A stretch of 64,000 nucleotides of DNA. Origin: Lachnospira multipara LB2003. GTDB lineage: Bacteria > Bacillota > Clostridia > Lachnospirales > Lachnospiraceae. Position 1 is the stretch's first letter. Each line of letters starts with the position of its first letter. Under the pieces are notes generated by a model. The model ran no database searches. It saw only the letters and a list, made by a program, of their open reading frames with translations, and had not been told where the DNA came from. Below, in pieces: positions 1 through 64,000 of this stretch. The position numbers were made by a program, and so were the translations under genes. The stretch covers positions 372,001-436,000 of the forward strand of contig NZ_JNKW01000001.1 of NCBI RefSeq assembly GCF_000702205.1, read 5' to 3'.

Positions 1-58
1 GGCTTTTAATATATTCAAGTATTTCTTGCTGTTTAGCAGTAATTCTACCGTATGCCAT
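1..58 (-). CDS. lexA: LexA repressor, 5' end only (partial)
   Basis: The first 19 codons read MAYGRITAKQQEILEYIKS, which matches the start of the winged-helix DNA-binding domain of LexA, the SOS repressor. An AGGAGG ribosome-binding site precedes the ATG at 56-58. The rest of the gene lies beyond the window. The divergent partner at 352 is a YneA-like division inhibitor, which is the lexA/yneA arrangement of Firmicutes, and LexA-type operators lie between them. The call rests on a short N-terminus plus this context. Confidence 0.85.
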   Translation of the reverse strand, partial: MAYGRITAKQQEILEYIKS

Positions 59-175
59 AATAAACCTCCTCAAACAAATTATCGTTAATGTTACAATTAA
101 TAAGCAATTGCAATTTAGCCCCGTTTAGCCATAACATAGGCAATAATGTACACGAGGTTTCTTTTATATAAAACA

Positions 176-204
176 ATTTTATCACAATAGCCAAATATTT
201 ACAA
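176..204 (-). promoter_or_regulatory. Probable lexA promoter
   Basis: On the minus strand a TTGTAA -35 (199-204) and a TAAAAT -10 (176-181) are separated by 17 bp and face lexA. A degenerate LexA box lies just upstream of the -35. Confidence 0.5.
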
Positions 205-215
205 ACAGAAATTCG

Positions 216-227
216 GAAAAAATGTTC
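216..227. promoter_or_regulatory. Degenerate LexA (SOS) box
   Basis: GAAAAAATGTTC matches the Gram-positive SOS box GAAC-N4-GTTC with one mismatch. It lies between the divergent lexA and yneA-like promoters and next to two copies of TGTTCGAAATTT (223-234 and 236-247), which may be further half-sites. Confidence 0.4.
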
Positions 228-248
228 GAAATTTTTGTTCGAAATTTA

Positions 249-277
249 TTGACAAACGACTGTTCGGGTTCTATAAT
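249..277 (+). promoter_or_regulatory. Promoter of the yneA-like gene
   Basis: A consensus TTGACA (249-254) and TATAAT (272-277) are separated by 17 bp and point to the gene at 352. A one-mismatch LexA box (AAACGACTGTTC, 254-265) sits on the -35/spacer, and a perfect one lies just downstream, so LexA should block it tightly. Confidence 0.8.
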
Positions 278-286
278 CCAAATTAA

Positions 287-298
287 GAACAAGTGTTC
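287..298. promoter_or_regulatory. Perfect LexA (SOS) box
   Basis: GAACAAGTGTTC is an exact GAAC-N4-GTTC operator. It starts 10 bp after the -10 of the yneA-like promoter, covering the likely transcription start. Confidence 0.8.
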
Positions 299-351
299 CT
301 ACAGATGTAACTATACATATTACTATGATTCTTTTAATTTAGGAGGGTTTT

Positions 352-684
352 ATGAATACAAGAAGATTTGCAACCAAGAATACTACTAATACTGATAAGA
401 ATGGGGTATTAATATTACTATTATGTTTAACACTAGCCTTAAGTATAACTATTGCTATATTCAGCATCAATGCTAAAGCATCTACTAAGCTAAATAAGCC
501 CCTCACTAAATATTACACAAGCATAGAGATAGAATCTAATGACAATCTATGGGACATAGAAACTAAATATAATAATGGATCTGAATCAAAAGACAGCTAT
601 ATAAAGAACATAAAGCAACTAAACAACTTAAACTCAGATAAAATCTTTAATGGCCACAGTCTAATTGTTTATTATTATGAATAA
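352..684 (+). CDS. yneA: YneA-like SOS cell-division inhibitor with LysM domain
   Basis: This 110-residue protein has a short basic N-terminus and one hydrophobic segment at about residues 19-40. From about residue 53 follows a LysM-like stretch (YYTSIEIESNDNLWDI, then INGHSLIVYY-like end) close to the YTVKSGDTLWDI pattern. YneA of Bacillus has the same plan: an SOS-induced, membrane-tethered protein that delays septation while DNA is repaired. An AGGAGG site precedes the ATG. Its position divergent from lexA and its LexA-boxed promoter support the role better than sequence similarity alone. The family is poorly conserved, so the inhibitory function is inferred. Confidence 0.75.
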   Translation: MNTRRFATKNTTNTDKNGVLILLLCLTLALSITIAIFSINAKASTKLNKPLTKYYTSIEIESNDNLWDIETKYNNGSESKDSYIKNIKQLNNLNSDKIFNGHSLIVYYYE

Positions 685-688
685 CTTG

Positions 689-757
689 TTGCAATCACAC
701 TTGTGATTGCAATGTAGCCTCATGCCAGCGCGAAGCGCACTTGGATGCATGAGGTTC
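689..757 (+). repeat. Two-hairpin repeat, copy 1 (H1-H2)
   Basis: H1 is TTGCAATCAC, a 4-nt loop, then GTGATTGCAA (689-712). A TGTAG linker follows. H2 has outer arms CCTCATGC (718-725) and GCATGAGG (747-754) with an inner GCGC-GAA-GCGC hairpin, and the unit ends GGTTC. It lies five bases after the yneA-like stop codon. Other copies are near 766, 2073, 3882, 4458, 14201, 20915 and 33618. Confidence 0.85.
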
Positions 758-765
758 TCGTATTG

Positions 766-831
766 TTGCAATCACACTTGTGATTGCAATGTAGCCTTGC
801 GTAGCCGAAGGCACTAATAATCGCAAGGTTC
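766..831 (+). repeat. Two-hairpin repeat, copy 2 (H2 variant)
   Basis: H1 (766-789) is identical to copy 1 and starts 77 bp after it, but the H2 arms are CCTTGCG (795-801) and CGCAAGG (822-828) with an inner GCCGAAGGC hairpin. The same H2 variant recurs, inverted, at 20915-20977. Both H2 arms changed together, so the structure is kept and the sequence is not. Confidence 0.85.
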
Positions 832-927
832 CATAACATAAGCTAAAGCCGCATAATATGGACTTTCTAAGGCTTTTTTGATAAAATTATAGGGTAGATT
901 AAATTATAAAATAAAGAAGGAAATACT

Positions 928-2076
928 ATGCAATTTAATGAAATTAAAGAAATCAACAATGATATAATAGAATACTTAAATACTAATAAGATTACAGAAA
1001 TGACTCCAGTACAAGCTCAGAGTTTTAAACATATTTACAACAATAAAGATATGATAATTTGTTCAAGCACAGGAACAGGAAAGACTTTAGCTTATTTATT
1101 ACCGATCATTTCAAGATTAGATCCTTCAAATAAGAATATCCAAGCTTTAGTTGTAGTACCTACAGGTGAATTAGCTGCACAGATTAATTCAGTTGCTAAT
1201 GATTTATTAGAAAAGAATCCAAATCTTAACGCTAATTTTGTCGTTGGAGAAGCTAATATCAAAAGACAGATAGAAACACTTAAAAAGACAAAGCCTAGCA
1301 TATTAATTGCAACACCTGCAAGACTACAAGAATTAATACATACTAAGAAGATTAAAGTTCACGAGGTAAAGACATTAGTATTAGATGAATCAGATAAACT
1401 ACTTAATAAGACATTTATAAATACAATTGAAAATATACGTAAATCACTAATGAAAAGGACTCAAGTAATACTTACATCCGCAAGTATTAACAACAAAACA
1501 AAAGCTTTTGCTAAAGATAATTGTTTTAATCCAATATATATGGACATTAATTCTAATTTAAACAATGAAAGCCTAATACCTAAAACAATTAAACATTTAT
1601 ATTTCTTTTCAGATAGACGTGAAAGAATCGAGAATTTAAGAAAGATAATCAAAGCTGCAAAGCCTAAAAAATGCATAGTTTTCATTAATTCTAAATACGA
1701 TTTAGAAGAAAGCTATCAAAAATTACAATATCATAATTACAACGTAGCATGTCTTTCAAGTAAAAATAGCTCAATTGAGAAAAAACATTCAATTGAAGAC
1801 TTTAAATCAGGTAAAGTAGATATCCTTATTGCAACAGATATTGCAGCTAGAGGCCTTCAAATTGATAATATAGATACAGTAATAAATGTAAATCTACCAG
1901 AAGAGAATGAAGAATATATTCACAGAGCAGGTAGATGTGGACGTAATGGAAATCCTGGAACATGCATTTCCATAATAACAGAAAATGAAACTAATAAAAT
2001 AAAGAACTATCAGAAATCATTTAAGATTAACATGTTAGCTAAAAAATTATATCAGGGAAAGATCGTAGCAAAGTAA
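928..2076 (+). CDS. DEAD-box RNA helicase
   Basis: This ATP-dependent RNA helicase has 382 residues, close to a minimal two-RecA-domain core. Seen in order: a Q-motif with TPVQ (26-29); Walker A SSTGTGKT (46-53); VVPTGELAAQ as motif Ia; TPARL; motif II written DESD near residue 153; TSAS as motif III; IATDIAARGL as motif V; and HRAGRCGR as motif VI. DESD and SAS replace DEAD and SAT, which are tolerated variants. There is almost no C-terminal extension, so its RNA target cannot be read from the sequence. An AAGGAAA site precedes the start. The stop codon (2074-2076) lies within the arm of the next hairpin repeat. Confidence 0.9.
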   Translation: MQFNEIKEINNDIIEYLNTNKITEMTPVQAQSFKHIYNNKDMIICSSTGTGKTLAYLLPIISRLDPSNKNIQALVVVPTGELAAQINSVANDLLEKNPNLNANFVVGEANIKRQIETLKKTKPSILIATPARLQELIHTKKIKVHEVKTLVLDESDKLLNKTFINTIENIRKSLMKRTQVILTSASINNKTKAFAKDNCFNPIYMDINSNLNNESLIPKTIKHLYFFSDRRERIENLRKIIKAAKPKKCIVFINSKYDLEESYQKLQYHNYNVACLSSKNSSIEKKHSIEDFKSGKVDILIATDIAARGLQIDNIDTVINVNLPEENEEYIHRAGRCGRNGNPGTCISIITENETNKIKNYQKSFKINMLAKKLYQGKIVAK

Positions 2077-2179
2077 TTGTTGCAATTACAAAGCATTTGC
2101 AACAATTACTTGGAACCTCATGCATTTAAATGCGCTTCGCGCTAGCATGAGGCTACGTTGCAATCACTTGTGATTGCAA
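2073..2179 (-). repeat. Two-hairpin repeat, copy 3 (H1-H2-H1)
   Basis: On the minus strand H1 is TTGCAATCAC/GTGATTGCAA (2158-2179). H2 follows with CCTCATGC arms and a GCGCGAAGCGC core, then GGTTC. A second H1-like inverted repeat closes the unit, with perfect 13-bp arms GTAATTGTTGCAA (2073-2085) and TTGCAACAATTAC (2097-2109). The last arm contains the helicase stop codon. Confidence 0.85.
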
Positions 2180-2211
2180 CAAATACCATAAGCATTTGTC
2201 CAAATATTGTA

Positions 2212-2240
2212 TTGTAAAGGATTTTTGCTTATGGTATAAT
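2212..2240 (+). promoter_or_regulatory. Promoter of the tyrosine recombinase gene
   Basis: TTGTAA (2212-2217), a 17-bp spacer and TATAAT (2235-2240) preceded by an extended -10 TGG. The transcript would begin near 2247, so the palindrome at 2252-2285 falls at the start of the 5' UTR. Confidence 0.75.
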
Positions 2241-2251
2241 AATATTAAAGA

Positions 2252-2285
2252 ATAACTTCGTTAAACTGGACTTTAGCGAAGTTAT
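2252..2285. promoter_or_regulatory. 34-bp lox/dif-like palindrome upstream of the recombinase
   Basis: Two 13-bp arms, ATAACTTCGTTAA and TTAGCGAAGTTAT, flank an 8-bp centre ACTGGACT. The arms match in 12 of 13 positions. The outer nine bases on each side (ATAACTTCG and CGAAGTTAT) are those of phage P1 loxP, and the 13-8-13 layout is the same. It lies 44 bp before the start codon of a tyrosine recombinase. It may be that enzyme's recombination site, an autoregulatory operator, or only a 5' UTR hairpin. Confidence 0.55.
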
Positions 2286-2329
2286 AAATAATTGATTAAC
2301 TAGTCTCACACTGGCATTTAGGAGGATTT

Positions 2330-3388
2330 ATGGCTGCTAATAAGAATTATGTTGAAACAATGAATAATAAATACGCTAAACAACTCAATAATCTTCTTGA
2401 TGAATTACCAGATTTTTGTGTTGAATACTTTGATAGTTTAGAATTTAATAAACAACCACGTACAAAAATTGCATATGCTCTAGATATAAAGGGATTTTTT
2501 GAATATCTAATCGATGATACAAAAAGATTTGCCAACTATAAGCTTAAGGATTTTGTTGTATCTGATTTAGATAAAATAACTGGTCAGGACATAACTAATT
2601 ATTTAAGATACATTAAATCCTATAATAGACATGGTAAAGACGTTCAAAATTCTGCTTCATCAGCAAAACGTAAATTATGTGCTTTAAGAAGATTCTACAA
2701 CTACTACTTCCGCTATGAATTTATCAAAACAAATCCAAGCTTAAAAGTAGATATGCCAGTCATTCATGAAAAGCCAATTGTACGTATGGAGCCTAATGAA
2801 GTTGCAGAATTTCTCGATAACGTTGAATCAGGCAACAAATTAACTTCTAATCAATTAGCTAAGCATGAAAAACTAAAAACACGAGATCTCGCCCTACTTA
2901 CACTTATGCTTGGTACTGGTATCCGTGTTTCAGAATGTGTAGGATTAGACATTGACGATGTGGATTTTGACAATGATAGAATCCATATCTATCGAAAAGG
3001 TGGCGCCGAAAGTTTCGTTTATTTTGGAGATGAAGTTCGATCTGCTCTTCAGGATTATTTAGTTGAACGTGAGAAAATTGAAGCTAAAGAAGGACATGAG
3101 AATGCGCTTTTTCTATCTAATGTAAAGAAACGCTTATGTGTACGCTCCGTTGAATTACTCGTAAAAAAATACTCACGTACTGTAACAACTGTTAAACACA
3201 TCACACCACATAAATTAAGAAGTACATATGGTACAAATCTCTACCAGGAAAGTGGCGATATCTACTTAGTTGCAGATGTTCTTGGACATAAAGATGTTAA
3301 TACTACTCGTAAACACTACGCAGACCTAGTAGATGAAAATAAACGTGCAGCAAGAAATCTTGTCAGACTAAGAAAAGAACAAAAATAA
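2330..3388 (+). CDS. XerS-like tyrosine recombinase
   Basis: This 352-residue integrase-family enzyme has an N-terminal SAM-like core-binding domain (about 30-135) and a C-terminal catalytic domain. The full catalytic set is visible: Arg199 in GTGIRVSE, Lys223 in RKGG, His294 and Arg297 in TPHKLR, His320 in LGHKD and the nucleophile Tyr330 in KHYADL. Length and the RDLALLTLMLGTG stretch resemble the single-recombinase XerS of streptococci more than XerC or XerD (about 300 residues). An AGGAGG site precedes the ATG. There are no phage genes nearby, so a housekeeping role such as chromosome-dimer resolution at a linked site is likely, but not shown. Confidence 0.8.
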   Translation: MAANKNYVETMNNKYAKQLNNLLDELPDFCVEYFDSLEFNKQPRTKIAYALDIKGFFEYLIDDTKRFANYKLKDFVVSDLDKITGQDITNYLRYIKSYNRHGKDVQNSASSAKRKLCALRRFYNYYFRYEFIKTNPSLKVDMPVIHEKPIVRMEPNEVAEFLDNVESGNKLTSNQLAKHEKLKTRDLALLTLMLGTGIRVSECVGLDIDDVDFDNDRIHIYRKGGAESFVYFGDEVRSALQDYLVEREKIEAKEGHENALFLSNVKKRLCVRSVELLVKKYSRTVTTVKHITPHKLRSTYGTNLYQESGDIYLVADVLGHKDVNTTRKHYADLVDENKRAARNLVRLRKEQK

Positions 3389-3452
3389 ACCTTACTATTT
3401 TAATGTTTTGCCTACATGAGAAATGTGTGGGAAAGCATATAGTCTTCTAGAA

Positions 3453-3786
3453 TTACGGAATATAGTATCTTAATCTGTGTTTTACCGTAAAGAGCGATTT
3501 TGGAAATAATACAAGTAATTTAAGCTTACGGTAAAACACAACAAAACATTATTTTTTTCTGTAAAATTTCCCTTCTAAATTCAAACATGAAAATATACTT
3601 TACAGAAAAAGTCCTAAAATAACCTTCTTTTCTGTAACAAAAATAAACATCTAAATAATTAGAAATTTATTACTACGGAAATTCCACAATAATGCGGCAA
3701 CTATACCGTAGTACAAAGAATTCATTAAAAGATTAGAAGATAGTGATTACGGAAATTCTAGTATTATATGACAATTTTACCGTAAT
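3453..3786. repeat. Cluster of inverted repeats downstream of the recombinase
   Basis: This 579-bp gap has no gene; several inverted repeats fill it. TTACGG (3453-3458) faces CCGTAA (3485-3490). The latter is part of a perfect 15-bp inverted repeat, TGTGTTTTACCGTAA (3476-3490) against TTACGGTAAAACACA (3526-3540). A 12-bp pair, TTTTTCTGTAAA (3554-3565) and TTTACAGAAAAA (3599-3610), has a third copy at 3628-3637. Two further TACGG...CCGTA stems, each with a 27-nt loop, lie at 3671-3713 and 3746-3786. The arms alternate, so each middle arm can pair either way. Confidence 0.7.
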
Positions 3787-3806
3787 GTTAAAATTCTTGT
3801 TCTAAA

Positions 3807-3838
3807 AAATACCCATGTACATAAGTACATGGGTATTT
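3807..3838 (-). terminator. Terminator between convergent genes
   Basis: A perfect 14-bp stem (AAATACCCATGTAC against GTACATGGGTATTT) has an ATAA loop. The minus-strand reading is followed by a T-run, so it best fits the end of the mgsA transcript. It could also slow plus-strand transcription. Confidence 0.8.
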
Positions 3839-3881
3839 ATTTCCCTTATCTATTTAGTATTACTAAATACTGCAAGTCCAC

Positions 3882-3964
3882 AATTGCAACAGTTACCAGA
3901 ACCTCATGCATTTAAGTGCGCTTCGCGCGGCATGAGGCTACATTGCAATCACAAGTGATTGCAA
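3882..3964 (-). repeat. Two-hairpin repeat, copy 4
   Basis: On the minus strand H1 is TTGCAATCAC/GTGATTGCAA (3943-3964), then TGTAG, H2 with CCTCATGC arms and a GCGCGAAGCGC core, GGTTC, and a remnant second H1 at 3882-3896. It starts three bases after the mgsA stop codon. Confidence 0.85.
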
Positions 3965-3967
3965 CAG

Positions 3968-4363
3968 TTACTGATATATTTGTCTCCATTCCATATCGCC
4001 ACGTTCAAGAGACTTTATTAATAATTCAGCTGTTGCTAAATTTGTTGCTAATGGAATATTATACATATCGCATAATTCACAAATATTATTAGGATCTGGT
4101 TCATGCATAAGCGGACCCTCTACTTCTCTTAAAAATATAACTAAATCCAATTGATTATGTTCAATCTGTGAGCACAATTGTTGATCTCCACCTAAATGTC
4201 CTGCCAAAAACTTATGAACCGAAAGGTTAGTAGCCTCCTCTATTAATCTTCCTGTTGTACCTGTAGCAAATAGTTGATTCTTATTTAAAATCCCCTTATA
4301 TGCTATGCAAAAATTCTGCATAAGCTTTTTTTTGGAATTATGTGCTATTAAACCAATGTTCAT
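3968..4363 (-). CDS. mgsA: Methylglyoxal synthase
   Basis: MgsA converts dihydroxyacetone phosphate to methylglyoxal and phosphate, a bypass that relieves sugar-phosphate stress. This 131-residue protein keeps the family landmarks: AHNSKK with His8, ATGTTGR for phosphate binding, the catalytic Asp60 in GGDQQ, His87 and Asp90 in HEPD, and NIPLATNLATAEL at the end. The segment normally read as FFxDPL is LREVEGPL here, an unusual variant. It follows rodA at the end of the cell-shape operon, separated from it by a hairpin repeat, and also has its own extended -10 promoter (4400-4405). Confidence 0.9.
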   Translation of the reverse strand: MNIGLIAHNSKKKLMQNFCIAYKGILNKNQLFATGTTGRLIEEATNLSVHKFLAGHLGGDQQLCSQIEHNQLDLVIFLREVEGPLMHEPDPNNICELCDMYNIPLATNLATAELLIKSLERGDMEWRQIYQ

Positions 4364-4399
4364 ATTACTACCTCATCTTTTTATAAATTCTACATAGAT

Positions 4400-4405
4400 A
4401 TTATA
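4400..4405 (-). promoter_or_regulatory. Extended -10 promoter of mgsA
   Basis: On the minus strand TGG directly precedes TATAAT, forming an extended -10 about 35 bp before the mgsA ATG. No good -35 is visible. Confidence 0.5.
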
Positions 4406-4457
4406 CCAATTTTTGAAAGAAATTTCATCCTTTTTTGTGTAATTTTTACAATTATTT

Positions 4458-4555
4458 CAACTGCTTCGCAGTTGCAACAAGTACTTAGAACCTCATGCAT
4501 TCAAGTGCGCTTCGCGCCGGCATGAGGCTACATTGCAACTGCATCGCAGTTGCAA
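4458..4555 (-). repeat. Two-hairpin repeat, copy 5 (covaried H1)
   Basis: Here both H1 hairpins use CAACTGC/GCAGTTG arms (4533-4555 and 4458-4474) in place of the CAATCAC/GTGATTG arms of other copies. H2 keeps the CCTCATGC and GCGCGAAGCGC form. The paired change on both sides of both stems argues for selection on, or copying of, the hairpin. It lies six bases after the rodA stop codon. Confidence 0.85.
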
Positions 4556-4561
4556 CAAAAA

Positions 4562-5737
4562 TTAACCCTTAAAATCAGGCGCAAATAAATCTTCATCTCT
4601 TTCTACCTTAGTATGTAAACCAACGTTTAATACGATACCCATTGATGTATATAAAGTTATAAGTGAAGTAATACCTGCACTAAAGAATGGCAAAGGAATA
4701 CCTGTATTAGGCAAAATCCAAGTAACAACACCAATATTAAAGAATGTTTGGAATCCTATGTAGGCTGCAATACCACAACAAATAAGTCGTCCAGCTAAAT
4801 TCTGAGCTTTCGCTGCCGTAATAAGACATTCCGTAACAATCAGGAATATAAGTAAAATTGTAAATACACTTCCAATAAAGCCTAGTTCTTCACCAATAAC
4901 TGCAAAAATAAAGTCATTTTGCGCTTCGGCAATGTAACCTGCATTTTTTAGTGAAGTCGAATCATCGTTATTAAGACCCTTACCTGACAACTGACCAGAT
5001 CCAATGGCCTGAACGGCATAATTTTGCTGATAAGTATCATCTTCACTTACTTCATCTTCTTCATCATCACCTACATCATAGTTACTGTTAATAAATGTCA
5101 TAATACGGTTTCTTTGATATTTCTTAACAATAACCTGATTTTCATCAAGAATGATATATGCAAGGACAAGAATAATTAATGGAATTGCAATCGCAAGTAT
5201 TCTACCAATAATTCTATATTCTAGTCCCGCACAATAAATTACCACAACACAAATTAAAAAAGTAAGTAATGTAGTAGATAAATCCGGCTGACTAAGAACA
5301 AGCAATAACTGGAAACCTGCAGTAGCAGCTAATACTCCAACAAATTTATAAGTATTAAGTTTTTCCTTATACATTTGAATAAGTTTTGCCAAAACAAGAA
5401 TCAATATAAGCTTAGTAAATTCCGATGGCTGAATTGTAAATGAGCCAATACCAAGCCATCTCTTAGCACCTTTAGCACTTACACCAACAACCTTTACAGC
5501 TAAGAGAAGAATGGTAGAAATTATGTACCATAACCAATAATATTTAATGATCCAATTATAATCTATAAAAGACACTACAATCATAACAACAAAAGACAGA
5601 AGCATACCAATGCCCTGTCTTGTTGTATATGATGAATTAGCACTATTCACAACTAAAAGCGAGTAAATACTTGTAATTACAAGTAATGCTACAAGTCTAA
5701 AATTATAAGATCTTAGTTGATATTTCTTAAAAAACAT
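4562..5737 (-). CDS. rodA: RodA-type SEDS peptidoglycan glycosyltransferase
   Basis: This 391-residue polytopic membrane protein of the SEDS family polymerises lipid II during cell elongation, paired with a class B PBP. Visible landmarks are GAKRWLGIGSFTIQPSEFTKL, written here as GAKRWLGIG and TIQPSEFTKL, then QPDLSTTLL, GLNNDDSTSLKNAGYIAEAQNDFIF in the large extracellular loop, and the C-terminal NTGIPLPFFSAG. An acidic stretch (VGDDEEDEVSEDD, near residue 230) lengthens the loop before that region. Its place behind mreBCD, PBP2 and minCDE supports RodA over FtsW. Confidence 0.88.
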   Translation of the reverse strand: MFFKKYQLRSYNFRLVALLVITSIYSLLVVNSANSSYTTRQGIGMLLSFVVMIVVSFIDYNWIIKYYWLWYIISTILLLAVKVVGVSAKGAKRWLGIGSFTIQPSEFTKLILILVLAKLIQMYKEKLNTYKFVGVLAATAGFQLLLVLSQPDLSTTLLTFLICVVVIYCAGLEYRIIGRILAIAIPLIILVLAYIILDENQVIVKKYQRNRIMTFINSNYDVGDDEEDEVSEDDTYQQNYAVQAIGSGQLSGKGLNNDDSTSLKNAGYIAEAQNDFIFAVIGEELGFIGSVFTILLIFLIVTECLITAAKAQNLAGRLICCGIAAYIGFQTFFNIGVVTWILPNTGIPLPFFSAGITSLITLYTSMGIVLNVGLHTKVERDEDLFAPDFKG

Positions 5738-5764
5738 TTGCGTACCTCTAATTATTTCAAGAAA

Positions 5765-6043
5765 CTATTCTCTAGAACCGCCTCTCATATCTTTAATAGG
5801 AATATTAGCAAATAGTGTTGGAACATTACCCGCATCCCCTTCTAGAGGAGTTGATGTAATCTGAATATCCAATCCATCTGTATCAATATCCATATATTTT
5901 GAAATAACTTCAATTATTTCGTTTTTAATTTTTTCCATAGTTTCAGGAGAACAATTAGTTCTATCAGAAACTAATAAAAATTGCAATCTATCTTTTGCTA
6001 CTTCAGAAGAACCCTTCTTCTTGAATAAATCTAATAAACTCAT
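5765..6043 (-). CDS. minE: MinE topological specificity factor
   Basis: MinE stimulates the MinD ATPase and restricts the MinCD division inhibitor to the poles. The start MSLLDLFKKK is the membrane-targeting helix of MinE. It is followed by KDRLQFLLVSDR (MinD-contact helix) and the C-terminal dimerisation domain. The ATG at 6041-6043 was chosen because GGGAGGG lies 5-11 bases upstream; an in-frame GTG 15 bases earlier would fall inside that site. The protein has 92 residues and is the next gene after minD. Confidence 0.9.
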   Translation of the reverse strand: MSLLDLFKKKGSSEVAKDRLQFLLVSDRTNCSPETMEKIKNEIIEVISKYMDIDTDGLDIQITSTPLEGDAGNVPTLFANIPIKDMRGGSRE

Positions 6044-6079
6044 AATATTCCCTCCCACTAATTTTAATTTTGAAAAATT

Positions 6080-6880
6080 TTATTTCTTGAATGCAGAAAC
6101 TAACTTCTTAAAGAAGCCATTCTTGCTGCTTAAATCAAGGAAAGGAACAGAATCACCAAGTATTCTCTTGCAAATATTAAAGTAAGCCTGACCTGAAAGT
6201 GAATCATCACCAACAAGTGGCTGTCCCTTATTAGTTGCAACAACTATATTCTCATCATCAGGAACTGCACCGATTAAATTAAGATGAAGAATATCATTAA
6301 CATCATCAATAGACATCATATCGCCATTCTTAACCATATCTACTCTAATTCTGTTAACAATTAAATCTTCCTTGCCTCTAAGACCATTAGAATCTAAAAG
6401 GCCAACAATTCTATCAGCATCACGAATAGCTGATAATTCTGGTGTTGTAACTACTAAAGCTCTATCAGCACCAGCAATGGCATTCTTAAAGCCCTGTTCA
6501 ATACCGGCAGGACAATCTAAGATAATATAATCGAAATTTTCAGGATCAGACTTAATCTCATCTAAAACCTTAATCATCTGTTCTGGAGTAACAGCATCCT
6601 TATCTCTTGTCTGTGCAGTAGGTAAAAGGTAAAGATTAGGACATCTCTTATCACTAATCATAGCCTTACGAACTGGAACAGTACCTTCAGCAACATCTAC
6701 AAGATTGTAAACGATTCTATTCTCCAAACCAAGAACAACATCAAGGTTTCTTAATCCTGTATCAGTATCAATCATAACAACTTTCTTACCTAATTTTGCA
6801 AGACCAGTACCAACATTAGCTGTAGTTGTAGTCTTACCAACACCACCTTTACCAGATGTAACAACAATTACTTCACTCAT
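6080..6880 (-). CDS. minD: Septum-site ATPase MinD
   Basis: MinD is a ParA/MinD-family ATPase that recruits MinC to the membrane to block polar septation. The 266-residue protein has the deviant Walker A SGKGGVGKTTTTAN (9-22), switch motif IDTDTGLRNLD, Walker B YIILDCPAG, and a C-terminal amphipathic membrane-targeting helix FFKKLVSAFKK. It lies between minC and minE in the usual order. Confidence 0.95.
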   Translation of the reverse strand: MSEVIVVTSGKGGVGKTTTTANVGTGLAKLGKKVVMIDTDTGLRNLDVVLGLENRIVYNLVDVAEGTVPVRKAMISDKRCPNLYLLPTAQTRDKDAVTPEQMIKVLDEIKSDPENFDYIILDCPAGIEQGFKNAIAGADRALVVTTPELSAIRDADRIVGLLDSNGLRGKEDLIVNRIRVDMVKNGDMMSIDDVNDILHLNLIGAVPDDENIVVATNKGQPLVGDDSLSGQAYFNICKRILGDSVPFLDLSSKNGFFKKLVSAFKK

Positions 6881-7019
6881 TCTTTATTTCCTCCCTAAGA
6901 AAAAATTATTAAAATAGATTCTATTTATTTCGTATGCCCCTCTGACATCAAAATACCACGTTGTTTAACACATATAATTATGCAAGAAAACAGATGTTTT
7001 TTCAAGCATTTTAGTAAAA

Positions 7020-7733
7020 TTAAAATTGAATATCTGATAAAACATCCTGTGAAAATTCTTCAATATAAATGTTATTATCATAAACATAAGCAATCTTAGG
7101 TTCAATAACAATGTCTTTCTTAGTTTTTCTGCCTTTTCTAATAGTATCTTCATTATCCTGACTTCTAGCAATAATTTCACCAATTTGGATCTGCATAGGC
7201 TTCATTTCTAAAGCATATACAAATGAGCCAGGATTCTCATTGCATCCAGCTGTAATATATCCCTTTAGGGAACCTAAAATCACTACATTATCACCAGCAA
7301 TAACCTTACCTCCTGGATTAACATCTCCAAGGATTACAGCACTACCTTCAGTTTCAAAAACCTGACCTGATCTTAATGTACCCTTGTAAAAATGACAAGG
7401 CTTATCAATTAAATCAAGTCTTGATTGAATGGCATCATCAACTATTTTGCTAATGCCATCTTCAATCATTCTAGAAGACTCGTTATTCTTATTAATTACA
7501 CAGACAATATTAAAGTCAGAAACTCTGCGTATAACATCAACAAGCTCATTTTCCTGAGCAGAAGTTAAATTACGGCCCTCAAAAGTAATAGCCAAATTAG
7601 CCTCTTTGAAGAATTTAGCTGAATCTCTAAATTTTTCTTCAAGTCTTTCTTTTAAATCTTCAAAGGAGCAATTCTTATCCAAAAGGACAGTAATCCCCTT
7701 CTTACCACCTTTAATAATTACTGAATTATCCAA
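7020..7733 (-). CDS. minC: Septum-site determining protein MinC
   Basis: MinC binds FtsZ and destabilises Z-rings where MinD places it. The 237-residue protein has an N-terminal FtsZ-binding domain and a C-terminal beta-helix domain beginning about residue 115 (KGTLRSGQ, then NPGGKVIAGDNVVILGSLKG). Those turn-rich repeats are typical of the MinD-binding and dimerisation half. It is the first min gene, downstream of PBP2 with a gap of 115 bp. Confidence 0.92.
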   Translation of the reverse strand: MDNSVIIKGGKKGITVLLDKNCSFEDLKERLEEKFRDSAKFFKEANLAITFEGRNLTSAQENELVDVIRRVSDFNIVCVINKNNESSRMIEDGISKIVDDAIQSRLDLIDKPCHFYKGTLRSGQVFETEGSAVILGDVNPGGKVIAGDNVVILGSLKGYITAGCNENPGSFVYALEMKPMQIQIGEIIARSQDNEDTIRKGRKTKKDIVIEPKIAYVYDNNIYIEEFSQDVLSDIQF

Positions 7734-7848
7734 TGTCTCACCTCATAAAAAATCTTATTAGATTTAAAGTAAACCTAAATTTACCCTTAATCCCCACATT
7801 TATTTATTATATTCTAATTTCAAACAAATAACCATAGAAAATTAAATT

Positions 7849-10602
7849 TTATTCAATTCCGTAGTATGCTTTGTAAATATCAGCTGAAAGAGCTATTGCA
7901 TTACCTGATGTATAACCATTTTGAATTGTTACAGCTACACAAACCTGTGGATTATCATAAGGAGCATAACTAATCATCTGAGCATGGTCAGGAGAAGTTT
8001 TCTTTTCCTGTGCTGTACCAGTCTTAGCAGCTATTTTTAAATTAAGCTTATTAACACCTGAATAAGATGCACCAGCAAGCTGCATACCAGTATGCACTGC
8101 ATCCCAAATCGAGCTATTAAGCTCAACCTTATTATTCACAGTTGCACTATTATCTCTTATTACATTACCATCAGGATCAGTAATCTTATCAACTAATGTC
8201 ATATTATAAACAGTACCTGAAGTTGCAAGGGTTGTAACATATCTTGCAAGGTTGAGAGTTGAGTATTTATGAGTACCCTGACCAATAGCTGATGCAATTG
8301 AGTCTGTTGATGAAGCCTGAGGTGTACCCTCTTCTATCTCAATACCTGCTGTAGTTGATAAGCCAAGCATATCTGAATAATTTTGTAAAATACTAGTACC
8401 ATAAGTGCTATTATATGAACCATTTTTCATAGCAAGCTGATATCCAATGTTGTAAAAGAATACGTTACATGAATCTCTAATAGCTTCTGTTACTGATTCT
8501 GAACCGTGACCCCAAGTCTGCCAACATTTTGGTGCTGGAGTTACTAAGTCAAAAGAACCGCCACAATAAAATGTTGATGATGTACTTATAAGTCCAGTAT
8601 TTAAACCAACAATTGATGAAACTAGCTTATAAGTTGAACCAGGAGCTATAAATGACTGTGTTGCTCTATTAAGAAGCGGACTAGCATTATCAGTTACAAG
8701 CTGATTGTAATACTTAGAATCAATAGTTCCTGAAAGCTTGTTGTTATCATAACTTGGGTATGAAACTAAAGCTAGGATATTACCTGAATTAGGGTCTGTA
8801 ACAACTGCAGAACCTGAGCAAGGTTCAAGAGCTAATTCACCAGGTGTAATAACCTTATTGCTTATAACATAAGAAATAAAGTCATAAGCTGACATAGAAC
8901 CATTTAATAATTCCTGATATCTTGAATTATCAGCATTTGGGTCTAGATAACCCTGTTCATATAATAATAAGCACAAATCATGTCCAGATACTGATCCCTC
9001 AGAAATCAAGTATTCATACATTTCCTTGTAGAAGGAAGTATCTGTATCAAGAGCTGAAATAATGTAATTTACTAATACATCATATGATTCCTGAAGAGAT
9101 GTATATTTTTCATCAGTTAACTTAGACATATCAATCCAGTTCTTAGAAATACCATAAGTTAAGAGCGATTGAAGGCTTACGTTACTATTATCCCCAATCC
9201 ATCTTGAATAAATATCATCGGATGTATCAACATTATTAGAATTAAATACGCCCTCTGTCTTAAGCATAGTGTAGATGTACCAAATATAACTCTGCTCTTC
9301 TTTTGATAAATCACTGTATCCAGTATTTCCTGTTGTTAATTCAGATCTAACCCAATCAAGGACCTGAGCTTTCTTTGACAAAAATGCATTATAAACATTC
9401 TTAGCTGTTTCAGTATCTGAATTTGCAATCTGATTTAATGAAATAAGATTATTATCAACAAAAGCATAATAAACCTCATTAGCAGTTACAAAAACATTGC
9501 TAACCTCGCCACTTGAATTATATGAATACTTTGTAGTACCTGAAGTTAAATGACTAGAAAGAATTGAAACCAATTCATTTTCAATAGCATCATAGGTAGC
9601 CTTTTGTAAATTAACATCAATAGTTAAGTAGACATCATTACCTGCAGTTGCATCTTTTTCAGAAATAACCTGAGTAATTCTACCTACAGTATCAACATAA
9701 ACAGTTTGAGAGCCCTTAGTACCAGCTAACTCACTTTCAAGAGAAGCCTCAATACCGGACTTACCAATAACGTCATTACTTTCATACTGATCTCCCATTT
9801 CTTCAAGTTCAGTTGAAGAAATTGTACCAGTGTAGCCTAAAATCTGTGAAACATACTTGCCATATGTGTATCTTCTAATGTATTTTTCCTCAACCTGGAT
9901 GCCGACTAATTCATCAGAATTTTCCATAATCGCAGCCATTGTTGCATCAGAAACCTCATTAGCAATTGTAAATGACATATATCTATTATATGAATTAGCA
10001 GACATATAACGTCTAAGATTTACAATAACTAATGCATGTTCAACGCTATAATCATCAAGAGAAACTTCGTATTTATCAAGATAATAATCAAATAAATCCT
10101 TGGCTGAAACACTCTTTTGTTCATCAGTTAATGCAGCAATACTTGCCACGCCATAAGAATCTCTAATAAAACGAAGAAGTGTTGTACCTTCTACATTATA
10201 TGAATAAACACCATTTTCATATACAATTGGAAAATCGTTAGTATATTCATCATTGTTTTTCTCAATAATATCAAGAGCCTTATCTATACTTGAATTAATA
10301 GACTTATTTTTAGCTGAAACGCTGCTATAAGAACCACTATCACTTATAGTTACAGCATAAGCTAAGTCATTAAAAGCAAGTAAAACACCGTTTTTATCAA
10401 AAATTCGACCACGAGTTGCAGTAACACTCATGTCTTTTTGAATAGAACTATTAAGATTTGAAACGTATGAATTACCATTAATAATCTGTAAATTAAATAA
10501 TCTAGTTATTAGGATGCTAACTAAAATCACAAAAACCAATACAAGAGGAAAAATTCTTGATTTTAGTAAGCTAAGTATATAATCAAATATTTCCTTCATC
10601 AT
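7849..10602 (-). CDS. mrdA: Class B penicillin-binding protein PBP2/MrdA, long form
   Basis: This is the transpeptidase of the elongation machinery, working with RodA and MreCD. At 917 residues it is much longer than the usual 600-700. A signal anchor lies at about 17-36 and the PBP dimerisation region with ATRGRIFDKNG follows. The active site is APGSTYK (Ser near 653), SCN in DSCNVFF, and KTGTAQ near 861. The extra length is an insertion of roughly 250 residues between about 330 and 590, rich in Ser, Tyr and Asp. A GAGGTG site fits the first of two adjacent ATGs. It overlaps mreD by 20 bp, which suggests translational coupling. Confidence 0.92.
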   Translation of the reverse strand: MMKEIFDYILSLLKSRIFPLVLVFVILVSILITRLFNLQIINGNSYVSNLNSSIQKDMSVTATRGRIFDKNGVLLAFNDLAYAVTISDSGSYSSVSAKNKSINSSIDKALDIIEKNNDEYTNDFPIVYENGVYSYNVEGTTLLRFIRDSYGVASIAALTDEQKSVSAKDLFDYYLDKYEVSLDDYSVEHALVIVNLRRYMSANSYNRYMSFTIANEVSDATMAAIMENSDELVGIQVEEKYIRRYTYGKYVSQILGYTGTISSTELEEMGDQYESNDVIGKSGIEASLESELAGTKGSQTVYVDTVGRITQVISEKDATAGNDVYLTIDVNLQKATYDAIENELVSILSSHLTSGTTKYSYNSSGEVSNVFVTANEVYYAFVDNNLISLNQIANSDTETAKNVYNAFLSKKAQVLDWVRSELTTGNTGYSDLSKEEQSYIWYIYTMLKTEGVFNSNNVDTSDDIYSRWIGDNSNVSLQSLLTYGISKNWIDMSKLTDEKYTSLQESYDVLVNYIISALDTDTSFYKEMYEYLISEGSVSGHDLCLLLYEQGYLDPNADNSRYQELLNGSMSAYDFISYVISNKVITPGELALEPCSGSAVVTDPNSGNILALVSYPSYDNNKLSGTIDSKYYNQLVTDNASPLLNRATQSFIAPGSTYKLVSSIVGLNTGLISTSSTFYCGGSFDLVTPAPKCWQTWGHGSESVTEAIRDSCNVFFYNIGYQLAMKNGSYNSTYGTSILQNYSDMLGLSTTAGIEIEEGTPQASSTDSIASAIGQGTHKYSTLNLARYVTTLATSGTVYNMTLVDKITDPDGNVIRDNSATVNNKVELNSSIWDAVHTGMQLAGASYSGVNKLNLKIAAKTGTAQEKKTSPDHAQMISYAPYDNPQVCVAVTIQNGYTSGNAIALSADIYKAYYGIE

Positions 10603-11116
10603 AATTCACACCTCTTTTCTTTTTGTTTACAATATTGAGTTTGTCATTAAGATATTCAAGTCCTTTATATAAAATAAAAGTGCAAATGCATGTATATACC
10701 ACTTCTGGCATAATAATACGAGATATGAAAAATCCTGCATTTAATCTGTTATGTAATAGGAAATTACCAATATAGCCAAGGAAGCCATAAATAAAATCCG
10801 ATACAAAAACCATAGCAACAGGGATTAAAATTTCGTACTTTTCATACTTTTCGTAGAAAAATCCAGCTATAAAGCCAGCATAAATAAATACTAAAGCACT
10901 AAAGCCAAAAAGATTTGTAGAATATAAATCATACATTACCCCTGAAAAAAATCCAACAAACATACCTTCATTTCTACCATTTAAGAAACCAAAAACTACT
11001 GGCAAGATAATAAGAAAATTAGGCACAATACCACCAATTGCTATTACTCTTCCAATAGAAACTTGTAAAAGATAAAAAACAAGAATAAGAACAAGTTCAG
11101 TTATTTTTCTCTTCAT
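10583..11116 (-). CDS. mreD: Rod shape-determining membrane protein MreD
   Basis: This 177-residue protein is almost entirely hydrophobic with about five membrane segments, as expected of MreD, which connects MreC and PBP2 in the elongasome. Typical stretches are NFLIILPVVFGFLNGRNEGMFVGFFSGVMYDL in the first half, here cited only by its GFLNGRNEG core. Sequence conservation of MreD is low and the call relies partly on its place between mreC and PBP2. An inverted repeat with a T-run lies just upstream. Confidence 0.88.
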   Translation of the reverse strand: MKRKITELVLILVFYLLQVSIGRVIAIGGIVPNFLIILPVVFGFLNGRNEGMFVGFFSGVMYDLYSTNLFGFSALVFIYAGFIAGFFYEKYEKYEILIPVAMVFVSDFIYGFLGYIGNFLLHNRLNAGFFISRIIMPEVVYTCICTFILYKGLEYLNDKLNIVNKKKRGVNYDEGNI

Positions 11117-11138
11117 AGATCCACCTCAAAACAAAAAT

Positions 11139-11169
11139 AGGGAAAGGCAAATAAATAAAACCTTCCCCT
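11139..11169 (-). terminator. Intra-operon terminator or attenuator between mreC and mreD
   Basis: On the minus strand AGGGGAAGG pairs with CCTTTCCCT across a 13-nt loop, and ATTTTTGTTTT follows. It would reduce transcription into mreD and the genes after it without stopping it fully, letting MreB and MreC be made in excess. Confidence 0.5.
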
Positions 11170-11185
11170 GGAAATTTAATATTAT

Positions 11186-12031
11186 TTACGTAGTTGTCTT
11201 TAAATCAGTAATAATTAATACTTCCTGTAAATTATTAAAATCCACAGCTGGAATTAAATAACCTGATTGTGTTAGATTATTAGAGTCTGGGCTAACCTCT
11301 GATGCGTATCCAATAAGTATGCCCTGTAAATATTTATCGCTAATATTAGATGTAACAATCTTGTCACCATCTCTTACAGTTGTACTAGCACTAAAGTGAT
11401 TTAAATGAACTTTACCTGTATCCATAAGTTCTACATCACCCTCTACCATACAAGTCTGGTTATTATCAATAATCATACCACTTACATAACTCTTATCTTC
11501 TACAATGGTTTTTACAATAGAATAATTAGGTCCAACCTCTGTTATAATACCAACTAAACCACCACTTGCTACAACATTCATGTCGACGCTAATACCATCA
11601 TTAGATCCCTTATCAAGAGTTAATGAAGAATACCAGTTATCAGACGAAATACCAATAACATTAGCACCAACTTTATTATATTGTGAATATTGATTATCAA
11701 GAGCATAAAGTTTTCTTAATCTATCTAACTCATAAGTATCTTGTTTAAGTAAATTATTTTCTTCTGTCAAAGCATCAACTTGACTTTGTAATTCTTCATT
11801 CTTAGCTAAAACGTCTGAAATTTCCTGCATATTATCGATTTTATCAGAAATCCATAAGCCGATGTTGTTCATACCCTTTTGAAGAGGAACAACAACATAA
11901 GAAATAGCTGTTTGAAGTGGTTTCGTCAAAGAATCAGTAAAAAACGAAGTTCCAATAAAGAATAAACATATTACAGTTAAGCCAATAAGAATATATTTTG
12001 ATGTAAGAAAAGATTCAAGTTTCTTTCTCAT
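11186..12031 (-). CDS. mreC: Rod shape-determining protein MreC
   Basis: MreC is a bitopic membrane protein that scaffolds PBP2 and RodA outside the membrane. The 281-residue protein has one N-terminal membrane helix (about 13-32), a coiled coil (about 65-105, with EISDVLAKNEELQSQVDAL-type heptads) and a C-terminal beta domain containing NVIGISSDNWYSSLTLDKG and the GLVG turn of the family. It follows mreB by 24 bp. Confidence 0.92.
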   Translation of the reverse strand: MRKKLESFLTSKYILIGLTVICLFFIGTSFFTDSLTKPLQTAISYVVVPLQKGMNNIGLWISDKIDNMQEISDVLAKNEELQSQVDALTEENNLLKQDTYELDRLRKLYALDNQYSQYNKVGANVIGISSDNWYSSLTLDKGSNDGISVDMNVVASGGLVGIITEVGPNYSIVKTIVEDKSYVSGMIIDNNQTCMVEGDVELMDTGKVHLNHFSASTTVRDGDKIVTSNISDKYLQGILIGYASEVSPDSNNLTQSGYLIPAVDFNNLQEVLIITDLKTTT

Positions 12032-12055
12032 ATACCTTATTACCTCTCTTTATTA

Positions 12056-13069
12056 TTATTCGAAAGTTCTATCCTGTGGTGTGTAAGGAATCTTAGAAAA
12101 TTCAGGGTTTGTAACAACTCCCATTAAGCCTCTTACAACACTTTCAGCAGGATTTTCAACAATATTTACATTAAGATTTGTTTCATCTTTAATGAATTTT
12201 TCTAAGTTATTAATCATAGATGTACCACCAGTGAAGTAAACACCATCCTTAATAATATCAGCAGCAAGTTCTGGTGGAGTTCTCTCTAGGATAACTTTTA
12301 TTGAATCCATAATTGAATGAAGGGAATCAATAATAGCCTCATAAATAACATCAGATGAAATCTGAACGCTAACTGGTAATCCAGATAAAATATTACGGCC
12401 AAAGCCAGGTGCAAAGCTTTCTTCAATCTTAACAGCACTACCAAGCTGCTTCTTTAAGCTTTCAGCAGTCTTAGAACCAATTACTAAATTATAAGCCTTT
12501 CTTACAGCACTAATAATGCATTCATCAAGCTTATTACCACCAATTTTAACAGATTTACTAATAACAATACCGCCAAGGGATAATACTGAAATTTCTGTAG
12601 TTTCAGCACCAATGTTAACAACCATAATACCCTTAGACTTAGTAACATCAAGGCCAGCACCAATTGCATCAGCAACAGGCTTATCTACAACATAAACATT
12701 CTTAGCCTTAACCTTAGATTCAACAACTAATTCATAAAAAGCTCTCTTCTCTACTTCTGTTACATCAGTAGGTACAGCAATATAAAAATCTGTATTGCCT
12801 GGCTTTTTCTCCTTATTCATCTTCTCAAAGAAACTATATAAGAGACTTTGCATATTCTCAATATCAGCAATAACACCAAATTTAACTGGGAAAGAAACCT
12901 CAATATTTTCTGGTGTCTTCTCATACATATCGTATGCTTCATCACCAAAAGCTAATAATTCGTTCTTATTAGCAATAGCGATGATATTCTTCTCATTAAG
13001 GATTTCATTATCCTTAGTGCACATTTTAAAATTACTTGTTCCAATATCAATTCCGTATACGTTAGACAT
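12056..13069 (-). CDS. mreB: Actin-like cell-shape protein MreB
   Basis: MreB forms membrane-bound filaments that steer side-wall synthesis. The protein has 337 residues. The actin phosphate-1 motif is GIDIGTSNFKM at the start; phosphate-2 is VVNIGAETTEISVL; and the adenosine-binding TGGTSMINNL lies near the end. The ATG at 13067-13069 is preceded by AAAGGAAA; an in-frame start 30 bases earlier lacks a spaced site. The sequence differs from textbook MreB (DVLAVG-type segments are weak), so an Mbl- or MreBH-like paralogue is possible, but the mreBCD context favours MreB. Confidence 0.9.
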   Translation of the reverse strand: MSNVYGIDIGTSNFKMCTKDNEILNEKNIIAIANKNELLAFGDEAYDMYEKTPENIEVSFPVKFGVIADIENMQSLLYSFFEKMNKEKKPGNTDFYIAVPTDVTEVEKRAFYELVVESKVKAKNVYVVDKPVADAIGAGLDVTKSKGIMVVNIGAETTEISVLSLGGIVISKSVKIGGNKLDECIISAVRKAYNLVIGSKTAESLKKQLGSAVKIEESFAPGFGRNILSGLPVSVQISSDVIYEAIIDSLHSIMDSIKVILERTPPELAADIIKDGVYFTGGTSMINNLEKFIKDETNLNVNIVENPAESVVRGLMGVVTNPEFSKIPYTPQDRTFE

Positions 13070-13109
13070 AAATTTCCTTTCTTTTTGGCATTCGCCCAAT
13101 AACTTTATT

Positions 13110-13793
13110 TCAAAACAATCCCTTTTCTCTAAGACTTACATAAAGTTTATCTCCAATAATAATATGATCAACCAAATTGATGCCAATTAATTTACCTGCT
13201 TCATAAACTTCCCTAGTAACCTTAATATCAGCACTACTAGGTGTTGGATCACCGCTAGGATGATTATGTACAAGAATAATCATAACAGCATCAGATTTTA
13301 AGGCATTAATAAAAACATCCCTAACACTAATTAAAGAACTATTAAAAGTTCCAATTGTAAGTGTTAAATCCTTAATAAAATTGCATTTGCTATCTAATAA
13401 GACAAGTTTTAAATGTTCTTGCTTTAAATGCCTTAAATCCTCCATATAATAACTAGCCACAAGATCAGCTTTCTTAAAATTAATCTTTTTAAAAGCTCTT
13501 GATTTAGCAAATCTTTTGGATAATTCAATAATGCACCTAATTTGAATAGCCTTAGCCATTCCAATGCCTTTTATCTTAGATAAATCCTCAAAACTTAGAT
13601 TAGCTAAATCACCAATCCCATTACTACCAGCTTTTTTTAGAATGCTTTCTGATAAGTCCAGAACACCAATTCCAGAAACGCCGGTATGAATAATAGCAGC
13701 TAAAAGTTCTACATCCGTTAAAGATGATACTCCATATTTAACAGCCTTCTCACGTGGCATTAAATTATATGGATCATTATTTTTCTTATTCAT
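13110..13793 (-). CDS. radC: RadC/YeeS-family JAB-domain protein
   Basis: This 227-residue protein has an N-terminal helix-hairpin-helix-like part (GIGMAKAIQIRCIIEL) and a C-terminal JAB metalloprotease-fold domain with HNHPSGDPTPSSAD (about 176-189), the zinc-binding motif of RadC. The old link to repair is not well supported, and the biochemical role is unknown. In many Firmicutes radC lies directly before mreB, as here. Confidence 0.92.
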   Translation of the reverse strand: MNKKNNDPYNLMPREKAVKYGVSSLTDVELLAAIIHTGVSGIGVLDLSESILKKAGSNGIGDLANLSFEDLSKIKGIGMAKAIQIRCIIELSKRFAKSRAFKKINFKKADLVASYYMEDLRHLKQEHLKLVLLDSKCNFIKDLTLTIGTFNSSLISVRDVFINALKSDAVMIILVHNHPSGDPTPSSADIKVTREVYEAGKLIGINLVDHIIIGDKLYVSLREKGLF

Positions 13794-13817
13794 ATTTAAT
13801 TAAGAGATAACCCCCAA

Positions 13818-14078
13818 TTAAATTACCTTAAAGACTACGATTGAAAGTATAATGCCAATAATACTAGCAACAGTTAATTTAATCTGAAAAGCAATTGTAA
13901 GCACAATTACTCCAAGATCAAATGTAGTTATATCACCGTCTACAGTTCCAATTGTCTGACCGTAGCTAAGCCAAGAAATTCCCGATACACCTCTTGCAGC
14001 TTCTCCAATTAAACCGCCAAGAACAATTCCGATTATAATAAACAGTAATAATAACCATCCGTTTTTATATTTAGCCAT
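13818..14078 (-). CDS. DUF4321-like small membrane protein
   Basis: This 86-residue protein has two hydrophobic segments (about 8-27 and 53-85) around a short loop with Gly and Ser. Its size, the N-terminal KNGWLLLLFIIIGIVLGGLIG pattern (here WLLLLFIIIG) and its place before radC/mreB fit the DUF4321 family of clostridia, whose function is unknown. It is the first gene of the cell-shape operon, with an extended -10 promoter 45 bp upstream. Confidence 0.7.
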   Translation of the reverse strand: MAKYKNGWLLLLFIIIGIVLGGLIGEAARGVSGISWLSYGQTIGTVDGDITTFDLGVIVLTIAFQIKLTVASIIGIILSIVVFKVI

Positions 14079-14121
14079 AAAGCCCCCCTCTTATGCTCTC
14101 TATGATTAAAAATCAAAAAAA

Positions 14122-14127
14122 ATTATA
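14122..14127 (-). promoter_or_regulatory. Promoter of the radC-mre-min operon
   Basis: On the minus strand TGT precedes TATAAT as an extended -10, with a weak TTTCAC -35 17 bp further upstream. The next genes to 3968 are closely spaced on the same strand, so this is the likely main promoter for the whole block. Confidence 0.6.
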
Positions 14128-14200
14128 ACACATTCTTTATAATTGTGAAATAAAATTAAAACATAAATTAGTAAGACTTTAATTTATTGCTCGTTAACTG

Positions 14201-14268
14201 TTGCAATTACCTTGTAATTGCAATGCAGCCTCATGCTAGCGCGTAGCGCCTTTTAATGCATGAGGTTC
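14201..14268 (+). repeat. Two-hairpin repeat, copy 6 (covaried H1)
   Basis: H1 uses TTGCAATTAC/GTAATTGCAA (14201-14223), differing from copy 1 at matching positions on both arms. H2 keeps CCTCATGC/GCATGAGG with an inner GCGCGTAGCGC, and the unit ends GGTTC. It lies three bases beyond the stop codon of the next gene, in antisense orientation to it. Confidence 0.85.
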
Positions 14269-14271
14269 AAA

Positions 14272-15549
14272 TTAAATGTTAAATAATCCGGCCTTATACA
14301 TTTCGTTGGCACTCATAATAATACCTAATTTTGCATGATACCAAGTTAAGCCACCTTGGAAAAATACAAGATAAGGTTCTTTAACTGGACCATCAGCACT
14401 AAGCTCAATAGATGAACCCTGTACAAAAGCGCCTGCAGCCATTATAACATCTGAATCATAACCTGGCATAGCCCATGGTTCAGGAGTTAAAAAGCTGTCA
14501 ACTGGTGCTGCCATCTGAATACCCTTACAAAATGCAAGTAAACCCTCTTTAGAGCCAAGTTCCACATTCTGAATAATATCAAAACGGTCTTCACTAGCAT
14601 TAGGTCTACATTTAAATCCAGCTTTTTCATAAACATTAGCAGCAAAAATTGCTCCCTTAAGAGCCGATGCTACTACTGTTGGTGCAAGGAATAATCCCTG
14701 ATAAAAACTCTGATTTAGAGTAAGGCTTGCTCCAACTTCTTTACCAAGGCCAGGAGAAGTTAAGCGATATGCACACCTTTCAATGCAATCCTTTCTACCA
14801 ACAATGTAACCACCACAAGGAGCAAGTCCACCACCTGGATTCTTAATTAAAGAACCAACGCACATATCAGCTCCCACTTCAGTAGGTTCAATAGTCTCCA
14901 CAAATTCACCATAACAATTATCAACCATACAAATAACTTCTGGCTTAATAGACTTAATAAACTTAATTAATTCTCCAATTTGCTCAACTGATAAAGTAGG
15001 TCTTGTTGCATAGCCCTTAGATCTTTGAATAGTTACAAGCTTAGTCTTATCATTAATTGCAGCTTTAATTCCATCAAAATCAAAGCTACCATCTTCTAAT
15101 AAATCAACCTGTCTGTAGGAAATACCATATTCAGCTAAACTACCAACAGATTCTCTAATACCAATGATTTCATCCATAGTATCATATGGCTTGCCAACAG
15201 GTGATAAAAGTTCATCCCCTGGGCGAAGCTGCGCAGCAAGTGCCACATTTAATGCATGAGTACCGCAAGTAATCTGTGGACGAACAAGGGCATCCTCAGC
15301 CTTAAAAATATCTGCATAGATCTCTTCTAAGCTATCTCTACCTAAATCATTGTAACCGTAACCAGTTGTTCCATTTAGATGAGCTTCTGAAACCTTTGCT
15401 TTTTGCATAGCACTAATAACCTTAAGCTGGTTAAATTCTGCAATTTTATCAATCTTTAAAAAACGTTCTTTTAAACCAGCTTCAACGCTTTCGCAAAAAT
15501 CATAAACCTTAGGATCAATATTAAATCCATTACAATATGCTTCTTTCAC
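14272..15549 (-). CDS. PLP-dependent aluminium-resistance / methionine gamma-lyase family protein
   Basis: This fold-type I PLP enzyme of 425 residues belongs to the YnbB/aluminium-resistance family, related to cystathionine lyases. It has RPQITCGTHALNVAL for cofactor binding, VDNCYGEFVE near residue 205, and GSLIKNPGGGLAP with the likely Schiff-base lysine near 231. The true substrate is unknown. The start is a GTG overlapping the miaA stop (TAGTG), with a GGAGG site six bases upstream, so the two genes are translationally coupled. That pairing is common in clostridia. Confidence 0.85.
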   Translation of the reverse strand: MKEAYCNGFNIDPKVYDFCESVEAGLKERFLKIDKIAEFNQLKVISAMQKAKVSEAHLNGTTGYGYNDLGRDSLEEIYADIFKAEDALVRPQITCGTHALNVALAAQLRPGDELLSPVGKPYDTMDEIIGIRESVGSLAEYGISYRQVDLLEDGSFDFDGIKAAINDKTKLVTIQRSKGYATRPTLSVEQIGELIKFIKSIKPEVICMVDNCYGEFVETIEPTEVGADMCVGSLIKNPGGGLAPCGGYIVGRKDCIERCAYRLTSPGLGKEVGASLTLNQSFYQGLFLAPTVVASALKGAIFAANVYEKAGFKCRPNASEDRFDIIQNVELGSKEGLLAFCKGIQMAAPVDSFLTPEPWAMPGYDSDVIMAAGAFVQGSSIELSADGPVKEPYLVFFQGGLTWYHAKLGIIMSANEMYKAGLFNI

Positions 15550-16207
15550 TATATGCCTCCAAAAATTTGCCTTTTACTTAATTCAAGTTTGAAATAATCT
15601 ATAATCTTATCAAAATCATAATTGTATTGGCTTATATCCACCCAAATACAATCCTTCTCACGTCTAAACCAGGTAAGCTGCCTTTTAGCAAATCTTCTAG
15701 TATCTCGCTTAATAATCTCTTTAGCCATATCAAGAGAAATCTCGCCATTAAAATAGTCAAGAATTTCCTTATAGCCAATCCCCTGCATAGACACAAGGTC
15801 TTTTCATAAAGTTTATTTCTATATTCGTTGTTATCATCCTCTGTCTTAGTAAATTCAATATCATATAAAACTGCCTGTACATAAAAGCCTGTACCACCAA
15901 CAATTATAGGAATCTTTCCTTCACGTCTAATTTCTTCAATAGCTTTTTTTGCCATATCCTTAAAAATCATAACGTTGAATTCATCAGTAGGCTCAAGGCA
16001 GTCAATTAAATAATGCTTAACTCCATCCATTTCTTCTTTAGTGATTTTGGCAGTACCAATATCCATACCTCTATAAACCTGCATAGAATCAGCACTTATA
16101 ATAGAACCATTAATAGCCTTTGCAAGACTAATAGAAGTCTTTGTCTTACCAACAGCTGTAGGTCCTGAAATAATCACTAAAGGTTCTTTATTGTCCAAAT
16201 TATTCAT
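15549..16207 (-). pseudogene. miaA: miaA, tRNA dimethylallyltransferase, broken by internal deletion
   Basis: MiaA adds the isopentenyl group to A37 of UNN-reading tRNAs. The first 146 residues look normal: SGPTAVGKT, SADSMQVYRGMDIGTAK, VGGTGFYVQAVLYD. After YRNKLYEK the frame continues as unrelated sequence to a stop at 15632. The proper C-terminus (SMQGIGYKEIL, RRFAKRQLTWFRRE) resumes in another frame and ends at 15549. Against the usual length of about 310 residues, roughly 90-100 residues between these parts are missing. The junction lies around 15794-15810. Loss of that many residues plus a frame change should inactivate the enzyme. MiaB, which needs the MiaA product, is intact nearby. 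A deletion in the assembled sequence cannot be excluded. Confidence 0.85.
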
Positions 16208-16218
16208 AAAGCTCCTTA

Positions 16219-18165
16219 TTAATTTACTATTCTTTTAAATTTTCTTTCTATGTCGTATTTTGTCATAACAATAAGTGTAGGTCTGCCATGAGGACAATTA
16301 TAAGGATTATCAAGAGTCATTAACTCATCCATTAAATTGCTTATTTCCTCCATTGACAACTTGTTATTACCCTTTACTGCAGCCTTACAAGACATTGTAG
16401 CAACTCGATCAGTAAAAATTTCTGCATCTCCTGCCTTATAATCCTCGCTTAAAGAACCAAGGATTTCAACTAATAATGCCTTATAATCAAGGCTTGGAAG
16501 GCCTGCAGGAATGGCAGTAACCTTATATTCATTACCACCAAAACTTTCAATTTCATAACCTAGAGAGGTAAATCTTTCCATGTTATTATTTAGAAGATTT
16601 TCTTCCCTAGGATTAAGAGTCAAGATAATAGGTGGCATAATCATCTGAGATGACATACGACCTTCTCTAATATTTTTCATGAATCTTTCATAGAGCACCT
16701 TTTCATGGGCAGCATGTTGATCCATCATATAGAACTTATCTCCTAATTCAAAAAGCCAATAGGTTTCAAAAAGCTGACCTAAAATTCTATATTTTATTTT
16801 ATTTTCTTTAGAAATTAATTTATCATCAAACATAGAAATCTGAGACATGATCTTTTTGTCTTCTTTTTTCACAGCCTCATATTCACTTATATCTTCCTTA
16901 ATAAGTTCATTACTTCGTTTAATTTCAAAAGGTTCAGGAAGACGTGTAGTTGAAGACTTTACATCTGACCTTGACTCAGTTTTTAGCTCAGGCTTTATAT
17001 CAGGCCTAGTTTCTAAACTTTCTTTAGCTTCAAGTCTTGACTCTGGCTTAACTTCAGGCCTAGCTTCTAAGCTTTCTTTAGCTTCAGGTCTTGGCTCAGG
17101 CTTAACTTCAAGCCTTGGCTCAGGTTTTAGCTCCTTTATCGCTTTTGTATCTGTATCAAGGCTTACACGTGCCACAAGCTCCTTATCCTTTAAACACGAA
17201 AGCACGCTTGTGTACACAAAATTATAAATATATTCATTATTAGAAAAACGTAATTCCATCTTAGACGGATGAACATTTACGTCAATAATTTCCGGATTAA
17301 TAGTAAAGTGTATGGCTGTAAAAGGATAATTTTTAGGCATAACAAAGCCCTTATAGGCATCCTCAATAGCCTTATTAATAATATTACTCTTTATATATCT
17401 GCCATTAATATAATAATTCTCGTATGTTCTATTACCCCTACAAATAAAAGGCTTGCAAATATAGCCCTTCATTACAACGTCCTGACCCTTATTATTAATT
17501 TCATAAAGATTTTGTGTTACTTCTCTTCCATATACATTATAAATAATGTCCTTAAGATTAGTATTTCCCGATGTATGAAGCTTATTTTGATTATTATTAA
17601 TAAATCTAAAGGAAATATCTGGATGAGAAAGGGCCAAATACTGCATCAGAGAGCTTATATAGCCTCCTTCAGTATTAGGACTTTTTAAAAATTTTCGTCT
17701 AACAGGTGTATTGTAAAAAAGATTTCTTACCACAATTGTTGTACCATCAGGAGCTCCAACCTCCTCAAGGCTAACTTCCTTGCCACCTTCAATAACATAT
17801 CTATAAGCACTAATTGTGTCCTTAGTCTTAGTTATAAGTTCAACCTGAGCAATCGCTGCAATACTAGCAAGGGCTTCACCTCTAAAGCCAAGACTTGAAA
17901 CATTAAGTAAATCCTCTATGGACTTAATTTTACTTGTTGCATGTCTTAAAAAAGCAGTTGGAATCTCCTCTCCATTAATACCACTACCATTGTCAGTAAC
18001 TCTAATAAAAGAAATTCCACCCTCTTTAATCTCAACTGTAATTGCACTAGCCCCAGCATCAATAGCATTTTCAACCAATTCCTTAACAACTGACTGAGGT
18101 CTATCAACAACCTCACCAGCTGCAATTTGGTTAATTGTACTTTGATCAAGCATTTTAATTGCCAT
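16219..18165 (-). CDS. mutL: DNA mismatch repair protein MutL
   Basis: MutL couples MutS mismatch recognition to strand incision. The 648-residue protein has the GHKL ATPase motifs ENAIDAGA, DNGSGI and GFRGEAL at the N-terminus. The C-terminus has the endonuclease motif DQHAAHEKVLYE and CPHGRPT, so it should nick DNA itself. The linker (about 335-400) carries an 18-residue tandem repeat based on ESLEARPEVKPESRLEAK, encoded by a 54-bp direct repeat. It sits 12 bp before miaA and after the terminator that closes mutS. Confidence 0.95.
   Translation of the reverse strand: MAIKMLDQSTINQIAAGEVVDRPQSVVKELVENAIDAGASAITVEIKEGGISFIRVTDNGSGINGEEIPTAFLRHATSKIKSIEDLLNVSSLGFRGEALASIAAIAQVELITKTKDTISAYRYVIEGGKEVSLEEVGAPDGTTIVVRNLFYNTPVRRKFLKSPNTEGGYISSLMQYLALSHPDISFRFINNNQNKLHTSGNTNLKDIIYNVYGREVTQNLYEINNKGQDVVMKGYICKPFICRGNRTYENYYINGRYIKSNIINKAIEDAYKGFVMPKNYPFTAIHFTINPEIIDVNVHPSKMELRFSNNEYIYNFVYTSVLSCLKDKELVARVSLDTDTKAIKELKPEPRLEVKPEPRPEAKESLEARPEVKPESRLEAKESLETRPDIKPELKTESRSDVKSSTTRLPEPFEIKRSNELIKEDISEYEAVKKEDKKIMSQISMFDDKLISKENKIKYRILGQLFETYWLFELGDKFYMMDQHAAHEKVLYERFMKNIREGRMSSQMIMPPIILTLNPREENLLNNNMERFTSLGYEIESFGGNEYKVTAIPAGLPSLDYKALLVEILGSLSEDYKAGDAEIFTDRVATMSCKAAVKGNNKLSMEEISNLMDELMTLDNPYNCPHGRPTLIVMTKYDIERKFKRIVN
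16975..17140 (-). repeat. 54-bp in-frame tandem repeat in mutL linker
   Basis: A 54-bp unit is repeated with few changes (starting near 17010 and 17064), with degenerate partial units on both sides. It encodes 18 residues rich in Lys, Pro, Glu and Arg, so gain or loss of a unit keeps the reading frame. It falls in the flexible linker between the ATPase and endonuclease domains. Confidence 0.8.
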
Positions 18166-18194
18166 AAATTACCTCCCAGCTTTTATCCAAAAAT

Positions 18195-18231
18195 CTGATC
18201 CATCCAAATACAAAGTATCTGGATAGATCAG
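18195..18231 (-). terminator. Terminator after mutS
   Basis: A 17-bp stem with two mismatches (CTGATC outer arms) and a short loop is followed on the minus strand by ATTTTTGG. It lies between the mutS stop and the mutL start, so mutL may need read-through or its own promoter. Confidence 0.65.
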
Positions 18232-18237
18232 TTTCTA

Positions 18238-20892
18238 TTACCATCTATTTTTTAGTTTTCCCTGTAATTTATAAAGCTCATTTAAGGCGTCAATAGGCGT
18301 CATATTACTAATATCAAGCTCTCGTAAGTGGGCTAGAATATCATCATCAGGAAGGGCATCAAAAAGAGTCATTTGACGAACATCTAAGTCATTAACATTT
18401 TTATATTCATCATTAATTTTTTGACTTTTCTTTGAATACTGAGCGATATCCTTAGCTTTCATTTGAATGTCAGCATTGCTTAATTCATCAACTAATTCCT
18501 TAGCTCTATCAAGTACAGATTCTGGCACACCAGCAAGTTTAGCAACCTGAATACCATAACTTTTATCTGCACCACCCTTAACGATTTTTCTTAAGAATAC
18601 AATGTCATCGCCCTTCTCCTTAACAGCAATACATAGATTCTTGACACCTGATAAACTACCCTCTAATTCTGTAAGCTCATGATAATGAGTAGCAAAAAGA
18701 GTCTTAGCACCTAAAATCTTTGTATTTGCAATGTGTTCAACCACTGCCCAAGCAATACTTAAGCCATCAAAAGTAGATGTACCACGTCCAATTTCATCTA
18801 AAATAATTAGAGAATTCTTAGTGGCATTTCTTAAGATATTAGCAACTTCTGTCATTTCCACCATAAATGTAGACTGACCAGAAGCTAGGTCATCTGATGC
18901 TCCTACCCTTGTAAAAATTCTATCCACAAGACAAATATTAGCGGAACTTGCAGGAACAAAAGAACCAGTTTGTGCAAGTAAACAAATAAGTGCAGTCTGT
19001 CTCATATATGTTGACTTACCAGCCATATTAGGTCCAGTTATAATTGCAACTCTATTAGAATTATTATCAAGATATGTGTCATTACAAATAAACATATCAC
19101 TTGAAATCATCTTCTCCACAACAGGATGACGACCTTCTTTAATATCAATAATTCCCTTTTCATTAATCTTAGGTCTAACATAATTATTATTCTGACTAAC
19201 AAGAGATAAAGATGTAAATACATCAATCATAGCTATAGCTCTTGCAGTCTTTTGAATTCTAATTACTTCCTTAGAAATTGTTTCTCTAACTTCCACAAAT
19301 AAATCGTATTCTAATGAATAAAGCTTATCTTCTGCACCAAGAATCATATCCTCAAGCTTTTTTAATTCATCAGTTGTATAACGTTCTGCATTAGTTAAAG
19401 TCTGCTTTCTTACCCAATCCTTTGGAACAAGTTCCTTAAATGAATTAGTAACTTCAAGATAATAACCAAAAACCTTGTTATATTTAATGCGAAGATTCTT
19501 AATTCCTGTAGCTTCTCTTTCTCTTTCTTCAATGGCAGCTAACATATCTTTTCCATTAATTTTTGCATTTTTTAATTCATCTACGTCACTCGAATAACCG
19601 TCTTTAATTAAACCGCCATCGCGCATTGCAATTGGTGGATCATCAATAATTGCCTTATCTATAAGTGTGAATAAATCAGACAAATCATCTAAGTCTTCAT
19701 AATACTCTTTGAATAAATCGGACTTAAAATTAGAAATTATTCTCTTAATGTATGGCAGCATCTCTAAAGAATTCTTAAAAGCAATTAAATCCCTAGGATT
19801 AGCACTTTTACAGCTAATCTTAGTCATAATTCTTTCTAAATCGTATACAGAATTTAGATATTCTCTTAATTCCTCTCTATCAATTGCATTATTATTAAGT
19901 TCCTCTATTACATCCTGTCTTTTTAAGATTTCCTCTTTATTAATTAATGGCTGCTCAATTAATAATCTTAAAGATCTAGCACCCATTGCAGTCTTTGTCT
20001 TATCTAAAACCCAAAGAAGCGAGCCCTTTTTTTGCTTCTCCCTCATAGTCTCAACTAATTCAAGATTTCTTCTTGAAGAGCTATCAATAAGCATATACTT
20101 GTTATTAGTATATGTATGAAGATTTGTTATATGTGAAAGCTCTGTCTTTTGAGTTGTTTTTAAATAAACAAGTAATGAACCTGCAGCATTAATTCCAACA
20201 GTTAAATCCATAAGTCCAAGGCCTGCTAGGTCTGATACATGAAAATGTTCATAAAGATATCTCTTTACAATATCATCATCAAAATACCAATTATCAAGAG
20301 TTGATACTGCTATTCCTAATTTTTCACATAGCGGATTAATATCAATTCCTGACATAAGGAAATATTCATTAAGAATAATTTCTGATGGAACAAATTTGTT
20401 AATTTCATCAATAAGTGCAGCCTTAGAATTTAATTCTGTTACGAAATATTCTCCTGTTGAATAATCAACAAAGGAAACACCTAATTTGTCTCCAAGGTAA
20501 AAAATACTCATTGTATAATGATTCTTAGTTTCATCAAGATTGTTTGAATCAATATTAGTACCTGGAGTTACCACTCTTATTACTTCTCTTTTTACAAGAC
20601 CCTTAGCCTTCTTTGGATCTTCCACCTGTTCACCAATGGCAACCTTATGTCCATTGGCAACAAGCTTATCAATATAAGTTTCAGCAGCATGGAAAGGAAT
20701 ACCACACATAGGTGCTCTTTCTTCCTGGCCGCAGTCCTTTCCAGTTAAAGTTAGATCAAGTTCCTTAGATACTAATATAGCATCATCAAAAAACATCTCA
20801 TAAAAGTCACCTAATCTGTAAAAAAGAATGCAGTCCTTATATTCTTCCTTTGTTTTTAGGTATTGCTGCATCATTGGTGAAAATTCAGCCAT
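18238..20892 (-). CDS. mutS: DNA mismatch repair protein MutS
   Basis: MutS recognises mispaired bases. At 884 residues it is full length. The N-terminal mismatch-binding motif is FYRLGDFYEMF, with the Phe-x-Glu pair in FYE. The C-terminal ABC-type ATPase has GPNMAGKSTYMRQ (Walker A), LIILDEIGRGTSTFDG (Walker B and signature) and FATHYHEL. A C-terminal tail with RQMTLFD resembles the beta-clamp-binding motif. It follows miaB, with hairpin repeat copy 7 between them. Confidence 0.96.
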   Translation of the reverse strand: MAEFSPMMQQYLKTKEEYKDCILFYRLGDFYEMFFDDAILVSKELDLTLTGKDCGQEERAPMCGIPFHAAETYIDKLVANGHKVAIGEQVEDPKKAKGLVKREVIRVVTPGTNIDSNNLDETKNHYTMSIFYLGDKLGVSFVDYSTGEYFVTELNSKAALIDEINKFVPSEIILNEYFLMSGIDINPLCEKLGIAVSTLDNWYFDDDIVKRYLYEHFHVSDLAGLGLMDLTVGINAAGSLLVYLKTTQKTELSHITNLHTYTNNKYMLIDSSSRRNLELVETMREKQKKGSLLWVLDKTKTAMGARSLRLLIEQPLINKEEILKRQDVIEELNNNAIDREELREYLNSVYDLERIMTKISCKSANPRDLIAFKNSLEMLPYIKRIISNFKSDLFKEYYEDLDDLSDLFTLIDKAIIDDPPIAMRDGGLIKDGYSSDVDELKNAKINGKDMLAAIEEREREATGIKNLRIKYNKVFGYYLEVTNSFKELVPKDWVRKQTLTNAERYTTDELKKLEDMILGAEDKLYSLEYDLFVEVRETISKEVIRIQKTARAIAMIDVFTSLSLVSQNNNYVRPKINEKGIIDIKEGRHPVVEKMISSDMFICNDTYLDNNSNRVAIITGPNMAGKSTYMRQTALICLLAQTGSFVPASSANICLVDRIFTRVGASDDLASGQSTFMVEMTEVANILRNATKNSLIILDEIGRGTSTFDGLSIAWAVVEHIANTKILGAKTLFATHYHELTELEGSLSGVKNLCIAVKEKGDDIVFLRKIVKGGADKSYGIQVAKLAGVPESVLDRAKELVDELSNADIQMKAKDIAQYSKKSQKINDEYKNVNDLDVRQMTLFDALPDDDILAHLRELDISNMTPIDALNELYKLQGKLKNRW

Positions 20893-20914
20893 TATCCTTT
20901 TGCCTCCCTTACTT

Positions 20915-20977
20915 GAACCTTGCGATTATAGTGCCTTCGGCTACGCAAGGCTACATTGCAATCACTTGTGATTGCAA
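20915..20977 (-). repeat. Two-hairpin repeat, copy 7
   Basis: On the minus strand H1 is TTGCAATCAC/GTGATTGCAA (20956-20977), then TGTAG, H2 with CCTTGCG/CGCAAGG arms and a GCCGAAGGC core, then GGTTC. The H2 is the variant of copy 2, some 20 kb away. It lies between miaB and mutS inside what is otherwise one transcription unit. Confidence 0.85.
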
Positions 20978-20984
20978 CAATATT

Positions 20985-22457
20985 CTATTTAACCATTTCA
21001 CCCATATAATAAAATCCCTTGCATTCCACAAGTTTAACATCTACTAAAGAACCAATTAAAGATTCATCCCCCTTAAAGTGAACAAGGATGTTATTAGTCA
21101 TACGGCCTGTAACCATGCCTTCTTCATGATCATCAACAGTTTCAACTAATACTCTTGCTACACTGCCTTCAAATCTTTTTGAATTTTTGTGACAAACTTC
21201 ATCAACAACTTCAAGTAAGCGGTTAAATCTATCCTTTACCACATCTTCTGGAACCTGATCTTCAAATTTGGCAGCAGGTGTACCAGTTCTCTTAGAGTAA
21301 ATAAATGTATATGCACTATCGTAATTAGCCTTACGTACCACATCAAGAGTTTCTTGGAAATCTTCCTCTGTTTCACCAGGGAAACCGACAATAATATCAG
21401 TTGTAAATGAAACATCAGGAAGTTTTGCTCTAATTCTGTCGATTAATGCAAGGTATTCTTCTTTTGTATAACGTCTGTTCATCTTCTTTAAAAGACGTGT
21501 ACTTCCGCTTTGTACTGGCATATGGAAGTGATTACAAATCTTAGTAGAATGTGAACAGACTTCAATAACATCATCACCAAAATCTGATGGATATGGTGTC
21601 ATAAATCTAATTCTTTCAAGACCTTCAATCTTATCAATTTCAGCAAGTAACTTAGCAAATGTTACATCTCCATCAAGGCCTTTACCATATGAGTTAACAT
21701 TTTGTCCAAGTAGCATAACTTCCTTAACGCCATCAGCTACTAAATGCTCAATTTCTCTTACGATTTCCTTTGGCTCACGGCTCTTTTCTCTACCTCTAAC
21801 ATAAGGTACGATACAATATGTACAGAATTTATCGCATCCATACATAATATTAACCCCTGACTTAAAAGAGAACTTTCTATCAACAGGTAAATTTTCTACA
21901 ATAACATTATTGTCCTTATCAATATCAATAACCTGCTTATTTGTAGTAATTCTTTCATAAATTAACTGAGCTAATTTATAAATATTAAATGTACCAAATA
22001 CTACATCTACGAATTTATATGACTTCTTAATCTTCTCAACCACATCTGCTTCCTGCATCATACAACCGCAAAGTGCAATCATCATATGTGGATTTTTTCT
22101 CTTAATGCCACGAAGCTGACCAAGTCTACCATATACTCTTAAATTAGCATTCTCTCTAACAGTACATGTATTATAAAGGCAAAAATCTGCCTTTTTCTCA
22201 TCATCAGTTTCAACATAACCAATTTCCTTTAAGATACCAAGGAGCTTCTCTGAATCTCTTGCATTCATCTGACATCCAAATGTATTAATACAAGCATAAA
22301 GTGGTCTGCCAAGTTTGTTCTTTAAATCCATAATATATTCCTGGCATTTAGATATATATTCAAGCTGGTTTGCTAACTGTTCACTACTCTCCACCGCTTC
22401 CTTAGTCTTTCTAACTGGTTTAATACTTTCTAATTCTTCTAAAACTTTCTTTTCCAT
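20985..22457 (-). CDS. miaB: tRNA-2-methylthio-N6-dimethylallyladenosine synthase MiaB
   Basis: MiaB is a radical-SAM methylthiotransferase acting on i6A37 of tRNA. The 490-residue protein has the N-terminal UPF0004 domain with cysteines in NTFGCQMNARDSE, YNTCTVRENA and CGCMMQEAD (one cluster), the radical-SAM CxxxCxxC in CDKFCTYC, and a C-terminal TRAM domain. Its substrate base is made by MiaA, whose gene is broken about 5 kb away, so MiaB may lack substrate here unless miaA is intact in the real genome. Confidence 0.95.
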   Translation of the reverse strand: MEKKVLEELESIKPVRKTKEAVESSEQLANQLEYISKCQEYIMDLKNKLGRPLYACINTFGCQMNARDSEKLLGILKEIGYVETDDEKKADFCLYNTCTVRENANLRVYGRLGQLRGIKRKNPHMMIALCGCMMQEADVVEKIKKSYKFVDVVFGTFNIYKLAQLIYERITTNKQVIDIDKDNNVIVENLPVDRKFSFKSGVNIMYGCDKFCTYCIVPYVRGREKSREPKEIVREIEHLVADGVKEVMLLGQNVNSYGKGLDGDVTFAKLLAEIDKIEGLERIRFMTPYPSDFGDDVIEVCSHSTKICNHFHMPVQSGSTRLLKKMNRRYTKEEYLALIDRIRAKLPDVSFTTDIIVGFPGETEEDFQETLDVVRKANYDSAYTFIYSKRTGTPAAKFEDQVPEDVVKDRFNRLLEVVDEVCHKNSKRFEGSVARVLVETVDDHEEGMVTGRMTNNILVHFKGDESLIGSLVDVKLVECKGFYYMGEMVK

Positions 22458-22469
22458 TGTATTCTTCCT

Positions 22470-23048
22470 TTATTTACATCTAATAATTTCTTTCTCTGTA
22501 ATAACCACATCAACACTTACGTCAAATTCGTTAACGCTTACACTATCTACAATCTGATAGTCAAAACTTAATGCTACCTTTAAAAGATCATTAGTGACAC
22601 GATTACAAAATCTATCATAAAATCCGCCACCATATCCTAATCTATGTCCATTTTTATCAAAAGCCAAACCTGGCATAACTAATAAAAAAGTACTGTCTAT
22701 TTTACTTTCATCTAATTCTAAAAGATTTGATTTTGGTTCTAATATATTCATACAACCAACTTCTAAATCATCAAGACTACTAATCTTTATAAAACGCATA
22801 AGTCCATCTTCTAGATTAATGACCTTAGGAGTATAAACATTTACCCCTCTATCAAGCAATTCCTTAATTAAGTCAATTGTGCCAACTTCTAATTTAGTGC
22901 TGACATAAATTAACACATTTTTCTTATTCCTACATAGGTCTAAGCCAAGAAATTTTTCTTTAATCATATTACTAGAAGATGAACTATCATTTTCTGTCAT
23001 ATTTTTTCTTTTATTTTTTATAACTTGTCTTAATTTAAGCTTATCCAT
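22470..23048 (-). CDS. 5-formyltetrahydrofolate cyclo-ligase family protein
   Basis: This 192-residue protein belongs to the family that closes 5-formyl-THF to 5,10-methenyl-THF with ATP. The family ending RLGYGGGFYDRF is present near residue 137, along with VMPGLAFDKNGHRLG before it. The N-terminal KNKRKNMTEND basic stretch fits the ATP-binding start. It follows the DUF896 gene by three bases. Confidence 0.88.
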   Translation of the reverse strand: MDKLKLRQVIKNKRKNMTENDSSSSSNMIKEKFLGLDLCRNKKNVLIYVSTKLEVGTIDLIKELLDRGVNVYTPKVINLEDGLMRFIKISSLDDLEVGCMNILEPKSNLLELDESKIDSTFLLVMPGLAFDKNGHRLGYGGGFYDRFCNRVTNDLLKVALSFDYQIVDSVSVNEFDVSVDVVITEKEIIRCK

Positions 23049-23051
23049 TTC

Positions 23052-23318
23052 TTAATTTCCATTAGCCTTAGCTTCTTCTGTTTCAAGTTCTGCCTTTAGT
23101 TTCATTTTCTGGTCATGTCTTTCCTTGACATCAATTATGCTACCATCTGGATTCTGAATCTTAATTGTTTCAAGGGAACCTCTTAAATTCTCACGGAATA
23201 TCTTAACATATTCCTTTCTTAATCTATCCTGTTCTTCCTTTTCAGCCTTAGTTAATCCTTCAGCCTGTGACTTTCTATAAAGATCATTGATTCTTTGTAA
23301 TCTTTCTTCCATGTTCAT
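23052..23318 (-). CDS. DUF896 / YnzC-like small protein
   Basis: This 88-residue, highly charged, helical protein has MEERLQRINDLYRKSQAEGL and KEEQDRLRKEYVKIFRENLR in its first half, the hallmark of the DUF896 (YnzC) family, an HTH-like helical hairpin of unknown role. The C-terminal tail ends in a lysine- and glutamate-rich run. Start choice: ATG at 23316-23318 or the next Met two codons later; the GTG further upstream lies within the AAAGGAAA site. Confidence 0.85.
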   Translation of the reverse strand: MNMEERLQRINDLYRKSQAEGLTKAEKEEQDRLRKEYVKIFRENLRGSLETIKIQNPDGSIIDVKERHDQKMKLKAELETEEAKANGN

Positions 23319-23378
23319 TTTTCTATAATTTCCTTTCACTAAACCTGATTTTCTTAAGTTATTCTATTTAAAGCAAGC

Positions 23379-24620
23379 CTAATATGTAAATAACAATAAA
23401 TTAGTGCCTGTTGATATACAATATTTATAATCTGCCTTAGTAGAAAAAATCTTAGTATGTATATCTGGAAATCTTACTACTTCAATATAGTTTGATCCTT
23501 TTTTTAATAGAGGAATCTTATGCCTTTTGTGACTGCATACAATTAAGTCATCCTCTATAAATTTAACACTTATGTCTCCATTAAATTTGGCTTCCACCTT
23601 TTGATTGTTTAAATTAATCATAACGGTTTGAGTTTTGCCTCTTTTTAAGAGATATGGAGTATCATTTATAATATATGTATAGCTTAAATCTGCATTCTTA
23701 GAAACATTATTATTAAGTCTTACCTGTTTTACATCATTCTCATAATCATAAAAAACGATTTTTTCAGAATGATATTCTGCTGAAAACTTAGAATAGCAAA
23801 TCCTATTTCCTGTAATCTTAATATAAGGAAAAGTTGTATCTTCCTTTGCTAAATCTAACCTATGCATATTAACATTACCACCCTCAAGACAGTTCTCAGA
23901 AATAAATTGTCTAATATTTACAATTCCAATCATCTCTGTGTCTGGAGTAATTCTTTCACTACTATCAAATTCATCTACAACATCTGCCTCATCCACTAAT
24001 GAATAAGAACTAATAAGAATATCTCTTTTTTTAATGTCATTTCTAATTTGTTCAAATGACTTATTTTTACCTAGCTTAACCACACAATTATTACCTGAAA
24101 TAGGTATAATTCTTTCAACTCCAAGTGTACCAATTAAAGATTTTTCAATTGGCATATCCTTGTCTAATTCCGTTTCATGTAGAATTATTTTTTTGAAGCT
24201 CTTATCTTTAGCATCAATTTGCTCAATTAAAATAAAATTACCATCAATGGCAAATATTCTAACTTCATCATCAATGTCTGATTTATTCATAGTAAATTTA
24301 TAACTAATGGTTGCAGTATTATCATCATATTGGTATTTATATATAAGCACATTAAATTCAGATTCGTTTATACTCTCAAGGGATGTAAAATAAACAAATT
24401 CTGGATTCTTATTAGCATATATTATTTCACCATATAGGTATTTTTTAATGCCTAATCCTATTTCAAAACGCTCATTAGTTGAAACGTTTAAAAGGAAGTG
24501 ATTCTTTCCCTTAATCTTATCCTCATACATATATTCTGCATCTTCAGTTTGCAAAAGGATTTCTCCCCTTAGAGGTATATATTTACTATTCTCGGCATTC
24601 TTTATTAACTGAATATCCAT
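23379..24620 (-). CDS. Unrecognised protein, likely beta-rich
   Basis: This 413-residue protein has no signal peptide, membrane segment or motif I recognise. The composition (many Ile, Lys, Asp, Asn and Tyr in alternating short strands, as in YIPLRGEILLQTEDAEY and NRICYSKFSAEYHSEK) suggests a beta-propeller-like or WD-like cytoplasmic protein. It sits 15 bp after proB and before the DUF896 gene on the same strand, so it is probably transcribed with them. Function is not known. Confidence 0.7.
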   Translation of the reverse strand: MDIQLIKNAENSKYIPLRGEILLQTEDAEYMYEDKIKGKNHFLLNVSTNERFEIGLGIKKYLYGEIIYANKNPEFVYFTSLESINESEFNVLIYKYQYDDNTATISYKFTMNKSDIDDEVRIFAIDGNFILIEQIDAKDKSFKKIILHETELDKDMPIEKSLIGTLGVERIIPISGNNCVVKLGKNKSFEQIRNDIKKRDILISSYSLVDEADVVDEFDSSERITPDTEMIGIVNIRQFISENCLEGGNVNMHRLDLAKEDTTFPYIKITGNRICYSKFSAEYHSEKIVFYDYENDVKQVRLNNNVSKNADLSYTYIINDTPYLLKRGKTQTVMINLNNQKVEAKFNGDISVKFIEDDLIVCSHKRHKIPLLKKGSNYIEVVRFPDIHTKIFSTKADYKYCISTGTNLLLFTY

Positions 24621-24635
24621 TCTACCTCCAAAAAA

Positions 24636-25487
24636 CTAATCTATTAATGTATTTAGATCTAAATTGCTTACTTTGTTGCTTTTAAAAAATGTACCAACAT
24701 TCTCGCCATTAAAAATTCTTGTAATATTCTCAATGTCATTGCCATTAGTTATAACCATATCAGCACCTGAATATGTTGCAATCTTAGCAGCCACTAATTT
24801 AGCAGCCATGCCACCAGTTCCAACACTACTCTTTGATGTAGACTTACCCATATCAAGGGTCTTATCATCAAGAGTATCAACATAATCTATAAATTTGGCA
24901 TTAGGATTCTTATTAGGATCATCAGTGTATAAACCATCAATGTCTGATAACAAAATCAGTAAATCAGCACCAACAATTGATGATACAATAGCTGATAATC
25001 TATCATTATCTCCAAAGGTATTTAACTGTTCAATCTCATATGTAGAGACTGTATCATTTTCATTAACTATAGGAATAGCGTGTAACTTTAGTAATTCATT
25101 AAAAGTATTTCTAGCGTTTAGTCTATTAGTCTTATTCTGAACTGTATTCTTAGTCATAAGAACCTGGGCAGCTAAAGAATTATATTCAGCAAAAATCTTT
25201 TGGTAAACCATCATTAATCTAGCTTGTCCAATAGCTGCACAAGCCTGCTTAACTGATAATTCAGTTGGTTTAGTATCAAATCCAACAGCACTTCTTCCAA
25301 CTGCAATAGCACCAGAAGAAACCAAAATAACATCCTTACCTGAATTCTTAATATCAACCAATGTTCTTACTAATTTCTCAATTTTTAAAAGATTAAGTCT
25401 ATCAGTCTCATCATGCATAAGTGATGAAGAACCAATCTTTATAACAATCCTTTGTTTGTCTTTAATTTTTTCACGTAAATTATCCAT
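24636..25487 (-). CDS. proB: Glutamate 5-kinase, short form without PUA domain
   Basis: ProB phosphorylates glutamate, the first step of proline synthesis. The 283-residue protein has the amino-acid kinase core: VIKIGSSSL at the start, DVILVSSGAIAVG, NENDTVSTYEIEQLNTFGDND for glutamate, and GTGGMAAKLVAAK near 230. The C-terminal PUA domain of longer ProB enzymes is absent. No proA lies beside it in this window. It follows a terminator at 25512-25542, so it may have its own promoter. Confidence 0.92.
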   Translation of the reverse strand: MDNLREKIKDKQRIVIKIGSSSLMHDETDRLNLLKIEKLVRTLVDIKNSGKDVILVSSGAIAVGRSAVGFDTKPTELSVKQACAAIGQARLMMVYQKIFAEYNSLAAQVLMTKNTVQNKTNRLNARNTFNELLKLHAIPIVNENDTVSTYEIEQLNTFGDNDRLSAIVSSIVGADLLILLSDIDGLYTDDPNKNPNAKFIDYVDTLDDKTLDMGKSTSKSSVGTGGMAAKLVAAKIATYSGADMVITNGNDIENITRIFNGENVGTFFKSNKVSNLDLNTLID

Positions 25488-25511
25488 ATAGTCACCTTCA
25501 GCCCTAAAAAA

Positions 25512-25542
25512 ATCCTTGTAAAACCTATAGTTTCACAAGGAT
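25512..25542 (-). terminator. Terminator between the flavoprotein gene and proB
   Basis: On the minus strand ATCCTTGTGAAAC pairs with GTTTTACAAGGAT (one mismatch) around a 5-nt loop, followed by seven T. Confidence 0.85.
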
Positions 25543-25570
25543 AAATTTTACTATATTTCATAAAAAAAGT

Positions 25571-27232
25571 CTAGTTTAACAATTCCTTTGCAATTGCTTC
25601 GCAAACCTTGATTCCATCTACGCTAGCGCTAGTTATACCGCCTGCGTAACCAGCTCCTTCGCCACATGGATAAAGACCTTTAGCATTTATTGAATATAAA
25701 TTCTCATTTCTAATAATTCTAACAGGACTAGATGTTCTTGATTCCACTCCTAAAAGAAGTGTATCTCCATTATCAAAGCCCTTAATATATCTATTAAAGC
25801 CATGAATTCCTTCTACTAAACAATCAGTTAAATATTCAGGAAGAACTTCTTTTAAATTGGCCATATTAGTTTCCCCCTTAGTATTAGGTGTAACCTTACC
25901 AAAACTTGTGGATTTAACTCCATTACAAAAATCCTCAAATAACTGTACAGGGATTTTTCCATTGCCAGCTCTATAAGCTGCCCCTTCTAACTTTCTTTGG
26001 AATGCCACACCTGATAAAACACCATCACCAAAATCCTCTGGTGTTACAGTTACAATTATGGCACTGTTAGCATTTTCTCCAGCTCTGCTTGAATAACTCA
26101 TACCATTAACAGCTAAAGCATTCTCTTCACTTGATGCATTAACAACATAGCCGCCAGGACACATACAAAATGAGTAAACACCCCTCTTAGTTCCTGTACA
26201 AGTAGACTGATAAGTAACCTTATAATCTGCTGTTGGCAAGTTATATTTAGGATTATTAACTGCCTCACCATATGCATTGTAATTAATTAATTCCTGCTTA
26301 TGTTCAACTCTAACTCCCACAGCAAATGGCTTTGGCTCCATACAAATTCCAAGATCATTTATCATTTCAAAAGTATCCCTTGCACTATGTCCAATAGCAA
26401 GAACTACTCTTTTTGCATTTTTTGTAAAAATTTTACCAGTAGATAAATCTCTTAGTTCTATAGAATCGACCTGTCTAGCTTCCTCATTTTTAACTAGGTT
26501 AATTTTTTCCAATTTAGTGCCAAAGAAAATCTCGCCACCATTAGCAATTATTTCTTGTCTAATACTTACAATTACCTTAGCAAGCACATCTGTACCAATA
26601 TGTGGCTTATTAACATAAAGAATCTCATCACTTGCGCCATGCTCAACGAAAGTTTTTAGTACATAGCTTATTCTTCCTGTTGTTTCATGAATTTGTGTAT
26701 TTAATTTACCATCAGAAAAAGTGCCAGCTCCGCCCTCACCAAATTGTACATTGCAATTAGTATCAAGAGCTCCTCCATTCCAGAATGTATTTACCTTTTC
26801 CCGTCTTTTACTAATCTCAAGACCTCTTTCATAAACTATTGGTCTAAGGCCTAATCTACTTAAATTTAGAGCAGCAAAAAGGCCAGCAGGACCAAAGCCT
26901 ATAATTACCGGTCTTTCTTCCTCACTAAGTTCTATATTAGCTTTCTTATAATCATCTAGCTCATAATATACTTTCTTAGTAAGTAAAACACTCTTATCCT
27001 TAACCTTTTTCATTACAGATTCTAGACTTTTTTTAGATACCTTTAATACATTAACACTATAAATGTACATAATATCTGGCTTATGTCTTGAATCAATTGA
27101 TCTTTTGGCTATTTCAAAAACAAAATCGTCCTTTGATAACATCAACAATTTGCTTATTTTTTTCCTGATTACATCCAAGCCATCATTTGGCTTACATTTT
27201 ATATTGTTTATCCTAATTATTTGTCTTTCCAC
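25571..27232 (-). CDS. NAD(P)/FAD-dependent oxidoreductase (COG2509-like)
   Basis: This 553-residue flavoprotein has an N-terminal extension of about 100 residues, then a Rossmann dinucleotide motif VIIGFGPAGLFAALNL and a second FAD-contact region with GIGH-like AIGHSARDTFEM. The CMCPGGYVVNASSEEN and GGITSASVDGIKVCEAIA segments are typical of uncharacterised FAD-dependent dehydrogenases. The reaction is not known. It overlaps the next upstream gene by 20 bp, indicating co-expression with that second flavoprotein. Confidence 0.85.
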   Translation of the reverse strand: MERQIIRINNIKCKPNDGLDVIRKKISKLLMLSKDDFVFEIAKRSIDSRHKPDIMYIYSVNVLKVSKKSLESVMKKVKDKSVLLTKKVYYELDDYKKANIELSEEERPVIIGFGPAGLFAALNLSRLGLRPIVYERGLEISKRREKVNTFWNGGALDTNCNVQFGEGGAGTFSDGKLNTQIHETTGRISYVLKTFVEHGASDEILYVNKPHIGTDVLAKVIVSIRQEIIANGGEIFFGTKLEKINLVKNEEARQVDSIELRDLSTGKIFTKNAKRVVLAIGHSARDTFEMINDLGICMEPKPFAVGVRVEHKQELINYNAYGEAVNNPKYNLPTADYKVTYQSTCTGTKRGVYSFCMCPGGYVVNASSEENALAVNGMSYSSRAGENANSAIIVTVTPEDFGDGVLSGVAFQRKLEGAAYRAGNGKIPVQLFEDFCNGVKSTSFGKVTPNTKGETNMANLKEVLPEYLTDCLVEGIHGFNRYIKGFDNGDTLLLGVESRTSSPVRIIRNENLYSINAKGLYPCGEGAGYAGGITSASVDGIKVCEAIAKELLN

Positions 27233-28490
27233 TATAATCTCCTATTATGCTTCTAGCCACTAAATGTGCTGAAGACCATGCCCATTGCAAATTGTATCCG
27301 CCACATTTAGCATCCACGTCCACAATCTCGCCACATGCATATATATTCTTGTATCTAATAAGTTCTAGATTATCATCTAATTCCGTAAAGCTAATACCAC
27401 CTTGACATACTTGAGCTGCACTAATTCCCTTAGAATCTGTTATATTAAGAACCATATTCTTTAAGGCATCCGCGATTTGTTTTATATCATAATCAGTGCA
27501 ATTTTCTGCCTTCATATCAAGATTAGCACCTACATACTTTAATACAAATTCCATTAATTTATGATTAATAATGCCATCAAAAACTTCTCTTAATGTCTTT
27601 TTCTTACAATTTTTAATTGTGGATTCCAATACATTAACTAGCTCTTCATAAGAAAAATCCGGAGTTAAATCAAGGCTAGCCAGGACTTCCTTTCCTCTAT
27701 TTAGAGCATCCACTGCATATCTACTTACTTGAAACACAGGTATTCCTGAAATTCCATAATCTGCATATTGAATCTCGCCAATATCACTGGCTACTTCCTT
27801 TGAATCAACTAATACTTTTACGCATCCATAAGCTCTAACACCCTTAGCTAGCTTTATATTATTATTGTCAGTCTTTAGAGCAACTAATGCTGGCTTGAAT
27901 TTTATAAATTTCAAGCCTAAACTCTTAAGAACATTTTCTTCTTTACCTGCCTTTTTAGGATCTAGGCTGGCAGCAGAACCTGTAGCTATAATTAGGTATT
28001 TACTTACAATTTCAATTAAAATTTCCTTATCTTCAAAAGATTCCACACAGAAAATACGTATATCTTGTCCATTTTTTTCTATTTTATTAGCCTTACAATT
28101 TAAAAATTGCTTTACCTTACTTGCCTCTAAATCAAGTCTAAAAGCATTAGCAACACTAAGTGCTGTTTCAGACCTAGGATAAACATATCCATCTCTAATC
28201 TTAGGATAGATTCCTAGAGTCTTAAAGTATTCAATGGTTTCTAGATTATTAAATTTTTCAATAATTTCAAAAGCCCTTTTATTATCACTATTCTGGTAAC
28301 AATCCTGTTGCATATGTAAATTGGTATAATTACATTTACCGTTACCAGTTTGCAAAATCTTAGCTCCTAATTTATTATTCGCCTCTATAATTGCAGTTTT
28401 AATATTATTCTTTCCAAGGATACTAGCAGCAAAAAGGGCAGCAGCTCCGCCACCTATTATTGCCACATCATACTCAAAAACCTTTTTCAT
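27213..28490 (-). CDS. HI0933/BaiN-family flavoprotein
   Basis: This 425-residue FAD enzyme starts DVAIIGGGAAALFAASIL, and ends with ACGEIVDVDAKCGGYNLQWAWSSAH, the conserved C-terminal signature of the HI0933-like family (aminoacetone oxidase / BaiN-type). Substrate unknown. The ATG at 28488-28490 was chosen; an in-frame TTG 15 bases upstream overlaps the AAAGGG ribosome-binding site. Confidence 0.88.
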   Translation of the reverse strand: MKKVFEYDVAIIGGGAAALFAASILGKNNIKTAIIEANNKLGAKILQTGNGKCNYTNLHMQQDCYQNSDNKRAFEIIEKFNNLETIEYFKTLGIYPKIRDGYVYPRSETALSVANAFRLDLEASKVKQFLNCKANKIEKNGQDIRIFCVESFEDKEILIEIVSKYLIIATGSAASLDPKKAGKEENVLKSLGLKFIKFKPALVALKTDNNNIKLAKGVRAYGCVKVLVDSKEVASDIGEIQYADYGISGIPVFQVSRYAVDALNRGKEVLASLDLTPDFSYEELVNVLESTIKNCKKKTLREVFDGIINHKLMEFVLKYVGANLDMKAENCTDYDIKQIADALKNMVLNITDSKGISAAQVCQGGISFTELDDNLELIRYKNIYACGEIVDVDAKCGGYNLQWAWSSAHLVARSIIGDYSGKTNN

Positions 28491-28543
28491 TGTTATCCCT
28501 TTCAATCTTAACTTATCTTAACTTTAGTGTCTTTAGCTAAAAA

Positions 28544-29461
28544 TTAGAGTTCAAATGCAAAAGGTAAAATTTCTTCAAGTCTAAATCTCTTTATTTCCTT
28601 ATTAACTTCAACTAAAACAATGTCGTTTTTATCCATAAATTCTGACATTACCTGTCTACAGATTCCACAAGGGTAAGCATCTCCCTTTTTAGCAACTATA
28701 GCGATTTTTCTAATTTTTCTTTCACCTTCACTAACTGCTTTAAAAATTGCTGTTCTTTCAGCACAATTAGTTGCTCCATAAGAAGCATTCTCAATATTAC
28801 ATCCTGTAAAAATCTTACCTGAATCTGTAATTAAGGCTGCTCCTACTGGGAATTTAGAATATGGAGAATATGAATTCTTCATAGCTTTTCTTGCTTCCTT
28901 CATTAATGCTATGTCTTCTGATGTTGCCTTATTTATAAGCTTAATATCCACATCCCTAGAAATTCCAAGTCTTTGTAATACTTCTTCTTGCTTGCCTTCC
29001 ATTTCCTTAGCTTCAAGCTCTGTCATATGATCATATCCAAAAAGGTGCATCATACTATGTGCTACTAAAAATGCTAATTCTCTTAATGGAGAATGTCCGT
29101 ATTTAGTTGCCTGCTCGTATACCTTTTCTACAGAAACAACAATATCACCAAGCATTAATTCATCTGTATCAAGATTAAAATAATCCTCATAGTTATTCTC
29201 TAGTTCACTTTTTATGGATTTAAAATCTCCAGCTGTTACATATTCAAGTCCAGGGAAAGATAATACATCTGTCGCGGAATCTACATTTCTATATTCCTTA
29301 TTGATTTCATGTATTGTTTCATTGTCAGTTATAGTAACATTAACCTCTGCCTTATAAGGGCAAGAAACGTAGTTTAAAGCCTCATCAATCACACTTCTTA
29401 TAACGTCTTCATAGCTAAAATCAAATTTTTTATCTGTCTCATATTCAATGTAAATTCCCAT
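28544..29461 (-). CDS. Fusion of YbeY endoribonuclease and cytidine deaminase
   Basis: Residues 1 to about 165 are YbeY, the rRNA-maturation endoribonuclease, with the metal-binding HSMMHLFGYDH (usually HGxLHLxGYDH) and DATDVLSFP-type SATDVLSFP. Residues from about 180 to 305 are a tetrameric-type cytidine deaminase with KNSYSPYSKFPVGAAL, CNIENASYGATNCAERTA and the zinc-binding PCGICRQVM. One reading frame with no stop joins them. In other Firmicutes ybeY, dgkA and cdd are separate neighbouring genes, so dgkA appears lost and ybeY and cdd fused. The Gly to Ser change in the YbeY motif is worth noting. Confidence 0.88.
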   Translation of the reverse strand: MGIYIEYETDKKFDFSYEDVIRSVIDEALNYVSCPYKAEVNVTITDNETIHEINKEYRNVDSATDVLSFPGLEYVTAGDFKSIKSELENNYEDYFNLDTDELMLGDIVVSVEKVYEQATKYGHSPLRELAFLVAHSMMHLFGYDHMTELEAKEMEGKQEEVLQRLGISRDVDIKLINKATSEDIALMKEARKAMKNSYSPYSKFPVGAALITDSGKIFTGCNIENASYGATNCAERTAIFKAVSEGERKIRKIAIVAKKGDAYPCGICRQVMSEFMDKNDIVLVEVNKEIKRFRLEEILPFAFEL

Positions 29462-29476
29462 TAGATTACCTCACTT

Positions 29477-30481
29477 TTATCTTCTAAAGCCCTTTTTAAC
29501 TGGAGCCTTTTTTCTTTTTTCTAGTTTTTCTTCGTAACTTTCATATGCCTTTACAATTTTTTGTACTAATGGATGTCTTACAACATCCTTATTAGTTAAT
29601 TTAGCAAATGCAATTCCATCAACCTTAGATAATACCTTAATTGCCACCTCAAGACCTGACTGTGTATTAAATGGTAAATCCTTCTGCGTCATATCACCGG
29701 TTACAACTACCTTACTACCAAAGCCTATTCTTGTTAAAAACATCTTCATCTGGGCTGGTGTAGTATTCTGTGCTTCATCCAAAATAATATAAGCATTATC
29801 AAGAGTTCTACCTCTCATATATGCAAGAGGAGCCACCTCTATAAGCCCTTTTTCCATATTGGCATTAAAGCTTTCAGCTCCCATAATTTGATAAAGTGCA
29901 TCATAAAGAGGTCTAAGATAAGGATCAACCTTACTCTGTAAGTCTCCAGGAAGGAAACCTAATTTCTCCCCTGCTTCAATTGCTGGTCTTGTAAGAATAA
30001 TTCTATTAACCTCGTTATTTTTAAAAGCTGTAATTGCCATTGCCATAGCAAGATATGTCTTACCTGTACCTGCAGGGCCAATACCAAAGGTAACCATATT
30101 ATCTCTAATCATATCTACATATTCTTTCTGACCTAGAGTCTTAGGCTTTATTGGTTTACCTGCAATTGTTCTTGCTATTACGTCTGTATCTATTTCAAGC
30201 ATCACTTCTGATTGCTTATCTTCTAATGTAAGGGAAAGGGCATAATCTAATGTCTGTCTTGTTATTTGATTACCTCTGTTGTGAAGTTCCAAAAGATTAG
30301 ACAACACATCTAATGCCTTCTTAACACTTCTTTCCTCGCCAATAACCTTAACATTCTCATCTCTTGCAATAATATCCACATGTAAGGTTCTTTCTATTGC
30401 CTGTACATATTCATCAAACTGTCCAAAAATATTAACTGCAGCCTGTGCTGGTATATTAATTAATTTTTCTACTTCACTCAT
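29477..30481 (-). CDS. phoH: PhoH-family ATPase (YbeZ-like)
   Basis: This 334-residue protein has an N-terminal KH-like part and a PhoH ATPase domain with GIGPAGTGKTYLAMAMA (Walker A, near residue 138), LGFLPGD, and YIILDEAQNTTPAQMKMFLTR (Walker B). It likely works with YbeY in RNA processing, as the ybeZ-ybeY order is conserved; here the YbeY fusion starts 15 bp downstream. Confidence 0.93.
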   Translation of the reverse strand: MSEVEKLINIPAQAAVNIFGQFDEYVQAIERTLHVDIIARDENVKVIGEERSVKKALDVLSNLLELHNRGNQITRQTLDYALSLTLEDKQSEVMLEIDTDVIARTIAGKPIKPKTLGQKEYVDMIRDNMVTFGIGPAGTGKTYLAMAMAITAFKNNEVNRIILTRPAIEAGEKLGFLPGDLQSKVDPYLRPLYDALYQIMGAESFNANMEKGLIEVAPLAYMRGRTLDNAYIILDEAQNTTPAQMKMFLTRIGFGSKVVVTGDMTQKDLPFNTQSGLEVAIKVLSKVDGIAFAKLTNKDVVRHPLVQKIVKAYESYEEKLEKRKKAPVKKGFRR

Positions 30482-30511
30482 CCACTACACTCCACACTCT
30501 AAATTGATAAA

Positions 30512-30540
30512 AAAGCTAGCATACTACGTATGCTAGCCTT
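30512..30540 (-). terminator. Terminator after rpsU
   Basis: A GCTAGCATAC stem pairs with GTATGCTAGC around TAC; on the minus strand a run of T follows. It separates rpsU from phoH. Confidence 0.85.
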
Positions 30541-30559
30541 ATTATCTTTACAATTATAA

Positions 30560-30736
30560 TTAGTTGTACTTACGTTTTCTAGCAGCTTCAGACTTCTTCT
30601 TACGTCTTACGCTTGGCTTTTCGTAATGTTCTCTCTTACGAATTTCCTGCTGAATGCCAGCCTTAGCACAGTTTCTCTTGAATCTGCGTAAAGCGCTATC
30701 TAATGATTCGTTTTCTTTAACGATTACGTTTGACAT
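30560..30736 (-). CDS. rpsU: 30S ribosomal protein S21
   Basis: S21 is a small basic protein of the 30S platform used in initiation. The 58-residue product starts [20 protein letters not shown] and ends [12 protein letters not shown], the family pattern. The ATG at 30734-30736 is used because GGGAAG precedes it; an upstream in-frame ATG would add 13 residues unlike S21. It has a strong promoter and terminator of its own. Confidence 0.95.
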
Positions 30737-30817
30737 ACTTCCCTGACCACCCTTCTGTTGCAAATTGTGCATCAATACATAATTATAAATATAGGGTATT
30801 CTAATCGCACATCTAAA

Positions 30818-30845
30818 ATTATACCATATATTTTCGATTCGTCAA
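30818..30845 (-). promoter_or_regulatory. rpsU promoter
   Basis: On the minus strand TTGACG and an extended-10 TGG-TATAAT are separated by 16 bp, placing transcription start about 75 bp before rpsU. Confidence 0.75.
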
Positions 30846-30851
30846 CTCTTT

Positions 30852-33488
30852 TTAAAAAATTTGGCCTGCTAATTCTTCTTCAACTTTTGATAATAATTCA
30901 TCAATACCTGCAGGATTCTTACCACCAGCCTGAGCCATGTTAGGACGACCACCGCCGCCACCTCCAACGATTGGAGCTAAGCTCTTAATTAAGTTACCTG
31001 CATGAGCACCAGCCTTAACTGCATCATCTGTTGCCATTGCAATTAAATTAACCTTACCATTAACTTCTGAAGCAAGTAATACAACGCCTGAACCAATTTC
31101 AGCCTTTAATTTATCACCTAAGTTTCTAAGTTCGTTCATATCAACATCTGAAAGCTTTGTAGCAATAAGCTTAAAGCCCTTAACTTCCTTAGCATCACTT
31201 GAAACATCACCAAGAGCGTTGTTAGCTATTTCAGCCTTAAGTTTTTCATTTTCACTTGAAAGAGTCTTAACTTCTTCATTAAGTGAGTTAATTCTATTAA
31301 TTAACTGTGCAGGTTCAACCTTAGCAGCCATTGAAGCCTTTAAGATCTGTTCTTCTAAGTTATTATAGTAAGCAATTACTCCCTTATCTGTTAAAGCTTC
31401 AATTCTTCTAACACCTGAAGCTACACCACTTTCAGAAATAATCTTAAATAATCTAATATTGCTTGTATTAGCTACATGTGTACCACCACAGAATTCCTTA
31501 GAGAAATCTCCCATAGATACAACACGTACCTTCTCGCCATATTTTTCACCAAAGAGAGCCATAGCACCAGTCTTTTTAGCTTCTTCAATTGTCATAACAT
31601 CTGTTACAACAGGAACAGCCTTTAAAATCTGCTCATTTACTAATTCTTCTACCTTAGCTAATTCTTCCTTAGTTACACTCTGGAAGTGTGTAAAGTCGAA
31701 ACGAAGTCTTTCTGGATTAACAAATGAACCCTTCTGTTCTACATGATCACCAAGAACTGTTCTTAATGCCTTTTGTAAAAGGTGAGTTGCTGAATGGTTC
31801 TTACATGTATCTAATCTATCGCTTTCATTAACTGTTAATGTAACCACATCTGATACCTTAATCATACCCTTTGTCATTACACCAACATGTCCAATTTTTC
31901 CACCCTTTAAGTGAATTGTTGTTTCAACTCTGAATTCTCCGTCAGCTAGGCTAATTACACCCTTATCGCCTTCCTGGCCACCCATTGTTGCATAGAAAGG
32001 TGTCTTATCTACAATAATTGTTCCTCTATCACCTTCTGTTAATGCATCAACAATTTCTTCTTCAGTTGTTAAAACTAATACCTTAGCTTCTGATGAAAGC
32101 TTGTCATAACCTACAAACTCAGAGCTAATTGCTGGATCAATTTCATCATAAACTGTAGCATCAGCACCCATGTAGTTAGTAGTCTTTCTAGCATTACGAG
32201 CCTTTACTCTCTGCTCTTCCATTGCAGCCTTAAAGCCTTCTTCATCAACTGTAATATCTTTTTCTTCAAGGATTTCCTTAGTTAAGTCAATAGGGAATCC
32301 ATATGTATCATATAACTTAAATGTATCAGCACCGCTAAGTACCTTAAGGCCTTCCTTATTTAAGTCAGCCATCATATCATTTAAGATTGAAAGACCCTGA
32401 TCAATTGTCTTATTAAATTTATCTTCTTCTTCAGAAATAACCTTTAAGATAAATGTCTTCTTTTCCTCTAATTCTGGATAACCATCCTTAGAACCTTCAA
32501 TAACTGTTTCACAAAGCTTACCAAGGAATTTATCCTGAATTCCAAGTAATCTACCGTGTCTAGCTGCTCTTCTAAGTAATCTTCTAAGAACATAACCTCT
32601 ACCTTCGTTAGATGGCATAATACCATCAGATACCATAAATGTAACTGAACGAATGTGGTCAGTAATTACACGAATAGAAACATCCTGCTTTTCTGAATCC
32701 TTATATTTAACACCTGCTATTTCGCAAACCTTATTACGAAGAGCCTGTAATGTATCTACATCAAAGATAGAATCTACATCCTGAACAACTACAGCAAGTC
32801 TTTCAAGACCCATACCTGTATCGATGTTCTTTTGTACTAATTCCGTATAATTGCCCTTGCCGTCGTTGTTAAACTGTGAGAATACGTTATTCCATACTTC
32901 CATGAATCTATCGCCTTCGCCACCCATAACATCTTCAGGGCCATTACCATACTTTTCTCCACGATCATAATAGATTTCTGAACATGGACCACAAGGACCA
33001 GCACCATGTTCCCAGAAATTATCTTCCTTACCAAATCTATAAATTCTATCAGCTGGAATGCCAATTTCCTTATTCCAGATTTCAAATGCTTCATCATCAT
33101 CCTTATAAACTGATGGATAAAGTCTATTAGCATCAAGACCTACTACTTCTGTTAAGAATTCCCATGACCAATGAATAGCTTCTGTCTTAAAGTAATCACC
33201 AAATGAGAAGTTACCTAGCATTTCAAAGAAAGTACCATGTCTAGCTGTTTTTCCTACATTTTCAATATCGCCAGTTCTAATACACTTCTGACATGTTGTA
33301 ACTCTTCTCTTAGGTGGAATCTCCTGACCTGTAAAATAAGGCTTTAATGGAGCCATACCTGAATTAATAATAAGTAAACTGTTGTCATTATGTGGAACTA
33401 ATGAAAAACTCTTCATCTTGAGATGATCTTTGCTTTCAAAGAAATCAAGATATAATTTTCTAAGTTCATTTACACCTCTGTATTGCAC
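30852..33488 (-). CDS. alaS: Alanyl-tRNA synthetase
   Basis: AlaRS charges tRNA-Ala. At 878 residues it is full length: class II catalytic core from residue 1 (NSGMAPLKPYF), editing domain with the zinc-binding NHSATHLL and FCGGTHV, and a C-terminal C-Ala domain with GGGGGGRPNMAQAGG. It is transcribed from a promoter whose -35 lies in the neighbouring hairpin repeat, and no T-box is visible in the leader. Confidence 0.96.
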   Translation of the reverse strand: MQYRGVNELRKLYLDFFESKDHLKMKSFSLVPHNDNSLLIINSGMAPLKPYFTGQEIPPKRRVTTCQKCIRTGDIENVGKTARHGTFFEMLGNFSFGDYFKTEAIHWSWEFLTEVVGLDANRLYPSVYKDDDEAFEIWNKEIGIPADRIYRFGKEDNFWEHGAGPCGPCSEIYYDRGEKYGNGPEDVMGGEGDRFMEVWNNVFSQFNNDGKGNYTELVQKNIDTGMGLERLAVVVQDVDSIFDVDTLQALRNKVCEIAGVKYKDSEKQDVSIRVITDHIRSVTFMVSDGIMPSNEGRGYVLRRLLRRAARHGRLLGIQDKFLGKLCETVIEGSKDGYPELEEKKTFILKVISEEEDKFNKTIDQGLSILNDMMADLNKEGLKVLSGADTFKLYDTYGFPIDLTKEILEEKDITVDEEGFKAAMEEQRVKARNARKTTNYMGADATVYDEIDPAISSEFVGYDKLSSEAKVLVLTTEEEIVDALTEGDRGTIIVDKTPFYATMGGQEGDKGVISLADGEFRVETTIHLKGGKIGHVGVMTKGMIKVSDVVTLTVNESDRLDTCKNHSATHLLQKALRTVLGDHVEQKGSFVNPERLRFDFTHFQSVTKEELAKVEELVNEQILKAVPVVTDVMTIEEAKKTGAMALFGEKYGEKVRVVSMGDFSKEFCGGTHVANTSNIRLFKIISESGVASGVRRIEALTDKGVIAYYNNLEEQILKASMAAKVEPAQLINRINSLNEEVKTLSSENEKLKAEIANNALGDVSSDAKEVKGFKLIATKLSDVDMNELRNLGDKLKAEIGSGVVLLASEVNGKVNLIAMATDDAVKAGAHAGNLIKSLAPIVGGGGGGRPNMAQAGGKNPAGIDELLSKVEEELAGQIF

Positions 33489-33594
33489 TGTTTCTTCCTC
33501 CCGAATGCTATAAATATAAATTAATTTTAATTAAAAACTATATATCCTAAAAATGCGCGCAAAAAACCCGCAATTTTTAATCAAACACTTTGTA

Positions 33595-33623
33595 AATATA
33601 CCGCAAATAAAGCATTGTGTCAA
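33595..33623 (-). promoter_or_regulatory. alaS promoter, -35 supplied by a hairpin repeat
   Basis: On the minus strand a perfect TTGACA (33618-33623), 17 bp and TATATT (33595-33600) face alaS. The TTGACA is the outer arm of the H1 hairpin of repeat copy 8, so the repeat provides part of this promoter. Confidence 0.7.
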
Positions 33624-33787
33624 CTTACGAAGTAAGTTGACATGTAGGCTCGACCCATCGCCTAGCGATTCTCATGGGAGAGCTTCCCTCCGTTGTGTCA
33701 ACTTACGAAGTAAGTTGACATGTAGGCTCGACCCATCGCTTGGCGATTCTTATGGGAGAGCTTCCAGTCGTTGTGTCAACTTACATC
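33618..33787 (+). repeat. Two-hairpin repeat, copies 8 and 9 in tandem plus a partial third
   Basis: Two units of exactly 78 bp (33618-33695 and 33696-33773) and a 14-bp start of a third. H1 is TGTCAACTTAC-GAA-GTAAGTTGACA; the TGTAG linker is kept; H2 has GCTC/GAGC and CCCAT/ATGGG arms with CGC/GCG at the tip. Nearly every stem base differs from copies 1-7, yet the order H1, TGTAG, H2, TTC is the same. The two copies differ at the H2 tip (CGCCTAGCG against CGCTTGGCG). Confidence 0.85.
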
Positions 33788-33802
33788 AAAAATCTTCACA
33801 AC

Positions 33803-33841
33803 AAAAAAGACAAACAAAGCCATTCGCCTTGTTTGTCTTTA
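33803..33841 (-). terminator. Terminator after the 50-aa membrane protein gene
   Basis: AAAGACAAACAA pairs with TTGTTTGTCTTT around a short GC-containing loop. The minus-strand reading ends in a T-run. Confidence 0.85.
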
Positions 33842-33856
33842 TTATTGAATAAAAAT

Positions 33857-34009
33857 TTATTTATCCTCTGTCTTAGCAGCCTTTTTAGCATCTGAAGACT
33901 TACGCAATTTAGCGCCGCATACACATGCTACACAAATTGCTGCAATAAATACTACAAATTTAACCGCCTCATAACAAATTTCGCCTAGTAAAGTAGTAAG
34001 TACAACCAT
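33857..34009 (-). CDS. Small membrane protein, 50 residues
   Basis: The reading frame MVVLTTLLGEICYEAVKFVV continues to a basic tail ending KKAAKTEDK. One hydrophobic segment (about 15-34) with three cysteines is followed by a Lys-rich cytoplasmic tail, giving a single-span topology. It has a GGAGG site, a consensus promoter (34069-34097) and its own terminator, which together argue strongly for a real gene. I do not recognise a function; similar short cysteine-containing proteins are familiar from Lachnospiraceae. Confidence 0.75.
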   Translation of the reverse strand: MVVLTTLLGEICYEAVKFVVFIAAICVACVCGAKLRKSSDAKKAAKTEDK

Positions 34010-34068
34010 ATAACGCCTCCATTAAAATATTCGTGCTTTCACGTAAATTGAATTCACATATATGTCAT

Positions 34069-34097
34069 ATTATATACTATTTTATACGAAATTTCAA
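34069..34097 (-). promoter_or_regulatory. Promoter of the 50-aa membrane protein gene
   Basis: On the minus strand TTGAAA (34092-34097), 17 bp and TATAAT (34069-34074). A 59-nt gap then leads to the ATG. Confidence 0.8.
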
Positions 34098-34126
34098 TAT
34101 TTACCTGTATTTGAACCTCGCACATC

Positions 34127-35800
34127 TTAGCTCCAAAGGCCACTATTAAGGAATGCCCTTGCTCTATTATTAGAATTCTCCACTATTTCATCTTTAAAGC
34201 CTAAGACTTTTAATAGTTTTATAGCATTACGAGTGCTTGCCGCACCATCTAGTAGCTTATAATCAAATAATACCTGATCATTTGTGACATTTTCCTGGAA
34301 ATGATAGTTTTTATATTCGCCTTCTAGTAATGTAGTAAGTTCTACATCATGAGTTGCAGCAAATATAAAGGCATTCATGTAAGATAAGTTCTTTAAAATC
34401 TCTGTGGAAGCTGCTACTCTTTCAACTGTATTAGTTCCCTTTAAGATTTCATCAATAAAAATAAGCACTGGTAAATCGCTCTCATCCATTGCATCAAAAA
34501 TCCTTTTTATAGACTTAATTTCAACAATATAATAACTATCATTACCTTCTAAGTCATCTCTTAAGGCCATGGAAGAAAAAATCCTAAATTTTGGCGCCTT
34601 ATATTTTTTACTAACACTTGTAAAAATCGTCTGACTAAGTATTGCATTTATTGCTACAGTCTTTAAAAATGTAGATTTACCTGATGCATTAGAACCTGTA
34701 AGTAAGATATTATTATCCTCTGTCAAAGAATTACTTACAGCATTCGCAATTAAAGGATGATAAACATCAATTATTTCCATTCCTTTTTTGCCAGCAACAA
34801 ATTCCGGCTTTGAATAATAATCTAAGCTTTTTCTAAACGAAGCAATTGCTATGCAACTTTCAATATATCCCAATGTGTTCATTAATTCATAAATTTCTTT
34901 TTCTTTATTGTTAAGAAGCTTCACCATATTGTTAAACTTAATTAAGTCGATATGAGTTAGCATTCTTAAATAATCAAGTAAAATCTCTGATAATGAACCA
35001 GTTACATTGCCATTTTCAAGCATTCCAGCATTTTTATATACCTTATCAAATTCCTTAGATAGAGAAGATAATTTTTCGTTAATATCAGCTAAATAAGAAA
35101 GATTTAATTTTCTAATATCCTTAGCTGCTTTTATCATCTTTACAATCTGACCTATACAAACAAAGTATTTCTCCACATCAGCCTTAAATCTATAATATGT
35201 TATTACAGAAAAAGCCATAGCTGCAATTACTAACAAAATTCCCACAGCAGAATTAACAAAAAGCATAATAACAAGTGATACTATAAGAAAAACTGGTGAT
35301 AAATAATTAATCACATTGGATTTTGGCATTAAGTCAACTACCATGCCTACATAATCAGATACAGCCATATGCTTAGCATATCCAATAAAAGCAAAAATCT
35401 TTTGACATTTTATTCTGCCATCCTCATCCCCATCAAAGGAATCTGCTAGATTATCTGTCTCTTTAAGTCTAGCCTCATCATTAATTGGCTCACGTAGCAT
35501 CTTATATAAATATTCCTGACCTATACTTGAATTAGTATTATTAATTGCCTTATAGACTCTATCCATGTCTAAGTCGTTCCATGTTATATCATCTATATAA
35601 TATTTTGCTCTGCTATTTTTATAAAAATGTGATATCTGTTCTAGTTCATCAACACTTATTTTTTTATTGGCTTTTTTGCCATAACTTTTTATTAATCTAT
35701 TATGCAATCTTTCCTTTGCACTTTTTATTGAATTAAGATATGCAATAATTGCGCAAACTACTGCTAATATAATAAGAATTAATATGTGATTATTCTCCAT
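34127..35800 (-). CDS. Membrane-anchored MutS-like ATPase
   Basis: This 557-residue protein carries the MutS-type ABC ATPase at its C-terminus: LLTGSNASGKSTFLKT (Walker A, near 370), FIDEILKGTNTVER (Walker B and signature) and AATHDVELT. There is no mismatch-recognition domain and no Smr nuclease domain. A membrane helix lies at residues 5-23 and two more around 165-205, so the ATPase would be held at the membrane. It is therefore unlikely to be a mismatch repair protein. The family is widespread in clostridia but its role is unknown. It precedes deoD by 11 bp in reverse order. Confidence 0.82.
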   Translation of the reverse strand: MENNHILILIILAVVCAIIAYLNSIKSAKERLHNRLIKSYGKKANKKISVDELEQISHFYKNSRAKYYIDDITWNDLDMDRVYKAINNTNSSIGQEYLYKMLREPINDEARLKETDNLADSFDGDEDGRIKCQKIFAFIGYAKHMAVSDYVGMVVDLMPKSNVINYLSPVFLIVSLVIMLFVNSAVGILLVIAAMAFSVITYYRFKADVEKYFVCIGQIVKMIKAAKDIRKLNLSYLADINEKLSSLSKEFDKVYKNAGMLENGNVTGSLSEILLDYLRMLTHIDLIKFNNMVKLLNNKEKEIYELMNTLGYIESCIAIASFRKSLDYYSKPEFVAGKKGMEIIDVYHPLIANAVSNSLTEDNNILLTGSNASGKSTFLKTVAINAILSQTIFTSVSKKYKAPKFRIFSSMALRDDLEGNDSYYIVEIKSIKRIFDAMDESDLPVLIFIDEILKGTNTVERVAASTEILKNLSYMNAFIFAATHDVELTTLLEGEYKNYHFQENVTNDQVLFDYKLLDGAASTRNAIKLLKVLGFKDEIVENSNNRARAFLNSGLWS

Positions 35801-35811
35801 ACAAGTCTCTC

Positions 35812-36528
35812 CTAGTCCGCAAAATTAATAGCTGTATTAAGGGCAATTTCCATCATGTTAGTAAAGCCAATTTGTCTTTGCTTTGCATCAAGTTCTTCTT
35901 TTTTGTAAATGTGATCTGAAATTGTCAATATACAAAGTGCCTTTTTACCAAGTCTTTGAGCATTTAAATAAAGAGCTGCAGATTCCATTTCTACACACAT
36001 TACACCCATTTTATGCCATGCATCATTAGCGCTTGTATCATCACTATAAAATGTATCTGAAGATAAGACATTACCTGCCTTAACTCTAACTCCTAATTTG
36101 CCTGCTTCATCAAAAGCAGTCTTTAATAAATCAAAGTCAGCTGTTGGTGCAATTACACCTGGTAACTTGTACTGACTTGCATAATTAGAATTTGTACTAG
36201 CAGACATAGCAAGTACCACATCCATACAATTTAAATCATCTAAAAGCGCACCTGCTGAGCCAATTCTAATAATGCTCTCAACTCCATACATTGTGTATAA
36301 TTCGTAACTATAAATACCCATAGATGGCATACCCATGCCACTTCCCATAACTGATATTTTCTTACCCTTATACATTCCTGTATAACCAAACATATTTCTT
36401 ACAGTATTAAACTGTACTACGTCTTCTAAATAATTTTCAGCAATAAATTTTGCTCGGAGTGGATCTCCAGGCATTAAAACAATCTTTGCAATATCGCCAT
36501 TACTTGCTTCATTATGTGGTGTTCCCAT
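35812..36528 (-). CDS. deoD: DeoD-type purine nucleoside phosphorylase
   Basis: The enzyme splits purine nucleosides with phosphate for salvage. The 238-residue protein has the N-terminal MPGDPLRAKFIAENYLED, GMGMPSMGIYSYEL, and RIGSAGAL, and CVEMESAALY near 180, all typical of the hexameric DeoD class. The ATG at 36526-36528 is preceded by GGAGGT at a good distance, so the upstream in-frame ATG was not used. With apt nearby it forms a purine salvage pair. Confidence 0.94.
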   Translation of the reverse strand: MGTPHNEASNGDIAKIVLMPGDPLRAKFIAENYLEDVVQFNTVRNMFGYTGMYKGKKISVMGSGMGMPSMGIYSYELYTMYGVESIIRIGSAGALLDDLNCMDVVLAMSASTNSNYASQYKLPGVIAPTADFDLLKTAFDEAGKLGVRVKAGNVLSSDTFYSDDTSANDAWHKMGVMCVEMESAALYLNAQRLGKKALCILTISDHIYKKEELDAKQRQIGFTNMMEIALNTAINFAD

Positions 36529-36552
36529 AAATACCTCCATTAAATGTTACAA

Positions 36553-36580
36553 AAGCAGTGTATTTTAAAATACACTGCTT
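36553..36580 (-). terminator. Palindromic terminator after apt
   Basis: A perfect 28-bp palindrome (AAGCAGTGTATTTT and its complement) lies between apt and deoD. On the minus strand the T-run after it is short (CTTTTG), so it may also act as a weak attenuator. Confidence 0.65.
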
Positions 36581-36640
36581 ATTATACTATCTAATATTAT
36601 AACCTATTTTTTCATAAAGAGTATTAAATTTTTAAAAAAT

Positions 36641-37165
36641 TTATTTACCTTCATACTTAATTACAGAATCAACATTGTAACCTGCAAGCTTGTCACGACC
36701 CTTTAATCCTTCAAGTTCCATTAAGAATACAATCTTAACTACTTCTCCGCCAAGTCCTTCGATAAGCTTTACAATAGCTTCAATTGTTCCACCAGTAGCG
36801 ATTAAGTCATCAACAATAACAACCTTCTGACCTGGCTTAATTGAATCCTTATGCAATTCAACAACTGCTTTACCATATTCAAGATCATATTCAGCAGAAA
36901 CAGTTTCACATGGAAGCTTACCCTTTTTTCTAGCTGGAACAAATCCTTTATTATTCTTATATGCGATTGGTACGCCAAAGATAAAACCTCTTGATTCTGG
37001 ACCAACTACAATATCATAGTCTACATCCTTTAGAAGGTTATCAATTTCATCAATAGCTAATTTAAATCCATCTGGATCTTGAAGAACAGTTGTAACGTCT
37101 CTAAATACGATACCCTCTTTTGGGAAATTCGGAATACTTCTTACATAATCTTCAACCTTTTTCAT
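36641..37165 (-). CDS. apt: Adenine phosphoribosyltransferase
   Basis: Apt makes AMP from adenine and PRPP. The 174-residue protein starts with IPNFPKEGIVFRDVTTVLQD, followed by GPESRGFIFG and the PRPP-binding VVIVDDLIATGGT near 120. An AAGGAG site lies nine bases before the ATG. An extended -10 promoter lies about 100 bp upstream. Confidence 0.95.
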   Translation of the reverse strand: MKKVEDYVRSIPNFPKEGIVFRDVTTVLQDPDGFKLAIDEIDNLLKDVDYDIVVGPESRGFIFGVPIAYKNNKGFVPARKKGKLPCETVSAEYDLEYGKAVVELHKDSIKPGQKVVIVDDLIATGGTIEAIVKLIEGLGGEVVKIVFLMELEGLKGRDKLAGYNVDSVIKYEGK

Positions 37166-37265
37166 TGCAACAAACTCCTTAATATGCTTAAACTAAACTA
37201 CCTAAAATAAATATTAGGTTAATTATGACCACCTTTGTAATCATATATAAAATGACGCATTTTTT

Positions 37266-37271
37266 ATTATA
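37266..37271 (-). promoter_or_regulatory. Extended -10 promoter of apt
   Basis: On the minus strand TATGG directly precedes TATAAT (extended -10). No strong -35 at 17 bp. Confidence 0.55.
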
Positions 37272-37295
37272 CCATAAAATTTGTATTTTGTATAA

Positions 37296-37526
37296 TCATT
37301 CGTCAAATTCACATAAAACGTAGAATCCTCTGTTGGTCTCGCCAACTTCCTTAACCACACCAGTTCTAGATTTAAGGCGTTCCGGTGTGGTGTAATTACC
37401 AGACATTGCCACAGCTGGCTCTATTGTATAATAATAGCTACTTGGTAGCTTACCCTCTGTAATTTCTACAACATCACCCTCCTTTACAAGTCCTGGTCTA
37501 CTCATTGTAAAAGACATTTCTCTCAT
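37296..37526 (-). CDS. Unrecognised small protein after recG
   Basis: The 76-residue product starts [20 protein letters not shown] and ends with [15 protein letters not shown]. It is rich in beta-forming residues and lacks a signal or membrane segment. Its pattern ([25 protein letters not shown]) looks like a small SH3- or OB-like barrel, but this is only impression. The start ATG is six bases after GGGAGGT. It follows recG with no gap and is probably co-transcribed. Confidence 0.7.
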
Positions 37527-37540
37527 AGTCATACCTCCCA

Positions 37541-39595
37541 CTACAAGTTAATCTTTTCTAATACTTTTCCTGTGTATTCAATTACTTTTTTCTTTAGATA
37601 AATATTGTCCTTACTACTAAGAGTATTATCACTATCATAAATAGTCTTAGCAGCGTCTGCACATTCTTTTAAAGTCTTAGAATCCGCAAATACATCCGCA
37701 ATTCCAAAATCAAAATCGCCACTTTGTCTCACCCCAAAGAAGTCACCAGGACCTCTAAGTTCTAAGTCTTTTCTTGCGATTTCAAATCCATCATTGCTCT
37801 TATTTAATATATCAAGACGTTTTTTAATTTTTTCTGATTTCTTGCCAGTCATAAAAATGCAATAACTTTGTGCATCGCCTCTACCTACTCGACCTCTTAA
37901 CTGATGAAGTCCTGCAAGTCCAAACATCTCTGCATTCTCAATTAACATAACTGTGGCATTAGGAACATTAACACCTACTTCAATAACTGTTGTTGAAACA
38001 AGAATATCAATTTCCCTGTTAGAAAAACGCCTCATTATCTCTTCTTTTTCCTTTGGTTTAAGTTTACCATGTAAATACTCTATTTTGCAATTTGGAAGTT
38101 TAGTTTTTAAATTCTTAGTATAGTCTATTACATTGGCAGCTTCAAAATTTTCACTTTCTTCAACCATAGGACATATAACATAACACTGATGTCCTTTTGA
38201 CACCTCTCTATTTAAAAAACTTTCTGCATTTTTTCTATAGGATTCATCAACAACAGCATTCTTAATTGGCAAACGCCCCTTTGGCATTTCATCAATTATG
38301 GAAATATCCAAATCCCCATATAAAATAATAGCCAATGTTCTTGGTATAGGTGTTGCAGACATTACAAGAATATGAGGTCTATTACCCTTTCCCGCAAAAT
38401 TTTCTCTTTGACATACGCCAAATCTATGCTGTTCATCTGTAATTACCAAAGCTAAATCCTTATAGACAAGTTTTTCTTGAATCAAGGCATGAGTACCAAC
38501 AATTATCTGGCTTTCTCCGCTCTCAATTCTTTCATAAGCCTTCTCTTTTTGCTTTTTAGTCATTGAACCTACCAAAAGTTCAACCTTAATATCAAGATTA
38601 TTAGTTTCAAAAAGACTTTTAAGTGATTCAAAGTGCTGAATAGCCAAAACCTCAGTTGGAACCATCATAGCCCCTTGATAACCATTAAGTGCTACTTCAA
38701 GCAAACTTATAGTTGCCACAATAGTCTTACCTGAACCTACATCCCCTTGAATTAATCTAGACATGGTTCTATCCCCTGTTAAATCAGATCTAACTTCATC
38801 TAATGTCCTTAACTGAGCATTAGTAAGCTTAAAGGGAAGATCATTCAAAAGTTCATCTACTTCTTTAAGCCTTTTTATATGAAAGCTATTAGGATTAGAT
38901 TCTTTAGTTGATTTTAAGCTAAGGGTTGCAAGTATAAAGAGGAAAAATTCTTCAAAAGCAAGTCTATGTCTAGCTTTTATATAATCATCAAATTCCTTTG
39001 GAAAATGTATATTCTGTATTGCAAAATTGTGTTCTGCAAGCTCATATTTTTCTCTAACCCAACTAGGAATAAATTCTGGCTCAAGATAATCCTTATTAAT
39101 ATCTAAAACCTGGCTTATACATTTAAGCATCATATTATTAGATAATCCCTTAGTTAGCGGATAAATAGGCATCATCGTACCTTTAAGCTCATTATATTTA
39201 GCAAGGGTAAAAATCTTAGGCTGTTCTAGGCAATAATGATTGCCCTTTATTTTAAATTTGCCTCTAAAGACATATCTAGCACCTAGCTTTAAACTTGCCT
39301 TTAAATAAGGCATATTAAAAAATACCACTTCAAAAATTGTGCCATCCATGTCCTTAAGCTTAGCTGATAAAATCTTTATCTTGCCACTACCAAAAATATC
39401 TGGACTTTTACAAACCACTCCTTCAATAGCAGATTCCTCATCTAGGTCTTCTAAAGTCTTAATTGTAACTGGCTCATTATAAATATCATAAGTTCTAGGA
39501 TAATGCTTTAACAAGTCCTCTGTGGTATATAAGTCAAGCTTTGCAAAATGCTCTGCAGTCTTTTCTCCTACACCTTTTAATTTAGTCAATTCCAT
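37541..39595 (-). CDS. recG: ATP-dependent DNA helicase RecG
   Basis: RecG remodels stalled forks and recombination intermediates. The 684-residue protein has a wedge (OB) domain (about 40-150), helicase motif [19 protein letters not shown] (motif II), [11 protein letters not shown], and the C-terminal helicase block [15 protein letters not shown] and [12 protein letters not shown]. Full length. It is followed by a small unknown gene and preceded by fakA. Confidence 0.95.
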
Positions 39596-39610
39596 ATTAA
39601 TCCCTAAATA

Positions 39611-39646
39611 AATAAATCAACGCATATAAATATACGTTGATTTATT
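39611..39646 (-). terminator. Hairpin between fakA and recG
   Basis: AATAAATCAACG pairs with CGTTGATTTATT (perfect 12-bp stem) around a 12-nt AT-rich loop. It is AT-rich, so a weak terminator or attenuator. Confidence 0.5.
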
Positions 39647-39662
39647 ATATACAAAAATTAAT

Positions 39663-41372
39663 TTATTCTACTGAAACAATATAATAGTAAACTGGCTGTC
39701 CACCATATTGTAATTCTACTTCTACATCAGCAAATTTAGCACTGATTGCACTAACTGCTTCATTAGCTGCTTCTTCAGTTACATCGCTACCATAATAAAC
39801 AGTAACTAATTCAGCATCATCAAACATCAAATCATTAATAAGATCTGTTAATGTTGTAATCATATCTGTACCAACTGAAGATAAGCCCTTATCTCCTAAA
39901 CCGATATAATTATCCTTCTTAATTTCCTTACCATCAATTGATGTATCTCTAACAGCATATGTTAACTGACCTGATTTAACAAGTCCTAAGCTTTCCTGCA
40001 TAGATTCTGTATTCTCATCTTTGCTTCTACTTGCTTCAAAATTAATTAATGCTGTAATACCCTGAGGTACAGTCTTTGTTGGAATTACAATAATTTCCTT
40101 ATCTTCAATAATGCTTGCTGCCTGATTTGATGCAAGAATAATATTGCTATTATTAGGTAATACATAAATTGTATCTGCATTAATCTTATCAGCTGCATTA
40201 AGAATATCTTCTGTTGAAGGGTTCATTGTCTGACCACCTTCAATTACCTGATCACAACCTAAATCTCTAAAAATCTGACCAATTCCTTCACCAGGTGCAA
40301 TTGTAATAAATCCAAAGTCTTTCTTTGGTTCATCTGCCTTGCTATCCTTAACTTTAGCCATTGCTTCACTAGCTGCAGCAGCCTGCTTTTCAGCCTGAGA
40401 GACAACCTTCTCATTATGTTCTTCTCTCATATTATCAATCTTCATTCTTGTAAGTGAACCATACTTAAGACCTTCCTCGAATGCTAAACCAGGGTGGTTA
40501 GTATGAACGTGAATCTTAACAATATCATCAAGAGAAACACATACTAATGAATCACCAATTGAAGTTAAGAATTTTTTGAAATTCTCTTCATCTTTTTCTG
40601 TGAATTCTCTCTCAAGATTAATAATAAATTCTGTACAATATCCAAATTTAATGTCTACATTCTCTATAGCAGCACCAACGCCTGCTTTTTCTTCGCTGCT
40701 TGGCTTACTATCGCTTTCTGTAATTGTAAAATCAGTTACCTTACCAATAAGAGCATCATAGCAACCCTTTAATACTACTACTAAGCCCTGTCCACCTGAA
40801 TCTACAACGCCTGCTTCCTTTAATACTGGTAGCATATCAGGAGTCTTAGATAAGACAAGTTCTGCTTCATCTATTAATTTAGAAAGGAATTCTTCAACAT
40901 CATCTGTTTCTCCTGCAAGTTTAGAAGCCTTATCAGAAACGCCCTTAGCAACTGTAAGAATTGTACCTTCCTTTGGTTTCATAACTGCTTTATAAGCTGT
41001 TTCTGTAGCTCTCTGACAAGCAAGAGCAATTGTCTCAACATCAATAGTTGTTGCAGTCTTAACTTCCTTAGTAAATCCTCTTAAAAGCTGAGATAAAATA
41101 ACACCTGAGTTACCTCTAGCTCCTCTTAAAGAGCCTGATGAAATTGCCTTTGATAAACTTGCCATATTAGGATTAGCAATTGCACTAACTTCTCTAGCTG
41201 CTGACAAAATTGTCATTGTCATATTAGTACCTGTATCACCATCTGGTACAGGGAATACATTTAAATCGTTAATCCATTCTTTATTAGCCTCAAGATTCTT
41301 CGCTCCAGCAAGAAACATCTTCTGCATAAGCGATGCATCTATAGTTTTTGTAGCCACTTTAATATCCTCCAT
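39663..41372 (-). CDS. fakA: DAK2-domain fatty acid kinase FakA-like protein
   Basis: FakA (YloV) phosphorylates fatty acids bound to a FakB partner. The 569-residue protein has an N-terminal DhaL domain with the nucleotide/Mg motif NVFPVPDGDTGTNMTMTI and RGARGNSGVILSQLLRG, then a linker and a C-terminal EDD-like domain. The gene sits between asp23 and recG, the order seen in many Firmicutes. No fakB lies in this window. Confidence 0.9.
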   Translation of the reverse strand: MEDIKVATKTIDASLMQKMFLAGAKNLEANKEWINDLNVFPVPDGDTGTNMTMTILSAAREVSAIANPNMASLSKAISSGSLRGARGNSGVILSQLLRGFTKEVKTATTIDVETIALACQRATETAYKAVMKPKEGTILTVAKGVSDKASKLAGETDDVEEFLSKLIDEAELVLSKTPDMLPVLKEAGVVDSGGQGLVVVLKGCYDALIGKVTDFTITESDSKPSSEEKAGVGAAIENVDIKFGYCTEFIINLEREFTEKDEENFKKFLTSIGDSLVCVSLDDIVKIHVHTNHPGLAFEEGLKYGSLTRMKIDNMREEHNEKVVSQAEKQAAAASEAMAKVKDSKADEPKKDFGFITIAPGEGIGQIFRDLGCDQVIEGGQTMNPSTEDILNAADKINADTIYVLPNNSNIILASNQAASIIEDKEIIVIPTKTVPQGITALINFEASRSKDENTESMQESLGLVKSGQLTYAVRDTSIDGKEIKKDNYIGLGDKGLSSVGTDMITTLTDLINDLMFDDAELVTVYYGSDVTEEAANEAVSAISAKFADVEVELQYGGQPVYYYIVSVE

Positions 41373-41407
41373 TCTGCCAGGTATCTACACCTGTCATTAA
41401 AATTTTA

Positions 41408-41767
41408 TTAATCTATTACTCTTACGCCTTCAACAAAAATATTAATTTTCTTAATTTCAAGTCCAGTAAATTCTGAAACCTTATATTTAATATTCTGAAT
41501 TAAATTGTCAGAAACCGTATTAATACTTACGCCATAAGAAACAATAACATGGAAATCAATAGTTATCTTGTTGTCTTCATCTATATCAACTTTAATACCT
41601 CTTGTTAAGCTATCGCCACGAAGAAGTTTAACTAAACCGTCCTTCATGCTAACTGCAGCCATACCAACAATACCAAAGCATTCAACAGCTGTTGTACCTG
41701 CGTATTGTGCAATTACCTCAGGATCAATAGAAACCCTTCCTAACTCGTTATCAAGAATACCCTTCAT
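41408..41767 (-). CDS. Asp23/Gls24-family envelope-stress protein
   Basis: This 119-residue protein has the family core VIAQYAGTTAVECFGIVGMAAVS, then IDFHVIVSYGVSINTVSDNL and VEGVRVID. Asp23 proteins gather at the membrane and respond to cell-wall stress. It starts the asp23-fakA-recG block, 240 bp downstream of rpmB, and has its own promoter. Confidence 0.92.
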   Translation of the reverse strand: MKGILDNELGRVSIDPEVIAQYAGTTAVECFGIVGMAAVSMKDGLVKLLRGDSLTRGIKVDIDEDNKITIDFHVIVSYGVSINTVSDNLIQNIKYKVSEFTGLEIKKINIFVEGVRVID

Positions 41768-41854
41768 ATCTCGCCTCCGCTCTGCGTCTTAATTTGTTGG
41801 GACGGTATTAAACCGTAAGCTTGCGCAGTAAACTTTATCCCTATTATTGATGCC

Positions 41855-41883
41855 ATTATACTATTATAATTGCTTAAATTCAA
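41855..41883 (-). promoter_or_regulatory. asp23-fakA-recG operon promoter
   Basis: On the minus strand TTGAAT (41878-41883), 17 bp and TATAAT (41855-41860). Confidence 0.7.
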
Positions 41884-41948
41884 GATTGTGTATCACAAGG
41901 AAAAGAAACTTTTTAATGTTTGAGTTTCTAAGTTTTTTGCAAAAAATA

Positions 41949-41984
41949 AAGTGAATTACGAGCTTTATGTTCCGTAATTCACCT
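41949..41984 (-). terminator. Terminator after rpmB
   Basis: GTGAATTACG pairs with CGTAATTCAC around a 12-nt loop, and the minus-strand reading runs into TTTATTTTTTG. Confidence 0.85.
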
Positions 41985-42015
41985 TAATTACCTAAAGTAT
42001 ACATGCAGAAACTAA

Positions 42016-42201
42016 TTAAGCACGTTCTACAGCACCAGAACGTAAGCATGATGTACAAACATACATCTTCTTAGATCCACCTTCAACCTTAACTCTAACA
42101 GACTTAACGTTAGCATTCCAAATCTTATTTGATCTTCTATGAGAATGGCTCACAGCATTACCAAAGTGAGCACTTTTTTCACAAATCGCACATTTTGCCA
42201 T
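42016..42201 (-). CDS. rpmB: 50S ribosomal protein L28
   Basis: The 61-residue product starts MAKCAICEKSAHFGNAVSHS and has RRSNKIWNANVKSVRV and CTSCLRSG, with four cysteines of the zinc-type L28. It has its own promoter and terminator. Confidence 0.96.
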   Translation of the reverse strand: MAKCAICEKSAHFGNAVSHSHRRSNKIWNANVKSVRVKVEGGSKKMYVCTSCLRSGAVERA

Positions 42202-42254
42202 TACTATAACACCTCCTTATCAAACTTGGGGGTATTTTACCCACAACGTTAGTT

Positions 42255-42283
42255 ATTATATCAGATAAAAATTAATAATGCAA
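42255..42283 (-). promoter_or_regulatory. rpmB promoter
   Basis: On the minus strand TTGCAT (42278-42283), 17 bp and TATAAT (42255-42260). Confidence 0.75.
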
Positions 42284-42297
42284 CAACATTTTAAAAT

Positions 42298-42687
42298 TTA
42301 GTGACTTGCCTCATCTATAGCTTCATCTATCTTCTCATCAGTCTTTACTTTGCCAGCCTTACCTGTAAATTTGTCGATAATATCTGGAGCCATATCTAAA
42401 ATCTTAGTTACAGTATCTTGATTTTTAATATTAACAAGCTTAGTTGCGCCATTCTGAATCACTAATACAGCGCTTGGTGTAACTTTACCTGTCATTGCTC
42501 CGCCTGCGTTATTCTTCTTATCTCCAGCAAATGCGCCAGCGCCTACGCCAAAGGATACATCTACAAGAGGTAAAATAATTGTGTCATTAACCTTAACTGC
42601 ATCTCCAACTACAGTTTTTGCAGAAACAAACGCATCCATCCCCTTAAAAAGAGAAGCTACTGTTGTATCAAAATTATTGTTAGCCAT
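42298..42687 (-). CDS. GerW-family sporulation protein (YtfJ-like)
   Basis: This 129-residue protein has VSFGVGAGAFAGD and a glycine-rich stretch NNAGGAMTGKVTPSAVLVIQNG, the pattern of GerW/YtfJ, a protein first described in spore germination. The ATG at 42685-42687 follows GGGAGGA; the longer in-frame start lacks a spaced site. Together with the DUF2953 gene upstream this matches the ytfJ-ytfI neighbourhood of Bacillus, indirect evidence for a spore-former lineage. Confidence 0.88.
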   Translation of the reverse strand: MANNNFDTTVASLFKGMDAFVSAKTVVGDAVKVNDTIILPLVDVSFGVGAGAFAGDKKNNAGGAMTGKVTPSAVLVIQNGATKLVNIKNQDTVTKILDMAPDIIDKFTGKAGKVKTDEKIDEAIDEASH

Positions 42688-42794
42688 ATATTCCTCCCTA
42701 ATTGTTTGCAAAAATGCAATTAACCTTATTTATATCTACCTAATTTAATCCACAAGGTCCAAAAATATTTCTTGTTTATTATAACATAATATTC

Positions 42795-43739
42795 TTATTT
42801 GAAAACAAGCTCTCTAAATTTTTTATTTAAAACAAGCTTAATAGCTATTACTAAAATGCTAATTAATCGAACATGACCCTTTAGTTTTATATCAGCTTCC
42901 TTTACATCCCTGTCAAATTCTGCATCTATATCCATAAGTAAACCTGTAAGCCCACAAAATGGTGCAATAAACATTAACACCTGCCCTGTAGTTGCTGGAT
43001 CTTCAAAACCTATATGTAACTTTATGCTATATTTTCTAGGTTTAATTGCTCTAAAGATTTCCTTAACTCTAAGAAAAATAAAGTGCACAAAAGCTTTGTT
43101 TTCCTCATCTTCTATTATGTCTTTTACTTTGTTTATTTTTGATGATATATCTTCTTTTTTAGTCTTTATATCATTATATGTCTTTTTTATTCCTTTTAAT
43201 AGCTTGCCTATTTTATCTCTTAGATTTCTGTAGGCATGTCTTATTTTTTCAAAAACTGATTCCTTCTTTATTTGTTCGCTTATGTCCTCAACATCATCAG
43301 GTTCAACAACACCCTTATTGTCCTTAACATTTTCGTCTTCAACATCCTCAATGCCTTCACTATTAGCAGTAAGAAAATCATCTTCTTTGTCTTCTTTTTC
43401 TTCCAAATCATCTTCAAAATCATCATCAAAGACGTTTTTTTCTTTCTTTGTTGCAGTTTTCTTTATAGCGTCTTTACTAGGGCTATCACTTTTTAAAATA
43501 TCAAACACTAAAATTCTTAATCTATATTTAAAGTCATCATTATATTCTGCTTTAAATGAAATTAATCTTAGTAGCCAACTAACTCTTATTTTTACATCTA
43601 GCTTTTCGTGATAATCCCCATAAATGTTATATTTAATGGGAACAAATAAAATAAGGCACAATAAAAAAATCACAAGACAAATCAAGCTAAGAATAATTAT
43701 AGCTAATACTTTTAATATCATTAATAATACGCTTAACAT
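42795..43739 (-). CDS. DUF2953 membrane protein
   Basis: This protein of about 314 residues has one long N-terminal membrane segment (about 5-32), the FVPIKYNIYGDYHEKLDVKIRVSWLLRLI region (here cited by VSWLLRLI) of the DUF2953 family, a central acidic run (about 95-155, many Asp and Glu), and a C-terminal DIKLKGHVRL part. It is probably the YtfI counterpart, co-transcribed with gerW. The function is unknown. Start: ATG at 43737-43739 after GAGGG; an in-frame GTG is two codons upstream. Confidence 0.8.
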   Translation of the reverse strand: MLSVLLMILKVLAIIILSLICLVIFLLCLILFVPIKYNIYGDYHEKLDVKIRVSWLLRLISFKAEYNDDFKYRLRILVFDILKSDSPSKDAIKKTATKKEKNVFDDDFEDDLEEKEDKEDDFLTANSEGIEDVEDENVKDNKGVVEPDDVEDISEQIKKESVFEKIRHAYRNLRDKIGKLLKGIKKTYNDIKTKKEDISSKINKVKDIIEDEENKAFVHFIFLRVKEIFRAIKPRKYSIKLHIGFEDPATTGQVLMFIAPFCGLTGLLMDIDAEFDRDVKEADIKLKGHVRLISILVIAIKLVLNKKFRELVFK

Positions 43740-43750
43740 CTCCACCCTCG

Positions 43751-44077
43751 CTAATTATTTATTCCAAGATATGCCTTAATATTAAAGCCTCCTGTTTCCT
43801 TATAAACCCTGTCAATTAAATCTCGCACAATTAAAAAGGCCTCATCCTTTCCCTTAGCAATTCCTATAACAAAGAGTTTATCTTGGATTTCGCTATTTTT
43901 ATAATGTGCTTGTAACAATTCATTGCTTGAGATTATATCAAGTAAATTATTAGAGTTTGATGGAAATGTAATAAGATATGTATCTATAGAAAAGTCGTTT
44001 TTCTTCAAATGACGAAATATTTTATATTTAGTTTTCTTTGCTTTCTCACCAAATATAAGATGTTTATAAAATACCAT
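43751..44077 (-). CDS. Unrecognised 108-residue protein
   Basis: A basic N-terminus (FGEKAKKTKYKIFRHLKKND) is followed by DTYLITFPSNSNNLLDIIS and FVIGIAKGKDEAFLIVRDLID. It lies 11 bp upstream of DUF2953 on the same strand and is probably in that operon. No signal, membrane helix or known motif seen. Confidence 0.65.
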   Translation of the reverse strand: MVFYKHLIFGEKAKKTKYKIFRHLKKNDFSIDTYLITFPSNSNNLLDIISSNELLQAHYKNSEIQDKLFVIGIAKGKDEAFLIVRDLIDRVYKETGGFNIKAYLGINN

Positions 44078-44101
44078 GCAATCCCTCTAATCTTTAAATA
44101 T

Positions 44102-44131
44102 AGCGGATCTAAATTTGCATTTAAATCCGCT
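44102..44131 (-). terminator. Terminator after the 459-aa gene
   Basis: AGCGGATTTAAAT pairs with ATTTAGATCCGCT around GCAA (one mismatch). On the minus strand it runs into TATATTTA, so the T-tract is weak. Confidence 0.55.
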
Positions 44132-44163
44132 TAATTAAACTTAAATAAATTCTACCACTAATT

Positions 44164-45543
44164 TTAACCTTTAACAACAGATTTTATTATTTCAACAACC
44201 GCCTTCTGCTCAGCTAAATCGCTGCATGAAATAAGTGATGAATTAATATAATCCTGTATTTCTTTAGTATCATTAAAAAAGACTGGCAAATTTGATAATA
44301 CTGATGCTTCAACAGCTCTCTTAGTGAGATTTTCCATACCCTTAAAGCTTTCATCAAGTTCCTTTATAAGCTTCATAGCTGTATCATCAGCATAAGAATT
44401 ATCAGGAATTTCCTCGGCTGCATCATCTACAAATAATGACACAAAATCACTACCTGACTGTAATTTAGTAACCTTTAATAGATTCTCATATCCTGCCTTT
44501 AAATAATCATCAAGTTCATTAGTTAATTCCTTATTAACATAGTCAATTATATAATCTGAGCTTGTAATATTCTCTAAGAGTTTTTCCTGCTTGCCCTCAA
44601 ATTCTGTGAAATTCTCAGCAATTGAATCCATGCCAGTTCTTGTGATTGCAGCAGTGCATGTATCAAGAATAATCTTAGTAGCTAATGTAAGTTCTTCATT
44701 ATTACCAAGACTGTATTCTCTAAGAAGTGAAATTGTAAGGAAATCATTAAGCACCTGTGTTAATAAAACATAGCCATCAGCTATATTATTAATATTAGCA
44801 CTTGCAAAATCAAAAGCTTTCTTTAATTCTTCATACTCTTCCTTAGTTACATCGCCATATTTAACATTAGATAATTTATCAAGTGCTGTTGCCACTTCTT
44901 TAAAGCAACTAATATCACCTAATTCCTTTAACATAGCAGTTGTACTTAAAGAATAGTAAAAATCATCAATTGAAGACTTTGTTGCGCCATGATACAAACT
45001 AAAGGCATCTTCAATATGATCAAAGAATTTTCCCTTAGACATTCTCATTGGAAGTTGTCCAATAATTTCAGAAATTTTTGTATTAATAACCACATTATCC
45101 TTATCAGCTAATATATAATGCATTACCTCATTAGTTAAATAAGTATTGTAGTAATCATAGTCAAATTCACTATCCTTAAATTTATATTCAATTCTATTTA
45201 GAACATATTCATAAATTCTTAGTCTATCAACAATATTAGTTACCTTCTCCATAGTGCTAATAAAGTCTTGTCTAATTTGTTCTAATGTAGAAATATTTTC
45301 TATTTTAAAGCCGTTTTTAAATGAATCTTCTACTATGCTTCTAACCTTCTCAAAATCAGAAACAAAAGAATCGTTAATATCCTGTTCTAATAAAATATCA
45401 ACTAAAGTGTAAAAATTCATTGATAATTTAATAGCGCCTAATGTGCTATATAACGAAGATGCAGACTTTAAATACATCAAAAGATTATTATCTAATTCCT
45501 TGCCGTTATTTATTTCCCTTGCTATATACGATAAATTTTTCAA
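44164..45543 (-). CDS. Unrecognised all-helical 459-residue protein
   Basis: The sequence is nearly all alpha-helical, rich in Leu, Asp, Glu, Lys, Asn and Tyr, with no signal, membrane segment or catalytic motif I recognise. It starts with a TTG codon (45541-45543): GGGAGA lies five bases upstream, and the first in-frame ATG would remove 22 residues. It has its own promoter (45594-45622) and terminator, a single-gene unit between the DUF2953 block and lysA. Function not known. Confidence 0.7.
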   Translation of the reverse strand: MKNLSYIAREINNGKELDNNLLMYLKSASSLYSTLGAIKLSMNFYTLVDILLEQDINDSFVSDFEKVRSIVEDSFKNGFKIENISTLEQIRQDFISTMEKVTNIVDRLRIYEYVLNRIEYKFKDSEFDYDYYNTYLTNEVMHYILADKDNVVINTKISEIIGQLPMRMSKGKFFDHIEDAFSLYHGATKSSIDDFYYSLSTTAMLKELGDISCFKEVATALDKLSNVKYGDVTKEEYEELKKAFDFASANINNIADGYVLLTQVLNDFLTISLLREYSLGNNEELTLATKIILDTCTAAITRTGMDSIAENFTEFEGKQEKLLENITSSDYIIDYVNKELTNELDDYLKAGYENLLKVTKLQSGSDFVSLFVDDAAEEIPDNSYADDTAMKLIKELDESFKGMENLTKRAVEASVLSNLPVFFNDTKEIQDYINSSLISCSDLAEQKAVVEIIKSVVKG

Positions 45544-45593
45544 GATAATCTCCCTTTCTATGCATTTTTATTATAATAAAACACATACATGTT

Positions 45594-45622
45594 ATAATAC
45601 ACTTTTAGGCGCTCTAAATCAA
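45594..45622 (-). promoter_or_regulatory. Promoter of the 459-aa gene
   Basis: On the minus strand TTGATT (45617-45622), 17 bp and TATTAT (45594-45599). Confidence 0.65.
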
Positions 45623-45663
45623 TATATCAACTTTCAAAGCTACTTAAATTCTAAACCTTACCC

Positions 45664-46941
45664 TTATTTAGTAACTTTTTCATAAAATGGACAAAAATCA
45701 AATGTCTTAAAATAATCTTCTGGAGTCTCAGCTCTTCTAATAAGTTGCACATCTCCATTTTCTTTTAATAAAAGCTCAGATGATCTTAATTTACCATTAT
45801 ACTGATAACCCATAGCAAAACCATGTGCACCTGTATCATGAATAATTAAATAATCTCCCATATCGATTTTTGGTAATTTTCTATCAATAGCAAATTTATC
45901 ATTGTTCTCACATAATGAACCTGTAATATCATAAGTATGATCACAAACTGCGTCTTCCTTACCTGCTACTGTAATATGATGATATGCTCCATACATTGCT
46001 GGTCTCATAAGATTTACTGCACATGCATCAACCCCAATATATTCCTTATATGTATGTTTTTCATGAATTGCCTGAGTAACAAGACAGCCATAGGGAGCTA
46101 GCATAAATCTACCAAGTTCTGTATAAATTGCCACATTTCCTAAACCTGCTGGCACTAAAACTTCATCATAAACCTTATGAACTCCATCACCAATTACTAA
46201 AATATCATTAGGAGTCTGATCTGGCTTATAAGCCACACCAACACCACCTGAAAGATTAATAAAGCTTACACTAATGCCTGTCTTTTCCTTAATTTCAACA
46301 GCAAGTTCAAATAAAATCTTTGCAAGTACAGGATAGTATTCATTAGAAACTGTGTTACTTGCAAGAAATGAGTGGATACCAAAGCGTTTAACACCTTTTT
46401 CCTTTAAAATCTTAAAAGCCTCAATTAACTGGTCATGAGTCATACCATACTTAGCATCTCCAGGATTATCCATTATATCTGTACCCATCTTAAAATAACC
46501 GCCTGGATTAAATCTACAACTCATTGTTTCAGGAAGCTTACCCCCTGCAATTTCCTCTAAAAACTCAATATGAGTAATATCATCTAAGTTAATTGTTGCA
46601 CCAATTTTTAGGGCAAGTTCATATTCTTCTCTTGGTGTATCATTTGATGAGAACATAATCTCCTCTGGTGCTACTTCTAAAGCCTTAGCCATCATAAGTT
46701 CTGTATATGATGAACAATCAAGGCCGCAACCATAATCTCTTAGAATATTAATAATAAATGGGTTTGGTGTAGCCTTAACCGCAAAATATTCTCTAAATCC
46801 CTTATTCCATGAAAAAGCCTGCTTTAATTTAGCAGCATTTTCTCTAATTCCCTTTTCATCGTATAAATGAAATGGTGTTTTGTATGTCTTTACAATATCT
46901 TCAATTTTGTCTAATGTAACAAACGTTTTTTTACTTTCCAT
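45664..46941 (-). CDS. lysA: Diaminopimelate decarboxylase family protein
   Basis: LysA turns meso-diaminopimelate into lysine with PLP. The 425-residue protein has YFAVKATPNP with the Schiff-base lysine near 52, DCSSYTELMMA, FINLSGGVGVAYKPDQ, and GSLCENNDKFAIDRKLP for substrate/PLP contact. Length fits. Related decarboxylases of other carboxylated substrates share this fold, so the substrate is not certain. Promoter and a short hairpin leader lie upstream. Confidence 0.88.
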   Translation of the reverse strand: MESKKTFVTLDKIEDIVKTYKTPFHLYDEKGIRENAAKLKQAFSWNKGFREYFAVKATPNPFIINILRDYGCGLDCSSYTELMMAKALEVAPEEIMFSSNDTPREEYELALKIGATINLDDITHIEFLEEIAGGKLPETMSCRFNPGGYFKMGTDIMDNPGDAKYGMTHDQLIEAFKILKEKGVKRFGIHSFLASNTVSNEYYPVLAKILFELAVEIKEKTGISVSFINLSGGVGVAYKPDQTPNDILVIGDGVHKVYDEVLVPAGLGNVAIYTELGRFMLAPYGCLVTQAIHEKHTYKEYIGVDACAVNLMRPAMYGAYHHITVAGKEDAVCDHTYDITGSLCENNDKFAIDRKLPKIDMGDYLIIHDTGAHGFAMGYQYNGKLRSSELLLKENGDVQLIRRAETPEDYFKTFDFCPFYEKVTK

Positions 46942-46995
46942 AATTGTCCTCTTTTCTTACTTTACTACATATTGTGTACAATCTAAATCAATAAA

Positions 46996-47014
46996 ACCCT
47001 TTTAAAATAAGGGC
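46996..47014 (-). other. Hairpin in the lysA leader
   Basis: CCCTT and AAGGG arms (minus strand reading: GCCCTT, 7-nt loop, AAGGG) lie just after the lysA transcription start and are followed by TTTTATTG. Possible attenuator; no lysine riboswitch core is visible. Confidence 0.35.
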
Positions 47015-47038
47015 TTAGTAATTTCGATTCACTTTTTG

Positions 47039-47067
47039 ATAGTATTAAATTTCTCTTTCCTTGTCAA
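47039..47067 (-). promoter_or_regulatory. lysA promoter
   Basis: On the minus strand a perfect TTGACA (47062-47067), 17 bp and TACTAT (47039-47044). Confidence 0.7.
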
Positions 47068-47120
47068 GTAAGCATTTGTATCAGCAAGAAATTTCTCTAA
47101 ACCTGTTCATATATAATAAA

Positions 47121-47148
47121 ATAAGGGCTTATTTACATAAACCCTTAT
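47121..47148 (-). terminator. Terminator after the nuclease-like gene
   Basis: ATAAGGG pairs with CCCTTAT, extended by AT pairs, and the minus-strand reading continues TTTATTATATA. Confidence 0.7.
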
Positions 47149-47151
47149 ATA

Positions 47152-47916
47152 CTATTCTGAATATATTGTGTTATTAATAGAACAGAGGATATCATTATTT
47201 TTTGCTAAAGTAATATAAGTTTTAGCATTTTGTTTATCAATTAATAAATTACAATTATTACGATAACATGCATCTAGTATATTTATTTTCTGTATTTTAC
47301 TGTATTTATATTCTTTTCTACGTTTTAATTCTGAATTTTTATCGAATTCTAGAACATATCTTATCAATTCCACATCTTGATTAGGAAGGTATTTTTCTTT
47401 TTGCGTTTGCGAACCCGATGATTCGTCAATCCAACTGCTAATACAATATTTAGATATGCTTATAGTATTATTAATTGGTACATCTTTATTATAAATCCAC
47501 CCTAACATATATCCCTTATATAAATCTTGAATAAGCAAATCAACATTATTCAATTTAGAATTATTTTTATCTGACTGATATTTTACAATAATTGGACATT
47601 TATTGTTTAGTAATATACTTTTGTTGTCTGTAAAGTTATTAACCTTTAAATACATTTTAGAGGAAGAAGATATTTTTCTTGGTATAATCTTTTTACTTAT
47701 TTCTTTACCATTAATTAAGTCGTTAAATAATCTTTGCGGTTTATTATACCCATTTGAATTATATGTTTTCTTTTGAATTCCCATTAAATGAGGGAAGTTT
47801 TCTTTTTCTGCTATTAAAATAAAGCCATTACCATTATATGTAACAACTATATAAAAACTCTCCAAAAAACTTTTTTCAAAATACTTTGCTGCATTAATAA
47901 TATCTTTTATATCCAT
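47152..47916 (-). CDS. PBECR4-like nuclease-domain protein (putative toxin)
   Basis: This 254-residue protein has, near residues 30-75, ILIAEKENFPHLMGI followed after a gap by RLFNDLINGKEIS. That order (strand, xxFxHLxG, then a helix with F-x-x-L-x-x-G-K) resembles the PBECR4 domain, a fold of the barnase-EndoU-ColicinE5/D-RelE nucleases often found in phages and polymorphic toxins. No signal peptide or membrane segment is visible. A GAGG site precedes the ATG. Directly upstream is a strong promoter, a structured RNA and a terminator. The domain call is from pattern recall and needs a profile search. Confidence 0.5.
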   Translation of the reverse strand: MDIKDIINAAKYFEKSFLESFYIVVTYNGNGFILIAEKENFPHLMGIQKKTYNSNGYNKPQRLFNDLINGKEISKKIIPRKISSSSKMYLKVNNFTDNKSILLNNKCPIIVKYQSDKNNSKLNNVDLLIQDLYKGYMLGWIYNKDVPINNTISISKYCISSWIDESSGSQTQKEKYLPNQDVELIRYVLEFDKNSELKRRKEYKYSKIQKINILDACYRNNCNLLIDKQNAKTYITLAKNNDILCSINNTIYSE

Positions 47917-47933
47917 AAAAACCTCATAATAAA

Positions 47934-48057
47934 AAAACTAAAGCTCAAAGGAAATACCTAAGAGCTTTAGCACTGGCAATCGTTCACGATTCTTTTTTAT
48001 ACAGGGAAGTGCTCGGTTCAGCCAGCATGAATCCCTCGGCAAGCGAGCCTGTCTATA
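47934..48057 (-). ncRNA. Candidate structured small RNA or leader upstream of the nuclease-like gene
   Basis: On the minus strand about 120 nt lie between a consensus promoter and a strong terminator. The RNA would begin GACAGGCTCGCTTGCC. It can form an outer ACAGG/CCTGT stem, a CTCG/CGAG hairpin, a GGATTCA/TGAACC hairpin and an AATCG/CGATT hairpin. It ends with CTAAAGCTC pairing with GAGCTTTAG before seven T. AGCACT near 48011 can instead pair with AGTGCT beside the terminator, an alternative fold. I cannot match it to a known family; it could be an independent sRNA, a riboswitch, or an RNA antitoxin. Confidence 0.5.
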
Positions 48058-48063
48058 TATAAT

Positions 48064-48092
48064 ATATAACATATTCTCTATTTATTGTCAAT
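48064..48092 (-). promoter_or_regulatory. Promoter of the small RNA
   Basis: On the minus strand a perfect TTGACA (48087-48092), 17 bp and TATATA (48064-48069) with TGT before the -10. The -35 overlaps the stop codon of the upstream gene (48088-48090). Confidence 0.7.
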
Positions 48093-48864
48093 ATAACAGC
48101 AATGTAGCATTAATAGAATAAGTATAGCCTTTTGTAACGTTCATATACACATCGCTTTGCCATGCATTTGAATCAGATATTTTAAAATTACCATATGAGC
48201 CATCTGTAAATTCCTGCCATGAAGAACCAGTCCAATATAGCGGATTTACATTTAAAACCTTTTGTTGATCTGGATCATCTTCCCAAACGATTGTGATGTT
48301 GTAATAAGAATTGTCTTCTCTTGTTGTAGGTTGTCTACCTGCATTTTTATCAGCAAGCCAGTCTCCTTCATAAATACCACAATCTACCAAGATTGAATAC
48401 TTATCTGGCTGATATGTAGACATATATCCCGAATCATCCCTAACACCTGCAATCCTCTTACCTTCTGGTGGGTTAGTTACTTGAATATAAAGATATGGAG
48501 TATGACTAGTAAAATTTCCACTTACAGATGTTCTTGAAACATTAGAACCTTCAGCTCCGAAAGTAAAATCTTCTGTCAACTTACCCCAAGTATCCCTACC
48601 GTTTTCTTCTAAGGACTTCCAAGCTTTTTCTGCCGATGTACCACTACGCATATTTGCTTCATTGTCATCCGAATCATACCAAGTAATTGTATATGAACCA
48701 TTTCCGCCCTCTTGATAAATCTTAATATAAAAACGTGCGTCTGCCGTATTTAGAGCATAAACTACCTTAGATGAAATTGTTATAAATAATAACATAATTA
48801 TAAATGTAACTAGAACTAATGACTTTCGACCTTTGTCCTTTTGTGATTGCCATGCTTTTATCAT
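48088..48864 (-). CDS. Predicted secreted protein of unknown function
   Basis: The 258-residue protein starts with a Lys-rich stretch and a hydrophobic segment (about 15-37, VLVTFIIMLLFITIS) ending VVYALNTADA, which looks like a signal peptide with possible cleavage after Ala. The rest is beta-rich and aromatic (SYTITWYDSDDNE, YNITIVWEDD), suggesting extracellular beta-sandwich folds. It ends beside the RNA promoter. An AGGAGG site precedes its start. No family recognised. Confidence 0.65.
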   Translation of the reverse strand: MIKAWQSQKDKGRKSLVLVTFIIMLLFITISSKVVYALNTADARFYIKIYQEGGNGSYTITWYDSDDNEANMRSGTSAEKAWKSLEENGRDTWGKLTEDFTFGAEGSNVSRTSVSGNFTSHTPYLYIQVTNPPEGKRIAGVRDDSGYMSTYQPDKYSILVDCGIYEGDWLADKNAGRQPTTREDNSYYNITIVWEDDPDQQKVLNVNPLYWTGSSWQEFTDGSYGNFKISDSNAWQSDVYMNVTKGYTYSINATLLLY

Positions 48865-48936
48865 ACTTAACCTCCTAAGATTTATTTTTTGAGTATTATT
48901 ACCTCATAATAAATATAGAAGATTAATAATAAAAAA

Positions 48937-48962
48937 ATAGCTACCTCATAAGAGATAGCTAT
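48937..48962 (-). terminator. Terminator after the lipoprotein gene
   Basis: ATAGCTATCTC pairs with GAGGTAGCTAT around TTAT (one wobble), followed on the minus strand by seven T. Confidence 0.85.
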
Positions 48963-48975
48963 ATATAATATATAT

Positions 48976-50058
48976 TTAGTCTATTCCATCGTCTAAGGCT
49001 GATCTCCACACAGAAGCTACTGCTTTTTCAAAGCCTTCATCCTCTGGGAAAAATCTACTTGCCATAACCATACGAGCGACAGTATTATCTTTATTAAAGA
49101 CATAAAACCTACCCTTAGCTGTTGGAGTAGCATCTGAATATCTCATAAAGAATATTTGTGGATAGTTAGGAATACGCTCTAATTCATCCCATGTTAATTT
49201 CCAACTATCTGTTAAATCACGACCGTCAATTAAATGAATAGCTGTAATATACTGACTATCTGAACCACTTGTATCACTAGAACTTGTATCTACTGAATTT
49301 GATGTATCATTTGCAACTTCATTAGATGAAGAATTATTACTAGCATTTAAGTTAGTAGTTACATTAGAAGAACTATTTGAGTTTGAAGCCTGTGCCTGTG
49401 CTTCTGCCTGAGCCTTAGCTGCTGCTTCTTCGGCTTTCCTTTCCTCTTGTTCAATCATATATGTTGCATATTCACTAGCTGTATAAAACTTTAAACCATC
49501 ATCTGTTGTGAGTACATTAGTTACAACGTCCTTATCAACATCAAAGCATACACAGAAGTACAGATATACGCTAAAGTGTGTTGTTTCAAAAGTTACTGTG
49601 CTATCTTCATAAGTTGTGTTACAAGCTTCAAGAGTGTTTGTATCTGGATTGTAGTAATAAACTCTATATTCTGTTGTATACCCCTCTGGAGCATTTAACT
49701 TATCTAATGTCTTAGTGATAGAAACTGTTCCATTTGGCTGAACCTTCTCGTTATTAGCATCTGTCATATTTAAATCAAATGACTTGACTGTTGTATAACC
49801 GCCATCAAGACCAGCGTTGGTAATTGCAGTAGTCATATCAGCAGTTACTTCAACTTCCGAAGAATTAAATGTAAGTCCTTCAAGTTCAACGCCCTCAACG
49901 CTTGAACCATCTGCACTTGTAAGAGTATCAGAAGTTGCTTCCGTTACAACTTCTGTTGCATTTTCTGATGTATTTTTCTTTGTTCCACATGCTGTTAAAA
50001 GACTTGATAAAGCAAGTGTGGAAATTAAAAGTGTTGTAATTATTTTTTTCTTTCTCAT
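48976..50058 (-). CDS. Predicted lipoprotein, surface-exposed
   Basis: This 360-residue protein has a lipobox ending LLTACGTK with the lipidated Cys near residue 24. The next part has Thr/Glu-rich sequence, a beta-rich domain (about 60-170), a Glu/Ala-rich helix (about 205-230, EERKAEEAAAKAQAEAQAQA), an Asn/Ser-rich linker (about 230-270) and a C-terminal domain. The 5' region carries a candidate c-di-GMP-type riboswitch with terminator, so surface display may be controlled by that signal. Substrate or partner unknown. Confidence 0.78.
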   Translation of the reverse strand: MRKKKIITTLLISTLALSSLLTACGTKKNTSENATEVVTEATSDTLTSADGSSVEGVELEGLTFNSSEVEVTADMTTAITNAGLDGGYTTVKSFDLNMTDANNEKVQPNGTVSITKTLDKLNAPEGYTTEYRVYYYNPDTNTLEACNTTYEDSTVTFETTHFSVYLYFCVCFDVDKDVVTNVLTTDDGLKFYTASEYATYMIEQEERKAEEAAAKAQAEAQAQASNSNSSSNVTTNLNASNNSSSNEVANDTSNSVDTSSSDTSGSDSQYITAIHLIDGRDLTDSWKLTWDELERIPNYPQIFFMRYSDATPTAKGRFYVFNKDNTVARMVMASRFFPEDEGFEKAVASVWRSALDDGID

Positions 50059-50217
50059 AAATTTCTCCTTGTAATTATATTGTAAAGAACTGTTTTGTTC
50101 TTTTCTGCATTAAATATATAAGTTTTTTTGGTGGATTTTGCGAAATATCTAAAAAATTTAGTTGGCTTTGAATGTGAAAGATAGAAAGTTATATATAGCT
50201 TTTGCCTTTTAGACTTT

Positions 50218-50273
50218 TTGTAAACTTAGTGGTGGGTTTTCTAAGTCTTCTTGTAAACTTAGTGGTGGGTTTT
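50218..50273. repeat. Direct repeat, 23 bp twice, 33 bp apart
   Basis: TTGTAAACTTAGTGGTGGGT plus TTT occurs at 50218-50240 and again at 50251-50273. It lies between the riboswitch terminator and the lipoprotein start, in its 5' untranslated region. The 33-bp spacing equals that of the three repeats at 50503-50579. Confidence 0.8.
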
Positions 50274-50311
50274 TATTTCACCAAAATAAATTTACTAGAT
50301 AAATAAAAAAA

Positions 50312-50331
50312 ACGCCATGAACCCATGACGT
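50312..50331 (-). terminator. Terminator after the riboswitch candidate
   Basis: On the minus strand ACGTCATG pairs with CATGGCGT around GGTT (one wobble), followed by eight T. It ends an RNA of about 150 nt before the lipoprotein gene. Confidence 0.85.
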
Positions 50332-50373
50332 AAAAAGCTATTAGTGTTAATAAAAATATGTGCGAACTTTTAT

Positions 50374-50450
50374 CTATAGCAACTGGCTGGCATTTTAAAG
50401 CCCCTTTAGTTTTGTGTCATAAAGTTTCCTTTATTTTACCTTTTATATAT
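50374..50450 (-). promoter_or_regulatory. Candidate cyclic-di-GMP-I (GEMM)-like riboswitch, divergent
   Basis: Read on the minus strand, AAAAGGTAAAA is followed by an AAAG-GAAA-CTTT tetraloop hairpin and GACACAAAACTA. Next come GGGGCTTT and ATGCCAGCCAGTTGCT. These align with the GEMM-I order: GGCAAA, GAAA-capped P2, GACGCAAAGCTA, then a G-rich segment and GGCAGCCAGTTGCC. Several conserved bases are changed (GTAAA for GCAAA, ACACAAAAC for ACGCAAAGC). A strong promoter precedes it and a terminator follows. The 3' half is the most convincing part. It may be a variant that no longer binds c-di-GMP. Confidence 0.5.
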
Positions 50451-50465
50451 TTACTTAGCAAAAAC

Positions 50466-50494
50466 ATTATATAGGGATGAAAGGTGTATGTCAA
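50466..50494 (-). promoter_or_regulatory. Promoter of the riboswitch-lipoprotein unit
   Basis: On the minus strand perfect TTGACA (50489-50494) and TATAAT (50466-50471) with 17 bp between. Three 33-bp phased repeats lie directly upstream (50503-50579). Confidence 0.85.
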
Positions 50495-50502
50495 GGGAGT
50501 GG

Positions 50503-50579
50503 AATCCCCATATTAATAAAGCTCAAAAATACACAAATCCCCATATTGAAAAAGCCAAAATATACATAAATCCCCATAT
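50503..50579. repeat. Three phased AATCCCCATAT repeats at exact 33-bp spacing
   Basis: AATCCCCATAT occurs at 50503-50513, 50536-50546 and 50569-50579, with the intervening bases also similar. The 33-bp period is about three helical turns, so the copies face the same side of the helix. They start nine bases upstream of the -35 of the riboswitch promoter. A short reading frame crosses them (from 50488), but the repeats explain it. Confidence 0.85.
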
Positions 50580-50799
50580 AATTATTAAAATGATCCTAAA
50601 AATAGAAGATTACTATTGTAAAAATATGTATATCACTCCATCTCTAACAACTAAAAAGTCGACTAGAAATCAGAGTTAAAGAAGCAAAAATAACCCTCTT
50701 TACTGAAACTACACATTGTCCAGTAAAGAGGGTACATATCATTATAACCAGCTTTTTTATTTATATAATTATTACAATTATCGCAAATCTTTTTATTTA

Positions 50800-51171
50800 T
50801 TATAAATTGCAACCAACAAATGCTGTTTCTGAAACATCGACTTTTTCGGAAATCTCAGGTTTCTTTAGATTTACGCAATTTCTAAATGCTTCATTTCCAA
50901 TAACTCTAAGAGTATTAGGGAAAAAGATTTCACTAAGTCTAAAGCAATTCTCAAATGCATTAGCATCGATTTTCTTAACTCCATCTGGTAACCAAACGCT
51001 TACAATATCACTTCTATTAGAGAAGAGCTCTTCTGGAATTTCTGAGAAATCGCTCATATCAATTTCCTTATAAGTTTTGTTGTACAATTGTACTTTGATT
51101 CTTTCTTGTTTCATATCCTCCCTCTTTCTACATGTAAAACATGTTGCCATTTTTTTGGATGGCTCCTTCAT
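50800..51171 (-). CDS. Small leucine-rich-repeat (BspA-type) protein
   Basis: The 123-residue protein contains two to three LRR_5-type units: PDGVKKIDANAFENCFRLSE, then NTLRVIGNEAFRNCVNLKK and ETAFVGCNL. Proteins of this class are usually much larger and surface-bound; this one is short and has no signal peptide. Start uncertain: ATG at 51169-51171 has a weak site, and an ATG at 51112-51114 follows GGGAGG closely and would remove an N-terminus with two cysteines. Its position beside a transglycosylase may be chance. Confidence 0.65.
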   Translation of the reverse strand: MKEPSKKMATCFTCRKREDMKQERIKVQLYNKTYKEIDMSDFSEIPEELFSNRSDIVSVWLPDGVKKIDANAFENCFRLSEIFFPNTLRVIGNEAFRNCVNLKKPEISEKVDVSETAFVGCNL

Positions 51172-51214
51172 TTGTGCCTTGCTTTTAGCAATGGCTTTAT
51201 ATAAGCACCAACGT

Positions 51215-52225
51215 CTAATTTATGCCACGTAATTTAGCAATCCTTGGACTAACAGTCGCTGCACTAGCCTCATAAAGACCGTACAAATCTGTATTTTCAG
51301 TGCTTTTTGCGTTATTAAATAAATTGTTACCAAGGGCAACAACATCTCCATACAAGCCATAATCCATATTAGGATAATCCTTTCCATTAGTAAGCTCAGC
51401 CAGGTTTGTATCCTTATCATTTGTAATTAAACTAACTAATCTATTAGCAATGTTTTCTATCTTATTGCTATAAGCCGAATTTGTACTATAATCGCTACTA
51501 TAAATTTTTAGAAGTTCTAATAAAATTCTATCAATAGAAACCCTTCTAAGGGACCTGTTAGTGTAGGAATAATCACTACTTGAAGCAGTTCTTTTAGGAA
51601 TCTGTTCATTAAGCCTACTATTAGATGCTTCAGTAAATTTACTAGCACTTGGCACTTCAATGTCTACATTGGCATTTTTAAGATCAGTAGGACTTAAATT
51701 GTCCAATGTTCTAGAGTCATTATCTAGGGCATTTGACAATAAATTATTAATTTTTTCTATGTAATTATTTGTCTCTGTATATGGCGGCACACCATTGTAT
51801 TTGTCCACTGCTCCAGAACCTGCATTATATGCCGCAAGACTTAAGGTAACATTTCCATTGTATTTATCAAGAAGGGAAGCAAGAATTTGTGCTCCACCAT
51901 TAATATTCTCTTCCGGGTCGTAGGGGTTAGATATCCCAAGATCACTAGATACAAAAGGCATAAGCTGCATAATGCCCTGTGCTCCACAGCTTGATGTGGC
52001 ATTAGCATCAAAAGCTGATTCTGCATAAGCTACAGCTTTTAGTAAATTCACATCAACATTATTGTTACTTGCTGCCTTTGAAAAAATCTCATTTAATTCA
52101 TCTGGTGAATTAATCTCATTAAAAACAGTGTCAAAGGACGCACCTGTGACACTGTTAGAATCATCTGAATATTTAACTTGATAGACATTGCCATCAAGTG
52201 CTTCTACTCCATAAATCCCATTCAT
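51215..52225 (-). CDS. Lytic transglycosylase-domain protein
   Basis: The 336-residue protein has an SLT domain from about residue 60: AVAYAESAFDANATSS with the catalytic Glu, GAQGIMQLMP, and LAAYNAGSGAVDKY. Such enzymes cut peptidoglycan to form 1,6-anhydro ends. There is no signal peptide; the N-terminal 55 residues are low in motif content, and the C-terminal half (about 200-336) is Asn/Ser-rich and helical. Absence of export signal suggests a secretion-apparatus or flagellum-linked route, but no flagellar gene is visible here. Confidence 0.82.
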   Translation of the reverse strand: MNGIYGVEALDGNVYQVKYSDDSNSVTGASFDTVFNEINSPDELNEIFSKAASNNNVDVNLLKAVAYAESAFDANATSSCGAQGIMQLMPFVSSDLGISNPYDPEENINGGAQILASLLDKYNGNVTLSLAAYNAGSGAVDKYNGVPPYTETNNYIEKINNLLSNALDNDSRTLDNLSPTDLKNANVDIEVPSASKFTEASNSRLNEQIPKRTASSSDYSYTNRSLRRVSIDRILLELLKIYSSDYSTNSAYSNKIENIANRLVSLITNDKDTNLAELTNGKDYPNMDYGLYGDVVALGNNLFNNAKSTENTDLYGLYEASAATVSPRIAKLRGIN

Positions 52226-52290
52226 GTTTATCCTCCAAAGTTAAGCCTTTGAAAGCCCCTCGTTATCCTCTCTAAATTATCCTCTATCTC

Positions 52291-52917
52291 TTAAGCAAAC
52301 ATCTTTCTTCGTCTTATCTGTTCCTTCATAATAAAACCGCCAAGCAATTCATCAAACTCTGGCATCTGACAACCATAGCTATATTTGCCGGTTTCACTAT
52401 TATACGTGGACCTGATTATATAAGCATTCATTAAAAACTCCTCGTCATCTGGTGAATAAGAAAGTCTTACCTTATCTCCCGTCTTTAACTCGTTGTCTGA
52501 AATAAATGCAAATCCTGACTCAGATATGTCCTTTACATATACATTAGTTTCTAAAAGTTTCGCGCCATCATAAACTCCTAATAATAAAACCTCATCAATA
52601 GGAAGACGATATGCACCACGTCTATTATAGGCTTCGCTCTCAATGTTAGTATCCATAATTCTATAATAAACTCTGCCTCTTAGTGGCAAGGTGTCCACTT
52701 TAACACCCTTCCATATATATAGTTTATTTAACAATTGACAATAGATATTAATCCTTGAAAGTGGCATTCTAACTGCCCTTCCATTCACTTTAACACTAGC
52801 TAGAATAAGTATGCCTTCCTTCTTCCCTATAATTCTTGTCTGGAATTCACATACTCTATCCGATAAAGGAACTTGAAGTGTTACCATATTGCCCGTAATC
52901 AACTCAGATAAATTCAT
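52291..52917 (-). CDS. PilZ-domain protein (YcgR-like, c-di-GMP receptor)
   Basis: This 208-residue protein has an N-terminal YcgR-like beta domain (about 1-95) and a C-terminal PilZ domain. The PilZ signature is visible: the RxxxR motif in NRRGAYRLP (about 98-106) and DISESGFAF in the second motif (about 132-140). YcgR-type proteins act as a flagellar brake when they bind c-di-GMP. A consensus promoter precedes it. It lies about 2.5 kb from the candidate c-di-GMP-type riboswitch, suggesting the strain uses that signal. Confidence 0.88.
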   Translation of the reverse strand: MNLSELITGNMVTLQVPLSDRVCEFQTRIIGKKEGILILASVKVNGRAVRMPLSRINIYCQLLNKLYIWKGVKVDTLPLRGRVYYRIMDTNIESEAYNRRGAYRLPIDEVLLLGVYDGAKLLETNVYVKDISESGFAFISDNELKTGDKVRLSYSPDDEEFLMNAYIIRSTYNSETGKYSYGCQMPEFDELLGGFIMKEQIRRRKMFA

Positions 52918-52993
52918 ACTAAAATCTCCCCTTTAAGTCAAATCTATCATTCACGGTTTAAAGCACTAAACTATTAGTAACGCTTATATAAGT

Positions 52994-53022
52994 ATTATAC
53001 TCTTAGCATAGTATTATCGCAA
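52994..53022 (-). promoter_or_regulatory. Promoter of the PilZ gene
   Basis: On the minus strand TTGCGA (53017-53022), 17 bp and TATAAT (52994-52999). Confidence 0.75.
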
Positions 53023-53052
53023 GAAGCAAGATGCACAAATTTTAATATATTT

Positions 53053-54483
53053 TTAGTATCCGAAATATTCATCTAGCACATCTCTTGCTACATATTGTGC
53101 TGATGCTACACCTTTATATCCACCTTCAAGTACAACGCAAATTGCAATCTTTGGATTATTTGCAGGTGCAAAGCCAACAAACCACGAATGATAATCAGAA
53201 CCGTCTCCATACTGAGCAGATCCTGTTTTTCCTGCTACTGATACATCATAGTTTCTAAAAGCTGTTCCTGTACCTGTCTTACATACCTGTTCCATGCATT
53301 TTGTTATGTAATTTACCTGTGTTTGTGACATCATAGTACCAAGATTTTCTGTAGTGTAAGGAACAACTGTGTTACCATTGCTATCAACTATTTTATCGAC
53401 AAGTTTTGGCTTTACCATAACCCCTTTATTAGCAATTGATGAAACAATCATTAAATTGTGTAATGGACTTATCATTGTTTCACCCTGTCCTATTGCAGTT
53501 TCCTCCACAGCACTTACTGATGAATTTTCATTTAGCTTAAATGAACTTTGATTATATGTAAAATCAACTCCTAGAGATTCATTAAAAAGGAATCTAGAAA
53601 CTAAACTTACATATTCAGTTCTTGATAGGGAAACACCCATGGTAGCAAAAGCTGAGTTACATGAATTTGCAAAAGCTGTAACTAAAGTTTCATATCCATG
53701 AGCTGTATTTCCTGCACAATTAATTCTTGTTCCACCAGTGATATTTACTCCACCACTACAACTAAAACTAAAATCTTCATAGTCAGAATTTTGTTCCATA
53801 TAAGCTAGTAATGTAAGTATCTTAAAAGTTGATCCTGGCGGATATAGACCCTGTGTAGCTCTATTAACAAGCACCGAATCTTCGCTATCATAAGTTAACC
53901 ATGTACTATAATCTTCAACAGCACTGTTAGGATCAAAGTTTGGATAAGAAGCCATACATAAAATCTTTCCTGTAGTTGGATCCATAGCTATAACAGCACC
54001 TTTATTAGTTCCAAGGGATTCTACTGCAGCTTTTTGTAAATCAACATCAAGAGTAGTATAAACATCATCACCCTGATACTTTGTTCCCTCAATATCATCA
54101 TTAATCTGAGTAAAAATATTTTCTGCCTTTGATAATAAATAATAATTTTGTGATAGTTCAAGTCCACTTCTACCATTATTGTTAAATCCTACCACATGAC
54201 TAAAAACGCTTCCTAGTGGATACTCTCTTGTCTCATTTCCTGCTGCATCAATTTTTGTTGTAGCAAGAACTGTACCATCATTTGCAAGAATATCACCACG
54301 AATAACATCATCTACGTGGGAATCAATTAATGAATTGTATGGATTATTTAGAATATTTTTTGCTAAAAAGGCATTAAATACAACTATGTAAACTATCATA
54401 ATTCCAAAAACCAACATAAAGGCGTATGAAATTCTATTAGTTTCTTTATTTTTATCCGTTTTATTTGTTTTTTTCTTTCCCAT
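53053..54483 (-). CDS. Class B penicillin-binding protein (FtsI/PbpA-like)
   Basis: This 476-residue transpeptidase has an N-terminal signal anchor (about 21-41), a PBP dimerisation part with RGDILANDGTVLATT, and the transpeptidase motifs PPGSTFKIL (Ser near 211), NSCNSAFA and KTGSAQY (near 416). It is shorter than PBP2 of the mre operon and lacks its insertion. It overlaps the SEDS gene upstream by 23 bp, forming a second SEDS-PBP pair; the pair may act in septation or sporulation. Confidence 0.92.
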   Translation of the reverse strand: MGKKKTNKTDKNKETNRISYAFMLVFGIMIVYIVVFNAFLAKNILNNPYNSLIDSHVDDVIRGDILANDGTVLATTKIDAAGNETREYPLGSVFSHVVGFNNNGRSGLELSQNYYLLSKAENIFTQINDDIEGTKYQGDDVYTTLDVDLQKAAVESLGTNKGAVIAMDPTTGKILCMASYPNFDPNSAVEDYSTWLTYDSEDSVLVNRATQGLYPPGSTFKILTLLAYMEQNSDYEDFSFSCSGGVNITGGTRINCAGNTAHGYETLVTAFANSCNSAFATMGVSLSRTEYVSLVSRFLFNESLGVDFTYNQSSFKLNENSSVSAVEETAIGQGETMISPLHNLMIVSSIANKGVMVKPKLVDKIVDSNGNTVVPYTTENLGTMMSQTQVNYITKCMEQVCKTGTGTAFRNYDVSVAGKTGSAQYGDGSDYHSWFVGFAPANNPKIAICVVLEGGYKGVASAQYVARDVLDEYFGY

Positions 54484-55789
54484 TTGCTAACTCTCTTTCA
54501 TCATGTCTCATATTATACATAGCATTAATTAGTGCAAACATCACAAGTGAACTTAAAATCGAACTACCACCGTAACTTACAAATGGCAATGTTACACCTG
54601 TCATTGGAATAAGCTTTGCAGCTCCACCAACAGTTAAAAAAACCTGGAAGCCATATGTACATCCAAGTCCTACAGCAACTAATCTATAAAACAATGTATT
54701 ACATTTACTTGCAATACTCATCATTAGAATTAAGTTATTAAGACAAACAAGTACTAATGCCAAAGAAAAAATAATACCAAATTCTTCTGATATGGCAGAG
54801 AACATAAAGTCCTTAATTGCAACTGGTATTCTTTCAGGTGCTCCCTTAGTTAGGCCATAACCAAACCAAGAACCCATTCCAATTGCAAATAAGCTCTGTG
54901 TTATCTGATATCCTGTTCCATCTATTCTTGACCAAGGATCAAGCCATATTAAAACTCTTTGTTTAACATGTCCAAATAAATTATATGCCAAATAAGATGC
55001 CACTCCAAAGGATAAAAATCCGCAAGCCAAGTAGCCACCCTTTTTAGTAGCAATATAAAGCATAGTCATATAAACAATAAATAAAATTAAAGCTGCTCCA
55101 AGATCTGTAGCACATACAAGCAAGAGTACATGTACGGCAGCAGCTATACTTACATAAACTACATTCTTAAATTCTGTGCTCTGATTAAATGCAGAAGCAA
55201 CAAATAATACAAAAGAAATTTTTACAAATTCCGCAGGCTGTATTGAAAACTGACCAATAGAAATTGTTAAATTAGCACCAAAAACCGTGTTTCCAAGTAA
55301 AAGCACAATTAAAAGTGTAATACCAATAAAGCAATATACCCATGCAAAATTTCTAAAGGTCTTAACCTTTTTAAACAAAGCCGGAATTATAAATGTGATA
55401 ACTGTTGAAATTGCAGCTATAGTTAACTGTTTTAAACACTTATCATAATCAAGTCTAGCTATCATAATAAAACCAACCATCATAAGAAGGCACATATTAT
55501 TAATAAGCAACTTAGAAGCTTTTGGATAGAGCAGGCTATAAACCCCTATAACAACTATAAAGTACATCACTTCTATGAAATACAAGTAAAAATATTTATA
55601 ATCGTCATATGCAATAAAAAGCATCCAATAGCAAAGCAAATGTATTAAAAACATAATGCAGTACTGCCAGAAATAAATTCCTCCACGCTTCTTCTCCTTA
55701 GTTGTATATCCCACATATGAAGCTAGGCAATAAAATGCCATTAAAAAGGCCAATACATATTTTGATAAATCGAAAAGTAATGATTGCAT
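54461..55789 (-). CDS. SEDS-family glycosyltransferase (FtsW/RodA/SpoVE-like)
   Basis: The 442-residue polytopic membrane protein has IGQFSIQPAEFVKISFVLF, the SEDS hallmark, CATDLGAALILF, and the C-terminal PMTGVTLPFVSYGGSS. The N-terminus contains more membrane segments than typical RodA. It is translationally coupled to the PBP downstream and starts one base after the U32 peptidase gene ends. Role as FtsW or another SEDS protein cannot be decided from the sequence. Confidence 0.9.
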   Translation of the reverse strand: MQSLLFDLSKYVLAFLMAFYCLASYVGYTTKEKKRGGIYFWQYCIMFLIHLLCYWMLFIAYDDYKYFYLYFIEVMYFIVVIGVYSLLYPKASKLLINNMCLLMMVGFIMIARLDYDKCLKQLTIAAISTVITFIIPALFKKVKTFRNFAWVYCFIGITLLIVLLLGNTVFGANLTISIGQFSIQPAEFVKISFVLFVASAFNQSTEFKNVVYVSIAAAVHVLLLVCATDLGAALILFIVYMTMLYIATKKGGYLACGFLSFGVASYLAYNLFGHVKQRVLIWLDPWSRIDGTGYQITQSLFAIGMGSWFGYGLTKGAPERIPVAIKDFMFSAISEEFGIIFSLALVLVCLNNLILMMSIASKCNTLFYRLVAVGLGCTYGFQVFLTVGGAAKLIPMTGVTLPFVSYGGSSILSSLVMFALINAMYNMRHDERELANGKEKNK

Positions 55790-58342
55790 TTATTCAACTC
55801 CTCTATAAAAATGTCCATATTCTACAATTCGTTTTTCATTGTATTTATCCATTATATCAAGTAAACTGTAATCTTCAAGCTTTTTAAAATGTCTTATTAG
55901 TTCAATTAAATCATTTTCTTTTTCAATATCAAATCTTAAATAGCCAACTTTAAGGTCTTTATACTCATTTGTGTCTAGTAAATTAATCTTTTTTGAATTC
56001 ATCTGCATATAACAAAATGAACATATTGACATAATTTCGTAATCATTGCCCTTATGGCTTTTTAATAGATAATTTTCCCTTTGCTTATTACATGCATTAA
56101 AGGTTCTTTTTGGGCACTGCTCACTTATCATAAGTGGTGCAGTTGTTAAAACAGGCAATTCAAAGGATTCATCAAGAACAGATCTTAATTCCCTTTCATT
56201 TAATTCAAGGGCTGCGCTAAATCCCTTTATTTTAAACTTGTTTAATGGTATTTTTAAAAATTCTTCCTTAGCCCATGTGTTAAACACATACATATTACTA
56301 TCAAGTATTACATCTAGGCTCCTATCTAATTTAGCAATATATTCATCTATAAAAGCTAGCTCTTCTAAACTTCTAATTAAAAATCCATCCACATCTAAAT
56401 AAATTGCTGTGTCTATTAATTTCTTAAATGTATCCAAATGACTAGTCTTTAAAACATGTGGAAGTGCCATATAAAGCTTTGTATTAAATGACTTTATTCT
56501 ACTAATTTCTTCTTTATATTCACTTAGTTTACTATCGTCTTTAAATTTAGAAGCAAGGCTAAATAAATCATTAAAATCTATATAAACCCTTGAAATCAAA
56601 CTATAATTTGTAATTTTTTTGCTTAAATCTATGTCCTTAAAATACAAGCTTAGCTTTTTATCTTCACTATTAGAAGCCATATCTTTAGTTAAGCCATCTT
56701 TATCAAGGATTTCTGGTTTAACATAAGTTCTTTTATGATTATTTTTTATCTTTTCTTCAAGTAATCTTAACACTTCTCTTCTAGCCTGTTTAATCTGTCC
56801 CATAGGAAGAAAAGCATTGCCATCAATATTAATCTCTGCATTTCCAAGGACAAAATTAGTATCTCCCATTGCGCAAATACCCTTTAATATACTTTCCTTA
56901 GTTATGCTTGCACTCTTAGCTTTGCTAACTACAGGCCCTATATAACTAACATCTAGATATTCATAATCCTCGTAATCATTTGAATAATATGTGTCCTTTT
57001 TATTCTTTAATTTACCATAGTATTTATTGTTATAATCTGGATTTTTAATACTAGCATTAAGGACTAATTCACTGCCAACACTAACATACATGCTTAAATC
57101 CACTTTAATCTTAGGAGGATTATCAACGTATTCTGACATGACCAAAGCCTTTAATTTAGCATTATTCATTCTATTAATAACTCTACCCTCAAAAAGCTTA
57201 TATTTCTTAGGTAAATTAACTACTAATGTATCATTTCTTTTGACATTATTACCACTTGTAAAGCTTATTCCATCCTCAATTTCAAAGACATCACCAGCAT
57301 TAATATCCTCTAATGCCTTAAATGTAATTTTACCTGATACATTCTTTAGAACCCGTAGAGCTTTAGTCCCCATATGGTTTGGTCTGTTTAGAGAAATCAT
57401 TTCTCTTCCCTTAGTGCTATTGTAATAGCCAGTGGTAAACATTCCTCGATTATATATATCAAGTAAATTATCAATGTCTTTTTTATCCACTTTATAGCCT
57501 TCTCTACCCCTTTCAAAATACATATCCAAATACTTACGATACATACTTGTAACATAACTTGCATAGGTAATATTCTTCATTCGACCTTCGATTTTTAAAG
57601 AATAAACCCCTGCTTCAATTATATCTGGCAAAATAGGAATACTGCACATATCCTTTGGACTTAGGATATATTTTTCGTTATTTTTATTAATTGTTTGACC
57701 ATTAAGCATACAATCATAGGCCATTCTACAAGGCTGAGCACATCTACCTCTATTTCCGCTTCTACCACCATTAAATGATGAAAGTAGACACTGGCCAGAA
57801 TATGAATAACAAAGAGCACCATGAACAAAGCTTTCAATTTCTAAGTCAGGAAGCTCCTTATGTAATTCACTAATTTCTGAAAGGCTCATCTCTCTTGATG
57901 TAACAACTCTTGTAGCTCCAAGTTCTCTTAAAATTTTACTTCCCTTTGGGCCTGTCTGTGTCATTTGTGTACTTGCATGAATATCTAAATCAGGAAAATT
58001 TTCATGAATTAAGTTAAACACGCCTAAATCCTGTACAATTACTGCATCAAGTCCATTCTCGTAAAAAGGAATTAAAAAATTTATCAAATTATTATCTATT
58101 TCATTCTGCTTTAAAAGTGTATTAACAGTTAAATACACCTTTCTTCCAAATTTATGGGCGTAATCAAGTATTTCAAGCATTTCCTCATTGTTTAAGTTAC
58201 CTGCATAAGCTCTTGCACCAAACATATCTCCACCAAGATAAACCGCATCTGCTCCTGCATTAATTACGGCCTTCGCTATTTCAATAGAACCGGCTGGTGC
58301 TAAAACCTCTGCCCTTGATCTATTATTAAATTCAAAATCCAT
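55790..58342 (-). CDS. Peptidase U32-family protein with DUF3656-like region
   Basis: This 850-residue protein has the U32 signature ESFVHGALCYSYSGQCLLSS (near residue 165) and RGRCAQPCR, the cysteine set of the family. It has a long middle part (about 330-560) and a C-terminal U32-like part with further cysteines (EQCPKRTFNACNKQ and CSFCYMQ). Family members act in tRNA hydroxylation (TrhP/YegQ) or rRNA hydroxylation (RlhA), so a modification enzyme is more likely than a peptidase. It precedes the SEDS gene with no gap. Confidence 0.85.
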   Translation of the reverse strand: MDFEFNNRSRAEVLAPAGSIEIAKAVINAGADAVYLGGDMFGARAYAGNLNNEEMLEILDYAHKFGRKVYLTVNTLLKQNEIDNNLINFLIPFYENGLDAVIVQDLGVFNLIHENFPDLDIHASTQMTQTGPKGSKILRELGATRVVTSREMSLSEISELHKELPDLEIESFVHGALCYSYSGQCLLSSFNGGRSGNRGRCAQPCRMAYDCMLNGQTINKNNEKYILSPKDMCSIPILPDIIEAGVYSLKIEGRMKNITYASYVTSMYRKYLDMYFERGREGYKVDKKDIDNLLDIYNRGMFTTGYYNSTKGREMISLNRPNHMGTKALRVLKNVSGKITFKALEDINAGDVFEIEDGISFTSGNNVKRNDTLVVNLPKKYKLFEGRVINRMNNAKLKALVMSEYVDNPPKIKVDLSMYVSVGSELVLNASIKNPDYNNKYYGKLKNKKDTYYSNDYEDYEYLDVSYIGPVVSKAKSASITKESILKGICAMGDTNFVLGNAEINIDGNAFLPMGQIKQARREVLRLLEEKIKNNHKRTYVKPEILDKDGLTKDMASNSEDKKLSLYFKDIDLSKKITNYSLISRVYIDFNDLFSLASKFKDDSKLSEYKEEISRIKSFNTKLYMALPHVLKTSHLDTFKKLIDTAIYLDVDGFLIRSLEELAFIDEYIAKLDRSLDVILDSNMYVFNTWAKEEFLKIPLNKFKIKGFSAALELNERELRSVLDESFELPVLTTAPLMISEQCPKRTFNACNKQRENYLLKSHKGNDYEIMSICSFCYMQMNSKKINLLDTNEYKDLKVGYLRFDIEKENDLIELIRHFKKLEDYSLLDIMDKYNEKRIVEYGHFYRGVE

Positions 58343-58380
58343 CTATTTATCATCCTTTATAAAACTTTATACAAAAATAT

Positions 58381-58403
58381 AAGGGGATTTTTAAAACCCC
58401 CTT
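58381..58403 (-). terminator. Terminator after the zapA-like gene
   Basis: AAGGGG pairs with CCCCTT across a short T/A loop; minus strand continues ATATTTTTG. Confidence 0.6.
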
Positions 58404-58441
58404 GTGAGCATATTATAGCATACTTGTACAAAAAATATCAT

Positions 58442-58843
58442 CTAGTGCATTTTTTCTTTTGTCTCAAGTCGTACAATTTCTTTTTGATATTTTTTTATCT
58501 CTTCTTTTAGATTCTCTATCTCTTTATTAGCTGCATCCTGCTTAATTCCCGCAGCTATAAGTTCATGCTTTAAATCATAGATTTCCTTATCTTTACGCTC
58601 TAAATCTTCTCTAATTGTATCTCCTAAATTCTTAGATTTAAAATAATCATCTGCTATATTTAGAAAAATTAAAGTCGACTTTATATCAGAAGATAATCTA
58701 CTAAAGCCATCTTCCTTACTAAATTCATCTAATTTATTATTAATATAGGATGCAACTTTTTGAAGATATTCTTCGCTTTCATATCCTCCAACAGTATATA
58801 CTTTTCCGCCTATAACCACCTGTGCAGTGTGCTTTTCTTCCAT
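58442..58843 (-). CDS. ZapA-like cell-division protein
   Basis: The 133-residue protein has the N-terminal ZapA fold (VVIGGKVYTVGGYESEEYLQKVA) followed by a coiled coil (about 75-130, EDLERKDKEIYDLKHELIAA). ZapA bundles FtsZ filaments. Promoter upstream is strong. Context with the other division genes fits. Confidence 0.85.
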   Translation of the reverse strand: MEEKHTAQVVIGGKVYTVGGYESEEYLQKVASYINNKLDEFSKEDGFSRLSSDIKSTLIFLNIADDYFKSKNLGDTIREDLERKDKEIYDLKHELIAAGIKQDAANKEIENLKEEIKKYQKEIVRLETKEKMH

Positions 58844-58893
58844 ATTAAGTCCTCCCTATATTGGGTTTATATTTTCACAATTACCTTAAAATA

Positions 58894-58922
58894 ATTATAC
58901 TGTATTTTTTAAATACAATCAA
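58894..58922 (-). promoter_or_regulatory. Promoter of the zapA-like gene
   Basis: On the minus strand TTGATT (58917-58922), 17 bp and TATAAT (58894-58899). Confidence 0.8.
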
Positions 58923-58942
58923 CATTTATTATATAATAAGTA

Positions 58943-59947
58943 TTATGAATGCTCGTTCATTTTTCTTCCAAGAATATCATAGGCTTTCTTCGTTGCAACC
59001 CTACCCCTTGGTGTTCTATTAACAAAATTATTCTGTATTAAATATGGCTCATATACATCTTCTAAGGTGTTGCCATCTTCACCAATGGATGCTGCAAGGG
59101 TATCAATTCCAACAGGTCCGCCCTCAAACTTATCAATAATTGTTTCAAGAATAAGTCTGTCATTTTTATCAAGGCCTGCTCTATCCACATCCAATAAATC
59201 AAGAGCATAGTCGCATACATCCTTAGTTATTACACCATCATATTTAACCTGAGCAAAATCTCTTACTCGCTTTAAAAATCTATTGGCAAGTCTTGGTGTA
59301 CCTCTTGATCTTCTTGCAAGTTCAAAAGCACCCTCCTTATCAATCTTAACCCCAAGCTTATCAGAGCTTCGAATAATTATTTTCTCCAATTCACTTTCGT
59401 TATAATATTCAAGATGTCCTATTACTCCAAATCTATCACGAAGGGGCGCAGATAGTAAACCAGCTCTTGTTGTAGCCCCAATCAAGGTAAATTTAGGTAA
59501 TTTAAGTCTTATGGATCTAGCTGTTGCGCCTTTACCAATCATAATATCAATTTCAAAGTCTTCCATAGCAGGATATAGTACTTCTTCTACCTGTCTATTA
59601 AGTCTATGAATCTCATCAACAAAAAGCACATCGCCCTCACTTAAATTATTAAGAATAGCAGCCATTTCCCCTGGTTTTTCAATTGCAGGACCAGAGGTTA
59701 CCTTAATATTAACTCCCATTTCATTGGCGATAATGTTAGAAAGAGTGGTTTTACCAAGTCCTGGAGGTCCATAAAAAAGGCAATGATCAAGGGCATCTCC
59801 CCTTTCTTTAGCAGCTTCTATATAGACCTTTAGATTTCTTTTTATCTTCTCCTGTCCAACGTAATCTTCCAAATATAGGGGACGTAGAGAGCCTTCTGTT
59901 TTTACATCTTCTTCAGTTATCTGTGTAGAAATTAATCTTCTCTCCAT
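58943..59947 (-). CDS. ruvB: Holliday junction ATPase RuvB
   Basis: RuvB is the hexameric motor that moves Holliday junctions with RuvA. The 334-residue protein has [15 protein letters not shown], Walker [21 protein letters not shown] (Walker B), [18 protein letters not shown], and the C-terminal winged-helix with RTPRGRVAT. It follows ruvA by 18 bp. Confidence 0.97.
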
Positions 59948-59965
59948 TATTTTTCCTCTTTAAAT

Positions 59966-60574
59966 TTATTTATTAGTAAGGTTTTTTAAGGCCTCACTAA
60001 GAATCTCATCTGAATTTTTACCTGTAATATCCACAAGTTTAACAGCCCCAATAGCTTCCTTTTGAGCAAACCCAAGGGCAACTAATGCTTCAATTGCATC
60101 GTTTTTAAGCATTAATTCATCCCCGCCAGATTTAGCCTTATTAATGTTAATAAATGCTGTTTCTTCACTTTCAAGCTTAATCTTATCCTTAAGTTCAATA
60201 ATAAGCTTTTGAGCTGTCTTAGCTCCAATACCTGGTGCAGCTTTTATAGTAGCCACATCATCTGATAGTACAGCATATCTTAAATCATTACAGCTAATTG
60301 TAGAAAGAATGCCAAGAGCACCCTTTGGGCCAATGCCATTGACTGTTATAAGCATCTTAAAGATATTCAAATCATCCCTTGATAAAAAGCCGTATACATT
60401 AATAGCATCTTCTCTAACATAAAGGTAAGTATAAACCTTTATTTCCTCACCAATACTAGGCAAGCTTTCAAGTACCGTTGCTGGAACAAAAATATTAATT
60501 CCAATACCGTTATTCTCTACCACTATTGTATTTCCAATAATCTCCTCTAATTCTCCCTTAACATAAGATAACAT
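59966..60574 (-). CDS. ruvA: Holliday junction-binding protein RuvA
   Basis: RuvA recognises four-way junctions and loads RuvB. The 202-residue protein has an N-terminal OB fold (MLSYVKGELEEIIGNTIVVE), two helix-hairpin-helix motifs (TVNGIGPKGALGILS and AAPGIGAKTAQKLIIELK) and the C-terminal RuvB-binding domain. Confidence 0.96.
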   Translation of the reverse strand: MLSYVKGELEEIIGNTIVVENNGIGINIFVPATVLESLPSIGEEIKVYTYLYVREDAINVYGFLSRDDLNIFKMLITVNGIGPKGALGILSTISCNDLRYAVLSDDVATIKAAPGIGAKTAQKLIIELKDKIKLESEETAFININKAKSGGDELMLKNDAIEALVALGFAQKEAIGAVKLVDITGKNSDEILSEALKNLTNK

Positions 60575-60585
60575 AATCTTCTCCC

Positions 60586-61899
60586 TTACATTTCTTTGCT
60601 AAGACAATAATTTACAAAATTCCTTGCAGTTCTACCAGAAAATCCACCATGAGAAATTTCCCACTTATTAGCTTCTAGTAAAAGTTCTTCCTTACTTAAT
60701 TTAATATTGTTGTCTTTAGCAAGCTCTAATACTATATCTTCATATTCAAATTTACCTGGTTTACCGTAATAAATCTGACATCCAAATCTATTAACTAATG
60801 AAAGCTTTTCTTCCATGTTATCCGATTTATGAATACCATTATCCACTTCAACATCCGCTCTATCTTTCCAAGTCTCTTTAATGATATGGCGTCTATTAGA
60901 TGTTGCATAAATAAGGATATTATCAGGCTTTGTCTCAACGCCACCTTCAATTACAGCCTTAAGGAATTTATATTCAATTTCAAATTCCTCAAAGGATAAA
61001 TCATCCATGTAAATTATAAATTTGTAATTTCTATTCTTAATTTGCGAAATGATATTTGAAAGGTTCTTAAATTGATGCTTATAAATTTCAATCATTCTAA
61101 GGCCCTTATCATAATACATATTAACAATTGCTTTAATTGATGTTGACTTACCAGTTCCGCTATCGCCATAAAGTAAACAATTATTAGCCTTTCTTCCCAT
61201 AACAAAACCTTCAGTATTCTCAATTAATTTCTTCTTTTGAATCTCATATCCAACTAAATCATCAAGAACAACATTATCCATATTATTAATTGGAATTAAA
61301 CTAAAGTCTGTGCCATCACTTGTTTCCTTAATTCTAAAGGCCTTATTTAAGCCATACATACCAACACCATATGCCTTATAAAAATCCGTAATTATATTAA
61401 AGAAATCATCTCCAGATTTTGCAGCCTCAAGCTTTTTACTTACAGATTGAACCTTAGTTGAAACATTGGCATTATACATTAGCTCACTCTTCTTAATTGA
61501 TACATAATTAGATATTACACTAAAGCAGGAAATATCAAGTTCTTCCTCAATCTTACTGAAATCGTAATTAAAAATATTATAGAAAATTTCAAAATCCTTT
61601 TTAGCAAAAATATTAACACTTCCAGTCTCACTTGCTCCTTGGTTCTCACAAGTAATACTAAAAGGATTCTCAGTAGTAATTAGTAAAAATGCGACATAAT
61701 TGTGCCATAAATTATTATTGAATCCATAATCAGTTGCAACTTCTAATAGTCTTCTTATCTCGTTGTTTATTCTTTCTATTAATTCATCCTTGTTGTAATT
61801 TTCTAAAGAAAAACTCTTGAAAATATCAGACATCTTATAAAGAATGCTGTCTTTGCTTATGTTACTGTAAATCAATAATTTACTAACTTCCCTGTACAT
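60586..61899 (-). CDS. DUF815-family AAA+ ATPase
   Basis: This 437-residue protein has an N-terminal unknown part and a C-terminal AAA+ ATPase with Walker A LLYGDSGTGKSTSIKA (near 246) and FIIYMDDLSFEEFE (Walker B), then IYATSNRRHIIKE and the second arginine region with FGCQIYYGKP. DUF815 proteins are common in bacteria; substrate unknown. It overlaps the YfhO-like gene by 17 bp. Confidence 0.87.
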   Translation of the reverse strand: MYREVSKLLIYSNISKDSILYKMSDIFKSFSLENYNKDELIERINNEIRRLLEVATDYGFNNNLWHNYVAFLLITTENPFSITCENQGASETGSVNIFAKKDFEIFYNIFNYDFSKIEEELDISCFSVISNYVSIKKSELMYNANVSTKVQSVSKKLEAAKSGDDFFNIITDFYKAYGVGMYGLNKAFRIKETSDGTDFSLIPINNMDNVVLDDLVGYEIQKKKLIENTEGFVMGRKANNCLLYGDSGTGKSTSIKAIVNMYYDKGLRMIEIYKHQFKNLSNIISQIKNRNYKFIIYMDDLSFEEFEIEYKFLKAVIEGGVETKPDNILIYATSNRRHIIKETWKDRADVEVDNGIHKSDNMEEKLSLVNRFGCQIYYGKPGKFEYEDIVLELAKDNNIKLSKEELLLEANKWEISHGGFSGRTARNFVNYCLSKEM

Positions 61900-64000
61900 T
61901 TTTCTTTCCTTTCTTTAATCGTCTTTCATAAGAAATTATATAGGCAATAATAAGTATGATTCCTATTATGCTTATTATCTTACCTTCCTTAAATAGCGGA
62001 GTATTATAAACCAGTTTAATAGTATGTTCGCCCTTTGGAACATATATGGACATATAAGTTAAATTGCCCTCAAAAACACTTGTCTTAACTCCATCTATAT
62101 AAGCTTCCCAACCACGTGAATATGGTATAGAGAAGGTAAGTAATCTATCAGAATCCGCATCAAGAGTACCACTAACCTCATCATTAGCTATTGTAATATC
62201 TGATAAGGAGTATTCAGATAATTTGTTAACGTAACTTGAAACCTTATCTGTCTCCTGACTCATAATCTTAATGTCATCAAAGGAATAAATACCTACCTTT
62301 GGGAAGGTAATTGTAATTGAATTAACTACATCATTGGAATAACCCATATTAACACAAAAATCCTTCTCCCCATTATAGTAACTATAATTTGGTGTAAAAT
62401 AACGCATATTCTTTACAGAACCATTAGATGCCACAAGATTTAATTCCACATTAGATGAAGAAATCTTATGGAATAACCATTCACTAAAAATAGCGCTTTT
62501 TTCATAATATTCTAAATTATCCCAGCCTTCCTTATTGTAATTATCATTAGGATCATATTTAGTTTTTCCCTTATAAAGATCATAAGTTGTGGCATAGTCA
62601 TAGTCCATGCCATTAATTACAAAATAAGTTTCTGTATTTTTTCGACCATTAAAAGTAAAGGTTACACTAGCACCAGCCTTAGTTATTGTAATATTGTCAT
62701 CATTAACAATGGCATCCTTTGAATCTGGACTTGCAACAAAATCCAAAGATTCGCTTGAAAGTCCGATTTTTTCATAAAATTCATTTAAAGAATCCTTATC
62801 ATCTACACTTTTAATGCCTTCTATATTCTTTAATTTATTGCCTTCACTATTACTTACAATTAAAGAATTCATCATTACTTCCTGAAGTTCAACTCCATTA
62901 AGATTTCCTAGCTGATCTTCTGTCACAAAGGAATCATAAGAATAAGCAAGGGGAAGTGCATTAACATTCTTATAAATCTCATATCCTAAATACTTTCCAA
63001 TATAGACAAATCCATTAGGAATCTGCACATTATCTGTAATATCTACCACATAATACATAGTTGAAGATAAAGCTAAAAGGAAAGTTCTATCATCATATCC
63101 AGCATATTTATGTGGAAGATCCGTATTTAGCGTAAGTCCTAGTCTTGATCTAAATCTTGACACAAATTGGTTAGTAAGAGTCCAATAATACTGTGAAGAT
63201 GACAAGTTATAAAGCATATTAGAATTGTAATCAAGTTTAGAACCTGTATATCTAATAAAGGATGTATCCAAATTAGAATTATTAAGGAAAGTAATCAATG
63301 CCTGATTTTCATTACTATTAAGCAAAAATCCTACATCATCACTTGATACACATTCCTTAATATAGCCTTCTCCTGAAACAGAATTCTTATAAAAACTATT
63401 AAGAGCAATACTAATAATTGCCACAAGAAGTATAAGAATTTCTTTACTTTTTTTGTTTATAATCGGTGTCCCATTTTCATTTTTAAAAACTGGAATAAGA
63501 ATAATAAGAAGTACTAAACCAAGCATAAGCTGAGTTAATGACTTAGTATTTCTAGCATATTCTATAATTATACAAAGGCCCATATAAACAACCATTACAA
63601 CTAATATAATAAAGCTTTCTTTAACCTTTATATTAATTAAGTCATCCCACATTAAACAAATTGTATATGCATTCAACAATGCAAAGGCAAAGCACCATCT
63701 ATTACACATATATGACATTCCATTTAAAATTTGACCAAATGCAGGAATAAGCATTATTACAAAAGAAATTCCAAAAACAAATTTAACGAATCTATTTTTA
63801 GGCTTAATAAATAATAATATAACAGCAAGTAAAGTTGGAATTGCAAAACCCATGCAAAGCCAATAACTATCACCTTCTGATACATAATTAGAAATCATCT
63901 GTAAATAGTATTTAATTGGATAAACCAAATGAAATGGTGTACTTGTCTTAAAACGCGAATCTGAAAGAAAAGCATTTAAGACAGGCATTAGAATAATAGC
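61883..64000 (-). CDS. YfhO-family membrane protein (partial at the 5' end)
   Basis: About 705 residues of a large membrane protein are seen; the frame continues without a stop to the window edge, so the true start is outside. The visible N-terminal part has about six to seven hydrophobic segments (for example GLVLLIILIPVF), and the C-terminal half is a large extracellular part with beta-rich sequence and a last membrane helix near the end (IISIIGIILIIAYIIS). The YSRGWEAYIDG motif is typical of the YfhO family, linked to glycosylation of lipoteichoic acid and similar polymers. Confidence 0.83.
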   Translation of the reverse strand, partial: AIILMPVLNAFLSDSRFKTSTPFHLVYPIKYYLQMISNYVSEGDSYWLCMGFAIPTLLAVILLFIKPKNRFVKFVFGISFVIMLIPAFGQILNGMSYMCNRWCFAFALLNAYTICLMWDDLINIKVKESFIILVVMVVYMGLCIIIEYARNTKSLTQLMLGLVLLIILIPVFKNENGTPIINKKSKEILILLVAIISIALNSFYKNSVSGEGYIKECVSSDDVGFLLNSNENQALITFLNNSNLDTSFIRYTGSKLDYNSNMLYNLSSSQYYWTLTNQFVSRFRSRLGLTLNTDLPHKYAGYDDRTFLLALSSTMYYVVDITDNVQIPNGFVYIGKYLGYEIYKNVNALPLAYSYDSFVTEDQLGNLNGVELQEVMMNSLIVSNSEGNKLKNIEGIKSVDDKDSLNEFYEKIGLSSESLDFVASPDSKDAIVNDDNITITKAGASVTFTFNGRKNTETYFVINGMDYDYATTYDLYKGKTKYDPNDNYNKEGWDNLEYYEKSAIFSEWLFHKISSSNVELNLVASNGSVKNMRYFTPNYSYYNGEKDFCVNMGYSNDVVNSITITFPKVGIYSFDDIKIMSQETDKVSSYVNKLSEYSLSDITIANDEVSGTLDADSDRLLTFSIPYSRGWEAYIDGVKTSVFEGNLTYMSIYVPKGEHTIKLVYNTPLFKEGKIISIIGIILIIAYIISYERRLKKGKKNVQGS

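Follow-up and report, generated by a model that had tools for sequence, protein, structure and literature searches.

Classical dif sites have been predicted in 97 of 100 single-chromosome Firmicutes by Kono et al. (PMC3025954), and single-recombinase systems are ascribed, in a review, to streptococci and lactococci, epsilon-proteobacteria and archaea (PMC5357621). According to the same review, the streptococcal and lactococcal site difSL spans 31 bp, with an 11-bp centre between the arms TTTCCGAAAA and TTTTCTTGAAA. For cells with more than one large replicon, Val et al. report that in Proteobacteria the chromosomes sharing a cell have dif sites with divergent centres, one exception apart, and argue that identical centres would allow fusion (PMC2533119); enterobacterial replicons larger than 250 kb are reported all to carry an active XerCD site (PMC11724359). 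Here we describe a 34-bp near-palindrome beside a XerS-like recombinase gene in a 64-kb stretch of Lachnospira DNA (the window), which very probably, to judge from its sequence and context, serves as the chromosome dif site for an Xer system with a single recombinase. An earlier note on the same DNA had offered this reading, and it is supported by a core conserved in 59 of 83 loci, a position at the GC-skew switch and an exact palindrome that is unique in the genome. No published account of this site was found among the literature matches listed, a body of text whose coverage leaves subscription papers mostly, and preprints wholly, outside.

A near-palindrome adjoining a recombinase gene

The site (2252–2285, forward strand, as are all features below) consists of a left outer arm, ATAAC (2252–2256), a left conserved half-site, TTCGTTAAA (2257–2265), a 6-bp centre, CTGGAC (2266–2271), which by comparison with Xer systems is the probable region of strand exchange, a right conserved half-site, TTTAGCGAA (2272–2280), and a right outer arm, GTTAT (2281–2285), to which the left outer arm is complementary. 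On re-reading of the window, its 34 bases and the 44-bp gap to the ATG at 2330 proved exactly as first described, but the 13-8-13 architecture given at that time does not hold: the conserved unit is five variable plus nine conserved bases, six free bases, and nine conserved plus five variable bases. The window site thus has the two arms and 6–8-bp centre of a near-palindromic Xer/dif site. When up to three mismatches are allowed, the pattern ATAACTTCG-N16-CGAAGTTAT is found a single time in the window and in none of 100 shuffles; at zero mismatches a genome-wide search finds this one place and no second copy of the exact palindrome.

The downstream gene (2330–3388) encodes a tyrosine recombinase of 352 amino acids, identified as XerS-like from profile score, PDB sequence matches, motifs, alignment and an AlphaFold model. 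Motifs and an alignment with XerD confirm that all catalytic residues are present (R199, K223, H294, R297, H320 and Y330), and these six are invariant in a 28-sequence alignment of recombinases; judged from sequence, this is a conserved, catalytically intact Xer recombinase. The best curated model was XerS, with a score of 198.1 bits that lies below the XerS cut-off of 267 bits. XerH was among the PDB sequence matches, where it scored more weakly than XerD or XerA, and the best fold matches of the AlphaFold model were XerA, XerD, an integron integrase and XerH. That model (mean pLDDT 78.6, pTM 0.55) was used for fold class only, since pLDDT is below 50 at residues 301–305 and 307–332, which cover H320 and Y330, and TM-scores to solved Xer chains are below 0.6. 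In one relative, two recombinase paralogues (G024:C2:103258 and 107052, L181), 47% and 55% identical to the recombinase of the window, lie about 3 kb apart near one site.

In a search confined to XerD, no protein exceeded the curated cut-off in any of the 22 Lachnospira genomes; XerD above cut-off was found in 11 of 61 relatives, all outside the genus, so that the XerS-like enzyme is not the sole Xer protein everywhere. The FtsK gamma domain is present in all 22 Lachnospira genomes, and a search for FtsK-orienting octamers in 400 kb of leading strand returned only general purine and coding bias. A strict pattern for the Bacillus subtilis-type dif, run without a positive control, matched in three of 61 relatives and in none from the genus.

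Three related intergenic stretches (2075–2180, 3883–3971 and 4450–4561) share a repeated element that has palindromes of the TTGCAATCAC type and, as its core, GCGCTTCGCGC; two further similar elements were seen by eye at 690–830, and the intergenic stretch after xer (3476–3800) holds recurring TTACGGTAAAA/TTTTACCGTAA inverted repeats.

Conservation of the core

Of 83 loci examined in Lachnospiraceae and further Clostridia, 59, the window's own among them, have the core TTCGYTAAA-N6-TTTARCGAA at 16 or more of 18 positions upstream of the XerS-like orthologue. In none of the 83 loci did the second-best match exceed 14 of 18. These loci comprise 30 from a genome search (the window's own and 29 relatives) and 53 from named Clostridia, with three contigs, to judge by their length, represented in both sets (L011/L040, L012/L041 and L015/L042) and a spirochaete locus (L093) removed before scoring. 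The core was missing at this threshold from 24 of the 83 loci in flanks scanned for 1.5 to 4 kb at most, some of them short, and sites in these relatives may have diverged or lie elsewhere. The outer bases are variable yet tend to stay complementary: at outward positions 1–4, 70, 82, 79 and 77 of 97 distinct sites were complementary, compared with shuffled means of 40, 52, 58 and 42, phylogeny not being removed. Across the family, a relaxed pattern matched exactly in 65 of 150 genomes, in single copy in all but four, and 85 had no exact match, their sites perhaps likewise diverged or placed elsewhere; 18 of the 22 Lachnospira genomes matched. The TTCG-type core is absent from G014, G018 and, as described below, G013.

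Position at the GC-skew switch

A dif site should sit where GC skew changes sign, the check proposed in the earlier note, and the conserved site does so in the window's contig, in L. eligens and at most of the testable sites in the family and order. In the genome taken as L. eligens ATCC 27750 (G001), whose 2,144,190-bp contig C1 we take to be the closed chromosome, the site lies at 1,024,259 of 2,144,190. GC skew there is +0.16 to +0.25 to the left (eleven sampled 20-kb windows) and −0.13 to −0.29 to the right (nine), and the cumulative maximum within a 40-kb stretch falls 1.1 kb from the site. The window's contig (genome G000) behaves likewise, with +0.12 to +0.27 to the left (14 sampled windows), −0.18 to −0.27 to the right (seven), values near zero about 2–4 kb either side of the site and a cumulative maximum, within the stretch analysed, 2.8 kb from it. 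At both sites the strand bias of open reading frames switches together with the skew.

The wider test used 35 sites hand-picked from the relaxed-pattern matches, each lying over 10 kb from where its contig starts, and one from the order (G057) located by its known xer; 34 of these 36 were testable, two loci having too short a right flank. Skew was positive on the left in all 34 and negative on the right in 32 (counting L290, at −0.00; exceptions L297 and L298), compared with a switch at the midpoint in one of 58 control windows without a site, all of them from G001 and G000. An xer orthologue with at least 46% identity lies within 10 kb of 29 of the 35 family sites, and of the G057 site by construction. 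Inspection by eye of the window also showed a run of cell-shape and division genes (4562–12031), FtsW/RodA-, MinE-, MinD-, MinC-, PBP2-, MreD- and MreC-like, starting about 2 kb from the dif-like site.

Second sites with different centres

At least two copies of the site are present in 16 of the 22 Lachnospira genomes. In L. eligens the second lies on the 627-kb megaplasmid NC_012780 (626,744 bp), as it does in a second strain, so that chromosome and megaplasmid each have a single exact match; no site was found on the 60-kb plasmid at up to two mismatches, and no recombinase is annotated within 10 kb of the second site. By the presence of its site, the megaplasmid fits the enterobacterial rule for replicons above 250 kb. 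The second site in the window's genome (C10:81364) has the same core arms and the centre CACGGA in place of CTGGAC; large open reading frames on both sides run toward it, skew passes from +0.10 to −0.23, and an alr gene 6–7 kb away is 75% identical, in a search of a plasmid collection only, to a L. eligens megaplasmid gene about 8 kb from the site there. We infer that the draft genomes, too, contain a second large replicon, the copies lying on separate contigs.

When one copy on the xer contig was paired with one other copy per genome, the centres differed at three to five of six positions, in either orientation, in all 16 genomes. A third copy, in G002 (C26:5171, L097), runs against this pattern, its centre TTAGAC differing at only two positions from the CTGGAC of the chromosomal site in that genome; its 12-kb contig also carries, by eye, an IS30-type transposase-like gene. 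Identity of the arms between paired sites is partly by construction, since the search pattern fixed most arm bases, but the four arm positions that it left free agree in 14 of the 16 pairs (exceptions G005 and G016). Outer arms differ at a mean of 3.0 of 10 positions within genomes versus 4.4 between them, a contrast reached in none of 20,000 permutations, which, with phylogeny not removed, we take as supporting evidence only.

The megaplasmid has a local skew maximum 11 kb from its site. On NC_012780.1, which also carries gltX, parAB lies at 290,562–292,588 and the dif-like site at 340,496, and skew is negative in nearly all sampled windows except for about 30–40 kb between the two. This suggests very unequal replichores with the dif-like site close to the origin, a pattern that we liken to the unidirectional chromids of Pseudoalteromonas (PMC7858055). 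Among Butyrivibrio megaplasmids, pCY186 has one match at one mismatch, and pCY360 of B. proteoclasticus (361 kb) has none closer than two mismatches, a level at which three of five records match the reversed control as well, and encodes its own related recombinase.

Considered together, these patterns give us high confidence in an explanation in which the palindrome is the chromosome dif site and the same XerS-like enzyme serves a second-replicon site with a different centre. Two recombinase molecules would bind the two 9-bp half-sites together with the outer bases; in a dimer that recombination has made of two sister chromosomes, the two copies of the site would pair at the division septum, and strand exchange across the 6-bp centre, probably activated by FtsK, would return two monomers. 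The same enzyme would act at the site on the second large replicon, the different centre keeping the replicons from fusing.

Altered arms in one Lachnospira genome

No TTCG-type core is found in G013, where the closest counterpart of the window's recombinase shows 41% identity. The gene for it is preceded by a perfect 14-6-14 palindrome, ATAACGCCGATAAA-TCCTGC-TTTATCGGCGTTAT, and a genus-wide search with this variant core found a second perfect copy in G013 at C9:61829, with the centre TCTCAG. The C9 copy is preceded by LysM and DEAD-helicase genes, as is the window's site (47% and 58% identity), and has a skew of +0.09/−0.24 on its two sides; no xer was detectable within the 20 kb examined. 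The xer-linked copy is on C22. In searches of plasmids only, one stretch of C22 came closest to the L. eligens megaplasmid (79.7% over 28% of the query), and the stretch next to the site came closest to a plasmid of Agathobacter (64.6% over 33%). With up to one mismatch, the variant core occurs in one of 150 family genomes, G013 itself; elsewhere in the genus it is exact only in G017. There, a TTCG-type site (C1:116180, the genome's second) and a GCCG-type palindrome (C1:116326) stand 146 bp apart (L099), and the latter may be a terminator or a relic site. The GCCG-type palindrome was also considered as a dif site in six viral contigs, but five of these look like ordinary terminators with A- and T-rich flanks and they were not counted.

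A tentative scenario, possible although we would not wager on it, is that a single XerS-like enzyme in Lachnospira prevents two large replicons from being joined by means of the 6-bp centre of otherwise matching dif sites, and that G013 lost its chromosomal recombinase gene, the role passed to a diverged recombinase that may be encoded on a megaplasmid, and the arms of both sites were rewritten together from TTCGTTAAA to GCCGATAAA; the enzyme replacement is read from one draft genome. If true, G013 would represent a natural specificity swap of chromosome-maintenance recombination, with the chromosome dependent on the second replicon. The G013 case also provides naturally paired specificities of enzyme and site that can be assayed for orthogonality, and diverged pairs of the Cre type make useful tools.

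Other readings of the palindrome

An alternative interpretation is that the palindrome, bound by the enzyme as an operator or folded into an RNA stem in the leader, controls expression of the recombinase gene and has no role in recombination. The site adjoins the gene and a promoter-like TTGTAA-17-TATAAT (2212–2240), itself weak given two such elements found versus 1.7 expected in shuffles, lies just 5′ with its −10 ending 12 bp before the palindrome, so that the site would fall in the transcript leader, which is predicted to form a 14-bp stem at the palindrome (z = −2.17; 3 of 200 shuffles fold as well). We nevertheless consider this quite unlikely, because the 59 conserved sites include, besides 47 within 250 bp of the matched gene start, three at 250–1000 bp and nine further upstream, these twelve being 0.25 to 3.8 kb from the gene, and because 31 clearly asymmetric sites face the gene 16 one way and 15 the other. 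Conservation that is independent of orientation and distance argues against a leader-RNA role as the main function, predicted stem or not. Nor does the reading account for the second L. eligens site, around which no recombinase is annotated for 10 kb, or for the six family sites without an orthologue within 10 kb, where the skew switch is clear at L192, L193, L293 and L303, weak at L177 and absent at L298.

The differing orientation of the site relative to the gene between species would also suit an attachment or inversion site of a mobile element, or a phase-variation switch, tended by the adjacent integrase, and related recombinases, some annotated as XerS, are found on many plasmids, while the tight core occurs in 90 viral-contig stretches from IMG/VR (L194–L283) versus seven for the reversed pattern. 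This, too, we regard as improbable, and slightly more so than an operator: recombinase matches were found in 59 of 61 genomes searched, the window's own included (the weakest being other integrases), no second inverted copy lies nearby, and the position at the skew switch is recurrent. As to the viral-contig sites themselves, 11 of 80 inspected by eye have the clostridial outer arms AACTA..TAGTT, and in three of the 90 stretches there is a gene for a similar recombinase; the centre CTTGTC, common to 26 of 30 clostridial chromosome sites, is found in none of 95 sites, a hint of phage or plasmid dimer-resolution sites.

Descent of the site from a Cre/loxP system acquired from a P1-like element can be dismissed as next to impossible, because the outer nine bases at each end, although identical to the ends of P1 loxP, as the earlier note stated, owe their likeness to the variable outer five bases and a shared TTCG, ATAAC..GTTAT being kept in only three of the 59 sites, the window's among them, and because no Cre chain appears among the 11 PDB sequence matches and Cre ranks below XerA, XerD and XerH among the best 50 fold matches. 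The site is therefore not a loxP relative, and the resemblance is best seen as the convergence that the earlier note had suspected.

Comparison with known systems

As a chromosome dif site, the palindrome and its enzyme would provide a concrete, testable pair for a major group of gut and rumen bacteria, would show where replication probably terminates in draft genomes, and would join XerS, XerH and XerL as a further lineage with a single recombinase. The system resembles XerS/difSL of streptococci and lactococci in having a single recombinase of about 350 amino acids and a site that adjoins its gene; XerS is also the best model for the window's recombinase, but the score falls under the XerS cut-off, and the Lachnospira core is 9-6-9 with arms other than those of difSL. 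XerH/difH of Helicobacter and Campylobacter likewise pairs a single recombinase with a nearby site, and XerH appears among both sequence and fold matches, although as a weaker sequence match than XerD or XerA. With P1 Cre/loxP, the shared features are the outer nine bases at each end and the tyrosine recombinase fold; the resemblance rests on variable bases, and the window's enzyme is closer to Xer.

As a single-recombinase lineage recognised only recently, XerL of Legionellales is the nearest precedent (PMC9765430): a single recombinase acts with a dif site of long uninterrupted inverted repeats, and in Coxiella the recombinase is encoded on a plasmid and can act at sites of both chromosome and plasmid, a state comparable to that proposed for G013. 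It belongs to another lineage, however, and XerL and dif are more than 400 kb apart in L. pneumophila, whereas Lachnospira-type sites mostly adjoin the gene. For the paired sites, the nearest likeness is XerCD with dif1 and dif2 of Vibrio cholerae, where non-homologous co-resident replicons carry divergent dif centres that are proposed by Val et al. (PMC2533119) to prevent fusion. V. cholerae uses two recombinases and Lachnospira apparently one, and the differing centres described here would represent an independent, apparently single-enzyme case of the V. cholerae rule that co-resident replicons carry different dif centres.
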